Positions 1 to 64,000 of a stretch of DNA of 64,000 bases are shown here, piece by piece (positions within the stretch are counted from its first letter, which is position 1; every line of letters begins with the position of its first letter). The stretch comes from an uncultured Cycloclasticus sp. Lineage in GTDB: Bacteria > Pseudomonadota > Gammaproteobacteria > Methylococcales > Cycloclasticaceae. A program made the translations under genes and the position numbers. The stretch is taken from contig CAJXOJ010000003.1 in NCBI GenBank assembly GCA_913057515.1, positions 1 through 64,000 of the forward strand, given 5' to 3'. The notes under the pieces were generated by a model that did not search any database, was not told the origin of the DNA, and was given only the letters and a program-made list of their open reading frames with translations.

Positions 1-2
1 AT

Positions 3-299
3 TTTCGTGGCTTAAATAAGCAAGTTGAAAGCCAGCTCTCTAAATTAGCTAAACATTGTGAACTTCAATTAGTGCATATTTATGATCCTTTAGAAAATCA
101 TTTACCAAAAAAAGGCCAGTATCGGTTTACTAATGGCGAGCAAGAAGTATTAGTTGATATGAGCGATCATCAGCAAGTATTGGCATATCAACAACACTTT
201 AAAAAACGCCAACAACACTTAACCATGCTTTGTAAAAAATGGCGAATTTCACTGCTTGAATGCAGTACTAGCGATGACCCATTTGAGGTGCTGAGCTAA
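3..299 (+). CDS. DUF58 domain protein, C-terminal part (truncated by window edge)
   Basis: An open frame enters from the left edge and stops at the TAA at 297-299; the 5' end lies outside the window. The visible 98 residues begin FRGLNKQVESQL and continue through a cysteine-containing beta-alpha segment to the end. This matches the C-terminal part of DUF58 proteins, which carry a degenerate VWA-like fold and normally sit between moxR and the bat genes. Its stop overlaps the ATG of the next gene by one base, so it belongs to the same operon. Function is unproven; in other bacteria the family is tied to MoxR AAA ATPases and to assembly or stress tolerance of envelope proteins. The family assignment rests mostly on context, because the diagnostic N-terminal part is missing. 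Confidence 0.75.
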   Translation, partial: FRGLNKQVESQLSKLAKHCELQLVHIYDPLENHLPKKGQYRFTNGEQEVLVDMSDHQQVLAYQQHFKKRQQHLTMLCKKWRISLLECSTSDDPFEVLS

Positions 300-763
300 T
301 GAACGAACAGCTGCCTTTACAAGACATACATTTGCCGGAAGCTATCAGTGGGTGGCCACCTGCAATCGGCTGGTGGATTTTATTGCTGGTTGCCTTGCTG
401 GCTTGTGTAGCAGCGTATTGGTTGTATAAAAAATTAACGCGTAAAACACCCGTTAAAAGCGCACGGGCTTTATTGTTAAATATCAAACAGGCAGGCAATA
501 CGGATGAGTTGGATACGTTAAAACAGCTGTCTGCCTTGGTTCGACGGGTGTCTATTAGCGTTAATCCACGTGCCGATGTTGCCAGTTTAACCGGTAAACA
601 ATGGTTAAATCACCTTGACCAGTCGGTTGAAGGAACACCATTTAGCAACGGAGTGGGGCAATACTTATCTGATGCGCAGTATCGCAAAAATGCACCTGAA
701 GATTTGGATATAGATCAATTAATTGAATTGTGTGAACGTTGGTTGAAGAGGCAACAAGCATGA
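299..763 (+). CDS. DUF4381 domain-containing membrane protein of the Bat operon
   Basis: This 154-residue protein has one N-terminal transmembrane segment at about residues 22-43 (GWWILLLVALLACVAAYW), then a basic linker and a helical soluble domain rich in leucine and arginine. The opening (LPLQDIHLPEAISGWPPAIGWW) is typical of DUF4381 proteins, which occur between a DUF58 gene and batA in gammaproteobacterial aerotolerance operons. The ATG at 299 overlaps the upstream stop by one base, and the TGA overlaps the ATG of the next gene, so translational coupling is likely. No catalytic motif is seen. It probably anchors or scaffolds the VWA proteins at the inner membrane; that role is inferred from context. 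Confidence 0.85.
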   Translation: MNEQLPLQDIHLPEAISGWPPAIGWWILLLVALLACVAAYWLYKKLTRKTPVKSARALLLNIKQAGNTDELDTLKQLSALVRRVSISVNPRADVASLTGKQWLNHLDQSVEGTPFSNGVGQYLSDAQYRKNAPEDLDIDQLIELCERWLKRQQA

Positions 764-1746
764 TTCATTTCGAATGGCCTCAATTGCTTTTACTGTTACC
801 CTTGCCTTTGCTTTATCGGTGGTTATTGCCTGCGCAATCAACGGATGTGCAGGCTGCACTTAAAGTTCCTTTCATAGAAGATTTTGGCCAAGCGAAGGCG
901 ATGGGTGGTTCACAACGGCCCCCTTGGCTTTTATGGTTAGCGGCGGTTGCTTGGGTGTTATTAATAGTTGCCTCTACTCGGCCTCAATGGCTAGGTGAGC
1001 CGATAGAACAAATGGTCAGTGGGCGCGATTTAATGCTGGCGGTTGATGTATCGGGCAGTATGGCAGAAAAAGATTTTAAGCTAAGTGGTAACTGGGTAGA
1101 TAGATTAACGGCCACCAAAAACGTGGCCAGCGCTTTTATGGATAGGCGCGTAGGTGACCGTGTTGGTTTAATTCTATTTGGTACCACTGCGTATTTACAA
1201 ACGCCACTGACCTTTGATCGCAAAACGGTGGTAACGCTGCTAAACGAAGCCTTTATTGGCATTACCGATAATGAACCCGCCACCTCTATTGGCGATGCTA
1301 TTGGGCTGGCGGTAAAACACCTTAAAAATGAGCAAGATAACAGTCGGGTGTTAATTCTATTAACCGATGGGGCAAATACCGCCGGTGAAATAACGCCCCT
1401 ACAAGCGGCGCAACTAGCGGCTGATAATGGGCTTAAAATTTACACAATTGGTATCGGTGCGGATGAAATGATCGTACGCAGTTTTTTTGGCAATCGTAAA
1501 GTCAACCCTTCTCGCGATTTGGATGAAGAAACCTTAAAGGCCATTGCCGATAAAACCCAAGGTCGTTACTTTAGGGCACGGAATAAAGAAGAGTTAGAGG
1601 CTATTTATCAATTACTTGATCAGTTGGAGCCGGTGGAAAAAGATAAGCAGTTTTATCGCCCAATGAGTGAGCTTTACCCTTGGCCGTTGGCCATGGCCTT
1701 ATTGCTTAGCGCGTTTATTGCAGTGTTTAAACAGAGGTTACGATAA
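760..1746 (+). CDS. batA: VWA domain protein, BatA type
   Basis: A 328-residue inner-membrane protein. It has hydrophobic segments at about residues 5-22 and 54-70, a von Willebrand A domain with a MIDAS motif DVSGS at residues 96-100, and a C-terminal transmembrane helix at about 306-323 followed by a short basic tail. This N-TM, VWA, C-TM layout is that of BatA. I chose ATG 760, which overlaps the TGA of the upstream gene (ATGA), over the in-frame TTG at 739, which would add seven residues for no reason. The Bat proteins were named for Bacteroides aerotolerance and act with a MoxR ATPase, probably in metal-dependent protein-protein interaction in the periplasm. Confident family call; cellular role inferred. 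Confidence 0.9.
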   Translation: MIHFEWPQLLLLLPLPLLYRWLLPAQSTDVQAALKVPFIEDFGQAKAMGGSQRPPWLLWLAAVAWVLLIVASTRPQWLGEPIEQMVSGRDLMLAVDVSGSMAEKDFKLSGNWVDRLTATKNVASAFMDRRVGDRVGLILFGTTAYLQTPLTFDRKTVVTLLNEAFIGITDNEPATSIGDAIGLAVKHLKNEQDNSRVLILLTDGANTAGEITPLQAAQLAADNGLKIYTIGIGADEMIVRSFFGNRKVNPSRDLDEETLKAIADKTQGRYFRARNKEELEAIYQLLDQLEPVEKDKQFYRPMSELYPWPLAMALLLSAFIAVFKQRLR

Positions 1747-3527
1747 TGAACCTAGCTGATTTTCATTTTATACGCCCGTTTTGGTTACTGGGCTTGATCG
1801 TGTTAGCTATTATTGTGTTTTTATCATTTAAGAATAAACTAAATCAAGGCCATTGGGCGGAGATGTGCGACGCTGAGTTATTGCCCTATATTTTACAAGA
1901 TAAACCAGTTCAGCAATCACGTTGGTTATTTGGCAGTTTATCACTGGCTGCTATGCTGGCTATTATTGCGTTAGCAGGGCCAACCTGGGAGCGTTTGCCG
2001 ACGCCTGCGTTTCGTAGCGATGCAGCCTTGGTGATAGCGCTCGACTTATCGCAAAGTATGTATGCTAGCGATATTAAACCAAGCCGCTTAGTACGCGCAC
2101 GCTACAAAATTGCAGATATTTTAAGGCAACGTAAAGATGGTTTAACCGCCTTAGTGGTTTACTCTGGCGATGCTTTTACCGTTACTCCGTTAACGCATGA
2201 CGTGGCGACTATTGAAAACCAGTTAAGTTCGTTAAGCCCGAATATTATGCCATCGAGTGGTAAAAATACCGCAGCCGCGTTAACTCAGGCCGTGGAGTTA
2301 CTACAGCAAGCTGGGCAACAAGAAGGCAGTATTTTGTTGATTAGCGATGGCGTTAATAATGAATCGATAGCAGAGCTTACTAAAATATCTGCGGCTTATC
2401 GGCTATCGGTTTTAGGCGTTGGCAGCAGTGAAGGCGCACCGGTTAAATTGGCTGCAGGTGGTTTTTTAAAAGATAATGAAGGTAATATTTTAGTACCCAA
2501 GTTAGACCGCTCAACATTGGCTCAATTAGCAGCAAAAGCTAATGGGGTATATGTGGATATTAGCGATACCGACAGCGATATTAACCGCCTATTGACCAGT
2601 TTAGATGAGCCACAGCTGGCGGGGGAAAGTTCGCAAGATAGTGGGCTTGTTGAGCAATGGAAAGAACAAGGGGTTTGGTTGTTATTGTTAATATTACCAT
2701 TGGCCGCCCTTAGTTTTCGTAAGGGTATTTTGGTGTTTTTAATGGTGCTGATTTTACCGCTGCCACAAACCTCGTATGCATTCGGCTGGCAAGACCTATG
2801 GGCAACAGATAATCAACAAGCGCAACAGGCGTTTAAAAACCAACAATTTGAACAAGCCGCTAAGCAGTTCCAAGACACTGAATGGAAAGCCGCCGCGCAA
2901 TATAAAGCAGGGCAATATCAACAGGCGGCAGAAACTTTAAAATCGGTTGAATCTTCACGTGGTTTATACAACCAAGCGAATGCATTGGCAAAGTTAGGAC
3001 AGTTAGAAGAAGCTAAAGAAGGGTATGAGAAATCATTAGCAATTGACTCCAAGAACGAGGATGCGAAAAAGAACTTAGCGCTGGTTGAAGAGGCATTAAA
3101 AAAACAGCAGCAAAAACAGGATCAACAAGGCGACTCGCAAGGGGATGATTCAGAACAACAGCAACAAAAGGGTGAGCAGCCATCGCAGGATGGACAGCAA
3201 AACCAGCAGCCTTCCAATGATGGTAATACTGAATCGGACCCAGCAGACCAACAACAGCAAGCTGGTGAGCAAGGCGAAGAGACAACGGCGGAACAACAAT
3301 CTGGCGATGAGCCTGACGAGCCAGCAGAGCCTCAGGCGCAAAATGCTGAGCCTGAACAACCTGCTGAAGAAGAGCAGAACGCTAATGAACAAGCAGCCAT
3401 GCCCACAGGCCCAATGGACGAAAATGAGCAGGCCAACGAGCAATTATTAAAACGCATTAAAGATGACCCTGCGGGTTTGCTAAAGCGTAAATTTAAGTAT
3501 CAATACGGCCAACGCCGTGAGCAATAA
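1746..3527 (+). CDS. batB: VWA and TPR domain protein, BatB/BatC fusion type
   Basis: A 593-residue protein. In order: hydrophobic segments near residues 10-27 and 58-76; a VWA domain with the MIDAS start DLSQS at residues 100-104; two hydrophobic segments around residues 312-350; a tetratricopeptide-type helical region (about 355-450, with KLGQLEEAKEGYEKSLAID); then a very low-complexity tail of Gln, Glu, Asp, Pro and Asn; and a conserved basic end (DDPAGLLKRKFKYQYGQRREQ-like). In Bacteroides the VWA and TPR parts are separate genes (batB, batC); here they form one chain, as is common in proteobacteria. The ATG at 1746 overlaps the TAA of batA. The long Q-rich tail makes spurious open frames on both strands, which I discard. 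Confidence 0.88.
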   Translation: MNLADFHFIRPFWLLGLIVLAIIVFLSFKNKLNQGHWAEMCDAELLPYILQDKPVQQSRWLFGSLSLAAMLAIIALAGPTWERLPTPAFRSDAALVIALDLSQSMYASDIKPSRLVRARYKIADILRQRKDGLTALVVYSGDAFTVTPLTHDVATIENQLSSLSPNIMPSSGKNTAAALTQAVELLQQAGQQEGSILLISDGVNNESIAELTKISAAYRLSVLGVGSSEGAPVKLAAGGFLKDNEGNILVPKLDRSTLAQLAAKANGVYVDISDTDSDINRLLTSLDEPQLAGESSQDSGLVEQWKEQGVWLLLLILPLAALSFRKGILVFLMVLILPLPQTSYAFGWQDLWATDNQQAQQAFKNQQFEQAAKQFQDTEWKAAAQYKAGQYQQAAETLKSVESSRGLYNQANALAKLGQLEEAKEGYEKSLAIDSKNEDAKKNLALVEEALKKQQQKQDQQGDSQGDDSEQQQQKGEQPSQDGQQNQQPSNDGNTESDPADQQQQAGEQGEETTAEQQSGDEPDEPAEPQAQNAEPEQPAEEEQNANEQAAMPTGPMDENEQANEQLLKRIKDDPAGLLKRKFKYQYGQRREQ

Positions 3528-3539
3528 CAGGATTTGAAC

Positions 3540-5252
3540 ATGTTAAATAAAGCCTTTTATCAACATTTATTCAAAGCCCCGCTGGGCTGTTTGCTGTTAA
3601 CAATTTTATTGGCTACAAACGCATGGGCGGTAGATATCAATACTTCGGTTGATAGAAACCCAGTAAGCCTGAACGATTCCTTTAAACTCATTTTTAGCAG
3701 TACAGCCGCACCCGATGATGACCCTGATTTTGCCCCTTTAGAGCAAGATTTCGAGATTCTTAATCAGCAAAAAAGCAGCCAATCATCTTGGGTTAACGGC
3801 AAATCAACAAAATCGATCAGTTGGACTTTAGATGTGATGGCAAAACGCGCCGGTCGCTTGCAAGTACCGGTGATTGAATTTGGTGACGATAGAAGCGAAG
3901 CCTTAAACTTAACAGTTTTAGCAGCATCAGTTAGCAGTGATTTAAGCCCGGATCAAGACTTATACATTGAAGTTTCTGCAACGCCACAGCAGCCGTATGT
4001 GCAGGCTCAAGTTATTTATACCATGCGGTTATTTCAGCGAGTACAGATTGCTCAGGCATCGTTGACCGAACCGGCCGTGCCCGGTGCCATTGTTGAAAGG
4101 CTGGGTGAAGATAGCCAATACAACACCGAGGTTAATGGGGTGCGTTATGCTGTTATTGAGCGTCAATATGCTATTTTTCCACAGCAAAGCGGGCCATTAG
4201 AAATTGCACCCTTGCAACTAACTGCGCAGGTAGTCAGTGGAAATGGGCGCTCACGCTTCGGTAGTATTTTTGATAGCCAACGTACGCAAACTAAGCGAGT
4301 TTTTTCAGAAGCGATCAGTCTTAATGTATTACCCGCGCCAAGCGACTTTAAAGGCCAACATTGGTTAGCAGCGCAGCAGGTATATATTGAGCAAAGCTGG
4401 TCGAATAAAGATTTGAGTGTCAGTGTAGGTGAGCCGTTAACACGTACCTTAACGCTATTAGCGAAAGGGGTTAATTCCAGCCAATTACCTGATTTAACAC
4501 AACAGGGGGTTCATAGCGCGTTAAAAACCTATCCCGATCAACCGATGTTAAAAGATAAGAAAGACCCCGACGGCATGACCGCTTTACGCGAGCAAAAAGT
4601 GGCTTTAATCCCTTCACAAGCGGGACAGTATGTTATACCCGAAATACAAGTGCCTTGGTTTAACACTCAAACCCAAACGATGGAAACGGCCACCATACCA
4701 GCGGTAACCATTACCGCCATCGCGAAAAGCGCTTCATCGAGTCCAGCGGCCACTGTTAATGAACCGCAAGTGACTCTGCCCAGCTTGCAATCACCACCCT
4801 TAGACGTTGCGCCAACACAAAGTAGTATGGGCTATTGGCCATGGCTGGCACTAATTTTAGGTTTAGGCTGGGCGTTAACCCTTATTTGGTTGTTTAAATC
4901 TCGCACTAAAGTTAGTCAAACAAAAACAGCGAGTGAAAATCAAAACGTGCCATTAAAAAAGGCAGTAAAGGCACTGCAAGAAGCCTGTGCAGCCAACGAC
5001 CCTAAACAAGCAAAACGAGCATTCCTTAACTGGGGTAAGGTGCAATTTAACGCCGACACTGAAGAATCTATCGCCTTACAGTGTAGTGCTGAGTGTCAGG
5101 CAGAAATAAAACACCTTAACGAGAGCTTATATGCGAAAAAAGGTGGCAATTGGAAGGGCGACACCTTAGCCGCACTCGTGTTAGAAGAAAGCCACTCGTT
5201 AAAAAACAAAACCACCGAGGATGATACCTTGGAGCCGCTAAACCGCTTATAA
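3540..5252 (+). CDS. batD: BatD family protein (aerotolerance operon)
   Basis: A 570-residue protein with a cleavable signal peptide (hydrophobic core about residues 15-25, LLLTILLATNAWA), a long periplasmic region of beta-rich repeats, one transmembrane helix near residues 433-452 (YWPWLALILGLGWALTLIWLF) and a cytoplasmic helical tail. This is the layout of BatD, formerly the oxygen tolerance domain family. I start at ATG 3540 because AGGA at 3529-3532 lies seven bases before it; the in-frame TTG at 3534 is too close to that site. It is the last visible gene of the operon. BatD is thought to act with the VWA proteins in the periplasm, but its biochemical role is not established. Confidence 0.88.
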   Translation: MLNKAFYQHLFKAPLGCLLLTILLATNAWAVDINTSVDRNPVSLNDSFKLIFSSTAAPDDDPDFAPLEQDFEILNQQKSSQSSWVNGKSTKSISWTLDVMAKRAGRLQVPVIEFGDDRSEALNLTVLAASVSSDLSPDQDLYIEVSATPQQPYVQAQVIYTMRLFQRVQIAQASLTEPAVPGAIVERLGEDSQYNTEVNGVRYAVIERQYAIFPQQSGPLEIAPLQLTAQVVSGNGRSRFGSIFDSQRTQTKRVFSEAISLNVLPAPSDFKGQHWLAAQQVYIEQSWSNKDLSVSVGEPLTRTLTLLAKGVNSSQLPDLTQQGVHSALKTYPDQPMLKDKKDPDGMTALREQKVALIPSQAGQYVIPEIQVPWFNTQTQTMETATIPAVTITAIAKSASSSPAATVNEPQVTLPSLQSPPLDVAPTQSSMGYWPWLALILGLGWALTLIWLFKSRTKVSQTKTASENQNVPLKKAVKALQEACAANDPKQAKRAFLNWGKVQFNADTEESIALQCSAECQAEIKHLNESLYAKKGGNWKGDTLAALVLEESHSLKNKTTEDDTLEPLNRL

Positions 5253-5521
5253 ACCAGCTCTAATTGCACGCTTGCAAGCAGTGCCATAGAGCCAACCTAA
5301 AAGTAATGAAAATACTTTTATAGTATGGATCTTATAATGTTTGCTTGATATAAGCTGGTTTGAAATTTAGGCGTCGAGAAATTATTAATCGGCGAGCAAG
5401 TTTATTGGTTTATGCTGATTAATCAGCCAAATTTGATAAGTGCTAAGCCATAAAATAATGTTTATACTCACTCGGGTACGACACGTACTAATTTAAAAAT
5501 AAACGAGAGAGGAGATTTATT

Positions 5522-5923
5522 ATGTTGACTGTAGTTATTTGTTTAACTTGTATTGCTTTTATGCCTTATTTGGCCTCATCAATTGGTGGCTATTACCGAA
5601 TTTCACAAAAAGGTAAATATGACCTTGTTAACCCGCGTGTGCAAGCCGCAACATTAGAGGGTGCAGGTGCTCGTTCACAATATTTACATGCCAACTGTTG
5701 GGAAGCCTTAGGCCTATTTTCAGCCGCTGTATTAGCTGTTTTTATTACCAATACGATAAATGAAACGGTTGCTATGCTTTCGATTTCTTTTGTTGTTATA
5801 CGCGGCGTTTACTTTATTGCCTATTTAACCAATATGGCAACGTTACGTTTCAGCGCTTTTGGGCTGGGCTTTGCTTGCTGTGCGGGCCTTTTTTATACAG
5901 CATTAACTACCATTCCTGCCTAA
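5522..5923 (+). CDS. MAPEG family membrane protein
   Basis: A 133-residue integral membrane protein with four predicted helices (about residues 2-22, 60-77, 82-102 and 108-130). It has the family pattern of a first-loop segment (NPRVQAATLEGAGARSQYLHANCWEAL) carrying polar Glu, Arg and Asn residues that bind glutathione in eukaryotic relatives. Bacterial MAPEG proteins of this length resemble YecN or microsomal glutathione transferase, but few have a known reaction. A purine-rich site (GAGAGAGGAG) lies just upstream of ATG 5522. It is followed by a perfect hairpin at 5931-5965 and is probably a single-gene unit, not part of the dioxygenase operon. Confidence 0.85.
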   Translation: MLTVVICLTCIAFMPYLASSIGGYYRISQKGKYDLVNPRVQAATLEGAGARSQYLHANCWEALGLFSAAVLAVFITNTINETVAMLSISFVVIRGVYFIAYLTNMATLRFSAFGLGFACCAGLFYTALTTIPA

Positions 5924-5930
5924 TATCTAA

Positions 5931-5965
5931 AACAAGTTATGCAGATTTTTTCTGCATAACTTGTT
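5931..5965. terminator. Perfect 15-bp hairpin after the MAPEG gene
   Basis: AACAAGTTATGCAGA (5931-5945) and its exact reverse complement (5951-5965) flank a TTTTT loop. The position just after the MAPEG stop suggests a transcription terminator or 3' stabilising hairpin. The usual 3' T-tract is missing (ACTACACC follows), so Rho-independent termination is not certain. Confidence 0.6.
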
Positions 5966-6007
5966 ACTACACCTTATAAATTCTGCGTAAGTTAGTCGTT
6001 CTAAATT

Positions 6008-6041
6008 CAATATAATCATATTGTAAATTAGTATTTTCTAA
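6008..6041. promoter_or_regulatory. AT-rich promoter/operator region of the dioxygenase operon
   Basis: Upstream of the Rieske alpha gene lies an AT-rich stretch with two dyads. CAATAT-AATC-ATATTG is at 6008-6023 and ATTAG-TATTTT-CTAAT is at about 6026-6041. A TATAAT hexamer (6011-6016) lies inside the first dyad, so a regulator bound there would cover the -10 box. The matching -35 (TAAGTT at 5988-5993) is poor, as expected for an activated or inducible promoter. This is inference from sequence pattern alone; no regulator gene lies nearby. Confidence 0.4.
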
Positions 6042-6107
6042 TGTATATTATTTTCCTAATAACACGATAATAAAAAATTAGAATCAATCAATTAGAGGAG
6101 AGAGATA

Positions 6108-7358
6108 ATGACAGTAGAACGTGATTATGATGACTTGGCTAGAATAGATCGAACGCATGTCAGCTTGTATAACGATCAAGGTGTGTATAGCGATGAAATG
6201 GAACGAATTTTTTATCGGTCTTGGATTTATGTTGCACACGAAAGTGAAATTCCGAATCCGGGTGATTACAAAACGACCTTTATGGGTGATGTTCCCGTTA
6301 TTGTAACGCGCAGTGAAAATAATGAAATAAACGTTGTTATTAACCGTTGTACTCACCGCGGGGTAGCAGTGTGTCCTTTAGAGAAAGGTAATACCCCTAG
6401 TTTTGTTTGCCAATACCATGGCTGGGAATTTGGTATGGACGGTGAATTATTAGCGGTGTCTATGCCAAGAGGTTATAACGAAGGTGAACTAGACTTTAAA
6501 AGTTTAGGCTTAGTATCAGCTAAAAAAGTTGAAAGTTATCGAGGTATTATTTTTGCGTCGCTTCTATCTGTTCCTGATATTTCATTAGATGAAAAACTAA
6601 GAGGCGTGAAAGAGTACATAGATATGTACATGGACTTTTCCCCCGTTGGCGAAATTGTCGTGGGTAATAGCGGGGTGAATAAACATTACTATAATGCTAA
6701 CTGGAAAATTCAAACAGAAGGCAGTGTAGAAGGCTACCATGCACCGGTTACTCATGCTACGGCCTTTGATATTATGATCAGAAAAATGGGCATGCCCGAT
6801 AACTACCAAGGGTACGGCACAAAAGGCATGGATGGTGGCTATGGTAATAATTTATTAGAAGTGTATAGCTTGCCTGATGAAGCGGTTTATAAACGTTGGC
6901 CAGCTGAATATATAGACTTAATGATTGAAAAACACGGCAAAGAGCGCGCAATGCATGTGTTACGTCACCGTTTTAATTTAGTGATTTTTCCGAACTTAGC
7001 CCTACTTGAATATCAATTCCGAGTCATTCGCCCTATGGGGGTTGATAAAACAGAAGTGCGTATGTATCACACGATGCTGAAGGATGCGCCTGATGAGATT
7101 AATACTCGACGAGTACGAGAACATGAGTTCTTTTATAGCCCTGCCGCCTTTGGTGGGCCAGATGACTATGCGATGTTTGATAGAGCTGGTCAGGGCATGA
7201 AGGCAGAGATGGTGCCGTGGATTTTATTTAACCGTGGTATTAAATCTGAAGAAGTTGATGAGCATGGGCGTCGTTATGGTGGGCATACGCAAGAAACACA
7301 GCAAAGAGCACCTTATTTTGAGTACAGACGTTTAATGAAATTAGGGAGCCAATCATGA
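6108..7358 (+). CDS. Rieske ring-hydroxylating oxygenase, alpha (large) subunit
   Basis: A 416-residue oxygenase component. The Rieske [2Fe-2S] motif is complete: CTHRG (C81, H83) and CQYHGW (C101, H104). The catalytic domain has NWK at 198-200, then EGSVEGYH with H211, H216 and a C-terminal DD at 352-353 as the probable third ligand of the mononuclear iron. The residue expected to be the bridging Asp is Glu208. The adjacent beta subunit supports an alpha-beta oligomer attacking an aromatic or related ring with O2. No ferredoxin or reductase gene is adjacent, so electrons must come from proteins encoded elsewhere. The start ATG has GAGGAGAG upstream. Substrate unknown. Confidence 0.93.
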   Translation: MTVERDYDDLARIDRTHVSLYNDQGVYSDEMERIFYRSWIYVAHESEIPNPGDYKTTFMGDVPVIVTRSENNEINVVINRCTHRGVAVCPLEKGNTPSFVCQYHGWEFGMDGELLAVSMPRGYNEGELDFKSLGLVSAKKVESYRGIIFASLLSVPDISLDEKLRGVKEYIDMYMDFSPVGEIVVGNSGVNKHYYNANWKIQTEGSVEGYHAPVTHATAFDIMIRKMGMPDNYQGYGTKGMDGGYGNNLLEVYSLPDEAVYKRWPAEYIDLMIEKHGKERAMHVLRHRFNLVIFPNLALLEYQFRVIRPMGVDKTEVRMYHTMLKDAPDEINTRRVREHEFFYSPAAFGGPDDYAMFDRAGQGMKAEMVPWILFNRGIKSEEVDEHGRRYGGHTQETQQRAPYFEYRRLMKLGSQS

Positions 7359-7864
7359 GTGCTAATAATTCAGAACAAATGACAAGAGCTGAAGCGGAAG
7401 ACTTTTTATTTGCTGAAGCGTGTTTACTTGACCAAGGCGAGGTGAATGAGTGGAGAAAGCTATTCACTGCCGATGCACTATATTGGTTACCTTATAGCCG
7501 TGATGTCAATGTTGACCCAACAAAACATGTATCCATTATTTATGATGACATGGAGATGCTTGATGAGCGCATTAAACGGCTTCAAAGCGGCGCTTGCCAT
7601 GCACAAATACCTGGCTCAAGAACGCAACATTCAGTAAACAACGTACGGGTAAAAACAGTGGATGGTGTTGTTATTATTGACTCATACCTTACTTTGCATG
7701 AGTACCGTGCTAATCGACAAGATAGGTTTTACCCATTGCAAACAATGGCGGCTAATTGCGAGCACAAATTAGTTAAGCAAGACGGTGAATGGAAAATGAC
7801 CAGTAAGAAAGTCGTGCTGCTGAATTGTGATGGTGAAATATACGACTTAAGCTTTTTAATATAA
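7355..7864 (+). CDS. Rieske ring-hydroxylating oxygenase, beta (small) subunit
   Basis: A 169-residue protein of the ring-hydroxylating dioxygenase beta family, which has a cone-shaped NTF2-like fold without cofactors. Typical features are the N-terminal helix with FLFAEACLLDQGEVNEWRKL, the DALYWLPYSRD strand and the C-terminal KKVVLLNCDG segment. Family members are usually 160-190 residues. Its ATG at 7355 overlaps the alpha-subunit stop (ATGA), so the two are translationally coupled and probably made in equal amounts. Beta subunits stabilise the oligomer and sometimes tune substrate range. Confident call. Confidence 0.92.
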   Translation: MSANNSEQMTRAEAEDFLFAEACLLDQGEVNEWRKLFTADALYWLPYSRDVNVDPTKHVSIIYDDMEMLDERIKRLQSGACHAQIPGSRTQHSVNNVRVKTVDGVVIIDSYLTLHEYRANRQDRFYPLQTMAANCEHKLVKQDGEWKMTSKKVVLLNCDGEIYDLSFLI

Positions 7865-7877
7865 ATAAGGGGTAGTA

Positions 7878-8342
7878 ATGACTGATATGGACAATAAATA
7901 TGCCGATGGTTTTCCTTTTTCTCGTGAAGGGGAGGACTTTAAGCAAGGCCTATCGTTGATGCGCGAAGTGCTGGGAGAAGAATCCTCTGAGCATATTGAA
8001 TCTTTGCTGGATAACCCTCTGTTTGGTGATGAGCTGGGCTATGTTTTTTCTAAAACTTGGGGGGCTTTATATGAGCGAGAAGGTTTAACGTTAAAAGAAA
8101 GGTCGTTGATCTTAATGGGCACTGATTTAGCATTAGGACGTGAAGGGCCGTTAAAAGATCATATGAAGGTCGCGTTGCATGCTGGGATGAAGCCTAAGCA
8201 AATTATCGAGGTTTTATTCCAAACCGTTTTTTACTTAGGAGCGCCTGCAATGGTACTAGGCTTAAAGGTAGCTAATGAGGTTTTGGGCCCAGAAATAAAA
8301 GAAATGCTCGAGCAAAAAGAACAACAAAATAACAATCAATAG
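7878..8342 (+). CDS. Carboxymuconolactone decarboxylase-like protein
   Basis: A 154-residue, mostly helical protein of the CMD/AhpD-like superfamily. It shows LTLKERSLILMGTDLALGREGPLKDHM, then VALHAGMKPKQIIEVLFQTVFYLGAPA, the family pattern in which a conserved His (ALHAG) precedes the YxGxPA-type helix. The CxxC pair of AhpD peroxidases is absent, so a thiol-redox role is unlikely; a decarboxylase or lactone-type role fits better. It sits 13 bases after the beta subunit with GGGGTAG as ribosome site, inside the catabolic operon. It may act on a later acid or lactone intermediate. The reaction is not known. Confidence 0.8.
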   Translation: MTDMDNKYADGFPFSREGEDFKQGLSLMREVLGEESSEHIESLLDNPLFGDELGYVFSKTWGALYEREGLTLKERSLILMGTDLALGREGPLKDHMKVALHAGMKPKQIIEVLFQTVFYLGAPAMVLGLKVANEVLGPEIKEMLEQKEQQNNNQ

Positions 8343-8351
8343 GAGGAAGTA

Positions 8352-8858
8352 ATGAGTGATTTAGACATTAGTATGGGCCCTATCAACCATGTGGCAATGG
8401 CAGTAAAGGACTGGAGAGCAACTGCAAAAAGCTATGCTAAGTTAATGGGTATAAAAACATGGCGAGTGATGGAAATTTCATCAGATATGATGGAAACATC
8501 TGAATATTATGGTGAGCCAGCTGAATTTGTTTGGATATCGGCCTTTGCACGGATGGGCGATACCTTGATCGAATTGTGCGAGCCGGTTTCTGGTAAAACC
8601 GTGTTTGATGACTTTGTTAAAGAACACGGTGATGGCATGCAACATGTGGGTGATTTATCACACCCTAACCCATTAGAGTTAGTTAAAGAATATACTCGCC
8701 AAGGGGTAAAAGTTGGGAATTATTGCAATATTGCAGGGGTTGCAGAACTTTATTACTTAGACACACGTGAGCAATTAGGCGGGATGTTCCTAGAAGTGGT
8801 TGCACCACCGACATACGCACGAATTGCCGACCTTGGTGAAGATGTTACGTTTGATTAA
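8352..8858 (+). CDS. VOC (glyoxalase/extradiol dioxygenase superfamily) protein, single domain
   Basis: A 168-residue vicinal-oxygen-chelate protein with paired beta-alpha-beta-beta-beta modules. The four expected metal ligands can be placed: H13 (INHVAMAVKD), E74 (TLIELCEP), H98 (GMQHVGD) and E148 (MFLEVVAP). His/Glu/His/Glu is the arrangement of glyoxalase I and methylmalonyl-CoA epimerase relatives; ring-cleaving extradiol dioxygenases use His/His/Glu. So an isomerase, epimerase or lyase is more likely than a ring-cleavage enzyme. GGAGGA lies just before the ATG. It is the fourth gene of the Rieske operon and resembles each half of the next gene. Confidence 0.85.
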   Translation: MSDLDISMGPINHVAMAVKDWRATAKSYAKLMGIKTWRVMEISSDMMETSEYYGEPAEFVWISAFARMGDTLIELCEPVSGKTVFDDFVKEHGDGMQHVGDLSHPNPLELVKEYTRQGVKVGNYCNIAGVAELYYLDTREQLGGMFLEVVAPPTYARIADLGEDVTFD

Positions 8859-8886
8859 TAACAATAATAATTTTAAGGGGAAATAA

Positions 8887-9939
8887 ATGGCATTAAGCAT
8901 ACCTATAGACGGCTGGCATAGTACCTCCATAGTGGTTCGTGACTACCGCCAAGTGGTAACCAATTACGCACGATTTTTTGGTATTAGTCACTGGGAAGTT
9001 TTTCGTTATGACGGTAACCATCTAGCAAATACGCGCTTTGAAGGTGAATTGGTTGAGCACCGCTATATACGAGTTATGGGGCGAAATAAAGATTTAGCCA
9101 TAGAGTTAATACAGCCTATTGACGGGCCATCTAGCTTTCAACATATGTTAGACACAGTTGGCGAAGGCGTACACCATGTCAGCCTGACTCAATCAACTGA
9201 ATTTGATGTCGATGCATTGAATAAAACACTCGATGAACTAGACATTAGTATACGTCAAAGTGGCACTATTTATGATGTGGCAGATGTTTATTTATTAGAT
9301 ACGCGTTCGTTGGTCTCCAATGTGATGTTTGAAGTGGTTTGCCCAAAAACAGAAAATTGGCAAGCATCCATGAAACCCGATGAAGTGTTTGATATTGACC
9401 TGGCGCTATTAGGTCCAACATTATTACCAACAGCCAATATGTTACACCTTGGGGTGGTTTGTAAAGATAGGGATGTGGCCAAGGCAGGCTTAACGAAATT
9501 ATTCTCAATGACAGATTGGATTGAATTTAAAATTGAATCGGGTGTCACCATGAGCGACACGACGTACTTTGGTGAACAGGTTTATCATAAATATAATAAC
9601 CATGTGGGCCGCGTGGGTGAGTTTGCCTTAGAGCTCATTACCCCAGAGTCAGATAAATGCGTGTATTACGATTTCTTAAAAGAACAGGGTGAAGGAGCGC
9701 ATCATTTCTTTCCTTCAATGTGCTCAAAGGAAGAGTTTGAAGCCCTTTTGCCGGGTTTAGAAGCGCTAGGTATGCCTATTATTCAAGGCGGTACTATAGA
9801 TGGGTTGATAGAGTATTATTACATCGATACGCGAGACTATTTATCAGGGGTGACCACCGAAATAGTGATTCCGTTATGTGATGACTGGAAAGAAAAAATG
9901 TTCAGCTCAGAGAAAGAAGCGTGGGTACTTTGTGGTTAA
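8887..9939 (+). CDS. Tandem two-domain VOC family protein
   Basis: A 350-residue protein made of two VOC units. In the first (about 1-165) the metal ligands are probably H11, E73, H97 and E149. In the second (about 183-340) they are H187, E249, H273 and E325. Both halves share local patterns: GEGVHHVS and GEGAHHFF, YLLDTR and YYIDTR, then a Glu-containing last strand. Because both sites look intact, each half may be catalytic, or the halves may form one intramolecular dimer. It closes the Rieske operon and is followed by a strong terminator. The relation to the preceding single VOC gene suggests duplication and fusion. Reaction unknown. Confidence 0.85.
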   Translation: MALSIPIDGWHSTSIVVRDYRQVVTNYARFFGISHWEVFRYDGNHLANTRFEGELVEHRYIRVMGRNKDLAIELIQPIDGPSSFQHMLDTVGEGVHHVSLTQSTEFDVDALNKTLDELDISIRQSGTIYDVADVYLLDTRSLVSNVMFEVVCPKTENWQASMKPDEVFDIDLALLGPTLLPTANMLHLGVVCKDRDVAKAGLTKLFSMTDWIEFKIESGVTMSDTTYFGEQVYHKYNNHVGRVGEFALELITPESDKCVYYDFLKEQGEGAHHFFPSMCSKEEFEALLPGLEALGMPIIQGGTIDGLIEYYYIDTRDYLSGVTTEIVIPLCDDWKEKMFSSEKEAWVLCG

Positions 9940-9965
9940 ATTTAATTAATTACAAACGATCTAAT

Positions 9966-10002
9966 AAAAAAGCCATGCGTTTAACTTAAGCATGGTTTTT
10001 TT
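9966..10002 (+). terminator. Rho-independent terminator of the Rieske/VOC operon
   Basis: CCATGC (9973-9978) pairs with GCATGG (9990-9995). The stem is extended by a G-U pair and an A-run opposite the T-run. Seven T residues follow at 9996-10002. It lies 26 bases after the last VOC gene and is a clean intrinsic terminator. Confidence 0.85.
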
Positions 10003-10204
10003 GTTGCTATCGGGCTTCTTTAAACAAGCTATAAATTTTATAAGGGCGAATATTAAGGATGCTCATTAACGCCACTTATAGTCTTCTTGTTTGTGCTAAT
10101 ATGCGCGCTCTGTCCAATAGCTTGGAAGGATTCCTAACGAAGCATTTTGGGCAATACGGATCACACACTCTTATCTCGCATCTTAAATAAAGGCAATAAA
10201 TATC

Positions 10205-10549
10205 ATGGCTAAAGAAATAGGTCGCAGCAGACGTCTGCGCAAAAAATTATATGTAGGCGAATTCGCTATTATGGGTTTTGAATTCACCTGTAAAGTTAAT
10301 ATCGACTTGGACACCGCACCACAATTCGAGGAACTGCTGGATGCTTTTGATAAGGTGGCAGAAGAGAAAAACCTGTTAATTAGACTTGATAACGATGATG
10401 AGCAGTTTGAAGGCTTTGTTACTTCATATGAGCGTTATGGTTCAGCAACTGAAGAAGACAAAGCAGCCATTGAAGCCGTACTATTAGCGCACAGCATTGT
10501 TAGCGATGTTGAGGTTAGCAAACTGGTTGACGTGTTTAACGAAAAATAA
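10205..10549 (+). CDS. yggL: YggL family 50S ribosome-associated protein
   Basis: A 114-residue protein with the YggL (DUF469) hallmark SRRLRKKLYVGEF near the N-terminus, then a FEFTCKV strand and a C-terminal acidic helix region (SDVEVSKLVDVF, compare the RTSELFDVW end of E. coli YggL). Family members are about 105-115 residues and bind the large ribosomal subunit; their effect on ribosome biology is still thinly described. The start ATG follows AAAGGCAATAAATATC, a weak ribosome site. It is flanked by terminators on both sides, so it is probably monocistronic. Confidence 0.88.
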   Translation: MAKEIGRSRRLRKKLYVGEFAIMGFEFTCKVNIDLDTAPQFEELLDAFDKVAEEKNLLIRLDNDDEQFEGFVTSYERYGSATEEDKAAIEAVLLAHSIVSDVEVSKLVDVFNEK

Positions 10550-10565
10550 CACTGACTACGACGGT

Positions 10566-10602
10566 GGGGAGCTTGTTAATTTTAATAAACTCCCCATATT
10601 TT
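10566..10602 (+). terminator. Terminator-like hairpin after yggL
   Basis: GGGGAG (10566-10571) pairs with CTCCCC (10590-10595), and the interior (TTGTTAA, TTAATAA) pairs further. A short T-rich tail (ATATTTT) follows. It lies 16 bases downstream of the yggL stop and is probably its terminator. Confidence 0.7.
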
Positions 10603-10651
10603 GGACTGCTTTTGTGCCGGAAAAGTAGCGCCATAAAGGCAATAAAACTAG

Positions 10652-11158
10652 ATGCCAATTAAGAAATATTTAGCGCAATACCCACCATTGCTTATAAAAC
10701 AGGTTAATGAGCGTGTTCAGCAAAATCAACTAGCCGATTTTCTCCTTAAGCGTCACCCGACACCACATACGATAAGCAATAACGATGATTTGCGTGATTA
10801 TGTCTTAGCAATTAAAAATCAACACATGAAAAAATCAACCGCGTTAAGCAAGGTCATTTTCGATAGCAAATTACACGTTGTACACAATGCACTAGGGCTG
10901 CACAGCTATGTATCACGGGTGCAGGGTGGCAAACTAAAAAGTAAAAATGAAATACGCATAGCAACAGTTTTTAAAAACACATCTGACGATTTTTTAAAAA
11001 TGATTGTGGTGCACGAATTGGCACATTTAAAAGAAAAAGAGCATAACAAAGCCTTTTATCGCTTATGCGAGCATATGCTACCCAGTTACCATCAACTTGA
11101 ATTTGAAATGCGGCTTTATCTTATTCAGCTGGAACTGGCGGGGCCTATTTATAGTTAG
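10652..11158 (+). CDS. YgjP-like zinc metallopeptidase (DUF45)
   Basis: A 168-residue protein with a gluzincin motif HELAHLKEKEHNKAF: H121, E122, H125 and H131. This H-E-x2-H-x5-H arrangement, with Phe-Tyr after it, is typical of the YgjP/M48-like DUF45 family. The C-terminal helix (YHQLEFEMRLYLIQLEL) is also family-like. No signal peptide or membrane segment, so cytoplasmic. The substrate is unknown for the family. It ends about 200 bases before the integron-like cassette region and is probably the last core gene on that side. Confidence 0.85.
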   Translation: MPIKKYLAQYPPLLIKQVNERVQQNQLADFLLKRHPTPHTISNNDDLRDYVLAIKNQHMKKSTALSKVIFDSKLHVVHNALGLHSYVSRVQGGKLKSKNEIRIATVFKNTSDDFLKMIVVHELAHLKEKEHNKAFYRLCEHMLPSYHQLEFEMRLYLIQLELAGPIYS

Positions 11159-11239
11159 GAAGGGTGTAGTATTCAAGGCTTTTAAGAGCGCTCATCGACA
11201 CTAACAAAACACCATGTCATTGGGTGTTATTTAAATCCT

Positions 11240-11365
11240 ATGGACTATGTTAGTCTTAAGATTATCGTAGGTGGAATAATTCCCTGTTTGCTCTTTATTA
11301 TCCTATTACTAGGTATTATTGGCCGTGTAAGTAAAAAAATGACAGGGAATTTTTATTCCCGTTAA
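11240..11365 (+). CDS. Possible 41-residue single-helix membrane peptide
   Basis: A short frame starting ATGGACTATGTT encodes 41 residues with one strongly hydrophobic helix (IIPCLLFIILLLGIIGRV) and a basic C-terminal end (SKKMTGNFYSR). There is no good ribosome site and no family I recognise. It lies just before the first cassette boundary and could be a small membrane protein, a remnant of an older cassette, or chance. A small hairpin (AACACC with GGTGTT, about 11206-11227) lies upstream. Confidence 0.3.
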   Translation: MDYVSLKIIVGGIIPCLLFIILLLGIIGRVSKKMTGNFYSR

Positions 11366-11392
11366 TAACTAGTTATATTTTAAGGAGGTATC

Positions 11393-12091
11393 GTGCAAGA
11401 CTTTAACTGGCATTGTCCATATTGTGACAGAAATACAACCATTACCGAGTCGAATTATTCAGGTAATGTGCATGAGATAGATAAGAATTCGAAGGATGAT
11501 CAAATTGCCTTATACACGTCTGTAATTACCTGTCCAAATTCAAAATGTAGAGAATATTCTATTTCTGCTGATCTTTACCTTTGGCGCTGGCAAGGAAATA
11601 GTTGGAGTATTCAAGGAAAGCCTATCTTACACTGGTCGCTAAAGCCGCAATCTGAATCAAAACAATTCCCTGACTATGTGCCTGTAGCTGTAACAGCTGA
11701 CTATGACGAGGCGTGTCTTATTCGAGATCTTAGTCCTAAAGCATCAGCAACTTTATCCCGCCGATGCTTGCAAGGAATGATTAGAGATTTTTTTGGCGTC
11801 AAGGGGCGCACTCTTTTTGACGAAATAAATGCCATTAAAGAAAAAGTAGATCCGCTAACATGGGACGCAATTGATGCTGTACGTAGTATTGGTAATATTG
11901 GTGCTCACATGGAAAAGGACATCAATATAATTATTGAGGTGGATTCGAATGAAGCGAACCTTCTCATAGGCCTAATTGAGTCGCTAATACAAGACTGGTA
12001 TGTTTCTCGCCACGAACGGCAACAACGCCTTCAATCAATAGTTGGTGTAGCGGAGCAAAAAAAGGCTGCTAAATCGGCAGAAAAAATATAA
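11393..12091 (+). CDS. DUF4145 domain protein with N-terminal zinc ribbon (cassette gene)
   Basis: A 232-residue protein starting at GTG 11393 behind a strong site (AAGGAGG at 11382-11388). The N-terminus carries a zinc ribbon: C8, C11, C47 and C52 (HCPYC and CPNSKC). The C-terminal half matches DUF4145: SATLSRRCLQGMIRDFFG, then VRSIGNIGAHM with R164, N168 and H172, and a final helix with the conserved VSRHERQQR. DUF4145 belongs to the HEPN fold group, and the R..N..H pattern resembles HEPN RNase active sites. DUF4145 is often found in defence or restriction proteins, but this copy has no partner domain. It forms its own cassette (boundaries 11372 and 12155). Function unknown; defence is a guess. 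Confidence 0.85.
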   Translation: MQDFNWHCPYCDRNTTITESNYSGNVHEIDKNSKDDQIALYTSVITCPNSKCREYSISADLYLWRWQGNSWSIQGKPILHWSLKPQSESKQFPDYVPVAVTADYDEACLIRDLSPKASATLSRRCLQGMIRDFFGVKGRTLFDEINAIKEKVDPLTWDAIDAVRSIGNIGAHMEKDINIIIEVDSNEANLLIGLIESLIQDWYVSRHERQQRLQSIVGVAEQKKAAKSAEKI

Positions 12092-12161
12092 CAAGTTGCT
12101 CAAGCGGGACAAATTTTTGAGGGACTTCGCCGCAAATTTTCCCCTTAGCAAAGCGTTAGGG
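12086..12161 (+). repeat. attC recombination site A (after DUF4145)
   Basis: R'' is ATATAAC (12086-12092) and R' is GTTAGGG (12155-12161). Inside, TTGCTCAAG near the left pairs with CTTAGCAA near the right, with one extra base on the left arm. That extrahelical base is the signature of folded attC sites. The arm CAAGCGGGAC resembles the CAAGAGGGAC of Vibrio repeats. This is the best attC of the set. It overlaps the last bases of the DUF4145 gene. Confidence 0.82.
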
Positions 12162-12172
12162 CTCACAACAAC

Positions 12173-13528
12173 ATGAAACAACAGGAAATTGAAGAACTCT
12201 TACAGGGACAATTTGATCTCGATTGCCCAAGAGTTGAATTGACCCCTTGTGTTTCAACTTCAAAAAAGAAGCCACTTTTAGGTTCTGGTCATATTGCATT
12301 AAATAAAGATGGTCACTTTGACTTGAAAGTGTATTTTCCTGGCGCCTTTTCAATTGATGAGATATTCGAACAATTTAATTGGGAGCCTGGAAAAATTATT
12401 CCTGATGAGGCGTACTACGATTTAGTCGCTCACGATCTTGCCGGCCATAAATGGCAAGCGGAAAGGTTTATCCCTGATAAAAATAGCGGCCCAAGTGGCT
12501 CAATGCTCATCGGAAAATTACCAGAGTTAAGGAAAATAGAAGAAAATTACGGAAGCAGCGACAAAGGAGTTATTCAACTTCACTTCAATAAAGTCATTAA
12601 GGTTCCACTAAATACCGCTGTCAAAGAACTAGAGACTGTTGATGAAACCACACGTAAGATGAAAACAAGTATAAGACTTGCGAGATTTGAAGCTTGCAGA
12701 ATTGATTTTGAGATTGAGGAAAATGAGGGCCATACAAAGCTAAGCGCGATTAGCGACTCAGTTTTATTTACGGACGTAACAATAAATAGAATATTCGAGT
12801 CATTTTCCTTCGTTACGTCGCATTCTGAATCATGGTCTATCCTGCTAATTCGAAACTCCAAAACAATAGAAACGCGAGTGAGAGCAGTAAAATCAAGAAG
12901 ATTAAAATCGAGAACACCACCCCCAATTAGTTACCAACGTTTACAAGAATCTGGAGCAGTCTGGGGTCTGTTCGATCGCTATCTTGAGCATGTCCTTGCT
13001 AATGACACGGATTACCTTCATCCAATTTCTCAAGAAAATTATGCGGTTATCGAATCAGGGAAGGCATCACTCGATGTTGAAGCATTGACCTTGTCAGTTT
13101 CAATCGAATCATTACTCAGGAAAGAGTTAAGCAGCTTTTACAAGGTCTCTCCAGATATCATCAAGAACATTTGCGTTGCGAAAGAGTTAGTCACGGAGTC
13201 AGAGATACTGGATGAAGACTTTAAGAGCCGAACAATTGGTTCACTTTCCGCAATGAAAAACGCGAGGGCAAAAGACATACTTTTTGCATTGCGCGATGTG
13301 GGCTTGATTGATGAGGCTTTAATCAAAATATATGGAAGTTTGAGAAATAAAACTGCACATGGAACGAAAAGCTCTGGTGGAGATATTCAGAACTATTACA
13401 ATCAAGTGTCTGCTTTACAGGTTCTGTTCTTTCAATTGGTATTCTTGGTCATAGAATACTCAGGCGAGTATACAGATTATGGATCATATGGATACCCAAC
13501 AAAAAAATTTAGCGGAAAGCAGACTTAA
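12173..13528 (+). CDS. HEPN-domain protein of unknown function (cassette gene)
   Basis: A 451-residue soluble protein. The C-terminal helical region carries YGSLRNKTAHGT with R391, N392 and H396, the Rx4H motif of HEPN ribonucleases. The preceding helices (ALTLSVSIESLLRKEL, then MKNARAKDILFALRDVGLIDEA) fit the long ApeA-like HEPN arrangement. The N-terminal 250 residues are beta-rich and unrecognised. The ATG lies in a leader of 12 bases after the attC site with no strong ribosome site. HEPN proteins are common in phage defence, toxin-antitoxin and abortive infection systems; that role is inferred here. It is the second HEPN-fold gene in a row. The family name is not certain. Confidence 0.7.
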   Translation: MKQQEIEELLQGQFDLDCPRVELTPCVSTSKKKPLLGSGHIALNKDGHFDLKVYFPGAFSIDEIFEQFNWEPGKIIPDEAYYDLVAHDLAGHKWQAERFIPDKNSGPSGSMLIGKLPELRKIEENYGSSDKGVIQLHFNKVIKVPLNTAVKELETVDETTRKMKTSIRLARFEACRIDFEIEENEGHTKLSAISDSVLFTDVTINRIFESFSFVTSHSESWSILLIRNSKTIETRVRAVKSRRLKSRTPPPISYQRLQESGAVWGLFDRYLEHVLANDTDYLHPISQENYAVIESGKASLDVEALTLSVSIESLLRKELSSFYKVSPDIIKNICVAKELVTESEILDEDFKSRTIGSLSAMKNARAKDILFALRDVGLIDEALIKIYGSLRNKTAHGTKSSGGDIQNYYNQVSALQVLFFQLVFLVIEYSGEYTDYGSYGYPTKKFSGKQT

Positions 13529-13612
13529 CAATCGCATACACAATGACAGCAAAAAGCGCCGTTTCGCTGCGCTACACTATGCTTTTGTCGGCAAGTGAGC
13601 TTGGCGTTATCC
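13523..13612 (+). repeat. attC-like site B (after the HEPN gene)
   Basis: R'' ACTTAAC (13523-13529) fits RYYYAAC and overlaps the HEPN stop codon. R' is GTTATCC (13606-13612), preceded by TTGGC. The interior holds inverted arms (GACAGCAAAAAGC and GCTTTTGTC), imperfect as usual for attC. The L boxes are more degenerate than in site A. Confidence 0.6.
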
Positions 13613-13628
13613 CTTAAATCTTAGAGTG

Positions 13629-13671
13629 TTGATAAAGGTCTAAATAAAGAGCTATAATAAGCTCTTTATTT
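13629..13671 (+). promoter_or_regulatory. Toxin-antitoxin promoter with a perfect operator palindrome
   Basis: TTGATA (13629-13634), an 18-base spacer and TATAAT (13653-13658) form a near-consensus sigma-70 promoter inside the cassette. AAATAAAGAGCT (13642-13653) and its exact complement (13660-13671) form a 12-bp perfect inverted repeat with a 6-bp centre over the -10 box. It is probably the autoregulatory operator bound by the antitoxin, alone or with the toxin. Confidence 0.75.
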
Positions 13672-13688
13672 CACCATGGAAATCAATT

Positions 13689-13940
13689 ATGCGACAAGTG
13701 TTAGCAGAATGCTCAGCAAGTATCTCTGAATTAAAAAAGAATCCCTCTGCATTACTTAGTGAAGCTGATGGGGCAACAATTGCTATATTGAATCACAATA
13801 AGCCAGCCGCATATTTAGTGCCTGCTGATACATATGAGCAACTAATGGATCTTTTAGACGATTATCAACTGTCGAAAATTTTAGAGGATCGTCGTTCAGA
13901 GATGGGTGCAGCTATCGAAGTGAATTTGGATGACCTATAA
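13689..13940 (+). CDS. Type II antitoxin, Phd/YefM family (StbD-like)
   Basis: An 83-residue protein with the Phd/YefM N-terminal DNA-binding fold: ASISELKKNPSALLSEADGATIAILNHNKPAAYLVPADTYEQL-type segments up to about residue 60. The C-terminal region (LLDDYQLSKILEDRR to the end) would wrap the toxin. It starts at ATG 13689, just after its own promoter and operator. The gene overlaps the toxin gene by 11 bases, the usual coupling that keeps antitoxin in excess. It neutralises the RelE-type partner and represses its own operon. Confidence 0.85.
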   Translation: MRQVLAECSASISELKKNPSALLSEADGATIAILNHNKPAAYLVPADTYEQLMDLLDDYQLSKILEDRRSEMGAAIEVNLDDL

Positions 13941-14217
13941 GTTAAAGTTTGTGCCATCAGCTTACAAAGAATGGAATAAATTAGGGGCCCCTATAAAATC
14001 TCAGTTCCAAAAAAAGCTTCGAGAACGATTAAAAAGCCCTCATGTAGTTGCCGATAAGCTAAAAGGTTATAAATCTGTGTATAAAATTAAGCTAAGAACT
14101 GCGGGATATAGACTAGCTTATGAAGTAATAGACGACGAAATTATGGTATATGTTTTGGTTATCGGGAAAAGAGACAAAGATGCAGTTTACAAGAAATTGG
14201 CGAAACGAATTGACTAA
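13930..14217 (+). CDS. relE: RelE/StbE-type mRNA interferase toxin
   Basis: A 95-residue basic toxin of the RelE superfamily. The family core is intact: LKFVPSAYKEWNKLG at the N-terminus, KLKGYKSVYKIKLRTAGYRLAYEV in the middle and VLVIGKRDKDAVY at the end. The Lys and Arg of KIKLR, the Arg of GYR, and the GKR and final Tyr correspond to the residues RelE uses for ribosome-dependent mRNA cleavage. It overlaps the antitoxin gene and follows its promoter. Toxin-antitoxin pairs are thought to stabilise integron cassette arrays, which fits this position. It appears intact, so probably active. Confidence 0.88.
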   Translation: MTYKLKFVPSAYKEWNKLGAPIKSQFQKKLRERLKSPHVVADKLKGYKSVYKIKLRTAGYRLAYEVIDDEIMVYVLVIGKRDKDAVYKKLAKRID

Positions 14218-14222
14218 TCACG

Positions 14223-14290
14223 GGGTAACAAAACGATAAAGGCGGGTATGCAGGAAAAGCGCCGAGCTGCCGGTTAGTTACGCATTAGCC
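14223..14290 (+). repeat. attC-like site C (after the toxin gene)
   Basis: Left box GGGTAAC (14223-14229) and right box ATTAGCC (14284-14290, preceded by ACGC). The right box differs from GTTRRRY in its first G, while TTAGCC matches exactly the complement of the R'' box at the end of the next cassette. An alternative right box GTTAGTT lies at 14273-14279. The interior is GC-rich (AAAGCGCCGAGCTGCC). A degenerate site. Confidence 0.42.
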
Positions 14291-14309
14291 GCCTTATGAA
14301 TTCGAGTAT

Positions 14310-14930
14310 ATGAAAAAATACCTAGAGTCGACCGAATATATTGACTGGGAAAATCCAGATATATTGATTTGCGCAAAAGCGCTCGCTGGAAGCTCATCAA
14401 GGCAGGAAGACATTGCTCGAAAATGTTTTGAGTTCGTTCGTGATGAAATTAAACACAGCTGGGATTACAAGTTAAACCCTGTAACTTATAAAGCGTCTGA
14501 TGTGCTTAAACATGGAACGAGTTATTGCTATGCAAAAAGCCATTTATTAGCGGCACTTCTAAGGGCAAACAATATTCCTGCAGGTTTGTGCTACCAACGA
14601 TTAACTATTACTGACGTTCCGCCGTTTTGCTTGCACGGCCTAAATGCTCTTTACCTCAAACCTTATGGCTGGTATCGCATTGATGCTAGAGGTAACAAAA
14701 AAGGAGTTTCAGCTGAATTTAGCCCTCCAACGGAGAAATTGGCGTTTCCTATAGCAATACAAGGTGAGGCTGATCTGCCGGAGATTTGGGCAGATCCACT
14801 GCCAATAGTCATTCAGACACTCAAACAATACAAGACTGTTCAAGAAGTTGCTAATAATCTGCCGGATGTCGAGCTGGTTACGGCTAACACGTTAATGTGT
14901 CTGGGCTCATTACCGCTCGCTGAAAATTGA
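14310..14930 (+). CDS. Transglutaminase-like superfamily protein (cassette gene)
   Basis: A 206-residue soluble protein with the papain-like transglutaminase triad visible: C73 in HGTSYCYAKSHLLAALLR, H109 in CLHGLNAL and D125 in WYRIDARGN. The C-terminal third is helical. Bacterial members act as proteases, amidases or cross-linking enzymes; the substrate cannot be read from the sequence. There is no signal peptide, so cytoplasmic. Homologues are known as integron cassette cargo. The start ATG lies 20 bases after the attC boundary with no clear ribosome site. The last 16 codons overlap the left box of attC-like site D1. Confidence 0.85.
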   Translation: MKKYLESTEYIDWENPDILICAKALAGSSSRQEDIARKCFEFVRDEIKHSWDYKLNPVTYKASDVLKHGTSYCYAKSHLLAALLRANNIPAGLCYQRLTITDVPPFCLHGLNALYLKPYGWYRIDARGNKKGVSAEFSPPTEKLAFPIAIQGEADLPEIWADPLPIVIQTLKQYKTVQEVANNLPDVELVTANTLMCLGSLPLAEN

Positions 14931-14940
14931 GGTGTTAGGT
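14882..14940 (+). repeat. attC-like site D1 overlapping the transglutaminase 3' end
   Basis: R'' GGCTAAC (14882-14888) is the exact complement of the TTAGCC at the start of this cassette (14285). R' GTTAGGT (14934-14940) fits GTTRRRY. The inner arms pair poorly, so the site may be decayed. Confidence 0.35.
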
Positions 14941-14942
14941 GC

Positions 14943-15013
14943 CCTTAACAAGCGGCACAGTCGGATAAATTTTCCGCTGCGCTGCAAATTTGTGGCAAAG
15001 TATGGCGTTGAGT
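14943..15013 (+). repeat. attC-like site D2
   Basis: Left box CCTTAAC followed by AAGCGGCACAG, and right box GTTGAGT (15007-15013), which fits GTTRRRY and is preceded by GGC. Ends of the form TAACAAGCGGC and GGCGTTG match typical Vibrio-like attC ends. The interior has AAATTT arms around CCGCTGCGCTGC. It precedes the DUF606 transporter gene. Confidence 0.58.
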
Positions 15014-15037
15014 AAATCCAAACAAGGTGAATAAAAA

Positions 15038-15490
15038 ATGAGTAACTATCTTTACATATTGGCTGCTATCGCAATTGGCGCTGTGCTGTCGCTACAACCG
15101 CCTATTAACGCAACAATGGCTCGGGTTCTTGGTAGTCCTTTGTTGTCAGCGACTATATCGATATCAATCAGTCTGGTTGTCGTATCTACGTTGTGGCTAG
15201 TTTGGGGGAAAGCGGCAGGAGATTTTTCTCAAGCAAAATTTTTGCCTTGGTGGGTTCTAATAGGTGGTGTAGCTGGTGTTGTGTTTGTTGCCGGTTCAAT
15301 TATTACCGCACCGGTTTTAGGTGTTGCAGTATTTTTTGTATGTGTAGTCGCTGGCCAATTATTAGGCTCAACTCTTATTGATCAAATTGGAGCTTTCGGG
15401 GTGGAGGTAAAGCCGGTTAGTACTATGAAAATGGTTGGCTTAGGCTTGGTGTTGCTAGGTGCATGGGTTGTGCAAAATAGTGGCGCATAA
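15038..15490 (+). CDS. DMT-superfamily transporter, DUF606 (YdcZ) type
   Basis: A 150-residue integral membrane protein with about five helices (residues 4-22, 33-53, 68-88, 91-112 and 128-146). The start YLYILAAIAIGAVLSLQPPINATMARVLGSP is the family hallmark of DUF606 proteins, half-size relatives of drug/metabolite transporters. They probably dimerise in the inner membrane; no substrate is known. AAGGTGAATAAAAA lies before the ATG. It lies right after attC-like site D2 and so may be a cassette gene, but no attC follows it. A short dyad GCATAA/TTATGC overlaps its stop. Confidence 0.85.
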   Translation: MSNYLYILAAIAIGAVLSLQPPINATMARVLGSPLLSATISISISLVVVSTLWLVWGKAAGDFSQAKFLPWWVLIGGVAGVVFVAGSIITAPVLGVAVFFVCVVAGQLLGSTLIDQIGAFGVEVKPVSTMKMVGLGLVLLGAWVVQNSGA

Positions 15491-15578
15491 TTCACATAAG
15501 TTATGCTAATTGTAGGATGCATAAAAAGTAGTGTGGGTTTGTTGTTAAAATTTAGCTGTATAAATAGGCGAGAATAGA

Positions 15579-16112
15579 ATGCTTAACGGTACACATGTAC
15601 GTATTCGTACAATTAAAGAAGCGGATATTGAAGTCTATTCTGAGCTAGTGAATGATATTGATAGTCAGGGTGAGTTTCTACCAGCTACTTTGATTTCGGA
15701 TACAAAATTAAGAGCTCAATACGCGGAAAATGGGTTTATATCCGACACATTAGAACGATACCTAATCATAAATACATCCGATGAAATTGTTGGCTTAATT
15801 TGGGCTTTCAAATCGGTCCCTTATTTCGATGCCATTGAGGTGGGTTATCAAATTTTTGATCATAAAAATCGCGGTAAGGGCTATATGACTGAAGCTCTTA
15901 TGATGTTTCATCGCTATATTTTCGAATCTAAACAAGTTAATCGTATTGAGCTACGAATTGCCACCGAAAATACTTCATCAGAAAGGGTTGCGCTAAATGT
16001 GGGGTTTTCATTAGAAGGGACCAATAGGGAGGCGGCTTTCTCGAAAGGTAAACTTCATGATATGAATATATTTGCAATGTTGAGACGAGAGTGGGTAGCC
16101 AACAAAATATAG
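15579..16112 (+). CDS. GNAT family N-acetyltransferase, RimJ/RimL type
   Basis: A 177-residue GNAT protein. It starts LNGTHVRIRTIKEADIEVYSEL, and has the acetyl-CoA loop NRGKGYMTEALMM (motif A, R/Q-x2-G-x-G/A form) and a C-terminal NIFAMLRREW segment, all typical of RimJ/RimL-like protein or amino-sugar acetyltransferases. Length is normal for the family. Substrate unknown. Acetyltransferases are common cassette cargo, but no clear attC borders this gene, so cassette origin is only suggested by position. Confidence 0.85.
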   Translation: MLNGTHVRIRTIKEADIEVYSELVNDIDSQGEFLPATLISDTKLRAQYAENGFISDTLERYLIINTSDEIVGLIWAFKSVPYFDAIEVGYQIFDHKNRGKGYMTEALMMFHRYIFESKQVNRIELRIATENTSSERVALNVGFSLEGTNREAAFSKGKLHDMNIFAMLRREWVANKI

Positions 16113-16435
16113 CAGCAGACTATAAGCAGTGAAGGAGGTTTGATTGACCTTGATGTTATAAACTAAAGACGAATAGCTAACTTATTAGCTCTGCTGACAC
16201 AAATAAAACTCTTAGCTCTTAATGTTCATAATATTTCTAAAAAGCTAGTCAATGATTAATAAGGACTATTAGAGAGGATTTATAAAACGAGCAGATACGT
16301 TGTTTAATTTTCTACACTAACGGGGCAACTTTGATACGCTGGCTGTATGAATATAATTGGTTTAATGGAGGCAAGCAAAGCGTTTGATTGCTTTAACGGC
16401 CTAGCAATATTTAATAGATTTACTGGGTTTAAAGT
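16113..16435. other. Intergenic region between the GNAT gene and ydbH
   Basis: 323 bases without a convincing gene, AT-rich, with several TTAGCT/AGCTAA words near 16171-16215 and no attC-like boxes. It holds a promoter candidate (16331-16357) and a 30-codon frame (16347-16439) whose TGA overlaps the TTG start of ydbH. Nothing else stands out. Confidence 0.6.
16331..16357 (+). promoter_or_regulatory. Candidate promoter of ydbH-ynbE-ydbL
   Basis: TTGATA (16331-16336) and TATAAT (16352-16357) are both close to consensus, with a short 15-base spacer. It lies about 80 bases before the ydbH start in the correct direction. The short spacer lowers confidence. Confidence 0.45.
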
Positions 16436-19183
16436 TTGAAGCCTTTGATTAAAAATAGGTCTGTTTCTTTGTTCGTTGGCATACTCATCTTTTTGCCAGT
16501 ACTGCTGTTGTGTGTTTATTTAGCACTTCCTTCAATTGCTGAGTTCTTCGTTAAAAAAACGTTTAATGAGCAAGGGCTTGAGCTGATTGAGTTTCAACTA
16601 CCTAGGCCGTCATTTGATGAGCTAATAGACAAAACAATTTATCTGCAATCTCTGGTTTTTAGGCTTGAAGATAACACCGAAATTGATATTCGCGATGTAC
16701 GGTTGAGTGTTGTAGCTGATGCGCCCTATAGCGTTAAGGTATCGTCTATTAATGTTCAACAAGCACTTGCTGAGAAAAGTGAATCGGCAGAAGTGGTTGA
16801 TTTATTCACGTTGTTACCGGCAACTTTACTGCAAAAGTTACCGGCATTACGTTTGTTTGTGCAATCGCTTGTGTTGGATACGCCAGGGATTGAACTTACA
16901 AACATTAGGCTTGAAATTAACAGCGCTGGAATAACAGCTCAATCGCAGTTACACACGATAGCGCAGGCTGATAATGAGCCCTTATTAACGCCATTTTTAG
17001 ACAGTGAAATAGCCTTAAATATCTCAGCTGATAATACAATTAACCTTCAAGTGATTGATGCGAATGCGGCACCTTTGCTCGATGTTAAATTGAGCCTGTC
17101 GGCGCAAGAAAACCAATTATACGGTGCGTTAACGCTTGCTAATCAACTGAAAAATATTAACTGGCCGATTAATAATGGTGATGAGTTCCTTGTGCAAAAT
17201 AGTGAATTAAACGCCAAGATAAACTTTTCTTTGCCTGCTAAACAGCAACTAACGGTTGATGGTTTGTCGCAATTACTGCTACAGGGTCAGCTACAACATA
17301 ACGCAGACCTTAAGCTAGCTAAGAATTTAGATGATGCGCAACTGACGGGTAATACAACGTTTGATGCTTCTCTTAATAACGGCCAGTGGCGTGTTAACTT
17401 GGCGCAAGGGAAAGCGCCTTTTATGTTACTTAAAGGGCAGCTTGCCCATGTAATTTATCCGCTTAGCAGTAAAAAGCTAACGCAAACGGGCAGCGTGGTA
17501 GCAACTATTCATAAACCGCTGGTTATACAGGGTTCATTATCTGCTAATGCGTCGATCTCTATGGATGCAGGTGACGTGGCCTTACGTTATTTGGAAGATG
17601 GTACGCAGCTGATTGATTTACGCTTGTCGGATGTCAAAATGGCGATGGCTAAAAACGGCGCTGATGAGAAAATAAACGCTTTAACACTGTATAGCCATAT
17701 TGCTATTGATAAGGTGAGCGATAGATTTGGGCTGAAAGGTATTTCGATCGATACCATTAAAGGCATGATGCATAGCCGGCTAAGTTTTCAAGAAGGGAGC
17801 ATACTGCTGGAACCTTTGCCAAACAGCTATTTAAGTTTAAGCTCTGTTCGTTTTAATGATTTTTATGCAAAGGAGTTGGCGCTGGATATGGCGCCTCAGC
17901 GCATTAAGTTGGATTTAAACAAGCGAGAGTTAGATAACATAACCGTTGGCTTAAAGGCTAAAGGGCTGGAGCTACAAGAAGCTGGTATTAAGGCGTTAAC
18001 GATACAAAATAGCCTATCTTTTAAGGCAAATTTTTTAAACATAGATTCATCGACAGAGGCGATGAGGCTTAGTGTATCGGGTGCAAGCTACTATATTCCG
18101 CCGTTGATTAGCAAAGCAACTGTTGAATTAGATAAAGCGGATATTAGGACGGCAAAAGTAAATTTGGCTAATAATTGCCATGACCCTTTGTTAAACGCCA
18201 ACTGGCGAGCCGTTAACAACAGGTCTGAACTAGAGTTACAGTGGCAGCAAACGTTTTCAGATAATAAAACACTGCGTCAATGGCTGAATACCTCGATGAT
18301 TCCTTTAGACTTTACCGAAGGAACTTTTGCAGGCCAGCTGATGCTTGATATTAATGAAAGTAATACTAAGATCAGGGCATTAGATGTATCGCTGAAAGAT
18401 ATTCAAGGCATTAATGCAATGGGCACCTTCAAAGGGGTTCAGCTTCAGTTAAGCTCACCTTTGCAACCATCAACCCAAGAAGAGGCCATTAAGTTCGACA
18501 GCTTATTGGCATCATTCAATGGTACGGTGGCTGAATTAAATACGGGGGTTAAATTGAACGAGCTTGAATTTGACAGTGTTCTTTATGATAGGGCAGGTGA
18601 TTGGCATTTATCGATACCATTGATGACGGCGAAGGTGTTTTCGGGTGAAATGGCCATTCGTGATGAGACGATTAATTTTAATAAAGATATTCAGCTCAAG
18701 ATACTGTTGGATCAAATAGACTTGTCGGCGCTGGTTAAAACCCAGCAAGTGGATGGCTTGCAAACTAGCGGTCGAATGTCGGGTTATATCCCTATTCGTT
18801 ACGAAAATGGGCAAGTGCAGGTGTTAGACGGTGAAATGCACAGCGTAGAAAATGGCAATATTCGTTATTCAACACCGTTAAGCAAGCAGGATAATTTAAA
18901 TGAGCAATTTAAACTGACGCTAGATGTGCTTGAAAATTTTAACTATAGCTCGCTGAATACTAAAATAGTTTACGATGCAGATACGCTGTTATTGAAGTCA
19001 TCTATTGTGGGCAATAACCCAGATATTAAAGATGGCCAGACAGTTAATTTAAATTTGAACACTGACGTGGGATTAAAAGGTGCGATTGAGGTTATGCGGG
19101 TTCAATCGGGCATTGATTCTAGAATAGAAAAATTTGTGTCATCTAAGGTGACGCCAAACAATAAACAATATTTTTGCGAATAA
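16436..19183 (+). CDS. ydbH: YdbH family AsmA-like intermembrane lipid-transport protein
   Basis: A 915-residue protein with an N-terminal signal-anchor helix (about residues 11-32) and a long repetitive beta-rich periplasmic region. Its last part (LKLNELEFDSVLYD, then LSGRMSGYIPIRYENGQVQVLDGEMHS-like segments) matches the C-terminal YdbH domain. In E. coli, YdbH pairs with the lipoprotein YnbE to form a bridge carrying phospholipids to the outer membrane, partly redundant with TamB and YhdP. The same three-gene order is present here. The start is TTG 16436; the frame is closed by TAA six bases upstream, and no early ATG exists. There is no clear ribosome site. The chain ends in Cys-Glu. Confidence 0.85.
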   Translation: MKPLIKNRSVSLFVGILIFLPVLLLCVYLALPSIAEFFVKKTFNEQGLELIEFQLPRPSFDELIDKTIYLQSLVFRLEDNTEIDIRDVRLSVVADAPYSVKVSSINVQQALAEKSESAEVVDLFTLLPATLLQKLPALRLFVQSLVLDTPGIELTNIRLEINSAGITAQSQLHTIAQADNEPLLTPFLDSEIALNISADNTINLQVIDANAAPLLDVKLSLSAQENQLYGALTLANQLKNINWPINNGDEFLVQNSELNAKINFSLPAKQQLTVDGLSQLLLQGQLQHNADLKLAKNLDDAQLTGNTTFDASLNNGQWRVNLAQGKAPFMLLKGQLAHVIYPLSSKKLTQTGSVVATIHKPLVIQGSLSANASISMDAGDVALRYLEDGTQLIDLRLSDVKMAMAKNGADEKINALTLYSHIAIDKVSDRFGLKGISIDTIKGMMHSRLSFQEGSILLEPLPNSYLSLSSVRFNDFYAKELALDMAPQRIKLDLNKRELDNITVGLKAKGLELQEAGIKALTIQNSLSFKANFLNIDSSTEAMRLSVSGASYYIPPLISKATVELDKADIRTAKVNLANNCHDPLLNANWRAVNNRSELELQWQQTFSDNKTLRQWLNTSMIPLDFTEGTFAGQLMLDINESNTKIRALDVSLKDIQGINAMGTFKGVQLQLSSPLQPSTQEEAIKFDSLLASFNGTVAELNTGVKLNELEFDSVLYDRAGDWHLSIPLMTAKVFSGEMAIRDETINFNKDIQLKILLDQIDLSALVKTQQVDGLQTSGRMSGYIPIRYENGQVQVLDGEMHSVENGNIRYSTPLSKQDNLNEQFKLTLDVLENFNYSSLNTKIVYDADTLLLKSSIVGNNPDIKDGQTVNLNLNTDVGLKGAIEVMRVQSGIDSRIEKFVSSKVTPNNKQYFCE

Positions 19184-19199
19184 AATTTAGGAGGTTTTT

Positions 19200-19403
19200 G
19201 TGAATAAAGTACTGCGTATCTTCGGGCTAGTGGGCATCGGTTGGGTGTTGATTTCTAGCATGGGTTGTACCCCAACGGTTAAAGTGGAGGCTTCAGACAA
19301 GCCAATTACGATTAATTTAAATGTAAAAATTGAACATGAGATAAGAGTGAAGGTTGATAAAGAACTTGACTCGATATTATCTGAAGATTCAGGCTTATTT
19401 TAA
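19200..19403 (+). CDS. ynbE: YnbE family outer-membrane lipoprotein
   Basis: A 67-residue lipoprotein: GTG start at 19200 after TTAGGAGG, hydrophobic signal (IFGLVGIGWVLISSMG) and lipobox cysteine C23, followed by TPTVKVEASDKPITINLNVKIEHEI. That Thr/Pro/Val/Glu pattern is diagnostic of YnbE. E. coli YnbE multimerises and completes the beta bridge with YdbH at the outer membrane. It starts 16 bases after ydbH and 11 bases before ydbL, as in E. coli. Confidence 0.88.
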   Translation: MNKVLRIFGLVGIGWVLISSMGCTPTVKVEASDKPITINLNVKIEHEIRVKVDKELDSILSEDSGLF

Positions 19404-19414
19404 GGAGAATTAGA

Positions 19415-19744
19415 ATGAAATATTTACTAAGTGTATGCGCTATTTTATTGATGATTATGTCCACCAGCGGTTTTGCCCTAGATTTGCAAACGGCTAAAAG
19501 CAGAGGTTTAGTTGGCGAAACACCCTCAGGATATTTGGCAGATCCTACAGGCCAAGCTTCTGCTGAAGTAAAGGCGTTGATACAAAACATTAATGCAAAA
19601 CGTAAAGCAAGATATAGCCAAGTGGCTGCAAAAGTGGGTAAATCGTTAGTCATCGTTGAGCAATTGGCTGGAAAAAAAGCGATTGAGAAAACAAGGCCCG
19701 GCCTTTATGTTCAAAAACCGAATGGGCAATGGGTTAAAAAATAA
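19415..19744 (+). CDS. ydbL: YdbL family periplasmic protein (DUF1318)
   Basis: A 109-residue protein with a cleavable signal peptide (MKYLLSVCAILLMIMSTSGFA) and a DUF1318 domain: LDLQTAKSRGLVGETPSGYL, an Arg/Lys-rich central helix (NAKRKARYSQVAAKVG) and the end GLYVQKPNGQWVKK. In E. coli YdbL works as a periplasmic chaperone-like factor controlling YnbE multimerisation in the YdbH bridge. GGAGAATTAG precedes the ATG. Last gene of the operon. Confidence 0.9.
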   Translation: MKYLLSVCAILLMIMSTSGFALDLQTAKSRGLVGETPSGYLADPTGQASAEVKALIQNINAKRKARYSQVAAKVGKSLVIVEQLAGKKAIEKTRPGLYVQKPNGQWVKK

Positions 19745-19832
19745 AGCTTAGTGTCATGCGCAAATTCTCTTTCGCTGTTCTATGGCAGGGTATTTTACTG
19801 ATTTGAGAGGCTGATTTTGTTACGCTTGCCGA

Positions 19833-22523
19833 ATGAATTTTACTGATGTATTTACCGCGATAGAAAAAGGGGCCGTTGTGTTAACGGTTAACCAACGTTT
19901 GGCTCGCCATTTAGACGCTAAGGTGACCGAAGCTCACCTTGAGCAAGGAGATAAAACTTGGTCGTCTGCGCCGATTATTTCGTTTGATTCTTGGCTATTG
20001 CAATGTTGGCAGCAGCGGTTTGACCAAGCAAGTGAACAGTCGCTTGATCCCAAATTTAACAAAAGCCTATTGAGCCCTGAGCAGGCTCTTATTTTATGGG
20101 AGCAGGTAATTGCTGAGTCTAATGAATCGGCCTTATTAAATATAGCAGCCACCGCTCAGGCGGCCAGTAAGGCACGCCAGTTAAGTATTCAGTGGAAAAT
20201 TAGTCAATCTGTCTCTACTCTTTCGGATGATCATGTTGATCTATTAGCCTTTAGTCATTGGCACCGTTCATTTAAGGCAAAACTACTGCAAGGTGGTTGG
20301 GTTGATCGGGCGCAGTTAATTGAATTGGTAGCAGAGCTTATTAATGGGGATTTATTATCAATCCCTAAACAGTTGGTTTTGGTTGGTTTTGATGTATACA
20401 CCAGTACGCAAAAAGACTTATGGGCATTCCTTGAGCGTAAAGGCTGTGAATTATTGGAATATAGCCCTTATCAGTCAAGTGAAAAGGCGGTTGTTGTACA
20501 AGCCATAGATATTAAGGAAGAAATGGCAGTAATGGCTCAATGGGCTAGGGAGCGCTTGCAACAATCACCAGATGCCCGTATTGGCATTGTTGTGCCAGAA
20601 TTAAAATCAGTTCGACAGGTATTAGAGTCGGCCTTTAAAGCTGCATTTTACCCCAGTGTCAGTTACGCGGTTGAGCTGCCATTTGATAAGCCTTATAACG
20701 TTTCATTAGGGCAAGCCTTATCATCATTTCCGCCTATTCAACAGCACTTGCGATGGCTTCAGTTTTTTGCAAAGCCTTTACCGCTAAGTGAGTTAGCCGT
20801 GTTATTACGCTCGAAATTTATAACGGCAGGGCATACCGAATGGGGTGAGCGAGCACGTGTCGAAAAAAGTTTGCGTGAAAAAGGCTTTTTAAGTTGTTCG
20901 ATTTACCAATTAGAAAAAGAGCTTAAGCCAAAGGAAGGTCAGCCAGCATTGTGCAGTTCGTTAGCAATATCATTAAAAGAGCTTATACAGCAGCTCGATG
21001 AAGCACCTAAACAGGCCAAACCATCAGAATGGATTGTTTTATTTAGAGCATTTTTGACATCGGTGAATATTAGCGGTGAGCGTGCGTTAAGTTCAACTGA
21101 GTATCAAGTTTTTCAAGCGTGGGATGATGTGCTTCGTAGCTTTGCGGCCTTAGACTCGGTCTTTCAGCTTATGGATTATAAAACTGCCTTAAGCTCATTA
21201 CGGCGAATGCTATCAGAGCGTATTTTTCAGGCAGAAACGCCAGTAGTACCGATACAAATTATGGGCTTAATGGAAGCCGCTGGCCAAACCTTTGATTATT
21301 TATGGGTATGCGGTTTACACGATAAATGTTGGCCGCCAGCGCCACAACCCAGCCCATTTTTACTGATCAGCGAGCAACGCAAACAAGGTCTTGTGCAATC
21401 ATCTGCCGAATTGCAGTATCAACAGGCGAAAACGACGACCCAACACTGGGTCTCATCGGCTAAAACTGTGGTCTTTAGCTACCCAGCTTTTGCAGCTGAT
21501 ACGCAACAGCAAATGAGCCCCTTGCTTGAGTTATTTCCTGCGCTTGATAAGGCAGCGCTCTTAGAGCAGATGCCGGTAGATAGATACCGACAACGTATTG
21601 GTGGTGAAATGCTCAGTTTATTAGACGACAGTACAGGACCGGCGTTAAAGGATGAAGGTGTGACGCGTGGTGGTGTGGGAGTGTTAAATGATCAATCGGC
21701 CTGTCCATTTAAAGCGTTTGCTCACTATCGTCTAATGGCTAGGGCCATGGAAGAGCCCGCTCCAGGGATCGATGCACGTTTGCGTGGTAGCTTGGTGCAT
21801 AGAGCCTTAGAAGCTGTTTGGTTAACACTTAAAAGTCAGCAGAGCTTATCTTTAATGAAAGAAGATGAGATAGAGCATTTAGTGGAAGCAGTGGCTGATC
21901 AGGTTATTGAGCGGGAAAGTCAGCGGACGGCGCTATTGAAAACAAACTTTGGCAGACTAGAAAAAGGCCGAATAAAAGCGTTATTACAAGATTGGTTAAG
22001 GCTTGAACGTGACCGAGAGCCTTTTGAAGTGAGCGATACTGAATTGAAGCAAGTGATAACGGTTGGCCAGCTTCAGCTGAACACGGCGATTGACCGTGTT
22101 GATACACTACAAGATGGCTCAAGCGCTATTATTGATTACAAAACAGGGTCAACCTCATTGGCAAAGTGGTTTGGTGAGCGGCCAGATGAGCCGCAACTGC
22201 CTTTATACAGTGTGTTTGGCAGCGATGAGGTGAGTAGTATTAGTTTTGCTCAGCTAAAAAAAGGCGATATGAAATACGTTGGTTTAACTAACAGTGAAGC
22301 CTCTTTTTCGTGTTTAAAAAAACTCGAAGACAGTAAAGCTGATGAGCCACAGTGGGGTGATCAATTAGCTCACTGGAAAGGCGTGTTGCAATCACTTTCT
22401 AATGAATTTGTACAAGGTGAGGCACGCGTTAGCCCTACGCCTAAAGCTTGTGATTATTGTGATTTAACGAGTTTTTGCCGAATCAATGAGCAGGCTATTG
22501 TGAGGCTTGAAGACAATGAGTAA
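19833..22523 (+). CDS. AddB-like PD-(D/E)XK nuclease, probable DNA repair protein
   Basis: An 896-residue protein. The N-terminal two thirds resemble an inactivated helicase-like scaffold of the AddB/RexB group (VLTVNQRLARHLDAKV, LVLVGFDVYTSTQKD). The C-terminus is a RecB-type nuclease with IIDYKTGS (D768, K770). Four cysteines, C624 and C873/C876/C882 (CDYCDLTSFC), are spaced as in the iron-sulfur cluster that staples AddB nuclease domains. The family occurs in proteobacteria as a 'probable DNA repair protein' next to a UvrD-like helicase, exactly as here. Together the pair should process double-strand ends for RecA, or act in parallel with RecBCD. Confidence 0.85.
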   Translation: MNFTDVFTAIEKGAVVLTVNQRLARHLDAKVTEAHLEQGDKTWSSAPIISFDSWLLQCWQQRFDQASEQSLDPKFNKSLLSPEQALILWEQVIAESNESALLNIAATAQAASKARQLSIQWKISQSVSTLSDDHVDLLAFSHWHRSFKAKLLQGGWVDRAQLIELVAELINGDLLSIPKQLVLVGFDVYTSTQKDLWAFLERKGCELLEYSPYQSSEKAVVVQAIDIKEEMAVMAQWARERLQQSPDARIGIVVPELKSVRQVLESAFKAAFYPSVSYAVELPFDKPYNVSLGQALSSFPPIQQHLRWLQFFAKPLPLSELAVLLRSKFITAGHTEWGERARVEKSLREKGFLSCSIYQLEKELKPKEGQPALCSSLAISLKELIQQLDEAPKQAKPSEWIVLFRAFLTSVNISGERALSSTEYQVFQAWDDVLRSFAALDSVFQLMDYKTALSSLRRMLSERIFQAETPVVPIQIMGLMEAAGQTFDYLWVCGLHDKCWPPAPQPSPFLLISEQRKQGLVQSSAELQYQQAKTTTQHWVSSAKTVVFSYPAFAADTQQQMSPLLELFPALDKAALLEQMPVDRYRQRIGGEMLSLLDDSTGPALKDEGVTRGGVGVLNDQSACPFKAFAHYRLMARAMEEPAPGIDARLRGSLVHRALEAVWLTLKSQQSLSLMKEDEIEHLVEAVADQVIERESQRTALLKTNFGRLEKGRIKALLQDWLRLERDREPFEVSDTELKQVITVGQLQLNTAIDRVDTLQDGSSAIIDYKTGSTSLAKWFGERPDEPQLPLYSVFGSDEVSSISFAQLKKGDMKYVGLTNSEASFSCLKKLEDSKADEPQWGDQLAHWKGVLQSLSNEFVQGEARVSPTPKACDYCDLTSFCRINEQAIVRLEDNE

Positions 22524-25500
22524 ACCAGAAGATCATGCGCAACGTGAAGAGGTGCTTGATATTAGTCGCTCCTTTATTGTTCAGGCACCAGCAGGGTCGG
22601 GGAAAACAAGCTTATTAACACAACGGTTTTTACGCTTGCTAACCCGAGTCAATAACCCAGAAGAAATTTTAGCGATTACGTTTACCAAAAAAGCTGCCGC
22701 AGAAATGCACCATCGTATTATTGAAGCAATAAAGTTGGCAACTAAACCGCGGCCGAGCAATGACTTTGAGAGAGACACTTGGTTGATAGCAACACAGGTG
22801 CTGCAACGGGATGAAGATTGTCAGTGGCATTTGCTTCAGAACCCGAACCGTTTACGGGTTCAAACAATCGACTCACTGTGTGCACAATTGGCCAGGCAAC
22901 TACCTGTAACAGCGCGTTTTGGCTCAGTACCGAGCATTCAGCAAGACAGCCAAGCGCTATATATTGAGGCAGCGAGAAATTGCTTACAAGAACTGGATGA
23001 CGATGATGAAGTAGGGCAGGCCATACAGACCTTATTGGTCCACGTTGATAATCAATTTTCGCGTGCGGAGAGCTTGTTATCGGCGATGTTGGCGTCGCGT
23101 GATCAATGGTTACGGCATGTGATGAGTCATCAGTCTGATCGATCAAAACGGAAGGCATTAGAAGCAGTATTACAACGTACGATAATGACGGCGTTAAACG
23201 ATATTTCGCAAAATATAAGTAGTGATCAGCAGCTTGAAATTAAGAATTTACTGGAATTTGCTGTGGCAAATATGAGCGACAAATCATCGTTGATGTGTCA
23301 GTTGAGCGACTCATTTGAACTATCGATGACTGCGCTAGAATCATTGCCAGATTGGTTAATATTGAGTGAGTTTTTTCTGACTAAATCGGGCACATGGCGG
23401 AAACAAGCCGATGCAAAAATAGGTTTTCCCGCGCCGAGTAACTCTAAAAATAAAGATGAGAAAGCGCTGTTTACCGAGAAGAAAAAACAGTTCAAAGCGT
23501 TATTGTTGGCATTGCAAGAAAACAGCACTTTGACGGAAGCTTTTGCTTGGCTTCGCAGTTTACCGACAGCTCATTATAGTGATCAGCAATGGGCGGTTAT
23601 TCAAGCCTTATTAGTGATTTTACCAAGGGCCGTTGCCCATCTACGCCTCGTTTTTCAGCAGACAGGGCAGGTGGATTTTTGTGAAGTATCACTATCGGCG
23701 GGACATGCATTGCATGACGCGGCGGGGGCAACTGACCTAGGTTTGAAACTGGATTATCAATTACAGCATATATTGCTTGATGAGTTTCAAGACACCTCTG
23801 AAACGCAGTTTATGCTGTTAAAAGACCTTGTATCAGGCTGGCAGCCTGATGATGGGCGTACGTTATTTTTGGTGGGTGATCCGATGCAGTCCATCTATCG
23901 TTTTAGACAGGCAGAAGTTGGCTTGTTCTTAAAAACGCAAGAAGAGGGTTTGGGCGAGGTTCGACAAATATCTCCGGTGAATATTGCCGTTAACTTCCGC
24001 TCGCAAAAGCCTATCGTTGATTGGGTTAATAAAGCGTTTAAAGCGGTGATGCCCAAGGCAGATAATATTTTTAGTGGTGCGATTTCATATAAGCCGTCTG
24101 CGCCATTTAAAATAAACGATATTGACCCAGCAGCGGTTCATTATTACCCGCATAAAGATAGAGTGGCTGAAGGGCAGTCGTTATTGACACTCATTCAGCA
24201 ACTACAGCGCGATAAACCCAATGAAACGATTGGCGTATTGGTGAAGGGGCGTAGCCATCTTTCTGAATTACTTACCGCGTTAAACAAAGCTGGCGTGAGG
24301 TATCAAGCGACAGATATTGATCCCTTGAATAAACGTCAAACGGTGATTGATTTAATGTCGCTAACACGTGCTTATTTGCAGCCTGCTGATCGTGTTGCTT
24401 GGTTGTCGGTATTGCGTGCGCCTTGGTGTGGATTAAGTTTAACGGATATGCAACAGCTAGTAGATGGCTACCCAGAAGACACGTTATGGGCGTTATTACA
24501 CTCGACAGAACGGTTATTGAGTTTAAGCCAAGCAGGGCAGGAAAGTGTGTCGCATGTGTTAGCGCAGTTTGAAAAGGCTATGAAGCATCGAGAAAGAATG
24601 GGCTTGGCAGGTATTATTAACGGCTTATGGAGCGATTTGCTGGGCCCGGAGTGTTTATCAAGTTCGGTAGATTTGTCAGACAGTGAACGTTTTTTCGATT
24701 GTCTTACAGAGTTAGAATCGAATGGGCAACCAATTGATATCAGCGTGTTAGAACAAAGAATTGAAAAACTGTTTGCGGCAGCAGATGTTAATGCACCCGA
24801 GACCTTGCAAATTATGACCATTCATAAATCCAAAGGGCTTGAGTTTGATCATGTTATTTTGCCAGGCTTAGATCGTCGTTCAAGACACGATGATAAGGCG
24901 CTGTTAGCTTGGTTAGAAAGACCCTCTGAAAAGGCGGGTGAAACAGAATTACTGATTGCACCAATAAATCAAACAGGGGTAGAGGGGAGCGACCAGATTG
25001 GACGCTACTTAACTAAAATTGAGCAAGAAAAATCTATTCATGAAAGCCAGCGTTTACTGTATGTCGCTGCAACCCGTGCAAAAAAACAATTATATTTAAG
25101 CTTTACCCTGAGCATAGATGAAAAAAAAGGTGAACCTAAAAAGCCAGCAAGTAATACCTTGCTGGGTCTTTTATGGCCTACTATTGCTGATGAAGTAGAG
25201 ATTAATTTCGATAGTGATAATTTAGATTATAAAGACAATATATCCAGTTGTTTTATAAAGAAAATAAATTTCAATAAAGTATTGAAAGAGGATGTTTCTA
25301 GATTGGATTACCAACAAGAAACGAAGCTCATTGCTGTTTCAAAAAACAATATTGTTGAGTTTGATTGGGCGGGCGATCTGGCAGCATCGATCGGAACGGT
25401 GTGTCACCAATTGATGCAAATGATGGGTGAACATGATTCAGGTATGCACATTATTGGTCGACAAATTATGCATCAATTATTGTGTGAAGCAGGTGTCTTA

Positions 25501-25890
25501 CCGCATTTTATTGAACAGGCATTAAACCGTACCGAGCAAATTATAAACACTTGCACAAAAGATAAGCGTGGCCAATGGATTCTTAATAATCAACATGAAA
25601 ATAGTGAGTTTGAACTTGCGCTATCTGGGGTAATAAATGGAGAAGTTGTTCATTGTAGGTTAGACCGAACATTTGTTGACCAAGGTAAACGCTGGATTGT
25701 GGACTATAAAACCAGTCGTCATGATGAAGACAATAAGGATCAATTTATGGACAATGAATTAACGCGTTATAAAGGGCAGTTAGAGCAGTATGCGCAGTTA
25801 ATGAGCGCCATCGATTCGCGCCCAATTATGTTGGGTTTGTATTACCCAGCGTTTGCGGGCTGGCGTAGTTGGGCATATCAGCGTGCTTAA
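22516..25890 (+). CDS. AddA-like UvrD-family helicase-nuclease
   Basis: A 1124-residue protein with superfamily 1 helicase motifs in order: Walker A AGSGKT (26-31), LLDEFQDT (motif II), VGDPMQSIYRFRQAEV (motif III), MTIHKSKGLEFDHVI (motif V) and LLYVAATRAKKQLYL (motif VI). A C-terminal RecB-type nuclease has WIVDYKTS (D1063, K1065) followed by YKGQLEQYAQLM. This is the AddA layout. I start at ATG 22516, overlapping the upstream stop by 8 bases, not at the in-frame TTG 22507. The coupling implies a heterodimer with the AddB-like protein. End resection of double-strand breaks is the expected role. Confidence 0.9.
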   Translation: MSKPEDHAQREEVLDISRSFIVQAPAGSGKTSLLTQRFLRLLTRVNNPEEILAITFTKKAAAEMHHRIIEAIKLATKPRPSNDFERDTWLIATQVLQRDEDCQWHLLQNPNRLRVQTIDSLCAQLARQLPVTARFGSVPSIQQDSQALYIEAARNCLQELDDDDEVGQAIQTLLVHVDNQFSRAESLLSAMLASRDQWLRHVMSHQSDRSKRKALEAVLQRTIMTALNDISQNISSDQQLEIKNLLEFAVANMSDKSSLMCQLSDSFELSMTALESLPDWLILSEFFLTKSGTWRKQADAKIGFPAPSNSKNKDEKALFTEKKKQFKALLLALQENSTLTEAFAWLRSLPTAHYSDQQWAVIQALLVILPRAVAHLRLVFQQTGQVDFCEVSLSAGHALHDAAGATDLGLKLDYQLQHILLDEFQDTSETQFMLLKDLVSGWQPDDGRTLFLVGDPMQSIYRFRQAEVGLFLKTQEEGLGEVRQISPVNIAVNFRSQKPIVDWVNKAFKAVMPKADNIFSGAISYKPSAPFKINDIDPAAVHYYPHKDRVAEGQSLLTLIQQLQRDKPNETIGVLVKGRSHLSELLTALNKAGVRYQATDIDPLNKRQTVIDLMSLTRAYLQPADRVAWLSVLRAPWCGLSLTDMQQLVDGYPEDTLWALLHSTERLLSLSQAGQESVSHVLAQFEKAMKHRERMGLAGIINGLWSDLLGPECLSSSVDLSDSERFFDCLTELESNGQPIDISVLEQRIEKLFAAADVNAPETLQIMTIHKSKGLEFDHVILPGLDRRSRHDDKALLAWLERPSEKAGETELLIAPINQTGVEGSDQIGRYLTKIEQEKSIHESQRLLYVAATRAKKQLYLSFTLSIDEKKGEPKKPASNTLLGLLWPTIADEVEINFDSDNLDYKDNISSCFIKKINFNKVLKEDVSRLDYQQETKLIAVSKNNIVEFDWAGDLAASIGTVCHQLMQMMGEHDSGMHIIGRQIMHQLLCEAGVLPHFIEQALNRTEQIINTCTKDKRGQWILNNQHENSEFELALSGVINGEVVHCRLDRTFVDQGKRWIVDYKTSRHDEDNKDQFMDNELTRYKGQLEQYAQLMSAIDSRPIMLGLYYPAFAGWRSWAYQRA

Positions 25891-28024
25891 TCCTAAAAAG
25901 CTGGGCTTATTGTTTATTCTAGCTTTGCTGGTGGCTGGCTTCTATCTGTTGGGTTTTAATCAATACTTAGATGTGGCTGTTGTTAAGGAAAAAAGTGCTG
26001 ATTTTATTGCCTATTATGAGGCTAACCCTTGGCAAAGTTCTGTATGGTTTTTTCTTATTTATAGTCTTACAGCCGCTCTGTCTATTCCTGGGGCAAGTAT
26101 TCTCACCTTAGCTGCTGGTGCTATATTCGGTCTTGCTTGGGGTGTTGTTTTAGTATCGTTTGCCTCAACAATAGGGGCGAGTTTGGCATTCATTTTGTCG
26201 CGTTATGTGTTCAAAAACACGGTGCAAAGAAGGTTTTCAGATAAATTAGCTGAGATTAATAAACGTATTGAGGCAGAAGGTGCGTCTTACTTGTTTTCGC
26301 TTCGCTTAATTGTGGTATTCCCTTTTTGGTTGATTAATTTATTGATGGGCTTAACGCCTATTAAATTACGAACGTATTTCTGGGTGAGTCAGGTGGGGAT
26401 GTTTCCAGCGACCCTTTTGTTTGTTAATGCAGGCACTCAGTTAGCAAAAGTGGAACAGGTCAGTGATGTTTTGTCTCCATCGATTGCTGTTTCGTTTGCG
26501 CTACTGGGCTTGTTTCCACTGGTCGCTAAAAAAATAGCTAATACTGTTAGGCGTTATCAAATACTAAATGCATATAAGAAACCGACTACATTTGACTATA
26601 ACCTGATTGTGATTGGTGCTGGCTCTGCTGGTTTGGTGAGTGCATATATTGCGGCGGCTGTTAAATCTAAGGTGTTATTAATTGAAAAGAATAAGATGGG
26701 TGGCGATTGTTTAAATACAGGTTGTGTGCCCTCAAAGTCGCTGATTAAATCCTCCCGTTTTTTAGCTGATTTAGCGCGTAGTAAACAATATGGGGTTGCT
26801 AGTGCCACTGCTGATTTTGCTTTTTCGGAGGTAATGGAACGAGCAGCTTCCGTTATTAAGGACATTGAGCCGCATGATTCAGTTGAACGTTATACTCAGT
26901 TAGGTGTTGAGTGTCGGCAAGCCGAAGCGCGTTTGTTATCGCCTTGGGAGGTGGACGTAGGAGGGCAGGTAATTTCCAGCAAGAATATTATTATTGCCAG
27001 CGGCGCAAAACCAAGATTACCAGAGATTGACGGTTTGAATCAGGTAACGTTTTATACCTCTGATAGCATTTGGTCGTTACGTAAAAAACCAGAGCGTTTA
27101 TTAGTGGTTGGCGGTGGCCCGATTGGCTGCGAGTTAGGGCAAAGCTTTAGCCGGCTGGGTTGTAAAGTGACCATTATTGATACGGCGGAACGATTAGTGA
27201 TGTCTGAAGATGAAGAGGCGGCTTCACAACTTATGACTCAAATTGAATTTGAAGGCATAGAGTTAAAGCTAGAATATTCAGTAGAGCGCTTTAGTATTGA
27301 AAATGATCGGTCTGTAGCGGTGCTCAAATCTAAACAAGGAAATAGCCTTAAACTTGTTTTTGACGTTGTTTTATTTGCTGTTGGTCGGCAGGCGAATATA
27401 AGCGGCTTAGGCTTAGAGGAGTTAGGCGTTAACATAACTCAATCGGGCACTATTGAGGTTGATAAATATATGCGAACCAGTGTGCCAACCATCTATGCCT
27501 GTGGTGATGTAGCTGGGCCTTACCAATTAACGCATGCAGCCGCTCATTATGCTTGGTATTGTGCGGTTAATAGTTTATTTGGTGACCTTTGGCGGTTTAA
27601 AGTAGACGACCGAATTATTCCAAGAGTAACGTTTACAGAGCCTGAAATAGCCAGTGTGGGTTATAACGAACACACCGCTAAAGCGGCTGGATTATCGATT
27701 GAAACGAGTCTGTTTCAGCTGAATGAGTTAGACCGGGCTATTATTGATGGTAAAACAGGTGGCTTTGTAAAAGTGCTGACAGTGATGGGTAAAGATAAGA
27801 TCGTTGGGGTGACTATTGTGGGCGAACACGCTGGGGAAATGCTGCCTGAATTTGTTATCGCAATGAAGCATGGATTAGGGCTGAATAAAATACTGGGCAC
27901 GATACACGCCTACCCAACGTGGGCGGAAGCGAATAAATATACAGCGGGGATGTGGAAGAAAAACCATCAACCAAAAAAACTTCTAGCGTTGATTGAGAGA
28001 TATCACCTTGCTAAACGAACATAA
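25883..28024 (+). CDS. TVP38/DedA-like membrane domain fused to a MerA/Lpd-type flavoprotein
   Basis: A 713-residue fusion. Residues about 1-220 are a VTT (TVP38/TMEM64) membrane domain: several helices plus the family segment IPGASILTLAAGAIFGLAWG. From about 235 onward it is a class I pyridine-nucleotide disulfide oxidoreductase: FAD motif GAGSAGL, redox pair C276/C281 in GGDCLNTGCVPSKS, NAD(P) motif VGGGPIGCELG, and a dimerisation domain ending IHAYPTWAEAN. GTG 25883, overlapping the helicase stop, is chosen over TTG 25853. Such fusions are known; the role is uncertain. It stands beside arsS, arsM and a glycosyltransferase, so a link to arsenic or thiol redox at the membrane is plausible but inferred. 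Confidence 0.85.
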   Translation: MLNPKKLGLLFILALLVAGFYLLGFNQYLDVAVVKEKSADFIAYYEANPWQSSVWFFLIYSLTAALSIPGASILTLAAGAIFGLAWGVVLVSFASTIGASLAFILSRYVFKNTVQRRFSDKLAEINKRIEAEGASYLFSLRLIVVFPFWLINLLMGLTPIKLRTYFWVSQVGMFPATLLFVNAGTQLAKVEQVSDVLSPSIAVSFALLGLFPLVAKKIANTVRRYQILNAYKKPTTFDYNLIVIGAGSAGLVSAYIAAAVKSKVLLIEKNKMGGDCLNTGCVPSKSLIKSSRFLADLARSKQYGVASATADFAFSEVMERAASVIKDIEPHDSVERYTQLGVECRQAEARLLSPWEVDVGGQVISSKNIIIASGAKPRLPEIDGLNQVTFYTSDSIWSLRKKPERLLVVGGGPIGCELGQSFSRLGCKVTIIDTAERLVMSEDEEAASQLMTQIEFEGIELKLEYSVERFSIENDRSVAVLKSKQGNSLKLVFDVVLFAVGRQANISGLGLEELGVNITQSGTIEVDKYMRTSVPTIYACGDVAGPYQLTHAAAHYAWYCAVNSLFGDLWRFKVDDRIIPRVTFTEPEIASVGYNEHTAKAAGLSIETSLFQLNELDRAIIDGKTGGFVKVLTVMGKDKIVGVTIVGEHAGEMLPEFVIAMKHGLGLNKILGTIHAYPTWAEANKYTAGMWKKNHQPKKLLALIERYHLAKRT

Positions 28025-28033
28025 ATAATAACT

Positions 28034-28984
28034 ATGCACCCTACATTACCAAAACTCGTAGAGACCGACTTCCCAGCCATAAGGCGGGATAAACTCGACA
28101 CCTTACAGGTGAATTTGGGCTATTTGTGCAATTTGTCTTGTTTGCATTGCCATGTCAATGCAGGTCCTAAGCGCAAGGAATTAATGACTAGGGCGACCAT
28201 TGATCAGCTGTTTGAATTTATTGACCAACAAGGTATTACAACGCTTGATCTGACAGGCGGTGCGCCGGAAATGAATCCACACTTTAAGTACACGGTTAGT
28301 CAAGCTGTACAGCGGGGGATAAGGATTATAGACCGTTGTAATTTGGTAATTCTTGAAGAGCCAGGTTATGAAGATTTAGTCGGCTTTTTGGCCACTCATC
28401 AAGTGCAAATTGTGGCTTCTTTGCCGTGTTATTCAAGTGATAATGTGGACGCACAGCGTGGTGATGGGGTGTTTGATAAAAGCATCTCTGCGCTACAAAA
28501 ACTAAATGCTGTTGATTACGGTAAAGAATTGGATTTAAGGCTCGTTTATAACCCTCAGGATGCGACACTGCCCGCACCACAAGCGAGGCTGGAACAAGAG
28601 TATAAAGAGCACTTGTTTGCTCATTTTGGTGTTGTTTTTACGCAGTTATTAACCATCACCAATATGCCGATTCAGCGATTTGGTAGTACCTTAATTTCAA
28701 AAGGCTTGTTTGATCATTATATGCAAGTACTTAAAGCCGCCTATCAGCAGGTGAATCTGGAGCACTTAATGTGTAAAAGTATGCTCAGTGTTGACTGGCA
28801 GGGTTTTTTATATGATTGTGATTTTAACCAAATGCTTGATTTGCCTGTCGGCTTATCGAGTAAAAAGAAACATATTTCGGATTGTTTGCAAACAGACTTT
28901 AACCAGCAAGCTATTACAATTGCCGACCATTGTTACGGCTGTGCTGCCGGTAGCGGTTCTAGTTGTAGTGGAGCATTAACCTGA
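28034..28984 (+). CDS. arsS: ArsS-type radical SAM protein (arsenosugar biosynthesis)
   Basis: A 316-residue radical SAM protein: NLGYLCNLSCLHCHVNAGP holds C32, C36 and C39 (CxxxCxxC) for the [4Fe-4S] cluster. DLTGGAPEMNP follows as the SAM-binding GGE-like segment. The C-terminus has the extra cysteine cluster CYGCAAGSGSSCSG typical of ArsS (DUF3641 region). ArsS transfers the 5'-deoxyadenosyl group to dimethylated arsenic, the key step toward arsenosugars. It is followed 10 bases later by an ArsM-like methyltransferase, which supports the call. An ATG at 28034 with a weak ribosome site is used. Confidence 0.9.
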   Translation: MHPTLPKLVETDFPAIRRDKLDTLQVNLGYLCNLSCLHCHVNAGPKRKELMTRATIDQLFEFIDQQGITTLDLTGGAPEMNPHFKYTVSQAVQRGIRIIDRCNLVILEEPGYEDLVGFLATHQVQIVASLPCYSSDNVDAQRGDGVFDKSISALQKLNAVDYGKELDLRLVYNPQDATLPAPQARLEQEYKEHLFAHFGVVFTQLLTITNMPIQRFGSTLISKGLFDHYMQVLKAAYQQVNLEHLMCKSMLSVDWQGFLYDCDFNQMLDLPVGLSSKKKHISDCLQTDFNQQAITIADHCYGCAAGSGSSCSGALT

Positions 28985-28994
28985 GGATGATTAA

Positions 28995-30038
28995 ATGGAT
29001 ATGAAAAATAGTGTCGTTGAGCGATACACAGACGGTGCAGAAGCAGTGCAAGCGGCTTTGTGTTGCCCTGTTGATTACGATGCTGCTTTACTTAAGTTGT
29101 TGCCTCAAGAGGTAATTGATAAAGATTATGGCTGTGGCGATCCCTCTCGTTATGTTGAAAACGGCGATGTTGTTTTAGATTTAGGCTCGGGCTCCGGCAA
29201 AATTTGTTATATGGCCGCCCAACTTGTTGGTGAAACAGGCCGTGTGATTGGCGTCGACATGAATGATGAAATGTTGGCGTTGGCTCGTAAATATCAAGCT
29301 GAAATGGCTGAAAAATTGGCGGGTGATAAAGTGAGTTTTGTTAAAGGGCAAATTCAAGATTTAACAAAGAACTTAGAAAATCCACATAGTTCAGAGCCGC
29401 TGATTGCCGATAACTCAATAGACCTAGTGTTATCAAATTGTGTTTTGAATTTGGTGAATGACAGCGATAAGAAGCAGTTGGTTGAAGAGATTTTTCGTGT
29501 GGTGAAACCCGGTGGCCGCATTGCCATATCGGATATTGTGGCAGATGAGACCATTCCAGAGCACCTTAAAGCCGACCCAGAATTATGGTCGGGTTGTATC
29601 TCGGGTTCATTTTTAGAAGATGAGTTTTTAGAGAGCTTCAAGCAAGCGGGGTTTCGTGCAGTTAAATATGATAAGTGGGATGCACAGCCTTGGCAGGTTG
29701 TTGAAGGAATAGAGTTTCGCTCAGTCACTATCACAGCGGTTAAAGGTGAAGACTTACCCTGTGTTGATAAAGGCCACGCTGTTATTTACAAAGGCCCTTA
29801 TGCTGAGACGACCGATGATGAAGGTCACGTTTTTTATCGTGGTAAGCGTATGGCGGTGTGTGAGCGTACCTATCAGTTTTTAACAACGGGGCCTTACGGA
29901 GACGACTTTATTGCTATTCCACCTACCTTAGAAAAAGAAGGCGTTGCATGGAATGCGCCTACGGGCACTCTGCGACCGGCATCTGAAACTAAAGGCTCTG
30001 TGCACCATACGGCAAAGCAGGGTGGTTCTTGCTGTTAG
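28995..30038 (+). CDS. arsM: Arsenite S-adenosylmethionine methyltransferase
   Basis: A 347-residue class I methyltransferase. The SAM motif is DLGSGSGKICY (62-72). Three cysteines at positions matching the arsenic-binding set of ArsM are present: C47 (DYGCGDP), C149 (SNCVLN) and C201 (SGCISG). The C-terminal extension ends GGSCC, a possible metal-thiol tail. Family members methylate As(III) stepwise. With arsS upstream, the methylated product would be used for arsenosugar formation. GAGGATGATTAA precedes ATG 28995. The next gene overlaps its stop by one base. Confidence 0.88.
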   Translation: MDMKNSVVERYTDGAEAVQAALCCPVDYDAALLKLLPQEVIDKDYGCGDPSRYVENGDVVLDLGSGSGKICYMAAQLVGETGRVIGVDMNDEMLALARKYQAEMAEKLAGDKVSFVKGQIQDLTKNLENPHSSEPLIADNSIDLVLSNCVLNLVNDSDKKQLVEEIFRVVKPGGRIAISDIVADETIPEHLKADPELWSGCISGSFLEDEFLESFKQAGFRAVKYDKWDAQPWQVVEGIEFRSVTITAVKGEDLPCVDKGHAVIYKGPYAETTDDEGHVFYRGKRMAVCERTYQFLTTGPYGDDFIAIPPTLEKEGVAWNAPTGTLRPASETKGSVHHTAKQGGSCC

Positions 30039-30715
30039 TGCCTGATATTTCAATCATTATTCCTACGCTCAATGAAGAGCGGGTGTTACCGTTAACATTA
30101 AGTCATTTGCAAAACCTGAGGGGGCAGCAGGTTGAAATAATTGTAGTGGATGGTGGAAGTACTGATAACACGACTTTGTGTACTGAAGGCTTGGTTGATC
30201 GACTCGTTTTTTCTAAGGCAGGGCGTGCTGCGCAATTAAATAAAGGAGCACAAGTAGCTCAAGGGCAGTTATTGCTTTTTTTGCATGCCGATACTTTAGT
30301 TCCCAAACAACTGGTGCAATTGCTTAATCAGCTACTGATTAAAAAGCGCTCTCATGTGTGGGGTCGTTTCAACGTTAAACTAGATGGCGAGCACTTTCTA
30401 TTTAGAATAATTGAAACGATGATGAATGGGCGATCTTGCTTTACAGGGATCGTTACGGGCGATCATGCCATGTTTGTTTCAAGAAAACTGTTTAAGCAAG
30501 TAGACGGGTACCCAGCTATTGAATTAATGGAAGACATTGCCATTAGTAAAAAACTGAAACGAATCAACCGGCCAATATGTATTAAGCAAGCGGTTGTAAC
30601 ATCTAGCAGACGCTGGGAACAGGCAGGTATTATTAACACTATTTTCAAAATGTGGTTATTTAGGTTGGCTTATTTATTTAAAGTGCCGCCTGCGATACTG
30701 GCTAAGAAGTATTGA
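30038..30715 (+). CDS. Family 2 glycosyltransferase, arsenosugar cluster type
   Basis: A 225-residue GT-A glycosyltransferase: PDISIIIPTLNEERVLPLTL at the N-terminus, VVDGGSTDNT (nucleotide-binding), FLHADT (a DxD-like divalent metal motif) and GDHAMFVSRKLF. It matches the TIGR04283 group found beside arsS and arsM. There it is thought to help build the sugar moiety of arsenosugars; the exact reaction is not established. GTG 30038 overlaps the arsM TAG by one base, which I prefer over the TTG at 30029. No membrane anchor is present. Confidence 0.85.
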   Translation: MPDISIIIPTLNEERVLPLTLSHLQNLRGQQVEIIVVDGGSTDNTTLCTEGLVDRLVFSKAGRAAQLNKGAQVAQGQLLLFLHADTLVPKQLVQLLNQLLIKKRSHVWGRFNVKLDGEHFLFRIIETMMNGRSCFTGIVTGDHAMFVSRKLFKQVDGYPAIELMEDIAISKKLKRINRPICIKQAVVTSSRRWEQAGIINTIFKMWLFRLAYLFKVPPAILAKKY

Positions 30716-30966
30716 TTAGCTACGTAGGTAATAAGTACCCATGACTTTTTTGTCAGTAACTACTTAAGTTTAATATTCGTTGTGAGGCTTTCTAAGGAGG
30801 TTAATAAGACTAACAGTGAAGCTCTTGAGACGCTAATGCTTTGTCAGTTATCCCCAGCCAAACAGAGTTAAGTTGCAACCTGGATGGCACTTAAAAAAAC
30901 TGCCCTCGTATTGAAGGCATAGGTTTGCTTGGGCAGCTATATGGCACGATTTAAAAGCATTAAGTG

Positions 30967-33603
30967 CTAATCGGCTGCTGTTGTATTAGAGGATAATTTT
31001 TTGATAAGAAGCTGCTCTAGTTTATTTAACAAAGCATTGTCCTTTATCATGTTGTTATCACTATCTGTAATGTAAAAAATATCCTCTGCGGTTGTGCCTA
31101 AGGTGGCAATTTTTGCATTCCTTACGTTGACCTTACAATCACTAAAACATTGCCCGATGGTTGATAGTACGCCTGGTTGGTCATGTGTATGTATTTCTAG
31201 AATAGTGTAGCGTTTTTGGTGATCATCCTTGAAGGTGATGGTGGTTTCAATATCAAAGTATTTAGATTGACGGGTTTTATGCCTATCAACCGATAGCACG
31301 GCTTGGTCTAGATTGATAAGGTTGGCACGTAATACATTAGCGATAGATTGTTCACGAGCTAAGTTTTGTATTGGGTTTCCATTCTCTTCTAAAACATGAA
31401 AGCTGATCAGAGCAAGGTCTTCATGAGTGGTGATGATGCGAGCGTCTAAAATATTTAAGCCTAATTGATCTAGGGTTGCTGTACATACTGCAAACATACC
31501 AGCGCGATCGTGTACATAAATAAATATTTCTGCACCGCCACGATGTGTTTGTGGTCGGAGTAAGACAAGTGGCATTTCTTTTTCATCACAGGATGAAATG
31601 GCTATTGTGTGCCAAATACTGTCTTCGACTGAAAACCTTAAAAAGTAATTTTTGCTAATATTTTGCCAAACTTCATTAATCTTTTCTTCACTTAAGCCAC
31701 GAGAGATAAGCTCCTGTTTAGCTTGATATTGCATGTCCTTGATTTCATCACTTTCATCCTGAGTGCTTGTTTGCAGCCCACGACGTAACAATTTTTGAGT
31801 ATTGTTATATAGCTCCTTTAAAAGGGAACCTTTCCATTCATTCCACAAAGTAGGGTTGGTTGCCCGAATGTCGGCAACGGTTAGCAAATATAGATAGTCA
31901 AGGTATTCAATACTACCGATCTTTGAGGCAAATTTATGCACAATACTGGGGTCGTTGATATCCTTACGCTGGGCTGTCATTGACATAATGAGGTGATTTT
32001 GAACAAGCCAACCGACCAATTGAGTGTCGTAAGCGTTATAGCCATGTAGTTGGCAAAACTCAATGGCATCTTGCATGCCTAACTCAGCATGATTACCACC
32101 ACGACCTTTGGCGATATCGTGAAACAGCCCTGCTAAATAGAGAAGCTCTGGTTTTGGAAGATTTTGAAAGACTTCGTAACAGTGAGGTAGGTCTTCTTTA
32201 TGCTTTTCTAAGGCAAAGCGACGTAAATTTCTAACAATGTATAAGGTGTGTTGATCGACGGTGTAGGCATGAAATAAATCATACTGCATGCGGCCAATAA
32301 TATCGTTAAAGGCTGGAATGTAGGCTGCTAATACGCCATAACGGTTCATACGACGCAGTTGATGAGTAATGCCGCGTGGCTGACGAAGAATTTCAATAAA
32401 TAAATGTTGAGCTGTTGGGTTGGCTCTAAAGTCATCATCAATTAAATGTAAGGACTCACGTATGATACGAATAGTAGCTGATCTGACGCCCTTAATCTGG
32501 TCGTTCTTTTGTAATTGTAGGAACACATCCATTAAGGCGGTAGGCTGCCTTTTAAAGGTGTCAGGGTGGGTCACTTCAAGGTAATCATTAATGACTCTAA
32601 AGGACTCATTAATTGGGGTTACGTCCATCAGCTTATTTTGTAAAGCTTCGTTGAAAATTTGTAGAACGAGCTCATTGATTCGTTCGAGGTCCATTACCGT
32701 GCGGTAATACAACTGCATAAAGCCTTCTACAGCAAGGTTATTGTCGCCATCTTCAAAACCAAAAGCTAAGGCTAGGCTTTTTTGATAGTCGAACAAGAGA
32801 CGATTTTCAGGGCGATTAGCTAGCAAGTGCAACTCGAAGCGCACCTTAGCCAAAAAACGTTGGCCTTTAACAAGAGATCGGTATTCGCTTTTAGTCAAAA
32901 AGGCATGATTGACGAGTTCGCCAAGTGAGCTAGAGCCAAAGTAGCGTTGGGTAATCCATTGAATTGTTTGAATATCGCGAAAACCGCCAGGCCCTTCTTT
33001 AATATCAGGTTCTAGGTTGTAAGCGGTGTTACCAAATTTCAAGTGCCTTTTTTCTTGTTCAGCAACTTTCTCATGAAAAAAGTCGACGGCTGACCAAATT
33101 TTATCAGCGCTGATTTGGTCCTGCATTTTATTGAATAAAATTTCAGAACCAGTAATAAGCCGAGATTCCATGAGGTTGGTAATAACAGTAATATCGAGTT
33201 TAGATTGTTCAATGCAATCGGAAATGGTTCTAACACTTAAGCCGGGTTTGAGACCAATATCCCACAGAAATGTTGAAAATGACTCAAGGGCTGTTTTGTA
33301 GGAATCAAGCTCAGACTGATCAAAAATAATGAGCAAATCGATATCAGAAAATGGGTGGAGTTCTGCCCGACCATAGCCCCCAGTTGCAACGAGTGCTAGA
33401 TCGTTAGCATGCTCGCCTAACATGTCACGCCAGCAGGTTGCCAAAATATGATCTATAAAGTCACTGCGCTCTTCTAAAAGCGCTTCTATAGGTTGCTCTT
33501 GGTTGTCGCGTTTATGCAGTTGCTCATTAAAGGTTTGAATCTGTGCTTTAACCTCGCTAATGCTCTGCGCAGGTGATGAATTTACCGGGTTATTTGAGCT
33601 CAT
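30967..33603 (-). CDS. glnD: Bifunctional uridylyltransferase/uridylyl-removing enzyme GlnD
   Basis: An 878-residue nitrogen sensor. In order: nucleotidyltransferase domain with GGYGRAELHPFSDID (metal Asp D87 and D89), a GlnD-type helical region, an HD domain (H495-D496 in LFHDIAKGRGGNHAELG) that removes UMP, and two ACT domains near residues 710 and 810 that sense glutamine. It uridylylates PII proteins when nitrogen is limiting and de-uridylylates them when glutamine is plentiful. Its ATG overlaps the stop of map (ATGA), so map-glnD is one operon, as in many gammaproteobacteria. Full length. Confidence 0.95.
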   Translation of the reverse strand: MSSNNPVNSSPAQSISEVKAQIQTFNEQLHKRDNQEQPIEALLEERSDFIDHILATCWRDMLGEHANDLALVATGGYGRAELHPFSDIDLLIIFDQSELDSYKTALESFSTFLWDIGLKPGLSVRTISDCIEQSKLDITVITNLMESRLITGSEILFNKMQDQISADKIWSAVDFFHEKVAEQEKRHLKFGNTAYNLEPDIKEGPGGFRDIQTIQWITQRYFGSSSLGELVNHAFLTKSEYRSLVKGQRFLAKVRFELHLLANRPENRLLFDYQKSLALAFGFEDGDNNLAVEGFMQLYYRTVMDLERINELVLQIFNEALQNKLMDVTPINESFRVINDYLEVTHPDTFKRQPTALMDVFLQLQKNDQIKGVRSATIRIIRESLHLIDDDFRANPTAQHLFIEILRQPRGITHQLRRMNRYGVLAAYIPAFNDIIGRMQYDLFHAYTVDQHTLYIVRNLRRFALEKHKEDLPHCYEVFQNLPKPELLYLAGLFHDIAKGRGGNHAELGMQDAIEFCQLHGYNAYDTQLVGWLVQNHLIMSMTAQRKDINDPSIVHKFASKIGSIEYLDYLYLLTVADIRATNPTLWNEWKGSLLKELYNNTQKLLRRGLQTSTQDESDEIKDMQYQAKQELISRGLSEEKINEVWQNISKNYFLRFSVEDSIWHTIAISSCDEKEMPLVLLRPQTHRGGAEIFIYVHDRAGMFAVCTATLDQLGLNILDARIITTHEDLALISFHVLEENGNPIQNLAREQSIANVLRANLINLDQAVLSVDRHKTRQSKYFDIETTITFKDDHQKRYTILEIHTHDQPGVLSTIGQCFSDCKVNVRNAKIATLGTTAEDIFYITDSDNNMIKDNALLNKLEQLLIKKLSSNTTAAD

Positions 33604-34403
33604 GATTTGAACAGTTCTGGTGAAATATAGGTTGGCTCAATGAGCTCGTTTTCCCGAACAGTGAAAATTTCAAAGCCCGTTGAGGTAACGGTTAATGTAT
33701 GTTCAAACTGTGCGGAAAGGCTGCGGTCTTTTGTAACAACTGTCCAATCATCTGATAAGGTTTTTACGTTTCTTTTACCGGCATTAATCATCGGTTCAAT
33801 GGTGAATGTCATGCCTTCTTCTAAGGTGACACCGGTGTCTGCTTTGCCGTAATGAAGGACTTGGGGTTCTTCATGGAAAACTCGGCCAATACCGTGGCCG
33901 CAATATTCGCGTACAACAGAATATCGTTTACTTTCAGTAAAGGATTGTATCGCATGACCTATGTCACCTAACTTTGTACCTGGTTTGACCATGCTAATGC
34001 CAAGGTATAAGGCTTTTTGAGTTGTATCAACTAGACGTTTGGCAAGAATACTTGGTTGGCCAACAACAAACATCTCACTGGTATCACCATGAAAGTCATC
34101 CTTTATGACGGTGATGTCAATATTAAGGATATCTCCATTTTTTAACTTTTTATGATTGGGGATACCATGACAGACCTGATGGTTAACCGAGGTGCATATG
34201 GATTTTGGAAAACCATGATAATTTAGCGGTGCTGGAATAGTTTTTTGGGTGTTAACCATAAAGTCATGGCAACGTTGGTCAAGTTCCTCAGTTGTAACGC
34301 CTGGGACGACATATTCAGCTATCATTTCAAGAACTTCAGCAGCAAGCCGGCCTGCTACACGCATTTTTTCAATATCAGAGGGTGTTTTTATAGTAATACT
34401 CAT
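33600..34403 (-). CDS. map: Type I methionine aminopeptidase
   Basis: A 267-residue enzyme that removes the initiator methionine from new proteins. The dinuclear metal site is intact: D96, D107, H170, E203 and E234, with H79 and H177 as substrate-contacting histidines (numbering from the ATG). Segments such as GHGIGRVFHEEPQV and MTFTIEPM are typical. It is divergent from rpsB, the usual gammaproteobacterial arrangement, and overlaps glnD by 4 bases. Confidence 0.97.
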   Translation of the reverse strand: MSITIKTPSDIEKMRVAGRLAAEVLEMIAEYVVPGVTTEELDQRCHDFMVNTQKTIPAPLNYHGFPKSICTSVNHQVCHGIPNHKKLKNGDILNIDITVIKDDFHGDTSEMFVVGQPSILAKRLVDTTQKALYLGISMVKPGTKLGDIGHAIQSFTESKRYSVVREYCGHGIGRVFHEEPQVLHYGKADTGVTLEEGMTFTIEPMINAGKRNVKTLSDDWTVVTKDRSLSAQFEHTLTVTSTGFEIFTVRENELIEPTYISPELFKS

Positions 34404-34441
34404 AAGTAAATAGTGATTGATAGGTTGAATAAAGACATTGA

Positions 34442-34470
34442 ATTATAACGCCTTAAAATTTAAAGAAGCC
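34442..34470 (-). promoter_or_regulatory. Candidate promoter of map-glnD
   Basis: Read on the minus strand, TATAAT (34447-34442) sits 39 bases before the map start. The -35 at 17 bases spacing is weak (GGCTTC). Support comes mainly from the perfect -10 box and its position. Confidence 0.4.
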
Positions 34471-34512
34471 TTTTTTTAATGGCCATGTATTTGAGTTTTA
34501 TTAGGGATAAAA

Positions 34513-34541
34513 TTGTTGTTTAAGCTCAAATATGGTATAAA
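34513..34541 (+). promoter_or_regulatory. rpsB promoter
   Basis: TTGTTG (34513-34518), a 17-base spacer and TATAAA (34536-34541), followed by GCG, a GC-rich discriminator as in stringently controlled translation genes. It is in the right orientation about 155 bases before rpsB, consistent with a long regulated leader. Confidence 0.6.
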
Positions 34542-34548
34542 GCGTCGC

Positions 34549-34696
34549 CACTTTTGGCAACAACGATCACATGCATCAACACATCCGGTAGGGTGCTTGA
34601 ATTAAATCAGGTTACCGTTTGGGATGCGTGGTAGTTATCAACCCGAGTCACGCCAGCGTAGGCTGGATGGCTATAACAATGAAAAGGAAGTAATAA
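34549..34696 (+). promoter_or_regulatory. rpsB leader: rpsB mRNA leader, probable S2 autoregulatory region
   Basis: About 150 bases between the promoter and rpsB contain GC-rich pairing segments, including the hairpin CCAGC-GTAG-GCTGG (34653-34666) just before the AAAAGGAAG ribosome site. Gammaproteobacterial rpsB transcripts carry a conserved structured leader through which S2 represses rpsB-tsf. I infer the same here from position and the apical hairpin; the full fold was not computed. Confidence 0.5.
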
Positions 34697-35494
34697 ATGT
34701 CTAATATCACAATGCGTGAAATGCTCGAAGCAGGTGTCCATTTTGGTCATCAAACCAGATACTGGAACCCTAAAATGGCACCATACATTTTTGGCGAGCG
34801 CGGCAAGATTCATATCATCAATTTAGAAAAAACATTACCACTATTTAATGATGCATTAAATTTCATCAATAAATTGGCTGCTAACAAAGGAACTATTATG
34901 TTCGTTGGTACCAAGAAAGCGGCCCGTAAAACAGTAGCAGCTGAAGCGCAACGTTGCGGCATGCCTTATGTTGATCACCGCTGGTTAGGCGGCATGTTGA
35001 CAAACTTCGGTACTATCAAAAAATCTATTAATCGCCTAAAAGAACTAGAAGCGATGCGTGAAGACGGTAGTTTGAATCGCTTTAGCAAAAAAGAAGGTTT
35101 AAAGTTTATGCGTCAGCTTGAAAAGTTAGAGCGTAGCGTTGGTGGTATTAAAGATCTTAAAGGCCCACCTGACGCTATTGTTGTGATGGACGTAGGCTAC
35201 GAAAAAATTGCTGTTAAAGAAGCGGCTAAACTAGGCATACCTGTGATTGGTATTGTGGATTCAAACAATAAGCCTAATGATGTAGATTATGTCGTTCCAG
35301 GTAATGATGACTCGATTAGAGCGTTAACGCTATATTGCCAAAGTTTTTCAGCTGCAATTCTTGAGGGTAAAGCGAGTGTGATTAAAGAATTAGTTGAAAA
35401 TAAAGAAGTCGGTAAAGCGGTTTCCAAAAAAGCAGCTGTAAAAAAAGCAGCACCTAAGCAAGCTGCAAAAGAAGAGTCAACAAAAGAAGGTTAA
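34697..35494 (+). CDS. rpsB: 30S ribosomal protein S2
   Basis: A 265-residue protein with the S2 hallmarks [20 protein letters not shown] and [17 protein letters not shown]-type segments (here [16 protein letters not shown]). The basic C-terminal tail ([15 protein letters not shown]) is longer than in E. coli and lysine/alanine rich. AAAAGGAAG precedes the ATG. S2 joins the 30S subunit late, near S1. It is first in the rpsB-tsf-pyrH-frr operon and probably autoregulated by its leader. Confidence 0.98.
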
Positions 35495-35518
35495 TCGCTA
35501 ACCTTTAAGAAGACAATG

Positions 35519-35544
35519 AACGCCTCCTAATTGGGGGCGTTTTT
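35519..35544 (+). terminator. Attenuator-like hairpin between rpsB and tsf
   Basis: AACGCCTCC (35519-35527) pairs with GGGGGCGTT (35533-35541), with one T-G pair and a five-base loop, followed by TTTTT. It lies in the short rpsB-tsf gap and would partly terminate transcription to balance S2 against EF-Ts. Confidence 0.75.
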
Positions 35545-35574
35545 ATGATTAATGAAAATATTGAGGTTTATAAA

Positions 35575-36459
35575 ATGAGTGTAACAGCTGCAATGGTTAA
35601 AGAATTACGTGAAAGAACGGGTTCTGGCATGATGGAGTGCAAAAAAGCATTGGTAGAAACAGGTGGTGATTTAGAAGTTGCTATCGAAAATATGCGTAAA
35701 TCAGGGATGGCTAAAGCGGATAAAAAAGCAGGTCGTGTCGCTGCTGAAGGTATTTTGAAAGTAGCGGTATCAGGTGATGGTTCAGCCACAACGATTGTTG
35801 AGATCAACAGCGAAACCGATTTCGTTTCTAAAGGTGACGATTTTATTGATTTCGCAACAGCTGTTGCGAATACAGTTGTTAATAACGATGTAGCCGATGT
35901 GGATGCATTAAATTCAGCGACTGTTGAAGGCGAGTCAATAACAATTGATGAAAAAAGACGTGCCCTTATTGCTAAAGTAGGCGAAAACATAAATGTTAGA
36001 CGTTTTAAAACAATCAAAACTGATAGTGCTGTTGTTGCTTCTTATTTACACGGTATTCGCATTGGTGTTTTAGTTGAACTTGAAGGTGGTTCTGTTGAGT
36101 TGGCTAAAGATATTGCTATGCATATCGCTGCAACTAACCCTTTATGCGTTTCTGAGGCTGAAGTTCCTGCAGAACGTATTGAAAAAGAGAAAGAGATATT
36201 CAAAGGTCAAGCGGCTGAAAGTGGTAAACCAGCGGAAATTGTTGAGAAAATGATTGTTGGCAAAATTAAAAAATATTTAAAAGAAGTGACTCTGTTAGGT
36301 CAGCCTTTTGTTAAAGATGGTGATGTAACCATCGAGCAGTTATTAAAATCAAATAATGCTAAAGTACTCTCATTTGTTCGTTTTGAAGTAGGCGAAGGCA
36401 TTGAGAAAAAAGAAGAGGATTTTGCTGCAGAAGTAATGGCTCAAGTACGAGGCGATTAA
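35575..36459 (+). CDS. tsf: Elongation factor Ts
   Basis: A 294-residue GDP-exchange factor for EF-Tu. The N-terminal UBA-like segment ([19 protein letters not shown]) and the TDFV exchange motif ([14 protein letters not shown]) are intact. I use ATG 35575, preceded by GAGG, because the protein family starts right there; an in-frame ATG at 35545 lies within the T-tract of the attenuator and would add ten unlikely residues. Confidence 0.97.
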
Positions 36460-36462
36460 TTG

Positions 36463-37176
36463 ATGGGCGATTTGGTATATAAACGGATCTTACTGAAACT
36501 CAGCGGAGAAGCCTTGATGGGCGACTCTGCTGCTGGTATTGATGGTAATACTGTTTTACGGCTTGCTGAGGAAGTTAAAGAATTATGCGATGCAGGTGTT
36601 GAAGTAGGGCTCGTTATTGGTGGCGGCAATATTTTAAGGGGCTCTGAAGCAGCCTCAGATGTATTAAATCGTGCTACCAGTGATCATATGGGTATGTTGG
36701 CGACTGTTATTAATGCTCTAGCGATGCAAGACTCGCTAGAGTCATTAGGTCAACCGGTGCGTGTGATGTCGGCGCTAGAAATAAATCAGGTGTGTGAAAG
36801 CTTTAAGCGACGCAGAGCGATTAGGCATTTTGAAAAAGGCCGTGTTGTCATTTTTGCTGCGGGTACTGGTAATCCGTTTTTTACGACTGATTCAGCGGCG
36901 AGTTTGAGGGGTATTGAGATTGAGGCGGATGTGCTTATCAAAGCAACAAAAGTGGATGGTATCTATTCCGATGACCCAGTTAAAAACCCAGATGCTGAGT
37001 TTTATCCTTTGATTAGTTTTGATGACGCAATTGATAAACGTTTAAATGTTATGGATGCTACAGCGCTAGTGCTATGCAGAGATCATAACTTGCCGTTAAG
37101 GGTAGTTAACATCTTTGACAAAGGGGCTGTAAAACGCCTAGTGTATGGTGAAAATGTTGGTACATTAGTTGAGTAA
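36463..37176 (+). CDS. pyrH: Uridylate kinase
   Basis: A 237-residue UMP kinase of the amino acid kinase fold: [16 protein letters not shown] (phosphate loop), [10 protein letters not shown], and [25 protein letters not shown]. It makes UDP from UMP and is GTP-activated and UTP-inhibited in bacteria. I start at ATG 36463, three bases after the tsf stop, not at the adjacent TTG. Second-last gene of the rpsB-tsf-pyrH-frr set. Confidence 0.97.
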
Positions 37177-37190
37177 CTGTTGAGAAAATT

Positions 37191-37748
37191 ATGATAGAAG
37201 ATATTGTTAAAGATTCACTTGTAAGAATGGGTAAATCGGTCGAAGCCTTTCAAAAAGCGTTGGCCAAAATCCGCACCGGTCGAGCGCATCCTAGTTTGTT
37301 AGAGCAGATTGTTGTTTCTTACTATGATGTTGATACGCCGTTAAACCAGGTTGCAACGGTTAATATTGAAGATGCTAGAACACTATCTATTATGCCGTGG
37401 GAAGCTGGCTTGATTGCAACGGTCGAAAAAGCCATCATGAAGTCAGACTTGGGTCTTAATCCGGTAACAGCAGGGAATGTTATTCGTGTTCCAATGCCTC
37501 CTTTAACTGAAGAAAGACGTCGTGACCTTGTAAAGGTAGTTCGTGGTGAAGCGGAAAATGCGAAAATTGCCATTAGAAATATTCGCCGTGATGCTAATTC
37601 AGAATTTAAAGAGGCGCTGAAAGAGAAGATGATCACAGAAGATGAACTTCGTGCAGGCGAAGAAAAAATTCAAAAAGTTACTGATCAGCATGTTAAAGAA
37701 GTTGACCAGCATCTTGAAGTAAAAGAAGTTGACTTAATGTCTATGTGA
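37191..37748 (+). CDS. frr: Ribosome recycling factor
   Basis: A 185-residue tRNA-mimic that splits post-termination ribosomes with EF-G. Family signatures: [20 protein letters not shown] near the N-terminus, [20 protein letters not shown] in the middle, and the C-terminal helix ending EVDLMSM. Length equals the E. coli protein. It follows pyrH after a 14-base gap, in the conserved order. Confidence 0.98.
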
Positions 37749-37841
37749 TAAGTTATCTGATAATTCAGATTCTGAATGATTAATCTATGCCTAGGTGCTT
37801 AAGTTATTCGGTTTTTATAATCAGGAATAAATGGAATTCTT

Positions 37842-38585
37842 TTGTACGATAACTTAAACAGCCTGGAACAAAATGCTATGCCCAAACATATTGCCATTAT
37901 CATGGACGGTAATGGACGTTGGGCAACTCAGCAAAATAAACCCCGAACGGCTGGTCATAAAGCAGGTGTAGATGCCTTAAGAAGCACGATTGAAGTCTGT
38001 GCGTCATATCATGTAGAGGTACTAACGGTTTTTGCTTTTAGTAGCGAAAACTGGGGTCGTCCTGCTACAGAAGTAAAGATACTGATGGATTTGTTTATGC
38101 TGACGCTTAAACGCCAAGCTAAACGTCTGGATAAGAATAATATTCGCCTTAAAATTATTGGTGATACCTCTAAGTTTTCGCTTACATTGCAAAAAAAAAT
38201 TAAAGATGTTGAAGAGCTGACTGCTGATAATTCAGGCTTGCTATTAGTGATAGCGGCTAACTATGGTGGTCAGTGGGATATCGAACAAGCAAGTTTGCGA
38301 ATGATAGAGTATGCATCTGCTGAAAAGCTTGCCTTAACAGACTTAAAGATCAGTGACTTTTTGTCGACTGCGGGGATGCCAGATCCTGACTTATTTATTC
38401 GAACAGGTGGAGAGCAAAGAATTAGTAATTTCCTACTTTGGCAAATAGCTTATAGTGAGCTTTATTTCACCACGACTCTGTGGCCAGATTTTAATAAGGA
38501 GGAGCTTGATTTAGCTATCAAGCATTATTCTTCTCGTCAACGTAGGTTTGGAAAAACGAGTGAGCAAATTAATGAAAGTACATAA
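37842..38585 (+). CDS. uppS: Undecaprenyl diphosphate synthase
   Basis: A 247-residue cis-prenyltransferase making the C55 carrier lipid. The catalytic IIMDGNGRWA (D22) and the FSSENWGRP, IRTGGEQRISNFLLWQ and ELYFTTTLWPDF motifs are complete. The start is TTG 37842, which keeps about 15 residues before the catalytic strand as in relatives; GGAA lies 9 bases upstream. The in-frame ATG at 37878 would leave only four residues before it. It begins the isoprenoid-lipid stretch uppS-cdsA-dxr. Confidence 0.95.
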   Translation: MYDNLNSLEQNAMPKHIAIIMDGNGRWATQQNKPRTAGHKAGVDALRSTIEVCASYHVEVLTVFAFSSENWGRPATEVKILMDLFMLTLKRQAKRLDKNNIRLKIIGDTSKFSLTLQKKIKDVEELTADNSGLLLVIAANYGGQWDIEQASLRMIEYASAEKLALTDLKISDFLSTAGMPDPDLFIRTGGEQRISNFLLWQIAYSELYFTTTLWPDFNKEELDLAIKHYSSRQRRFGKTSEQINEST

Positions 38586-38588
38586 TTA

Positions 38589-39410
38589 ATGAGTAGCCTT
38601 GCTCAACGATTACTGACGGCTGTCGTCCTTATACCGCTTGTTGTTTGGGTTGTATTGTTTTCTTCTGATCTTGTTTACACAGTTGTGTTGGCCGTTATTG
38701 TTTTAACAGCTGGGTATGAGTGGGCTGCTTTAAGTGGTGTACAAAGTGCGTTTCGTAAAAATATTCTAGCGATCATCACAGTTGCTTGTGCTTATTTATT
38801 ATCTTTAGTTAATGGGCAAATAGAATCAGTAATCATCAGTGCCGGTATCATTTTTTGGTTATTGGTGGTGATTCTTATTATTACAAAACCTAAGTTGTTG
38901 CTGTTGCTCAAGCTGAAACAGTGTTTAATGGTTTTGTTAGGTTTGGTTGTGCTAGGTCTAACATTTTTATCCCTGTATATGCTCAGAATTAATTTTCATC
39001 AAGGACCTGAGTTGTTGATGTATTTATTACTACTAATTTGGCTTGCTGATAGTGGGGCCTATTTTGTTGGTAGGGCAATAGGGAAATATAAATTGTCTCC
39101 TGTTATTAGTCCTGGGAAAACAATTGAGGGTGTTATTGGTGGCTTATTGGCTTGTTTTGTTTTTGCATTTTTTGCTGCTGATTACTTGAATATTGAAAAC
39201 ACGCTGATTTTTCTATTTATATCTGTTTTCGTTGCTTTTATATCGGTCTATGGAGATTTGTTTGAAAGCTTGATGAAACGACGTGCGCAGGTTAAAGATA
39301 GCGGCTCTATTTTGCCAGGTCATGGGGGTGTTTTAGATAGAATAGATAGCCTGATAGCAGCTGCTCCTACGTTTGTTGCCTGTGCCTTATTGACTAAGAT
39401 ATTGTCATGA
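38589..39410 (+). CDS. cdsA: Phosphatidate cytidylyltransferase
   Basis: A 273-residue inner-membrane enzyme with about eight helices that makes CDP-diacylglycerol from phosphatidic acid and CTP. The diagnostic C-terminal signature is intact: SLMKRRAQVKDSGSILPGHG followed by GVLDRIDSL. The gene starts three bases after uppS and overlaps the dxr start by four bases. Confidence 0.95.
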   Translation: MSSLAQRLLTAVVLIPLVVWVVLFSSDLVYTVVLAVIVLTAGYEWAALSGVQSAFRKNILAIITVACAYLLSLVNGQIESVIISAGIIFWLLVVILIITKPKLLLLLKLKQCLMVLLGLVVLGLTFLSLYMLRINFHQGPELLMYLLLLIWLADSGAYFVGRAIGKYKLSPVISPGKTIEGVIGGLLACFVFAFFAADYLNIENTLIFLFISVFVAFISVYGDLFESLMKRRAQVKDSGSILPGHGGVLDRIDSLIAAAPTFVACALLTKILS

Positions 39411-40585
39411 ATGGTGTTTGTGTGCTCGGCTCTACGGGGTCCATTGGTGTTAGTACGCTGGATGTAATCAGGCTTAATAAAAATGATTACACGGTTGTTG
39501 CTTTAACGGCTAATAGAAATTTAGAGCGTCTATTTGACCAGTGTGTAGAGTTTAAGCCCACTTATGCTGTTCTTTCTGATCAAACTCTAGCAGAAAAATT
39601 TAGAAAGAAAATTGAGCACTCAGATGCATCAGAAACGATAGTATTGTCTGATCTTGGTGCTTTAGAGCTTGTGGCTCAATTACCAGAGGTTAGTATAGTT
39701 GTTGCTGCTATCGTAGGTGCAGCCGGTTTATTACCAACCTTAGCGGCGGCTCAGTCTGGTAAAAAGTTACTGTTAGCGAATAAAGAATCACTGGTCATTT
39801 CTGGTGATTTATTGATGACAGCGGTAAAAGAAAATGGCGCCATATTATTACCAGTAGATAGTGAACATAATGCCTTATTTCAATGTATGCCAGATAATTA
39901 TATATCTGGGCAGAGTGCAGAAGGTATTAGGAGGTTGGTATTAACAGCCTCGGGCGGGCCTTTTTTAAATATGAGTTTGGCTGAACTTCAAAATGTGAGC
40001 GTTGAGCAGGCTTGTGCGCACCCAAATTGGTCAATGGGTCGTAAAATTTCTGTTGATTCAGCAACTATGATGAATAAAGGCTTAGAGGTTATTGAGGCCA
40101 GTTATTTGTTCAATGTGTCGGCGAACTTGATCGATGTTCTAGTGCATCCTCAAAGCATTATTCATTCAATGGTTGATTATATTGATGGCTCGGTGTTAGC
40201 TCAACTTGGAAACCCTGATATGAAAACACCCATCGCTCATGCGTTAGCATGGCCTAAAAGACACAGCAGTGGGGTATCCCCGCTAGATTTGATTGTTAAT
40301 AACCAATTAACATTTGAAGCAGCATCATTTGAAAAATTTCCGTGTTTAAGGCTTGCCTACGAGGCGTTAGAGAATCGAGGTACTGCCCCAGCAATATTAA
40401 ATGCAGCAAATGAAGTGGCTGTTGATGCATTTTTATCGAAAAAGTTAGGCTTTACGGAGATACCCACGTTGATAGAAAAAGTGGTGAATAGTTCAGCAAT
40501 AATGGCTGCTGATTCAATCGATACCGTATTGCATGCAGATACGGAAACTAGAGTTCTCGCGCAACGTTATTTGGAGAGAGTGTAG
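39407..40585 (+). CDS. dxr: 1-deoxy-D-xylulose 5-phosphate reductoisomerase
   Basis: A 392-residue NADPH enzyme, the first committed step of the MEP isoprenoid pathway. NADPH loop GSTGSIGVSTLDV, LLANKESLV and PVDSEHNALFQC (metal Asp/Glu) and the LTASGGPF and HPNWSMGRKISVDSATMMNK segments are intact. The downstream ispD and ispF in the same window belong to the same pathway. It overlaps cdsA by four bases and shares one base with rseP. Confidence 0.97.
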   Translation: MNGVCVLGSTGSIGVSTLDVIRLNKNDYTVVALTANRNLERLFDQCVEFKPTYAVLSDQTLAEKFRKKIEHSDASETIVLSDLGALELVAQLPEVSIVVAAIVGAAGLLPTLAAAQSGKKLLLANKESLVISGDLLMTAVKENGAILLPVDSEHNALFQCMPDNYISGQSAEGIRRLVLTASGGPFLNMSLAELQNVSVEQACAHPNWSMGRKISVDSATMMNKGLEVIEASYLFNVSANLIDVLVHPQSIIHSMVDYIDGSVLAQLGNPDMKTPIAHALAWPKRHSSGVSPLDLIVNNQLTFEAASFEKFPCLRLAYEALENRGTAPAILNAANEVAVDAFLSKKLGFTEIPTLIEKVVNSSAIMAADSIDTVLHADTETRVLAQRYLERV

Positions 40586-41943
40586 TGAGCATTATTATTT
40601 CGATTGCTTCATTTCTTTTGGTGTTAGGGATTCTTGTGACAGTTCATGAATTCGGTCACTTCTGGGTGGCAAGGCAATGTGGAGTGAAGGTTCTGAGGTT
40701 TTCTGTTGGCTTTGGTAAGCCGTTACTTAAATTCAGAAGGGCTAATGATCCAACAGAGTATGTAGTAGCAGGCATCCCTTTGGGTGGATATGTAAAGATG
40801 TTGGATGAGAACGAAGGGCCGGTTGAAGAGGCTGAAAAAGCTCAAGCATTTAATAACCAACCTCTTTTTAGTAAGTTTCTTATTGTCTTAGCGGGCCCAG
40901 TGTTTAATTTTGTATTTGCTTTTTTTGCCTTTTGGGCCATTTTAACGATTGGTGAAGATGGTTTAAAACCGATTGTTGGTGAGCTGGATAAAAAGGGTAT
41001 TGCTATTCATTCCGGCCTGGAAATTGGTGATGAGATTGTATCGATTAATGATCGTCCAGTGGCCATTTGGAGAGTTGCTGTCGGCCTGATGGCTAGTGAA
41101 ATGCTGGACACAGGTGTTGTTGAGTTGACGGTCGAAAAATCAGGCGGTGGACTTGATGTTGTACAGCTAGCATTCGATGCTGAAAACTTACCTGAACCCA
41201 ACGATATTGTTAACCAAATTGGAATCAAACCGCTAATGCCTACTTTGGAGCCACGAGTTGGCGAGGTCATTAAAGGTGAGTCGGGAGATTTAGCAGGATT
41301 AGAAGCTGGGGATTTAATTTTATCTGCTAACGAAAAAACGGTTAAAAGTTGGCATCATTGGGTTGAGATAATTCGTTCAAATCCAAATGTAAGGGTGCCG
41401 CTTTTAGTGTTGAGAGAAGGTGGCGCGTTAGATTTGACGATAATACCGAAGGAAATTATAGAGAACGAAATCGCTATTGGGCGAATTGGGGTTTCACCCT
41501 TGGTTGATAAAGCAACATCAACATCGCACTATGCAACTTATACACTTTCAGGCTTCTCTGCAATATCAGAAGCAGCTACTCAAACAATTAGTTACTCAGT
41601 CCTAACGGTAAAACTGATTGGCAGAATGCTCTTAGGTGAAGCATCTGTGCAAAACTTAAGTGGCCCAATTAGTCTAGCCCAGTATGCAGGGCAAACTGCG
41701 ACGATAGGTCTAATACCTTTTCTTAAATTTTTAGCCTTTGTCAGTGTCAGTTTAGGCGTTATGAACTTACTACCTATTCCTATGTTAGACGGTGGGCATT
41801 TGTTTTTCTATTTGATCGAAGCGATTCAAGGAAAGCCGGTGTCTGATGCAACTCAAAACGCCTGTATGCGTGTTGGCATGTTTGTCTTGCTTTGTATGAT
41901 GGCCTTAGCCGTTTTTATTGATATTGGAAGAATACTTGGCTAA
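40585..41943 (+). CDS. rseP: RseP site-2 zinc metalloprotease
   Basis: A 452-residue membrane protease of family M50. H21-E22-x2-H25 (HEFGH) near the N-terminus and LPIPMLDGGHL near the C-terminus form the zinc site inside the membrane. Two PDZ-like regions lie between. It cleaves anti-sigma-E factor RseA after DegS, and clears signal-peptide remnants. The start is GTG 40585, overlapping the dxr stop. It is followed by bamA, whose outer-membrane products this pathway monitors. Confidence 0.96.
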   Translation: MSIIISIASFLLVLGILVTVHEFGHFWVARQCGVKVLRFSVGFGKPLLKFRRANDPTEYVVAGIPLGGYVKMLDENEGPVEEAEKAQAFNNQPLFSKFLIVLAGPVFNFVFAFFAFWAILTIGEDGLKPIVGELDKKGIAIHSGLEIGDEIVSINDRPVAIWRVAVGLMASEMLDTGVVELTVEKSGGGLDVVQLAFDAENLPEPNDIVNQIGIKPLMPTLEPRVGEVIKGESGDLAGLEAGDLILSANEKTVKSWHHWVEIIRSNPNVRVPLLVLREGGALDLTIIPKEIIENEIAIGRIGVSPLVDKATSTSHYATYTLSGFSAISEAATQTISYSVLTVKLIGRMLLGEASVQNLSGPISLAQYAGQTATIGLIPFLKFLAFVSVSLGVMNLLPIPMLDGGHLFFYLIEAIQGKPVSDATQNACMRVGMFVLLCMMALAVFIDIGRILG

Positions 41944-41959
41944 GTAAAAATACGTATTG

Positions 41960-41989
41960 AGTCAGTTGGCTGTTTTATCTATACTGACT
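41960..41989. other. Hairpin between rseP and bamA
   Basis: AGTCAGT (41960-41966) and ACTGACT (41983-41989) form a seven-base stem with a 16-base loop. There is no T-tract, so it is not an obvious terminator; it may affect bamA expression or be chance. Confidence 0.35.
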
Positions 41990-42024
41990 GAATGCACCTA
42001 AATAGAACATAAATAAAACTCACT

Positions 42025-44319
42025 GTGATAAAAACATTTAAAACATTACTCGCTAGCTTGGCCTTAATATTTACTCTTATAGGGTCTGGTGTTGCCTTGG
42101 CTGTCGAGCCATTTGTTATTAAAGATATTCGGGTAAATGGTTTGCAGAGAATTACAGCAGGTGCGGTATTTAATGCAATGTCAGTTAAGGTCGGTGACAC
42201 ATACCAAGATGACCAGTCAGGCAACATTATTCGGCAACTCTTTCAAATGGGGTTTTTCAGTGATGTCAATGTTGAGCTAAGCGACGAAACGATAGTTATT
42301 AATGTTCAAGAACGACCTGCTATTACCAGTATCGAATTAGAAGGTAACGATGATATTGAGACTGAAAAGTTATTAGAGGCGTTCAGTGATGTTGGAATGG
42401 AAGTGGGCCGAGTTTTTAACCCTTTAGTGCTCGATAAAGTTAAGAATGAGTTGTTACAGCAGTATTATAATAATGGTAAATACTCAGCAGAAGTAACGAG
42501 TAAAGTAACCACACTTGAGCGCAATCGAGTTGCAGTACTTATCAGTGTTATTGAAGGGGCTGCGTCTAGCATTAAAAAAATCAACATTGTTGGCAATAAA
42601 TCATTTTCGGATGAAAAAATCCTTAAAGAATTTGAGTTAACAGGGCCAACCTTGATTAGTTTTTATACTAATAGCGACCAATATTCTAAGCAAAAACTAT
42701 CGGCTGACCTTGAGCGTGTTAACTCGTTTTATCAAGATCGTGGTTATATAAATTTTAAAGTTGAATCCACGCAGGTTTCAATTAGCCCTGATAAAAACGG
42801 CATTTTTATTACCATTAATATTAACGAAGGTAAGGTCCATACTATCAGCGAAGTTAAGCTAGCTGGTGAGTTAATTGTTAGTCCAGAGGTTTTGATCCCG
42901 TATGTTATTGTTCAGCCCAGTGACGTGTTTTCCAGAAAAAAAGCAACACAAACATCTGAATACATTACAACTGTGTTAGGGCATGCAGGGTATTCTTTGG
43001 CTAATGTTAATATGATTCCTGAAATTGATGATGAGTCATCAACTGTTAAGGTCACCTTTTTTGTTGACCCTGGAAAACGTGTTTATGTAAGACGTGTCAT
43101 TATGGAAGGCAATACTAAGACTCGTGATGAAGTGTTAAGAAGAGAAGTTAGGCAAATGGAAGGGGCCACTATTTCAACGAACGCTGTTGATCATTCAAAG
43201 GGCCGTCTATCTCGTTTAGGGCACTTCGATGAGGTTAATGTGGAGACATTACCTGTTTCTGGCACCAGTGATCAAGTGGATATAAAGTATACGGTTAAAG
43301 AAAAATCATCCGGTAATATATTGGCTGGAGCAGGATTTTCTCAATCGCAAGGGCTTGTATTAAACGCCAGTATTAGCCAAAACAATTTTCTTGGGACTGG
43401 TAAACGCATGAGCGCTAGCTTCAATAATAGTTCAGTTAATACTGTATATAGTCTAGGTTACACTAATCCTTACTACACCATTGATGGGATTAGCCGTGGT
43501 TATAATATTAGTTATAGAACTACCGATTATGATGAAGCTAATACATCAAACTATTCAACTGAATCATTTAATATGGGGGTTAACTTTGGGTTACCCTTAA
43601 ATGAAAGTGATAAAATTGGCTTAGGTTTGGATCTAGAGTTCACTGAAATAGAATTAGACGACAATTTGTACTTTGGCGAAATAAATAAATTTATTAATGA
43701 GAATGGTAATTCGTATACGAACCTAAAAGCATCGGCTGTCTGGGGTACAGATACTAGAAACCGAGCTGTTTTCGCAACACGGGGTGGGTCTAAACGGTTA
43801 TCAGGTATTATTACTGTCCCAGGTTCAGACCTTGAGTTTTACAAATTATCGTATAACCAGAAACACTATTTCCCTATAACTAGCAATACGACGTTATATT
43901 TGAATGGTGATTTTGGCTATGGTGATTCGTATGGTGATGCCGAATCATTACCTTTCTTTGAAAACTACTATGCGGGTGGGAAAGGTTCAGTTCGTGGTTT
44001 TAACGATAATACATTAGGCCCAAAAGATGTATTTGATGACCCCATTGGTGGTAGTGTTAAATTAGTTGGTAATGCCGAATTCATATTCCCTGTTCCTTTC
44101 ATGCCAGAGAGCAAGACAGTAAGATTAAGTACCTTTGTGGATGCGGGTAATGTGTATGATGATGAAATTGATCTTGGTGAGCTGAGGTACTCGTTAGGTG
44201 TGTCAGCAAAATGGTTGTCTCCATTCGGCGCGCTATCGATTAGTTTGGCTGCGCCTCTTAATGATGATGAAGATGATGAGGTTCAAACTTTCCAATTTGC
44301 CTTTGGCTCTGGAATTTAA
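42025..44319 (+). CDS. bamA: BamA outer-membrane protein assembly factor
   Basis: A 764-residue protein: signal peptide (TLLASLALIFTLIGSGVALA), five POTRA domains over about residues 25-425 (first FVIKDIRVNGLQRI), then a beta barrel with the conserved YYAGGKGSVRGFNDNTLGP loop (the VRGF/Y motif in L6) and a C-terminal strand ending in a FAFGSGI-type signature. It is the core of the BAM complex inserting outer-membrane proteins. The GTG start 42025 has no visible Shine-Dalgarno site. It sits between rseP and skp, as in E. coli. Confidence 0.97.
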   Translation: MIKTFKTLLASLALIFTLIGSGVALAVEPFVIKDIRVNGLQRITAGAVFNAMSVKVGDTYQDDQSGNIIRQLFQMGFFSDVNVELSDETIVINVQERPAITSIELEGNDDIETEKLLEAFSDVGMEVGRVFNPLVLDKVKNELLQQYYNNGKYSAEVTSKVTTLERNRVAVLISVIEGAASSIKKINIVGNKSFSDEKILKEFELTGPTLISFYTNSDQYSKQKLSADLERVNSFYQDRGYINFKVESTQVSISPDKNGIFITININEGKVHTISEVKLAGELIVSPEVLIPYVIVQPSDVFSRKKATQTSEYITTVLGHAGYSLANVNMIPEIDDESSTVKVTFFVDPGKRVYVRRVIMEGNTKTRDEVLRREVRQMEGATISTNAVDHSKGRLSRLGHFDEVNVETLPVSGTSDQVDIKYTVKEKSSGNILAGAGFSQSQGLVLNASISQNNFLGTGKRMSASFNNSSVNTVYSLGYTNPYYTIDGISRGYNISYRTTDYDEANTSNYSTESFNMGVNFGLPLNESDKIGLGLDLEFTEIELDDNLYFGEINKFINENGNSYTNLKASAVWGTDTRNRAVFATRGGSKRLSGIITVPGSDLEFYKLSYNQKHYFPITSNTTLYLNGDFGYGDSYGDAESLPFFENYYAGGKGSVRGFNDNTLGPKDVFDDPIGGSVKLVGNAEFIFPVPFMPESKTVRLSTFVDAGNVYDDEIDLGELRYSLGVSAKWLSPFGALSISLAAPLNDDEDDEVQTFQFAFGSGI

Positions 44320-44379
44320 AATTTAATGATACAAACTTAAACCTTAACGATTATAAAACGTAAATATCAGGAGAAAACT

Positions 44380-44889
44380 TTGAAAATTTTTAATAAGGTT
44401 CTAATCGCTAGCATTTTAACAGTCGCGTTCGTGGGTACTGCTCAAGCAGCAGAAATTAAAGTAGGTTTCGTTAATGTGGCTAGAATTTTAGAAAAAGCGC
44501 CACAGGCTGAAAAGGCAAAAGTGGCCCTTGAAAAAGAATTTTCTCCAAGAAACAAACGCTTATTGGCAAGCCAAAAAGAAATTAAAAAGTTAGATGAAAA
44601 GTTGGCTCGAGATGCAAAGTTAATGAGTGAGCCTGAAGCTCGTCGCTTACAACGTGATGTGTTGGAAAAGAAGCGTGCTCTAAATCGTGACCAAGAAGAA
44701 TTTAGAGAAGACTTTAATTTAAGACGTAACGAAGAGTTAGCTAAGTTACAGAAAATGGTCTTTGAAGCGATCAAGGGTCTGTCAGAGGCTGAAAAATATG
44801 ATTTAGTGCTTCATGACGGTGTTGTGTTTGCTAGTGAAGCTGTGGATATTACTGCTAAGGTGCAAAGCCGCCTATCTTCAATAAAATAA
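44380..44889 (+). CDS. skp: Skp/OmpH periplasmic chaperone
   Basis: A 169-residue protein with signal peptide (ending GTAQA) and an OmpH domain: IKVGFVNVARILEKAPQAEKA strand, then long charged coiled-coil helices (KRLLASQKEIKKLDEKLARD and so on) that make the tentacles of the trimer. It keeps unfolded outer-membrane proteins soluble on the way to BamA. The start is TTG 44380 behind CAGGAG, the only start that gives a full signal peptide. Confidence 0.94.
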   Translation: MKIFNKVLIASILTVAFVGTAQAAEIKVGFVNVARILEKAPQAEKAKVALEKEFSPRNKRLLASQKEIKKLDEKLARDAKLMSEPEARRLQRDVLEKKRALNRDQEEFREDFNLRRNEELAKLQKMVFEAIKGLSEAEKYDLVLHDGVVFASEAVDITAKVQSRLSSIK

Positions 44890-44913
44890 AGTTAATAGAA
44901 GCGCTGACATTTG

Positions 44914-45936
44914 ATGGTATCTTTAAAAGAGTTGGCTATAGCTATTGATGCTGATGTTAAGGGTGATCTAAGTCATGAGGTGAATAGTTGTGCAACACTA
45001 GAATCAGCTAAACCCCATCAACTTTCATTTATATACAACAAAAAATACTGCGCTGACTTAAGTTGTACAAAAGCTGGTGTAGTTATTTTATCTAAGAACT
45101 ACCTAGAGCATTTCAGTGGTAATGCTCTTGTTGTTGAAAACCCATATTTGGCATATGCCAAAGCAGCGAGTATTCTGCATAAATCCGCTACAGCTAAAGG
45201 AAGTATTCATTCATCAGTTGTAATAGGAATGGGTTCAACGATTGCTGACGATTGTGCAATCGCTCCCAACGTCGTCATTGGAGAGAATGTGACCATTGGA
45301 GCGGGATGTGAGATTGGTCCAGCCTGTGTCATTGCTGATAATGTTGTTATTGGTCATAACCTTAAATTAATCGCTAGCGTTACCTTATGTGAAGGTACAG
45401 TGGTGGGTGATAATGTCATCATTCACCCCAGTAGCGTTATTGGTAGTGATGGTTTTGGGTATGCGCCTATTGGTGATCAGAAAGGTTGGTGTAAAATCCC
45501 CCAACTGGGTCATGTGGTTCTTGGTAATGATGTTGAAATTGGCTCAAACACAACGATTGATCGTGGCGCGTTAGACAATACTGTTATTGGCAATGGAGTT
45601 AAAATCGATAATCAAGTTCAAATAGCACATAACGTTGAAATAGGTGATCATACTGCTATTGCTGCCTGTACAGGTATTGCGGGCAGTACTAAAGTAGGAC
45701 GATATTGTACGTTAGCTGGTGGTGTTGGCTTAGTAGGCCATATTGAGATCGCAGATGGTGTACATGTGACGGGTATGACAATGGTGACCCATTCTATTAA
45801 AGAGCCTGGCGCCTATTCTTCTGGAACGCCTTTTCAGAAAAATGCTGAATGGCTTAAGAATGCTGTACGTTTTAAACAACTTGATAAATTGACAAAAAAA
45901 CTCAATCTATTATTAAAATCACAAAAGGAAGATTAA
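44914..45936 (+). CDS. lpxD: UDP-3-O-acyl-glucosamine N-acyltransferase
   Basis: A 340-residue left-handed beta-helix enzyme of lipid A synthesis. An N-terminal uridine-binding domain (LKELAIAIDADVKGD to about residue 100) precedes many hexapeptide repeats (IGENVTIGAG, IGPACVIADN). Catalytic His lies in QIAHNVEIGDHTAI, and a C-terminal helix finishes the chain. I start at ATG 44914, not the TTG one codon before. It begins the lpxD-fabZ-lpxA-lpxB unit. Confidence 0.97.
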   Translation: MVSLKELAIAIDADVKGDLSHEVNSCATLESAKPHQLSFIYNKKYCADLSCTKAGVVILSKNYLEHFSGNALVVENPYLAYAKAASILHKSATAKGSIHSSVVIGMGSTIADDCAIAPNVVIGENVTIGAGCEIGPACVIADNVVIGHNLKLIASVTLCEGTVVGDNVIIHPSSVIGSDGFGYAPIGDQKGWCKIPQLGHVVLGNDVEIGSNTTIDRGALDNTVIGNGVKIDNQVQIAHNVEIGDHTAIAACTGIAGSTKVGRYCTLAGGVGLVGHIEIADGVHVTGMTMVTHSIKEPGAYSSGTPFQKNAEWLKNAVRFKQLDKLTKKLNLLLKSQKED

Positions 45937-46385
45937 TGTCGGTTGATGATGTAAGGAAAGTAATGGAGTTTTTACCTCACCGTTATCCTTTTTTGATGAT
46001 TGATAAAGTAGTTGAGTATGAAACTGGGAAAAGGTTGCTAGCGGTAAAGAATGTCACCTACAACGAGCCCCAATTTACAGGTCATTTTCCGCATAATCCG
46101 ATTCTGCCTGGCGTTCTTATTCTTGAATCCCTTGCGCAAGCTACAGGCCTATTGTCTATGAAAACATTAACTGACCGTGGTGAGGATTTTGGAGAGTATT
46201 ACCTTGTTGGTGTTGATAATGCGCGTTTTAAACGATCCGTTGTACCTGGAGACCAATTAATGATTGAGGCTGTTTATAAAAAAGATAGACGAAATATTTG
46301 GTCGTTTTCAGCGACGGCCACAGTTGATGGGGAGTTAGCTGTTTCTGCTGATATTATGTGTGCATCTAAGGCTTCTACTAAATGA
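45936..46385 (+). CDS. fabZ: 3-hydroxyacyl-ACP dehydratase FabZ
   Basis: A 149-residue hot-dog fold enzyme. H50 in FTGHFPHNPILPG and E64 in LILESLAQATG are the catalytic pair. It dehydrates 3-hydroxyacyl-ACP in fatty acid elongation and competes with LpxA/LpxD for 3-hydroxyacyl chains. The ATG overlaps the lpxD stop by one base, and the stop overlaps the lpxA start. Confidence 0.97.
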   Translation: MSVDDVRKVMEFLPHRYPFLMIDKVVEYETGKRLLAVKNVTYNEPQFTGHFPHNPILPGVLILESLAQATGLLSMKTLTDRGEDFGEYYLVGVDNARFKRSVVPGDQLMIEAVYKKDRRNIWSFSATATVDGELAVSADIMCASKASTK

Positions 46386-47152
46386 TTCATCCAACCGTAA
46401 TTATTGACCCAACATCAAACATTGATGAAAATGTAGAAATTGGTCCATATACAGTTATTGGAGCAAACGTTTCTATTGGCTCGGGCACTATCATCGGCCC
46501 TCATGTGACGATTAACGGCACAACAAAAATTGGTAAAAATAATCGAATATATCAATTCTCTTCAATTGGTGAGGACCCACAAGATAAGAAATACGCGGGT
46601 GAAAAATCCTTTTTAGAAATCGGTGATAACAACGAAATACGTGAATTCACCACAATACATAGAGGGACCAGCGAAGATAATAATATTACTATTATTGGTA
46701 GTAATAATTTATTAATGGCTTACACGCATGTAGCCCATGATTGTGTTATTGCAGATGATGTCATTCTTGCAAATGCCGCCTCTTTAGGCGGGCATGTTCA
46801 TATAGGCAATAACGTGATTCTTGGTGGGTTCTCGATTGTTCACCAATTTTGTCACCTAGGTGAGCACTGTTTTGCAGCGATGGGTAGTGCGATTACTAAA
46901 GATGTCCCTCCATTTGTCATGGTAGGAGGTCGACCGACTAAGCCTCATGGCATCAATACAGTTGGTTTGGATAGACGTGGTTTTTCAGCAGAAACTATTT
47001 TGCACATCAAGCGTGCTTATAAGGTGCTTTATAAATCAGGAATGAAGCTTTCTGAAGCTTCTATTAAACTGGCTGAATTGGCTAAAGAACAACCAGAATT
47101 GAAGGTTTTAGTAAGTTTCTTAGAAAAATCAAACCGTAGTATTTTACGTTAA
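46382..47152 (+). CDS. lpxA: UDP-N-acetylglucosamine acyltransferase
   Basis: A 256-residue acyltransferase doing the first step of lipid A synthesis. Hexapeptide repeats fill residues 1-190 (IGPYTVIGANVSIGSG), the catalytic His is in YTHVAHDCVIADDV, and GGFSIVHQFCHLGEHCF and a C-terminal helical domain follow. Length and layout equal E. coli LpxA. It starts four bases inside fabZ. Confidence 0.98.
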   Translation: MIHPTVIIDPTSNIDENVEIGPYTVIGANVSIGSGTIIGPHVTINGTTKIGKNNRIYQFSSIGEDPQDKKYAGEKSFLEIGDNNEIREFTTIHRGTSEDNNITIIGSNNLLMAYTHVAHDCVIADDVILANAASLGGHVHIGNNVILGGFSIVHQFCHLGEHCFAAMGSAITKDVPPFVMVGGRPTKPHGINTVGLDRRGFSAETILHIKRAYKVLYKSGMKLSEASIKLAELAKEQPELKVLVSFLEKSNRSILR

Positions 47153-47214
47153 ACAGACAGAGTATTCTTTTTACCACGTTTGCTGTGCGGTGGAATACTA
47201 TTGTATTCATTTTT

Positions 47215-47220
47215 TATAAT
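47215..47220 (+). promoter_or_regulatory. Possible internal -10 box before lpxB
   Basis: The lpxA-lpxB gap is unusually long for this block (100 bases). It holds TATAAT at 47215-47220 after a T-run, without a recognisable -35, and an interrupted dyad AGTATTC/GAATACT (47161-47199) upstream. It may be a weak internal promoter. Confidence 0.3.
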
Positions 47221-47252
47221 GCCTTGTGTACTAAATAATTTCGTTCTCTTAG

Positions 47253-48431
47253 ATGATGACTTGTGTGATAAATAATCCATTAAAAATAATGTTAGTCGCT
47301 GGGGAACATTCGGGTGATATTCTGGGTGCTGGGCTTATTAAACACTTAAAAATATCTTATCCAAATGCTGAATTTTCTGGTATTGGTGGCCCTCGAATGT
47401 TGGGCGAAGGTTTTAACTCCTTTTATCCGATGTCTGTGTTATCTGTTTTTGGTTTATTTGAAGTTATAAAACATTTGCCAAAACTATTGAGCATAAGAAA
47501 AAATTTGAAACAACGCATTTTGAGTCAAAAGCCGGATGTGTTTATCGGGATTGATGCGCCAGACTTTAATTTAAAGCTTGAACGCGATTTGTTTAAGCAA
47601 GGTATTAAAACGGTACATTACGTTAGCCCAACGGTTTGGGCGTGGCGACCTAAAAGAATTAAGAAACTAATTGGTTCGCTGAACGCATTATTATGCATTT
47701 TTCCATTTGAAGAAAAGTACTTTGAAAAAACGCCTGTTCCTGCCTACTTCATAGGCCATCCATTAGCCGATAAGTATAAAAACCACCTGGAAACGTTATC
47801 TGCTAGAAACACTTTAGACCTAGATAGCGAGCAAGCAGTGCTAACAATAATGCCGGGTAGCCGAATAGGCGAGCTTGAAAGGCATAGCCAGACTTTTTTA
47901 GAGTCTGCAAAAATATGTTCACAGAACATTGTCGGCTTGAAAATATTGGTACCGATGGCAGATCAGACAACGGCAAAACTATTTGCTGATATATATAAAA
48001 AATCAGGTATTGAGCTTGATCTGGAAATAGTTGTTATGGCGACAAGCTCGATGATTGCAGCGTCAAATCTTGTATTAGTTGCATCTGGAACCGCCACGCT
48101 TGAAGTGATGCTATTTAAAAAACCCATGGTGGTGGCTTACAAATTATCCGCCTTAACAACGTGGGTTTTTAAAACATTTAAGTTATTGAAAGCCCCGTAT
48201 GTGTCGATGCCAAATTTAATTGCCGGAAAAGAAGTCGTGAAAGAAATTCTCGATAAAGATTTTACAGCGGAGGCCTTATCAGAAGAATTACTGAGAATTT
48301 ATTACGATAAAGATATCGCACAGAGCATGGTTAATGAATTTGATAAAATGACGACAGCATTAACATGTGATGCTGATGCTCAGGCTGCCAATATTGTCTC
48401 ACAGGTTATTAATGGAGAACTTTCGTCTTGA
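47253..48431 (+). CDS. lpxB: Lipid A disaccharide synthase
   Basis: A 392-residue GT-B glycosyltransferase joining UDP-2,3-diacylglucosamine and lipid X. MLVAGEHSGDILGAGLIKHLK, FIGIDAPDFNLKLE, HYVSPTVWAWRPKR and ASGTATLEVMLFKKPMVVAYK are all family segments. Two ATGs are adjacent (47253 and 47256); I use the first. Its TGA overlaps the TTG start of rnhB. Confidence 0.96.
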   Translation: MMTCVINNPLKIMLVAGEHSGDILGAGLIKHLKISYPNAEFSGIGGPRMLGEGFNSFYPMSVLSVFGLFEVIKHLPKLLSIRKNLKQRILSQKPDVFIGIDAPDFNLKLERDLFKQGIKTVHYVSPTVWAWRPKRIKKLIGSLNALLCIFPFEEKYFEKTPVPAYFIGHPLADKYKNHLETLSARNTLDLDSEQAVLTIMPGSRIGELERHSQTFLESAKICSQNIVGLKILVPMADQTTAKLFADIYKKSGIELDLEIVVMATSSMIAASNLVLVASGTATLEVMLFKKPMVVAYKLSALTTWVFKTFKLLKAPYVSMPNLIAGKEVVKEILDKDFTAEALSEELLRIYYDKDIAQSMVNEFDKMTTALTCDADAQAANIVSQVINGELSS

Positions 48432-48994
48432 CACGTGTCGTTGTTGGTTTTGATGAGGTGGGTAGAGGCTGTATTGCTGGGCCTGTTGTTGCAGCGGCTG
48501 TCATTTTAGATAAAGAACAACCGGTCGATGGCTTGATGGACTCTAAAAAGCTTAGTAAAAAGAAGCGAGTAGAACTGTCAGCCAGGATTTTTGAACGCGC
48601 TATAGATTGGTCAATTGGTCGTGCTGATGTGTTAGAAATAGATGAAGTCAATATTTTACAAGCGAGTTTGTTAGCGATGAAGCGCGCATTTGATGGATTG
48701 ACGGTTAAAGCTGATTTCGCGCAGGTAGATGGCACGTATTACCCAGATATTGCAATCCCTGGTGAGTGCATTAAAGGAGGCGATAATATAATAGCTGAAA
48801 TTTCTGCAGCCTCTATTATTGCGAAAGTGTACCGTGATGAACAAATGGCTGTTCTTGATGTTTTATACCCAGGTTATGATTTAGCTAAACATTCAGGCTA
48901 TCCAACGCCTGATCATAAAAAAAGACTAGCAGTACTTGGTGTAACGCCTATTTACCGCCAATCATTTTCCCCAGTGAGGCAGTTGTCAACATGA
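48428..48994 (+). CDS. rnhB: Ribonuclease HII
   Basis: A 188-residue enzyme removing ribonucleotides from RNA-DNA hybrids. The GFDEVGRG motif (D9, E10), the Asp of AQVDGTYYP, and the Asp of IIAKVYRD make up the DEDD active site; YPGYDLAKHSGYPTPDH is the usual C-terminal segment. The start is TTG 48428, overlapping the lpxB stop as TTGA. The order lpxB-rnhB-dnaE is conserved in gammaproteobacteria. Confidence 0.95.
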   Translation: MTRVVVGFDEVGRGCIAGPVVAAAVILDKEQPVDGLMDSKKLSKKKRVELSARIFERAIDWSIGRADVLEIDEVNILQASLLAMKRAFDGLTVKADFAQVDGTYYPDIAIPGECIKGGDNIIAEISAASIIAKVYRDEQMAVLDVLYPGYDLAKHSGYPTPDHKKRLAVLGVTPIYRQSFSPVRQLST

Positions 48995-51900
48995 GTGATC
49001 TAGTTAAATTTATTCACTTACGTACCCATACGGAATACTCGCTCGTAGATGGCATTATTCGTGTAAAGCCTTTGGTGAAAAGAGCGGCAGAACTGGGAAT
49101 GCCGGCTATTGCCGTAACCGATCAATCTAATTTATTTGCAGCCGTCAAATTCTACCGAGCTGCTATTAGTTCAGGTGTTAAACCTATTATCGGTGCAGAT
49201 GTTCAAATTAGAGATTCTGTTAGCCAAAAAAAGCCGTACACCGTCACCTTGTTGGTGCAAAATAAGCGGGGTTATTTAGCCTTATGTGAGTTGATTTCAG
49301 AGGCATATTTGAACGGCCAGGATAAGGGCGTACCTTATTTAACAAGCCAAAAAATATTTGATAATAACGAAGGTTTAATCGTCTTATCGGGTGGCTTAGA
49401 CGGTGTTTTTTTTACCTCACTTGAATCTAATGATCTAGACATTGCAGATCAACTAGCGACTTCATGGATGCAAGTATTTAGTGACCGTTTTTACATCGAG
49501 CTACAACGTGTAGGGCGTGAAGGTGAGGACGCTTTAAATAACCAGTTATTAGCATTAGCAACACGTCACCAAGCACCTATAGTGGCCACTAATAACCCTT
49601 GTTTCTTAAATCAAGAGGAGTTTGATGCCCATGAAGCGCGTGTGTGTATTAACCAAGGGCGTGTGCTCTCCGATTCAAGGCGTGTCAAAGTTCACACTGA
49701 GCAGCAGTACCTAAAAACTCAAGATGAAATGCTTGAGCTTTTTTCTGACTTACCTGAAGCGATTGAAAATACAGTAGAAATTGCTAAACGTTGTAATGTT
49801 GAATTAAGCCTAGGTGAAAACTTTCTACCTAATTTTCCGGTTCCTGAGGGGATGACCATTGATGAATATTTTGCTGATTTATCTCAAAAAGGCCTAGATA
49901 AAAGAATTGCCGAAACATCGCATCGAATTACATTCGATAATAATAAAAGAGCAGAGTATCAAGCGCGCTTAAAGCGTGAACTTGATGTGATTTGCCAAAT
50001 GGGCTTTCCTGGTTACTTCTTAATTGTTGCAGACTTTATTCAATGGGCAAAAGATAATAAAGTGCCAGTTGGCCCTGGGCGTGGTTCTGGTGCCGGTTCT
50101 ATTATCGCTTATGCATTAAGGATTACTGATTTAGACCCCTTAGAGTTTGACCTTTTATTTGAACGTTTCCTAAATCCAGAACGAGTCTCCATGCCTGACT
50201 TTGATGTCGATTTCTGTATGGACGGACGAGATCGTGTGATTGACTATGTTGGCGAAAAATACGGCCGAGATAAGGTATCACAAATCATTACTTATGGAAG
50301 TATGGCGGCGAAAGCTGTTATACGTGATGTTGGGCGGGTATTAGGCCACCCTTATGGTTTTGTTGATCGCTTAGCGAAAGCCATTCCTTTTGAAATTGGA
50401 ATGACACTAACGAAGGCGCTTGATGAGAGTCCTGACCTGTTGAGTGCTTACCAAGATGAGGATGAAGTTCGTGAGTTAATTGATTTAGCTCTTATGCTGG
50501 AAGGCATTGCAAGAAATGCGGGTAAACACGCCGGTGGTGTGGTGATATCGCCTAGCAAGTTAACGGATTTTTCTCCGTTATATTGTGAAGAAGGTGGCGC
50601 CAATTTGGTGACCCAGTTTGATAAAGATGATATTGAAGCGGTTGGACTCGTTAAGTTTGACTTTTTAGGCTTAAGGACGCTTACCATCATTGATTGGGCC
50701 TTGCAAAACATCAATCAACGAAAATTAGCAAAGGGTGAAGAGCCTGTTAATATTGACCTGCTTCCTCGTGATGATGAACTAACCTATGAATTGCTGAAGA
50801 ATTATGCCACAACGGCAGTTTTTCAACTCGAATCGAGAGGTATGAAAGACCTTATTCGTCGCCTACGACCAGACTCATTTGAAGATATTATTGCCTTGGT
50901 GGCGCTGTTTAGACCCGGCCCATTACAGTCTGGAATGGTCGATGATTACATCAATGTAAAACATGGTCGAAAAAAAGCTGAATACCCGCACCCAACTTTA
51001 ATACCCATTTTAGAGCCAACTAATGGTGTTATTTTATATCAAGAACAGGTGATGCAAATTGCTCAGGATCTTGCTGGCTATAGCCTTGGAACAGCGGATT
51101 TATTACGTCGGGCGATGGGTAAGAAAAAGCCTGAAGAAATGGCTAAGCAACGTGAAATGTTTACTACCGGAGCGGTTGCTAATAACGTTGAGGAAAGCGT
51201 GGCAACGTATATTTTCGATTTAATGGAAAAGTTTGCTGGCTATGGCTTCAATAAATCTCATTCAGCTGCATACGCCTTAATTGCATATCAAACGGCCTGG
51301 TTAAAAGCCCATTACCCGTCTGAATTTATGGCGGCTGTGTTGTCATCAGATATGGATAATACCGATAAGGTCGTGCTATTTATAGATGAGTGTCGCGATA
51401 TGGGCTTAGACATTCTTCCACCTGATGTTAATAGCTCTGAGTATCGTTTTACCACGAATGATGAGGGTCACATTATTTATGGTTTAGGCGCTATTAAAGG
51501 GGTTGGTGAGGCTGCTATTGAATCTATTATTCAACAAAGAAAAAGTGATGGAGACTATTTAAGCCATGAGGACCTGGCTAGGCGCATCGATTTAAGAAAA
51601 GCAAATCGCCGTGTGCAAGAAGCGTTGATCCGTTCAGGAGCTGTTGATTGTTTTGATGATAACCGAGCCAAGCTGATGCACGAATTAACAAATGTGCTAC
51701 AAGTCGCAGAGCAGCATGGCAAAAGTGCGGCTGTTGGTCAGAATGATCTGTTTGGCTTAAGCATGCAGGAAACCAGTCATCAATCTGACACGGTAGTCAT
51801 TGATCAGTGGACAGAACATGAGCGCTTAAAACAGGAAAAATCAATACTGGGGTTGTACTTAACCGGGCATCCATTTGATTCAGTTAGAGAGGAGATGATG

Positions 51901-52494
51901 AAAGTTGTTTCTGGTAAGTTATCGGTATTGCACGATATGGAGCTGAGTACACCGGGTGGTAGTCAGTATAGGAGAGCTAAAGGCAAACCAGTAACGGTAG
52001 CGGGTTTAATACTTGATGTAAGGACACGGCCAACTAAAAGTGGCTCTAAAATAGCGACCATTATTATAGATGATGGGAGTGCTAGGATGGAAGCCGTTGC
52101 CTATAGTGAGGTTTTTGAGCAATATAGTGAAGCGATATTGACGGATCACATTGTAGTAATTGAAGGTTCCATTTCTTTTGATGACTTTGCCGGGCAAAAT
52201 AGAATCAGTGTTGAGTCGGTAATGAGCATCGAGCAGGCACGTGAACGGTTTTTAAAAGACTTGGTGATAGAATTAGACAGTTCAACGCTAACACAAGAAA
52301 ATAAAATAAGTCAGTTGCACAAACTACTTAGTGATTACCGAGGTGGGGAATGCCCAGTAAAAATAAAGTTAACACTGAGGGGGGCCTCCTCAGCATTAAA
52401 TTTATCAGATGAATGGCGCGTTTCTCCAAAAGATGAGCTTCTGGAAGGCTTGAAAAACGTTTTGCCAGAACAGCAAAACTTCACTCGATATTGA
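48991..52494 (+). CDS. dnaE: DNA polymerase III alpha subunit
   Basis: A 1167-residue replicative polymerase. PHP domain at the N-terminus (HLRTHTEYSLVDG), palm with PDFDVDFCMDGRD (catalytic Asp among D403, D405 and D407), the GKHAGGVVISP finger segment, GYGFNKSHSAAYALIAYQTAWLK, and an OB fold near residue 1000 (VTVAGLILDVRTR). Length equals the E. coli enzyme. Its ATG overlaps the rnhB stop (ATGA). Confidence 0.98.
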   Translation: MSDLVKFIHLRTHTEYSLVDGIIRVKPLVKRAAELGMPAIAVTDQSNLFAAVKFYRAAISSGVKPIIGADVQIRDSVSQKKPYTVTLLVQNKRGYLALCELISEAYLNGQDKGVPYLTSQKIFDNNEGLIVLSGGLDGVFFTSLESNDLDIADQLATSWMQVFSDRFYIELQRVGREGEDALNNQLLALATRHQAPIVATNNPCFLNQEEFDAHEARVCINQGRVLSDSRRVKVHTEQQYLKTQDEMLELFSDLPEAIENTVEIAKRCNVELSLGENFLPNFPVPEGMTIDEYFADLSQKGLDKRIAETSHRITFDNNKRAEYQARLKRELDVICQMGFPGYFLIVADFIQWAKDNKVPVGPGRGSGAGSIIAYALRITDLDPLEFDLLFERFLNPERVSMPDFDVDFCMDGRDRVIDYVGEKYGRDKVSQIITYGSMAAKAVIRDVGRVLGHPYGFVDRLAKAIPFEIGMTLTKALDESPDLLSAYQDEDEVRELIDLALMLEGIARNAGKHAGGVVISPSKLTDFSPLYCEEGGANLVTQFDKDDIEAVGLVKFDFLGLRTLTIIDWALQNINQRKLAKGEEPVNIDLLPRDDELTYELLKNYATTAVFQLESRGMKDLIRRLRPDSFEDIIALVALFRPGPLQSGMVDDYINVKHGRKKAEYPHPTLIPILEPTNGVILYQEQVMQIAQDLAGYSLGTADLLRRAMGKKKPEEMAKQREMFTTGAVANNVEESVATYIFDLMEKFAGYGFNKSHSAAYALIAYQTAWLKAHYPSEFMAAVLSSDMDNTDKVVLFIDECRDMGLDILPPDVNSSEYRFTTNDEGHIIYGLGAIKGVGEAAIESIIQQRKSDGDYLSHEDLARRIDLRKANRRVQEALIRSGAVDCFDDNRAKLMHELTNVLQVAEQHGKSAAVGQNDLFGLSMQETSHQSDTVVIDQWTEHERLKQEKSILGLYLTGHPFDSVREEMMKVVSGKLSVLHDMELSTPGGSQYRRAKGKPVTVAGLILDVRTRPTKSGSKIATIIIDDGSARMEAVAYSEVFEQYSEAILTDHIVVIEGSISFDDFAGQNRISVESVMSIEQARERFLKDLVIELDSSTLTQENKISQLHKLLSDYRGGECPVKIKLTLRGASSALNLSDEWRVSPKDELLEGLKNVLPEQQNFTRY

Positions 52495-52536
52495 ATACCG
52501 CTGGCTGATTTAGCTAACTCACGATAAAATGTACTT

Positions 52537-53496
52537 ATGAACTTAGATTATTTAGATTTTGAACAACCGATTGTTGACCTTGAAGCAAAGCTCGAAGAGT
52601 TGCGCCGAGTGGGTAGCGATAATGAAATTGATATTAAAAAAGAGATTGATAGGCTGCAAGAAAAAAGCCTCTCTCTGACTGAATCAACGTTTGCGAAATT
52701 AAGCGACTGGCAAATTTCAAAATTATCACGCCACCCGAAAAGGCCGTATACGCTGGATTATATTGATGGGGTTGTTGATGGTTTTATAGAACTACACGGT
52801 GATAGACATTACGCTGACGATGCGGCGATTGTTGGTGGAATGGCTAGGCTAGATGGCTTGCCTGTGATGGTTATTGGGCACCAAAAAGGGCGTGATACCA
52901 CTGAAAAGCTCAAGCGTAACTTTGGTATGCCACGACCTGAAGGCTATAGAAAAGCACTTCGTTTGATGCATATGGCTGAACGTTTTAATTTGCCGATCAT
53001 TACCTTTATTGATACACCAGGTGCTTATCCAGGCGTTGGTGCTGAAGAGCGTGGGCAAAGCGAAGCGATTGCTAGAAACCTGTTTGAAATGTCTACACTA
53101 AAAACCCCCGTTATCAGTATTGTGATAGGAGAGGGTGGCTCTGGCGGTGCCTTAGCATTAGGCGTGTGTGATAAACTGTATTTACTGGAATACAGTACCT
53201 ATTCGGTAATCTCACCTGAAGGGTGTGCATCTATTTTATGGAAAAGTGCTGATAAAGCTTCTCAAGCTGCTGAGGCAATGGCAATCACATCTTCTAAGTT
53301 ACTAGCTAATGGTTTGATCGATGGTGTTATAGAAGAACCTCTTGGTGGAGCCCATAGAGACTTAGAGACGATGAAGCGCAATATTAAAGAAGTGTTGCTT
53401 AAGGAAGTCACTGAGCTTTGTAGTAAACCAATAGATGAACTTGTGTCAGAGCGTTACCAGCGTCTAATGAGTTATGGGGAATTTACAGAGGCTTAA
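52537..53496 (+). CDS. accA: Acetyl-CoA carboxylase carboxyltransferase alpha subunit
   Basis: A 319-residue subunit that, with AccD, moves the carboxyl from biotin to acetyl-CoA to start fatty acid synthesis. [18 protein letters not shown] at the start, [40 protein letters not shown] and [16 protein letters not shown] (oxyanion glycines) are all conserved. It follows dnaE after 42 bases, as in E. coli. Confidence 0.98.
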
Positions 53497-53546
53497 ATTT
53501 CACTTCGCCTTAAGTTTTAATCGTTGTTTTTAAATAAGGTATCACA

Positions 53547-54875
53547 TTGGATGATCTTGTTAACTGCGTTGAGCAATATATCCTTTCGGTTACAGGTATT
53601 AAAAAGGTTGTTATTGCTTATAGTGGCGGAGTTGACTCACATGTGCTGCTTCATAGCTGTTCGCAACTTCAAGAAAAGCTAAAGCCAATTTCTTTTTTGG
53701 CAGTTTATATTGATCATGGTTTACATGATGACTCTTCTCGTTGGTCAATACATTGTCAACAAATGGCATCAGCACTGGCCATTCCCTTTATTTCCCAAAA
53801 AGTAAACGCACAAAATGATCAGGGTGAAGGCCCAGAGCAAGCCGCGCGGCGAGCAAGGTATGTAGCACTCTCAGATTATATTGATGAATCCAGTGTCTTA
53901 CTAACTGCGCAACATCAAGATGATCAAGCTGAAACGTTTATGCTGCAGTTGTTACGCGGGGCTGGTGTTGATGGTTTAGCCAGCATGCCCACAATAAACG
54001 CATTTGGTTTAGGTTTAATCCTAAGGCCATTGTTAAAGTTCAGTAAACAACAGCTTCTAGCTTATGCAAAAAAAGAACAGCTGCAGTGGGTTGAAGACTC
54101 AAGTAACTTAAACGAAGCATACGATAGGAATTTTCTACGTCAACAGGTGATTCCTTTGCTGCAAAGCAGATGGCCTGCTTTCTCTAAAACAACTGCGCGC
54201 TCTGCCTCCCATTGTGCAGAGGCAGGGTCAATTCTAGTTGATATTGCATCATCCATATTATTGACGATGGATAAGGATGAATTAGATATAGGATTAGTAT
54301 TAACTCAGAAGCCTGAGATTCAACGGCTAGTTATACGCCAGTGGCTTAAAGCTCAAGGTGTTCGATCGCCGTCAGAAAAAATTCTAGAGCAAATCTTAAA
54401 AATGTTAACGGTTCAGGCAGATAAATTACCTCTTGTAGGTTGGGCTGAGCACGAGGTTAGGTTGTTTGATGGTGCATTATTTTATATACCACGCCATGAA
54501 AAAAATCAGCTTCAATCGGTTCAGTGGCAAGGTAACAAGCTTGTTTTGCCTGATTCTCTTGGTAACCTCAGTATAAAAGAGGGGTTGGGGAGGGGGGTTA
54601 AGCGTGATTTATGGGATTCATCCGCTGTTACCGTTAGAACGAGGCAAGGCGGAGAGCGAATTAAATTAGCGGGGCGATCTGGTCATAAGCAATTAAAAAA
54701 GCTACTCAATGAGGAACGGCTGCTTCCATGGGTGAGGAATTTGTTGCCGTTAATTTACATAGGTGATGAGTTGGTCGCTGTAGCAGACCTTTGGGTAGCC
54801 GAAGCATTTCTAGCTGATCAGAATGAAGCGTCTTATCAGATAAACTGGGCCCACCCAGAGTTACGAATTAAATAA
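53547..54875 (+). CDS. tilS: tRNA(Ile) lysidine synthetase
   Basis: A 442-residue N-type ATP pyrophosphatase. The P-loop AYSGGVDSH (S26-S31) and HQDDQAETFMLQLLRGAG are intact, followed by the TilS linker and C-terminal domain (RQGGERIKLAGRSGHKQLKKL). It converts C34 of the CAU-anticodon isoleucine tRNA to lysidine, so the tRNA reads AUA. The start is TTG 53547, with AAGGT eight bases upstream; no nearby ATG is in frame. Confidence 0.94.
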   Translation: MDDLVNCVEQYILSVTGIKKVVIAYSGGVDSHVLLHSCSQLQEKLKPISFLAVYIDHGLHDDSSRWSIHCQQMASALAIPFISQKVNAQNDQGEGPEQAARRARYVALSDYIDESSVLLTAQHQDDQAETFMLQLLRGAGVDGLASMPTINAFGLGLILRPLLKFSKQQLLAYAKKEQLQWVEDSSNLNEAYDRNFLRQQVIPLLQSRWPAFSKTTARSASHCAEAGSILVDIASSILLTMDKDELDIGLVLTQKPEIQRLVIRQWLKAQGVRSPSEKILEQILKMLTVQADKLPLVGWAEHEVRLFDGALFYIPRHEKNQLQSVQWQGNKLVLPDSLGNLSIKEGLGRGVKRDLWDSSAVTVRTRQGGERIKLAGRSGHKQLKKLLNEERLLPWVRNLLPLIYIGDELVAVADLWVAEAFLADQNEASYQINWAHPELRIK

Positions 54876-54930
54876 GCTCAAGTTTTACTTAAATATATTG
54901 GCTGGATGCTTTCTTATTAGTCTATTCGCG

Positions 54931-54936
54931 TATAAT
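54931..54936 (+). promoter_or_regulatory. pyrG promoter -10 box
   Basis: A perfect TATAAT at 54931-54936 sits 34 bases before the pyrG ATG. The -35 region is weak (TTCTTA-like). It marks the likely start of a pyrG-kdsA-eno-ftsB transcript. Confidence 0.5.
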
Positions 54937-54963
54937 GAGTATCTTTTATTTTTGACTTCATAG

Positions 54964-56610
<1,647 letters not shown>

Positions 56611-56612
56611 AG

Positions 56613-58752
<2,140 letters not shown>

Positions 58753-58753
58753 C

Positions 58754-59038
58754 TTGAAGGTTCTGCTTGCCATTCTTGTTATTCTTTTCGGCTATCTACA
58801 GTTTAAACTGTGGGTAGCTGAAGGAAGAGTTCAAGCTTCATGGGTATTAGAGCAGCGTATAAGCAATCTAAAAGAACAAAATAATACACTTACGCAACGT
58901 AATAAAGCATTACAGGCGGAAGTCAATAACTTAAAAGGCGGGTTGGACGTTATTGAAAACAAGGCGCGTAGCGAGCTAGGTTTTGTCGGTCGGGATGAAA
59001 CGTTCTTTCAGTATATCGAGCCAAAACATGCACGGTAA
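58754..59038 (+). CDS. ftsB: Cell division protein FtsB
   Basis: A 94-residue single-pass protein: N-terminal membrane helix (about 2-17), then a leucine-zipper coiled coil (ISNLKEQNNTLTQRNKALQAEV) and the family end ARSELGFVGRDETFF. It links FtsL and FtsQ in the divisome. The start is TTG 58754, one base after the eno stop; no ATG is available in frame. eno-ftsB-ispD-ispF is the standard gammaproteobacterial order. Confidence 0.94.
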   Translation: MKVLLAILVILFGYLQFKLWVAEGRVQASWVLEQRISNLKEQNNTLTQRNKALQAEVNNLKGGLDVIENKARSELGFVGRDETFFQYIEPKHAR

Positions 59039-59744
59039 GGTTGAAAAAATTTGGTGTATTGTGCCGGCAGCTGGCATCGGCTCTAGAATGCAAGCGGCTA
59101 TTCCAAAGCAATATTTGAAACTGAACGCAAGTACTATTCTTGATGCGACGTTAGCACGATTACTATCATGTGATGAGTTAAGCGAGATTGTTGTCTGTAT
59201 TCAAGCGAATGATGATTTGTGGCAGCAGAGTGTATATGCAACTGATGAGCGAATAACGGTTGCTGATGGTGGCGAAGAACGTGCAGATTCGGTATTAAAT
59301 GGTATACGCTTAATCAAACATCGAGCCAGCTCAAATGATTGGGTTTTAGTGCATGATGCCGCACGACCATGTGTTAGACGCAGCGATATTTCTGCCCTAA
59401 TACAGGCTGTTTTAAAGCAGCAAATCGGTGGAATTTTGGCTGCTCCAATCCATGATACGATTAAAAAAGTTAAGGATCATTTAACGGTTGAGACATTAGA
59501 TCGTTCATCTGTCTGGCGTGCCTTAACACCACAACTATTTAAACTAGAAGCCTTAGAGGCTGCCTTGTTATTAGCAAGAGATAGGGCCTCTACCGTCACA
59601 GATGAAGCCAGTGCAATAGAGATGTTGAAACAGCCAGTTCAGCTTATTGAAGGTCATCCCGATAATATAAAGATCACCTCTCCTTCGGATTTAAATTTAG
59701 CTCGATTTTATAGGGAACAGCAGGAAAAAGAAGTATGCGTATAG
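59028..59744 (+). CDS. ispD: 2-C-methyl-D-erythritol 4-phosphate cytidylyltransferase
   Basis: A 238-residue MEP-pathway enzyme. [20 protein letters not shown] (CTP loop), [18 protein letters not shown]-type strand, [11 protein letters not shown] and [11 protein letters not shown] are all present. I start at ATG 59028, overlapping ftsB by 11 bases, rather than upstream inside ftsB (58983). It acts after Dxr, encoded 19 kb upstream, and directly before IspF. Confidence 0.95.
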
Positions 59745-60211
59745 GTCACGGTTATGATGCTCATCGATTCGTTGAGGGGAAACAGCTTGTCATAGCAGGT
59801 GTTGATATTCCTTATGAGTCTGGTTTGTTGGCGCACTCAGATGGCGATGTCGCTCTGCATGCATTATGTGATGCATTGTTAGGCGCAATAGCTCAAGGTG
59901 ATATTGGTCAGCACTTTCCTGATACGAGTGCTCAGTATGAAAATATTGATAGCCGTATTTTATTACGCGATGTGTTTGTGCTTGTGCAAAAAGCGAATTT
60001 AAAAATAGCTAATGTTGACCTAACGATTATTGCGCAAGCACCGAAGTTAGCTTCTTATCTAAAGGCTATGGTCTCGTGCATTGCAGCTGATCTACAAGCA
60101 GATTCATCTCAAATTAATGTTAAGGCAACCACAACTGAAGGAATGGGTTTTGCCGGACGACAAGAAGGGATAGAAACCCATGCTGTTGTGTTATTAGTGC
60201 CTGCCAGCTAA
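59735..60211 (+). CDS. ispF: 2-C-methyl-D-erythritol 2,4-cyclodiphosphate synthase
   Basis: A 158-residue trimeric zinc enzyme. GHGYDAHRF supplies D8 and H10, and [19 protein letters not shown] the third ligand. The C-terminal [25 protein letters not shown] is the family end. It overlaps ispD by ten bases, as is usual, and the two work in sequence. Confidence 0.98.
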
Positions 60212-60216
60212 GTAAG

Positions 60217-61263
60217 ATGAGCTTTACGACACATGTTTCAGATTTACCTTATGCTCATGGAGGCGCAGTTGGCCTTGGTGTGCTTAAAGAAAAGCCTGAA
60301 TACTTTCAAGTAACAGAGCAATTATCGTTTGAACCTTCTGGTGCTGGTGAGCATATTTTCTTATTCATTCAGAAAATTGGTTTAAATACCGATGACATCG
60401 TTAAAATATTAGCTCAGCACGCGGGCCTACCAAGGCGTTCAGTTTCCTATGCGGGTATGAAAGATAGACATGGGCTAACAAAGCAATGGTTCAGTGTGCA
60501 GTTGCCAGGAAAAGAAGGCCCCGATTGGCAGCAGATAGAAAATGACTCGATTAAGGTTGAACAAGTAACCCGTCATTTAAAAAAACTTAAAAGAGGCGCT
60601 ATCAAATTTAATACCTTTGATATTGTTGTATCACAGCTTAATGTTGATAAAGAGTTGTTATATAAACGTGTTGATTGTATTAAAAAGTTTGGGGTGCCAA
60701 ATTATTTTATGCAGCAACGTTTTGGTTATTTATGCCAAAACTTAGAGCGTGTGCATACTTTGTTTTTAAAAGGTGAATCGATAAAAAATAAAAAAATGAA
60801 AAGCTTGCTTTTATCGTCAGCTCGCTCCTTTCTGTTCAATCAAGTATTAGCTCAGCGCGTGAGTGATCAGAATTGGGATAAGGCATTAGACGGGGATGCA
60901 TTTAATCTTGCTGGTACACGCCAATATTTTAGTGAAGAGATAATCAGTTCAGAAATAACTGAACGTCTGGTGCAGCACGACATCCACCCAACAGGGCCCT
61001 TGTTCGGTACACATAATGATGCAACGTCGGGCCAGGCTAGCGAGCTAGAAAATAGTATTCGAATTGAAAATAATGTTTTTTATGAAGGCCTAAAAAAAGC
61101 AAATATGGAGGCAGCTCGCCGTTCCTTAAGAGTCGTGCCTCAGGAGCTGAAAGTTAACTTGTTGGCTGATGATAAGTTGCAAGTGTCTTTTAGCTTAGGC
61201 TCGGGAAGTTACGCGACGGCAATTATACGTGAGTTAATTAATACAACAGATGGCGTTATATAG
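60217..61263 (+). CDS. truD: tRNA pseudouridine(13) synthase TruD
   Basis: A 348-residue pseudouridine synthase. The catalytic segment is YAGMKDRHGLTKQWF with D83; the insertion domain follows, with PNYFMQQRFG as a second family motif, and GPLFG near residue 250. It modifies U13 of tRNA(Glu). It follows ispF after five bases, the standard order. Confidence 0.95.
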   Translation: MSFTTHVSDLPYAHGGAVGLGVLKEKPEYFQVTEQLSFEPSGAGEHIFLFIQKIGLNTDDIVKILAQHAGLPRRSVSYAGMKDRHGLTKQWFSVQLPGKEGPDWQQIENDSIKVEQVTRHLKKLKRGAIKFNTFDIVVSQLNVDKELLYKRVDCIKKFGVPNYFMQQRFGYLCQNLERVHTLFLKGESIKNKKMKSLLLSSARSFLFNQVLAQRVSDQNWDKALDGDAFNLAGTRQYFSEEIISSEITERLVQHDIHPTGPLFGTHNDATSGQASELENSIRIENNVFYEGLKKANMEAARRSLRVVPQELKVNLLADDKLQVSFSLGSGSYATAIIRELINTTDGVI

Positions 61264-61272
61264 GGTGAATTA

Positions 61273-62073
61273 ATGGATTTTCAGCAAATTTTGGGCTTAG
61301 GTTTATTGCAAGGCTTAACAGAGTTTTTACCTATATCAAGTTCTGCGCACTTAATTTTATTGCCGCTTTTATTAGGATGGCAGGATCAAGGGCTCGCTTT
61401 TGATGTTGCCGTGCATGTGGGTACGCTGGTGGCTGTTATGAGCTATTTTCGGAAAGATATAAAGCAATTGATAGCGGGCTGGGTTGCTTCAGTTGCAAAA
61501 CAAGAGCATAGCCAAGACTCTCGCTTAGCGTGGATGATAATAATCGGTACCATCCCGGTGGGTCTTGTCGGCTTGTTAGCAGGCGATTTAATAGAACATT
61601 ACTTAAGATCTCCATTGATTATCGCATTGGCAACGATTTTTTTTGGTTTGCTATTGTGGTATTCAGATGTCATAGGGAAACGAATTAAAAATGAGCACGA
61701 AATAACGATTAAAACTGCAGTTATTGTTGGATTATATCAAGTGTTAGCACTTATTCCCGGCACCTCACGTTCGGGCATAACGATGACTGCAGGACTGTTT
61801 TTAGGCTTAACTCGAGAAGCCGCTGCTAGGTTCTCTTTTCTATTATCCATTCCATTAATATTTCTAGCGGGTGCGTTAAAGTCAGTAGAGTTGATGGGTA
61901 GCCCTATTGAAATTGATTGGTTTGCCATTATGGCTGGGGTCGTTATATCCGCTATTAGTGCATTTGCCTGTATTTCGCTATTTCTGAAAATACTTGATAA
62001 AGTGGGAATGCTGCCATTTGTTATTTATCGATTGGGTTTGGGCGTGCTTTTATTGTACCTATATGCTTTTTAG
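61273..62073 (+). CDS. uppP: Undecaprenyl-diphosphatase UppP (BacA family)
   Basis: A 266-residue inner-membrane phosphatase with about eight helices that recycles undecaprenyl pyrophosphate to the phosphate form. LGLLQGLTEFLPISSSAHLIL and PGTSRSGITM carry the catalytic Glu, Ser and Arg residues. UppP is not usually between truD and surE; here it completes, with UppS, the C55 carrier cycle in the same window. It converges with, and overlaps by 15 bases, the Smr gene on the other strand. Confidence 0.95.
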   Translation: MDFQQILGLGLLQGLTEFLPISSSAHLILLPLLLGWQDQGLAFDVAVHVGTLVAVMSYFRKDIKQLIAGWVASVAKQEHSQDSRLAWMIIIGTIPVGLVGLLAGDLIEHYLRSPLIIALATIFFGLLLWYSDVIGKRIKNEHEITIKTAVIVGLYQVLALIPGTSRSGITMTAGLFLGLTREAAARFSFLLSIPLIFLAGALKSVELMGSPIEIDWFAIMAGVVISAISAFACISLFLKILDKVGMLPFVIYRLGLGVLLLYLYAF

Positions 62074-62604
62074 TAAAACATAGACGGCACCCGTTCCGCC
62101 ATCTCTTGGCTGCGCGGATGAAAAAGCAAGAACAGACGGTTCATTCTTAAGTAAGTTGTAGACTAAGTTTTTTAGCACGGGCCTATTATTGAGTGAGCCA
62201 ATGCCCTTTCCGTGCACGATTAAAATACAACGATGGCATTGGCTTGTTTGTTCTACAAGAAACTCAAGCAGTAGCTGATATGCTTCCTGTTGCGTTAAGC
62301 CGTGTAAATCTATTTTCTCATCAATAATAAGGTTGCCGCGCTTTAACTGCTTAAGGGTTTTGTGTTGGACTCCATTACGGGTAAAGAAAAGAACCTCATT
62401 GCTTTCAATGGTATTAGTTTCTTGAGTGAATAGATCGGTTGGGCTTGTTTCAATAACAAGGTTCTTTTTAACGGGCTTTGGTTTGGGTTTTTCTGCAAAA
62501 ATATACCGTTCGTTCTTTACGAGTGTTTTTACATCACGCATGGACTCTCTAAATAATAGATAATCTTCATCTGAACTGAGGTCTTTGTTTTTATCTTCAG
62601 GCAT
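62059..62604 (-). CDS. Smr domain protein (SmrA/SmrB group)
   Basis: A 181-residue protein. The N-terminus (DYLLFRESMRDVKTL, then the basic KPKPKPVKK) and the NGVQHKTLKQLKRG stretch resemble SmrA. The C-terminal Smr domain has DLHGLTQQEAYQLL, ILIVHGKG and a DGGTGAVYVLL end. DLHG is the motif needed for nuclease activity in SmrB, which cuts mRNA at collided ribosomes, so this copy could be active. It is the only minus-strand gene in this block, divergent from surE and convergent with uppP. Which of the two subgroups it belongs to is unresolved. Confidence 0.85.
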   Translation of the reverse strand: MPEDKNKDLSSDEDYLLFRESMRDVKTLVKNERYIFAEKPKPKPVKKNLVIETSPTDLFTQETNTIESNEVLFFTRNGVQHKTLKQLKRGNLIIDEKIDLHGLTQQEAYQLLLEFLVEQTSQCHRCILIVHGKGIGSLNNRPVLKNLVYNLLKNEPSVLAFSSAQPRDGGTGAVYVLLKSI

Positions 62605-62667
62605 AATAAGAGTTTAACAAAACTTAAGTCTTTTAATCATCCTAACAGCCCTATCTAGATAATTTTA

Positions 62668-63420
62668 ATGCATATTTTACTAAGTAATGACGATGGATAC
62701 CTTGCACCAGGGTTATCAATGTTGGCACAGAAGCTGTCGGAGGTTGCCCGTGTCACTGTGGTGGCGCCCGATCGAAATAGAAGCGCTGCTAGTAACTCGT
62801 TAACATTGGATATGCCGCTTAGGGTGAAAAAGATGCAGAATGGTTTTTTCAGCGTTGACGGTACGCCAACAGATTGTGTGCATTTAGCGATAACGGGCTT
62901 GTTGGAAGAGGATCCGAGTATTGTTTTTTCTGGTATTAATAATGGTGAGAATATGGGGGATGATGTGCTTTATTCGGGCACGGTCGCGGCTGCAACAGAA
63001 GGCCGTTTTTTAGGTTTGCCCTCTATAGCCATTTCTATCAATGCTAGCCAACCCCAATATTTTGAAACAGCTGCATGTATTGCCGTTCAATTACTGAAAA
63101 CATTAAAAGCTAAGTCGCTCCCAGCTGACACGATATTAAATGTTAATGTGCCTGATTTGCCGATAGAAAAAATCAAAGGACTTAAGGCAACAAGGTTAGG
63201 GCAGCGGCATCGTTCCGAACCAGTGATTGAAGAGCGAGACCCAAGAAATAAGAAAATATATTGGGTCGGGCCGCCGGGTGCTCAACAGGATGCGGGTGAA
63301 GGAACAGACTTTTATGCAGTTGAGCATGGCTATGTGTCGATTACGCCACTTAAAATTGATTTAACAAATTATCAACGTTTAGAACACTTGGGCGATTGGC
63401 TAGAGAGTATTGAATTATGA
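62668..63420 (+). CDS. surE: 5'/3'-nucleotidase SurE
   Basis: A 250-residue metal-dependent nucleotidase. [13 protein letters not shown] (D8, D9), [15 protein letters not shown] (the metal Ser region), [36 protein letters not shown] are family segments. SurE acts on nucleoside monophosphates in stationary phase. Its stop overlaps the ATG of pcm (ATGA), the conserved surE-pcm pair. Confidence 0.97.
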
Positions 63421-64000
63421 AAGACATGTTAGGAATTGGCATGACCTCTCAACGAACACGTGACCGACTTATCCTTCAGTTGCAAGAATTAGGTATTAAA
63501 GATGAACGTGTTCTGGCTGTGATGAGGAAAGTGCCGCGTCATTTGTTTATGGCTGAGGCTTTATCAAGCCGTGCCTATGAAAACACTTCATTACCGATTG
63601 GGCATGGACAAACTATTTCGCAACCTTATATGGTGGCACGGATGACAGAGCTATTGATTGAAGATGGCCTTCCTGAAAATGTTTTGGAAGTGGGGACAGG
63701 CTCTGGTTATCAGTCGTCCATTTTAGCAAGCTTAATTCCAAGGGTGTTTTCAGTTGAGCGAATTAGGCCTCTGCAAGAGCAAGCCAAAAATGTGTTAACA
63801 GATGTTGGCTTTAGAAATATAAGCTTTAAACATTCGGATGGAGGTTGGGGCTGGAAGGCCTGTGGCCCTTATCAAGGCATTTTAGCTGCTGCAGCACCTG
63901 CTGAAATCCCTGTGAAATTATTAGAACAATTAACGATTGGTGCTAAGTTGGTTATTCCTATTGGTGAGGAGGGTCAACAAGTTTTACAGCGGGTGACTCG
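63417..64000 (+). CDS. pcm: Protein-L-isoaspartate O-methyltransferase (3' end beyond the window)
   Basis: The frame opens at ATG 63417, overlapping the surE stop, and runs to the edge of the window with 194 codons visible. It has the type I Pcm pattern: VPRHLFM near residue 40, the [19 protein letters not shown] segment, SAM loop [16 protein letters not shown], and LVIPIGEEG near the visible end. It repairs isoaspartyl residues in aged proteins. Family length is about 205-220 residues, so only a short tail is missing. Confidence 0.95.

Follow-up and report, generated by a model that had tools for sequence, protein, structure and literature searches.

The window analysed, a stretch of 64,000 nucleotides from an uncultured Cycloclasticus sp., carries five open reading frames on the forward strand at positions 6108-7358, 7355-7864, 7878-8342, 8352-8858 and 8887-9939. 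The first two overlap by 4 bp, and the following ones are separated by gaps of 13, 9 and 28 bp. In gene order, Pfam assigned the products to Rieske plus Ring_hydroxyl_A, Ring_hydroxyl_B, CMD (carboxymuconolactone decarboxylase), Glyoxalase_4 and again, in two stretches, Glyoxalase_4. The five-gene Rieske operon (alpha, beta, CMD, VOC, tandem VOC) proposed in a preliminary description is thus real, its order and coordinates being supported by the reading frames and the Pfam matches, and it is kept in nine genomes. A likely intrinsic terminator was read from the sequence at the operon end (9970-10003, forward strand; GCCATGC, an 11-base loop, GCATGG and a T-run), which a consensus scan with a loop limit of 8 did not flag. 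The operon is flanked on one side, directly upstream, by a gene for a MAPEG-family membrane protein (5522-5923, forward strand; Pfam MAPEG) and on the other side by an unrelated short gene. Within the genus, MAPEG copies of at least 74% identity occurred only in four of the five operon-holding Cycloclasticus genomes, and there was no MAPEG match at the operon locus of TR3.2, a member of the Immundisolibacter family; an association of the MAPEG protein with the operon is possible, in Cycloclasticus only. A recent transfer was also considered on the basis of odd base composition, however, the GC content of the operon (41.3%) matches that of the window (41.2%), and there is therefore no compositional sign of such an event.

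The first gene (6108-7358, forward strand) encodes a Rieske oxygenase alpha subunit of 416 aa. An alignment of 51 alpha subunits placed its Rieske ligands at C81/H83/C101/H104 and the ligands of the catalytic iron at H211/H216/D353, all of which are invariant in nine orthologues. The protein has the Rieske CxH...CxxH motif and the His-His-Asp iron site of alpha-beta Rieske enzymes, and the adjoining gene (7355-7864, forward strand) encodes a beta subunit of 169 aa (Ring_hydroxyl_B, PF00866, 81.8 bits). However, the conserved aspartate that connects the Rieske cluster with the catalytic iron, present in nearly all other alphas compared, is replaced by Glu208 (codon 6729-6731, within the aligned motif EGSVEGYH....H at 6717-6755, forward strand), and Gly205 is found where Asn is usual. 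The oxygenase is therefore counted as a variant and not as a standard alpha-beta member. This substitution, on which the preliminary description had been silent, is an added finding of the present analysis and was shared by 9/9 orthologues and three alphas of a sister clade (about 55% identity). We also considered whether glutamate bridges are common among alpha-beta enzymes. A scan of 369 genomes for EGYH, a motif requiring Gly after the bridge, argued against this: 15 loci with such an alpha were retrieved (each reaching to about 1.5 kb; some matches yielded no locus), and a beta gene was nearby in only three, all belonging to the operon's group. The alpha subunit groups among aromatic-type alphas, where it branches deeply as a distinct clade that has a bridging residue of its own. 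It shares 32-38% identity with benzoate/anthranilate-type and other short plasmid-borne alphas and scored below the equivalog cut-offs for benzoate dioxygenase (TIGR03229, 220 versus 780.95 bits) and anthranilate dioxygenase (TIGR03228, 196.5 versus 671.9 bits).

Searches against Pfam and NCBIfam identified no ferredoxin, reductase, dehydrogenase or regulator family among the five operon genes. Alongside about 19 oxygenase alphas, the genome encodes one pair of Rieske ferredoxin and reductase, located at the PAH locus on contig C15. Cycloclasticus P1 requires one pair of this kind for naphthalene, phenanthrene and pyrene (PMC8547461). Thus, the absence of electron-transfer genes from the operon had been described correctly but is no sign of oddity, as it is the ordinary situation where some 19 alphas share a single pair.

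The third gene (7878-8342, forward strand) encodes a PcaC-like gamma-CMD protein of 154 aa (Pfam CMD, 50.6 bits), which reached 63.7 bits against the PcaC equivalog TIGR02425 (cut-off 155.7). That it is devoid of a CxxC had been rightly pointed out but is unremarkable, as gamma-CMD proteins lack the CxxC of AhpD (PMC3141380). The next gene (8352-8858, forward strand) encodes VOC1, a single-domain VOC protein of 168 aa (Glyoxalase_4). In all four Immundisolibacter-family loci examined, CMD and VOC1 form one reading frame, indicating that their functions are linked, and this fusion in relatives supports the notion that both may contribute to a joint step after the oxygenase.

VOC1 has a putative metal site, H13/E74/H98/E148, which is invariant in 9/9 orthologues. 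In the tandem VOC protein VOC2 (8887-9939, forward strand; 350 aa, Glyoxalase_4 twice), the corresponding site of the C-half (H187, E249, H273, E325) is invariant in 8/8 orthologues and that of the N-half is not retained: the first ligand position is Ser12, in the Immundisolibacter family Tyr-Gly or Phe-Gly stands in place of the third-position His-His, and in the genomes G414 and G805 Lys replaces the last Glu. Judged by these residues, the N-half looks metal-free and would be structural. The His/Glu/His/Glu arrangement of epimerase/glyoxalase-type VOC proteins, earlier ascribed to all three VOC domains, holds for VOC1 and the C-half of VOC2 but fails for the N-half. With this arrangement, the two intact sites differ from the His/His/Glu iron site of extradiol enzymes, and neither Pfam nor NCBIfam yielded an extradiol-family match for the VOC proteins. 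In sequence searches, both matched the putative methylmalonyl-CoA epimerase 3gm5, so that the earlier view of the sites as epimerase/glyoxalase-like and unlike extradiol sites was borne out by residues and matches alike. Both proteins scored 33 bits against the methylmalonyl-CoA epimerase family TIGR03081, below its cut-off of 114.95. A low-confidence model of VOC1 (mean pLDDT 57, shallow alignment) matched the methylmalonyl-CoA epimerases 3gm5, 6bu2 and 6qh4, which is suggestive of a structural kinship; among solved structures, such epimerases, in part putative, are the closest relatives of VOC1. The model of VOC2 was a weak prediction (mean pLDDT 35.5, shallow alignment).

Of 18 Cycloclasticus genomes, five carried the five domains in identical order, as did four of the seven from the Immundisolibacter family, TR3.2 being one of these four. 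Identity of these nine operons to the window ranged from 63 to 97% for alpha and from 50 to 97% for VOC2, and dN/dS values of 0.012-0.103 across all five genes indicated strong purifying selection. Conservation of order and content in nine genomes of two families at such low dN/dS is far beyond chance, and CMD, VOC1 and VOC2 accompanied alpha-beta at every complete locus seen in both families. Full-length relatives of the tandem VOC protein with at least 49% identity were restricted to Cycloclasticus and the Immundisolibacter family among 369 genomes of the class, 398 of the phylum, the PLSDB plasmids and the GTDB contigs, the contig scan being based on exact peptides and not exhaustive, as it missed TR3.2. 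The five-gene set is common so far only to Cycloclasticus and a soil family of PAH degraders, and its hosts, the marine, oil-degrading Cycloclasticus and TR3.2 (PMC5054325), are PAH degraders. All NCBIfam equivalog scores were far below the cut-offs, and the open-access papers searched contained no description of the set (Cycloclasticus with glyoxalase gave no match, combinations of CMD and Rieske only unrelated work). The results support that the gene set has no counterpart among the curated families and pathways covered here, and, as the preliminary description had suspected, it is undescribed.

That description had also suggested a look at the flanks in other genomes, and the adjoining genes were MAPEG in the window and a benzoate-dioxygenase-like alpha/beta pair in the Immundisolibacter family, the latter at 4/4 loci. 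The Cycloclasticus orthologue of this pair (C26-type) lies near genes that, read from their sequences, are CoA ligase-, thiolase-, SDR- and enoyl-CoA hydratase-like, and within the genus it was present in 3/5 operon holders versus 0/13 non-holders. However, genome G014 (99% complete) holds the operon without a C26-type oxygenase (best match 45%). Such a partner is therefore not required, which weakens the idea of an obligate association.

We favour, at a probability of roughly 45% including the whole scheme that follows, that the five genes form one operon and serve PAH-degrading Gammaproteobacteria as an accessory catabolic module. Alpha and beta would form a Rieske oxygenase, probably alpha3-beta3, with electrons supplied by the cell's shared ferredoxin/reductase and Glu208 replacing the usual Asp in passing them from the Rieske cluster to the catalytic iron. 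In the order of steps that we infer, the oxygenase would hydroxylate an intermediate that is either aromatic or partly reduced and is probably a carboxylic acid. An isomerisation or epimerisation by VOC1 and the VOC2 C-half would follow, in which a proton adjacent to a carbonyl or enol is shifted, and CMD, linked to VOC1 in relatives, may decarboxylate or open the product. A more far-reaching version, in which this is the first recognised Glu-bridged alpha-beta clade in a PAH-derived pathway and a CMD-VOC complex in lieu of a diol dehydrogenase would rearrange and decarboxylate the product without NAD, appears unlikely. Counted against the module are the very broad nature of the CMD and VOC families, the missing C26-type partner in G014 and the weak structure predictions (pLDDT 57 and 35.5).

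Part of the evidence would also suit an ordinary aromatic-acid dioxygenase, with diol dehydrogenase, ring-cleavage enzyme and electron donors encoded elsewhere and CMD and VOC as minor helpers in a known route, as scattered pathway genes and a shared ferredoxin/reductase are normal in Cycloclasticus and the alpha retains its 32-38% identity to benzoate/anthranilate-type and other short plasmid-borne alphas. As CMD-VOC1-VOC2 occur with alpha-beta in every complete locus of two families, and alpha is set apart by its deep branching and its bridging residue, we consider this somewhat doubtful. A role of the module on non-aromatic substrates, i.e., naphthenic or terpenoid acids or quaternary amines, would be in line with the other Glu-bridged alphas of the class-wide motif scan, which occurred without a beta gene, and with the characterised Glu-bridged carnitine monooxygenase CntA (PMC7948474). 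However, the operon has a beta subunit and no group V Cys pair, its alpha groups with aromatic-type alphas and its hosts are PAH specialists, which makes this role quite improbable. The lack of a MAPEG match at the TR3.2 locus and of the CxxC needed for peroxidase activity in CMD speak against a detoxification set, in which VOC, CMD and MAPEG would clear reactive side products of PAH oxidation, with the oxygenase scavenging dead-end products. Although glutathione-linked detoxifying enzymes are known from both the VOC and the MAPEG family, and close MAPEG copies were confined to operon holders within the genus, we regard such a function as even less probable.

For the accessory catabolic module, the conserved CMD-VOC link hints at a catabolic step missed by current annotation in two PAH-degrading lineages, one of which is a pyrene-associated soil group. 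With respect to the bridge, CntA is inactive when its glutamate is changed to aspartate (PMC7948474). Naphthalene dioxygenase is inactive when Asp205 is replaced by Ala. The same was reportedly observed by Parales et al. in 1999 upon replacement by Glu. As mutations of the bridging carboxylate inactivate both types tested, an alpha-beta clade with a natural glutamate offers a direct test of how the bridge tunes electron transfer.

Among known systems, the short-alpha (about 415 aa) benzoate/anthranilate 1,2-dioxygenases resemble the operon enzyme in alpha-beta composition, subunit length and intact Rieske and His-His-Asp sites. They differ in having Asp at the bridge and Asn before it in place of Glu and Gly, and the operon has CMD and VOC genes instead of reductase and diol dehydrogenase genes; the score of its alpha for BenA (220 versus 781 bits) is far under the equivalog cut-off. 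In CntA, a group V Rieske enzyme, the bridging residue is likewise a Glu, placed three residues ahead of the first His ligand of the iron (PMC7948474). However, CntA is an alpha3 enzyme that has a Cys-X-X-Cys near the iron and is served by a reductase of its own, whereas the operon combines the group V glutamate with a beta gene and lacks both the Cys pair and a reductase gene. Methylmalonyl-CoA epimerases and glyoxalases share the fold and the H/E/H/E-type metal site with VOC1 and the C-half of VOC2, but VOC2 is a tandem protein whose N-half is degenerate, in relatives VOC1 and CMD are fused, and the TIGR03081 score is low (33 versus 115 bits). PcaC also has a CMD domain without CxxC, but the operon protein stays under the TIGR02425 cut-off, is not near protocatechuate genes and is fused to VOC in relatives. 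Finally, RHD-1 to RHD-3 of Cycloclasticus are encoded in PAH clusters that also comprise ring-cleavage, dehydrogenase or permease genes, whereas the operon stands alone; it would nevertheless use a shared ferredoxin/reductase of the kind that serves them, Fer/FerR (PMC8547461).

The five reading frames that the preliminary description had placed at 6108-9939 were recovered there, tightly spaced on a single strand (plus). By Pfam, they encode, in order, an oxygenase alpha subunit (Rieske and Ring_hydroxyl_A), a beta subunit (Ring_hydroxyl_B), a CMD protein, a single VOC protein (VOC1, Glyoxalase_4) and a tandem VOC protein (VOC2, Glyoxalase_4 in two stretches). Just 3' of the last gene, a GC hairpin leading into a T-run was recognised by eye. 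All matches of the operon proteins to NCBIfam equivalogs were far under cut-off, including BenA (220 of 781), PcaC (64 of 156) and methylmalonyl-CoA epimerase (33 of 115). A search of other genomes, as had been proposed, located the five-gene set in Cycloclasticus congeners and in one outside family. Four congeners (G002, G005, G014, G017) carry alpha orthologues at 89-97% identity and keep the gene order, the G002 contig stopping within VOC2, and dN/dS between the window and congeners was 0.012-0.103 for all five genes, with synonymous sites saturated in some G005 pairs. Outside Cycloclasticus, the set was limited, among the genomes sampled, to the Immundisolibacter family: G320 (strain TR3.2, genus Immundisolibacter), G414, G804 and G805. 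Identities for alpha/beta/CMD/VOC1/VOC2 were 71/45/70/75/58% in G320 and 63/56/57/74/49% in G414. No further full-length relatives were found in 369 class genomes, 398 phylum genomes or PLSDB, which are a sample and not a census. TR3.2 is the first cultured strain of PG2, a pyrene-associated group (PMC5054325).

The most distinctive and testable feature of the operon is the residue bridging the Rieske cluster and the catalytic iron. Among 51 aligned alphas this position, which precedes the first iron-ligand His by three residues, is occupied by Asp except in the operon clade, where it is Glu208 (9/9), and in one further alpha from the window's own genome (contig C65, L056:3829-5109), which is without curated assignment. 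The operon alphas also have Gly for the usual Asn three residues ahead of the bridge. A motif scan (W-K...E-G-Y-H) over 369 genomes identified a second EGSVEGYH clade, about 55% identical, which is represented in G320, G209 and G414 by alpha-beta pairs without CMD or VOC (L111:8908-11873 in TR3.2; L112:8687-10460 in G209). The TR3.2 pair has an adjacent, convergent Fer2-FNR reductase gene, whose product may be its electron donor. In the alpha tree both clades were joined at 100% SH-aLRT, and parsimony required two Asp/Glu changes, the second being the C65 alpha; the branch of the latter is very long (2.9-3.4). A beta gene was in reach in 3 of 15 fetched EGYH-alpha loci, all belonging to the operon/sister group. 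The Asp bridge is regarded as conserved in alpha-beta enzymes (PMC5033481, PMC12445004), and a Glu bridge is a feature of CntA, in which E205D is inactive (PMC7948474). No published Glu-bridged alpha-beta enzyme was found in the open-access literature.

The lack of electron-transfer genes in the operon, earlier singled out as notable, proved to be the norm, because the genome holds 22 Rieske-domain matches, about 19 of them oxygenase alphas, four NAD_binding_1 reductases and a single Rieske ferredoxin, adjoining a reductase on contig C15, and because such sharing occurs elsewhere: Cycloclasticus P1 requires a single Fer/FerR pair to grow on all of naphthalene, phenanthrene and pyrene (PMC8547461), and sharing has also been remarked on for strain PS-1 (PMC11099662). 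The His/Glu/His/Glu metal site ascribed to all three VOC domains held for VOC1 (H13/E74/H98/E148) and the second half of VOC2, VOC2-C (H187/E249/H273/E325), both invariant in the orthologue alignment, but not for VOC2-N, where the first ligand position is Ser and the third ligand is lost in the Immundisolibacter family. The closest solved structure by sequence is 3gm5, titled putative methylmalonyl-CoA epimerase, and a weak VOC1 model agrees with this likeness. CMD and VOC1 are continuous in each of the four Immundisolibacter-family loci, as a single frame of 328-362 codons without interruption; the two have frames of their own in Cycloclasticus, with 9 bp between them. As fusion in one lineage and adjacency in another are standard evidence for such a link, we infer that CMD and VOC1 share a step or complex.

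In 4/4 Immundisolibacter-family loci a benzoate-dioxygenase-like alpha/beta pair adjoins the operon divergently. Its Cycloclasticus orthologue lies on contig C26 beside a DUF2889 gene, near frames that, judged from sequence starts, resemble a CoA ligase, thiolase, SDR and enoyl-CoA hydratase. At 95% identity or more, this pair occurred only in G000 (the window's genome), G002 and G017, all operon holders (3/5 holders, 0/13 non-holders; chance about 0.012 by hand calculation, the related genomes not being independent); G014 is a holder without it. A similar pattern was observed for the MAPEG gene that immediately precedes the operon (5522-5923), whose copies at 74% or more within Cycloclasticus were confined to operon-holding genomes; a set of VWA/TPR/BatD-domain genes also lies upstream.

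Tandem VOCs repeatedly adjoin unrelated oxygenases in the Immundisolibacter family, and a second TR3.2 operon (L041:7777-11240) has genes for a Rieske alpha (457 aa) and a beta, together with an ABM-domain protein and a tandem VOC. On a short G414 contig (C228, L043:827-4617), CMD and tandem VOC again occur together: genes for SnoaL, YCII, gamma-CMD, tandem VOC and a short-chain fatty acid transporter lie in a row there, and the contig has no oxygenase. In G005 (C195, L039:4919-7459, minus strand), an acyl-CoA dehydrogenase and a Rieske alpha are fused in one 847-aa frame, after which come genes for a beta subunit, an NMT1-like protein and an FNR-type reductase. Because the frame contains an ambiguous residue close to the end and its source MAG is 58% complete, the fusion could be an assembly artefact.

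Judged from sequence, the most likely reading, to which we give a probability of roughly 0.45, is that the operon is an accessory module, in which the alpha-beta enzyme would hydroxylate the substrate, VOC1 and VOC2-C would carry out one or more proton shifts, and CMD would decarboxylate the product or open its ring. Our best guess for the substrate is a carboxylated PAH intermediate, since the alpha is akin to aromatic-acid oxygenases and the hosts degrade PAHs. An NAD-free rearrangement of the oxygenase product forms the speculative end of this proposal and is rather unlikely. The operon itself is real and conserved, and it is undescribed in the literature and databases searched; its parts are known, and their combination is a variant.
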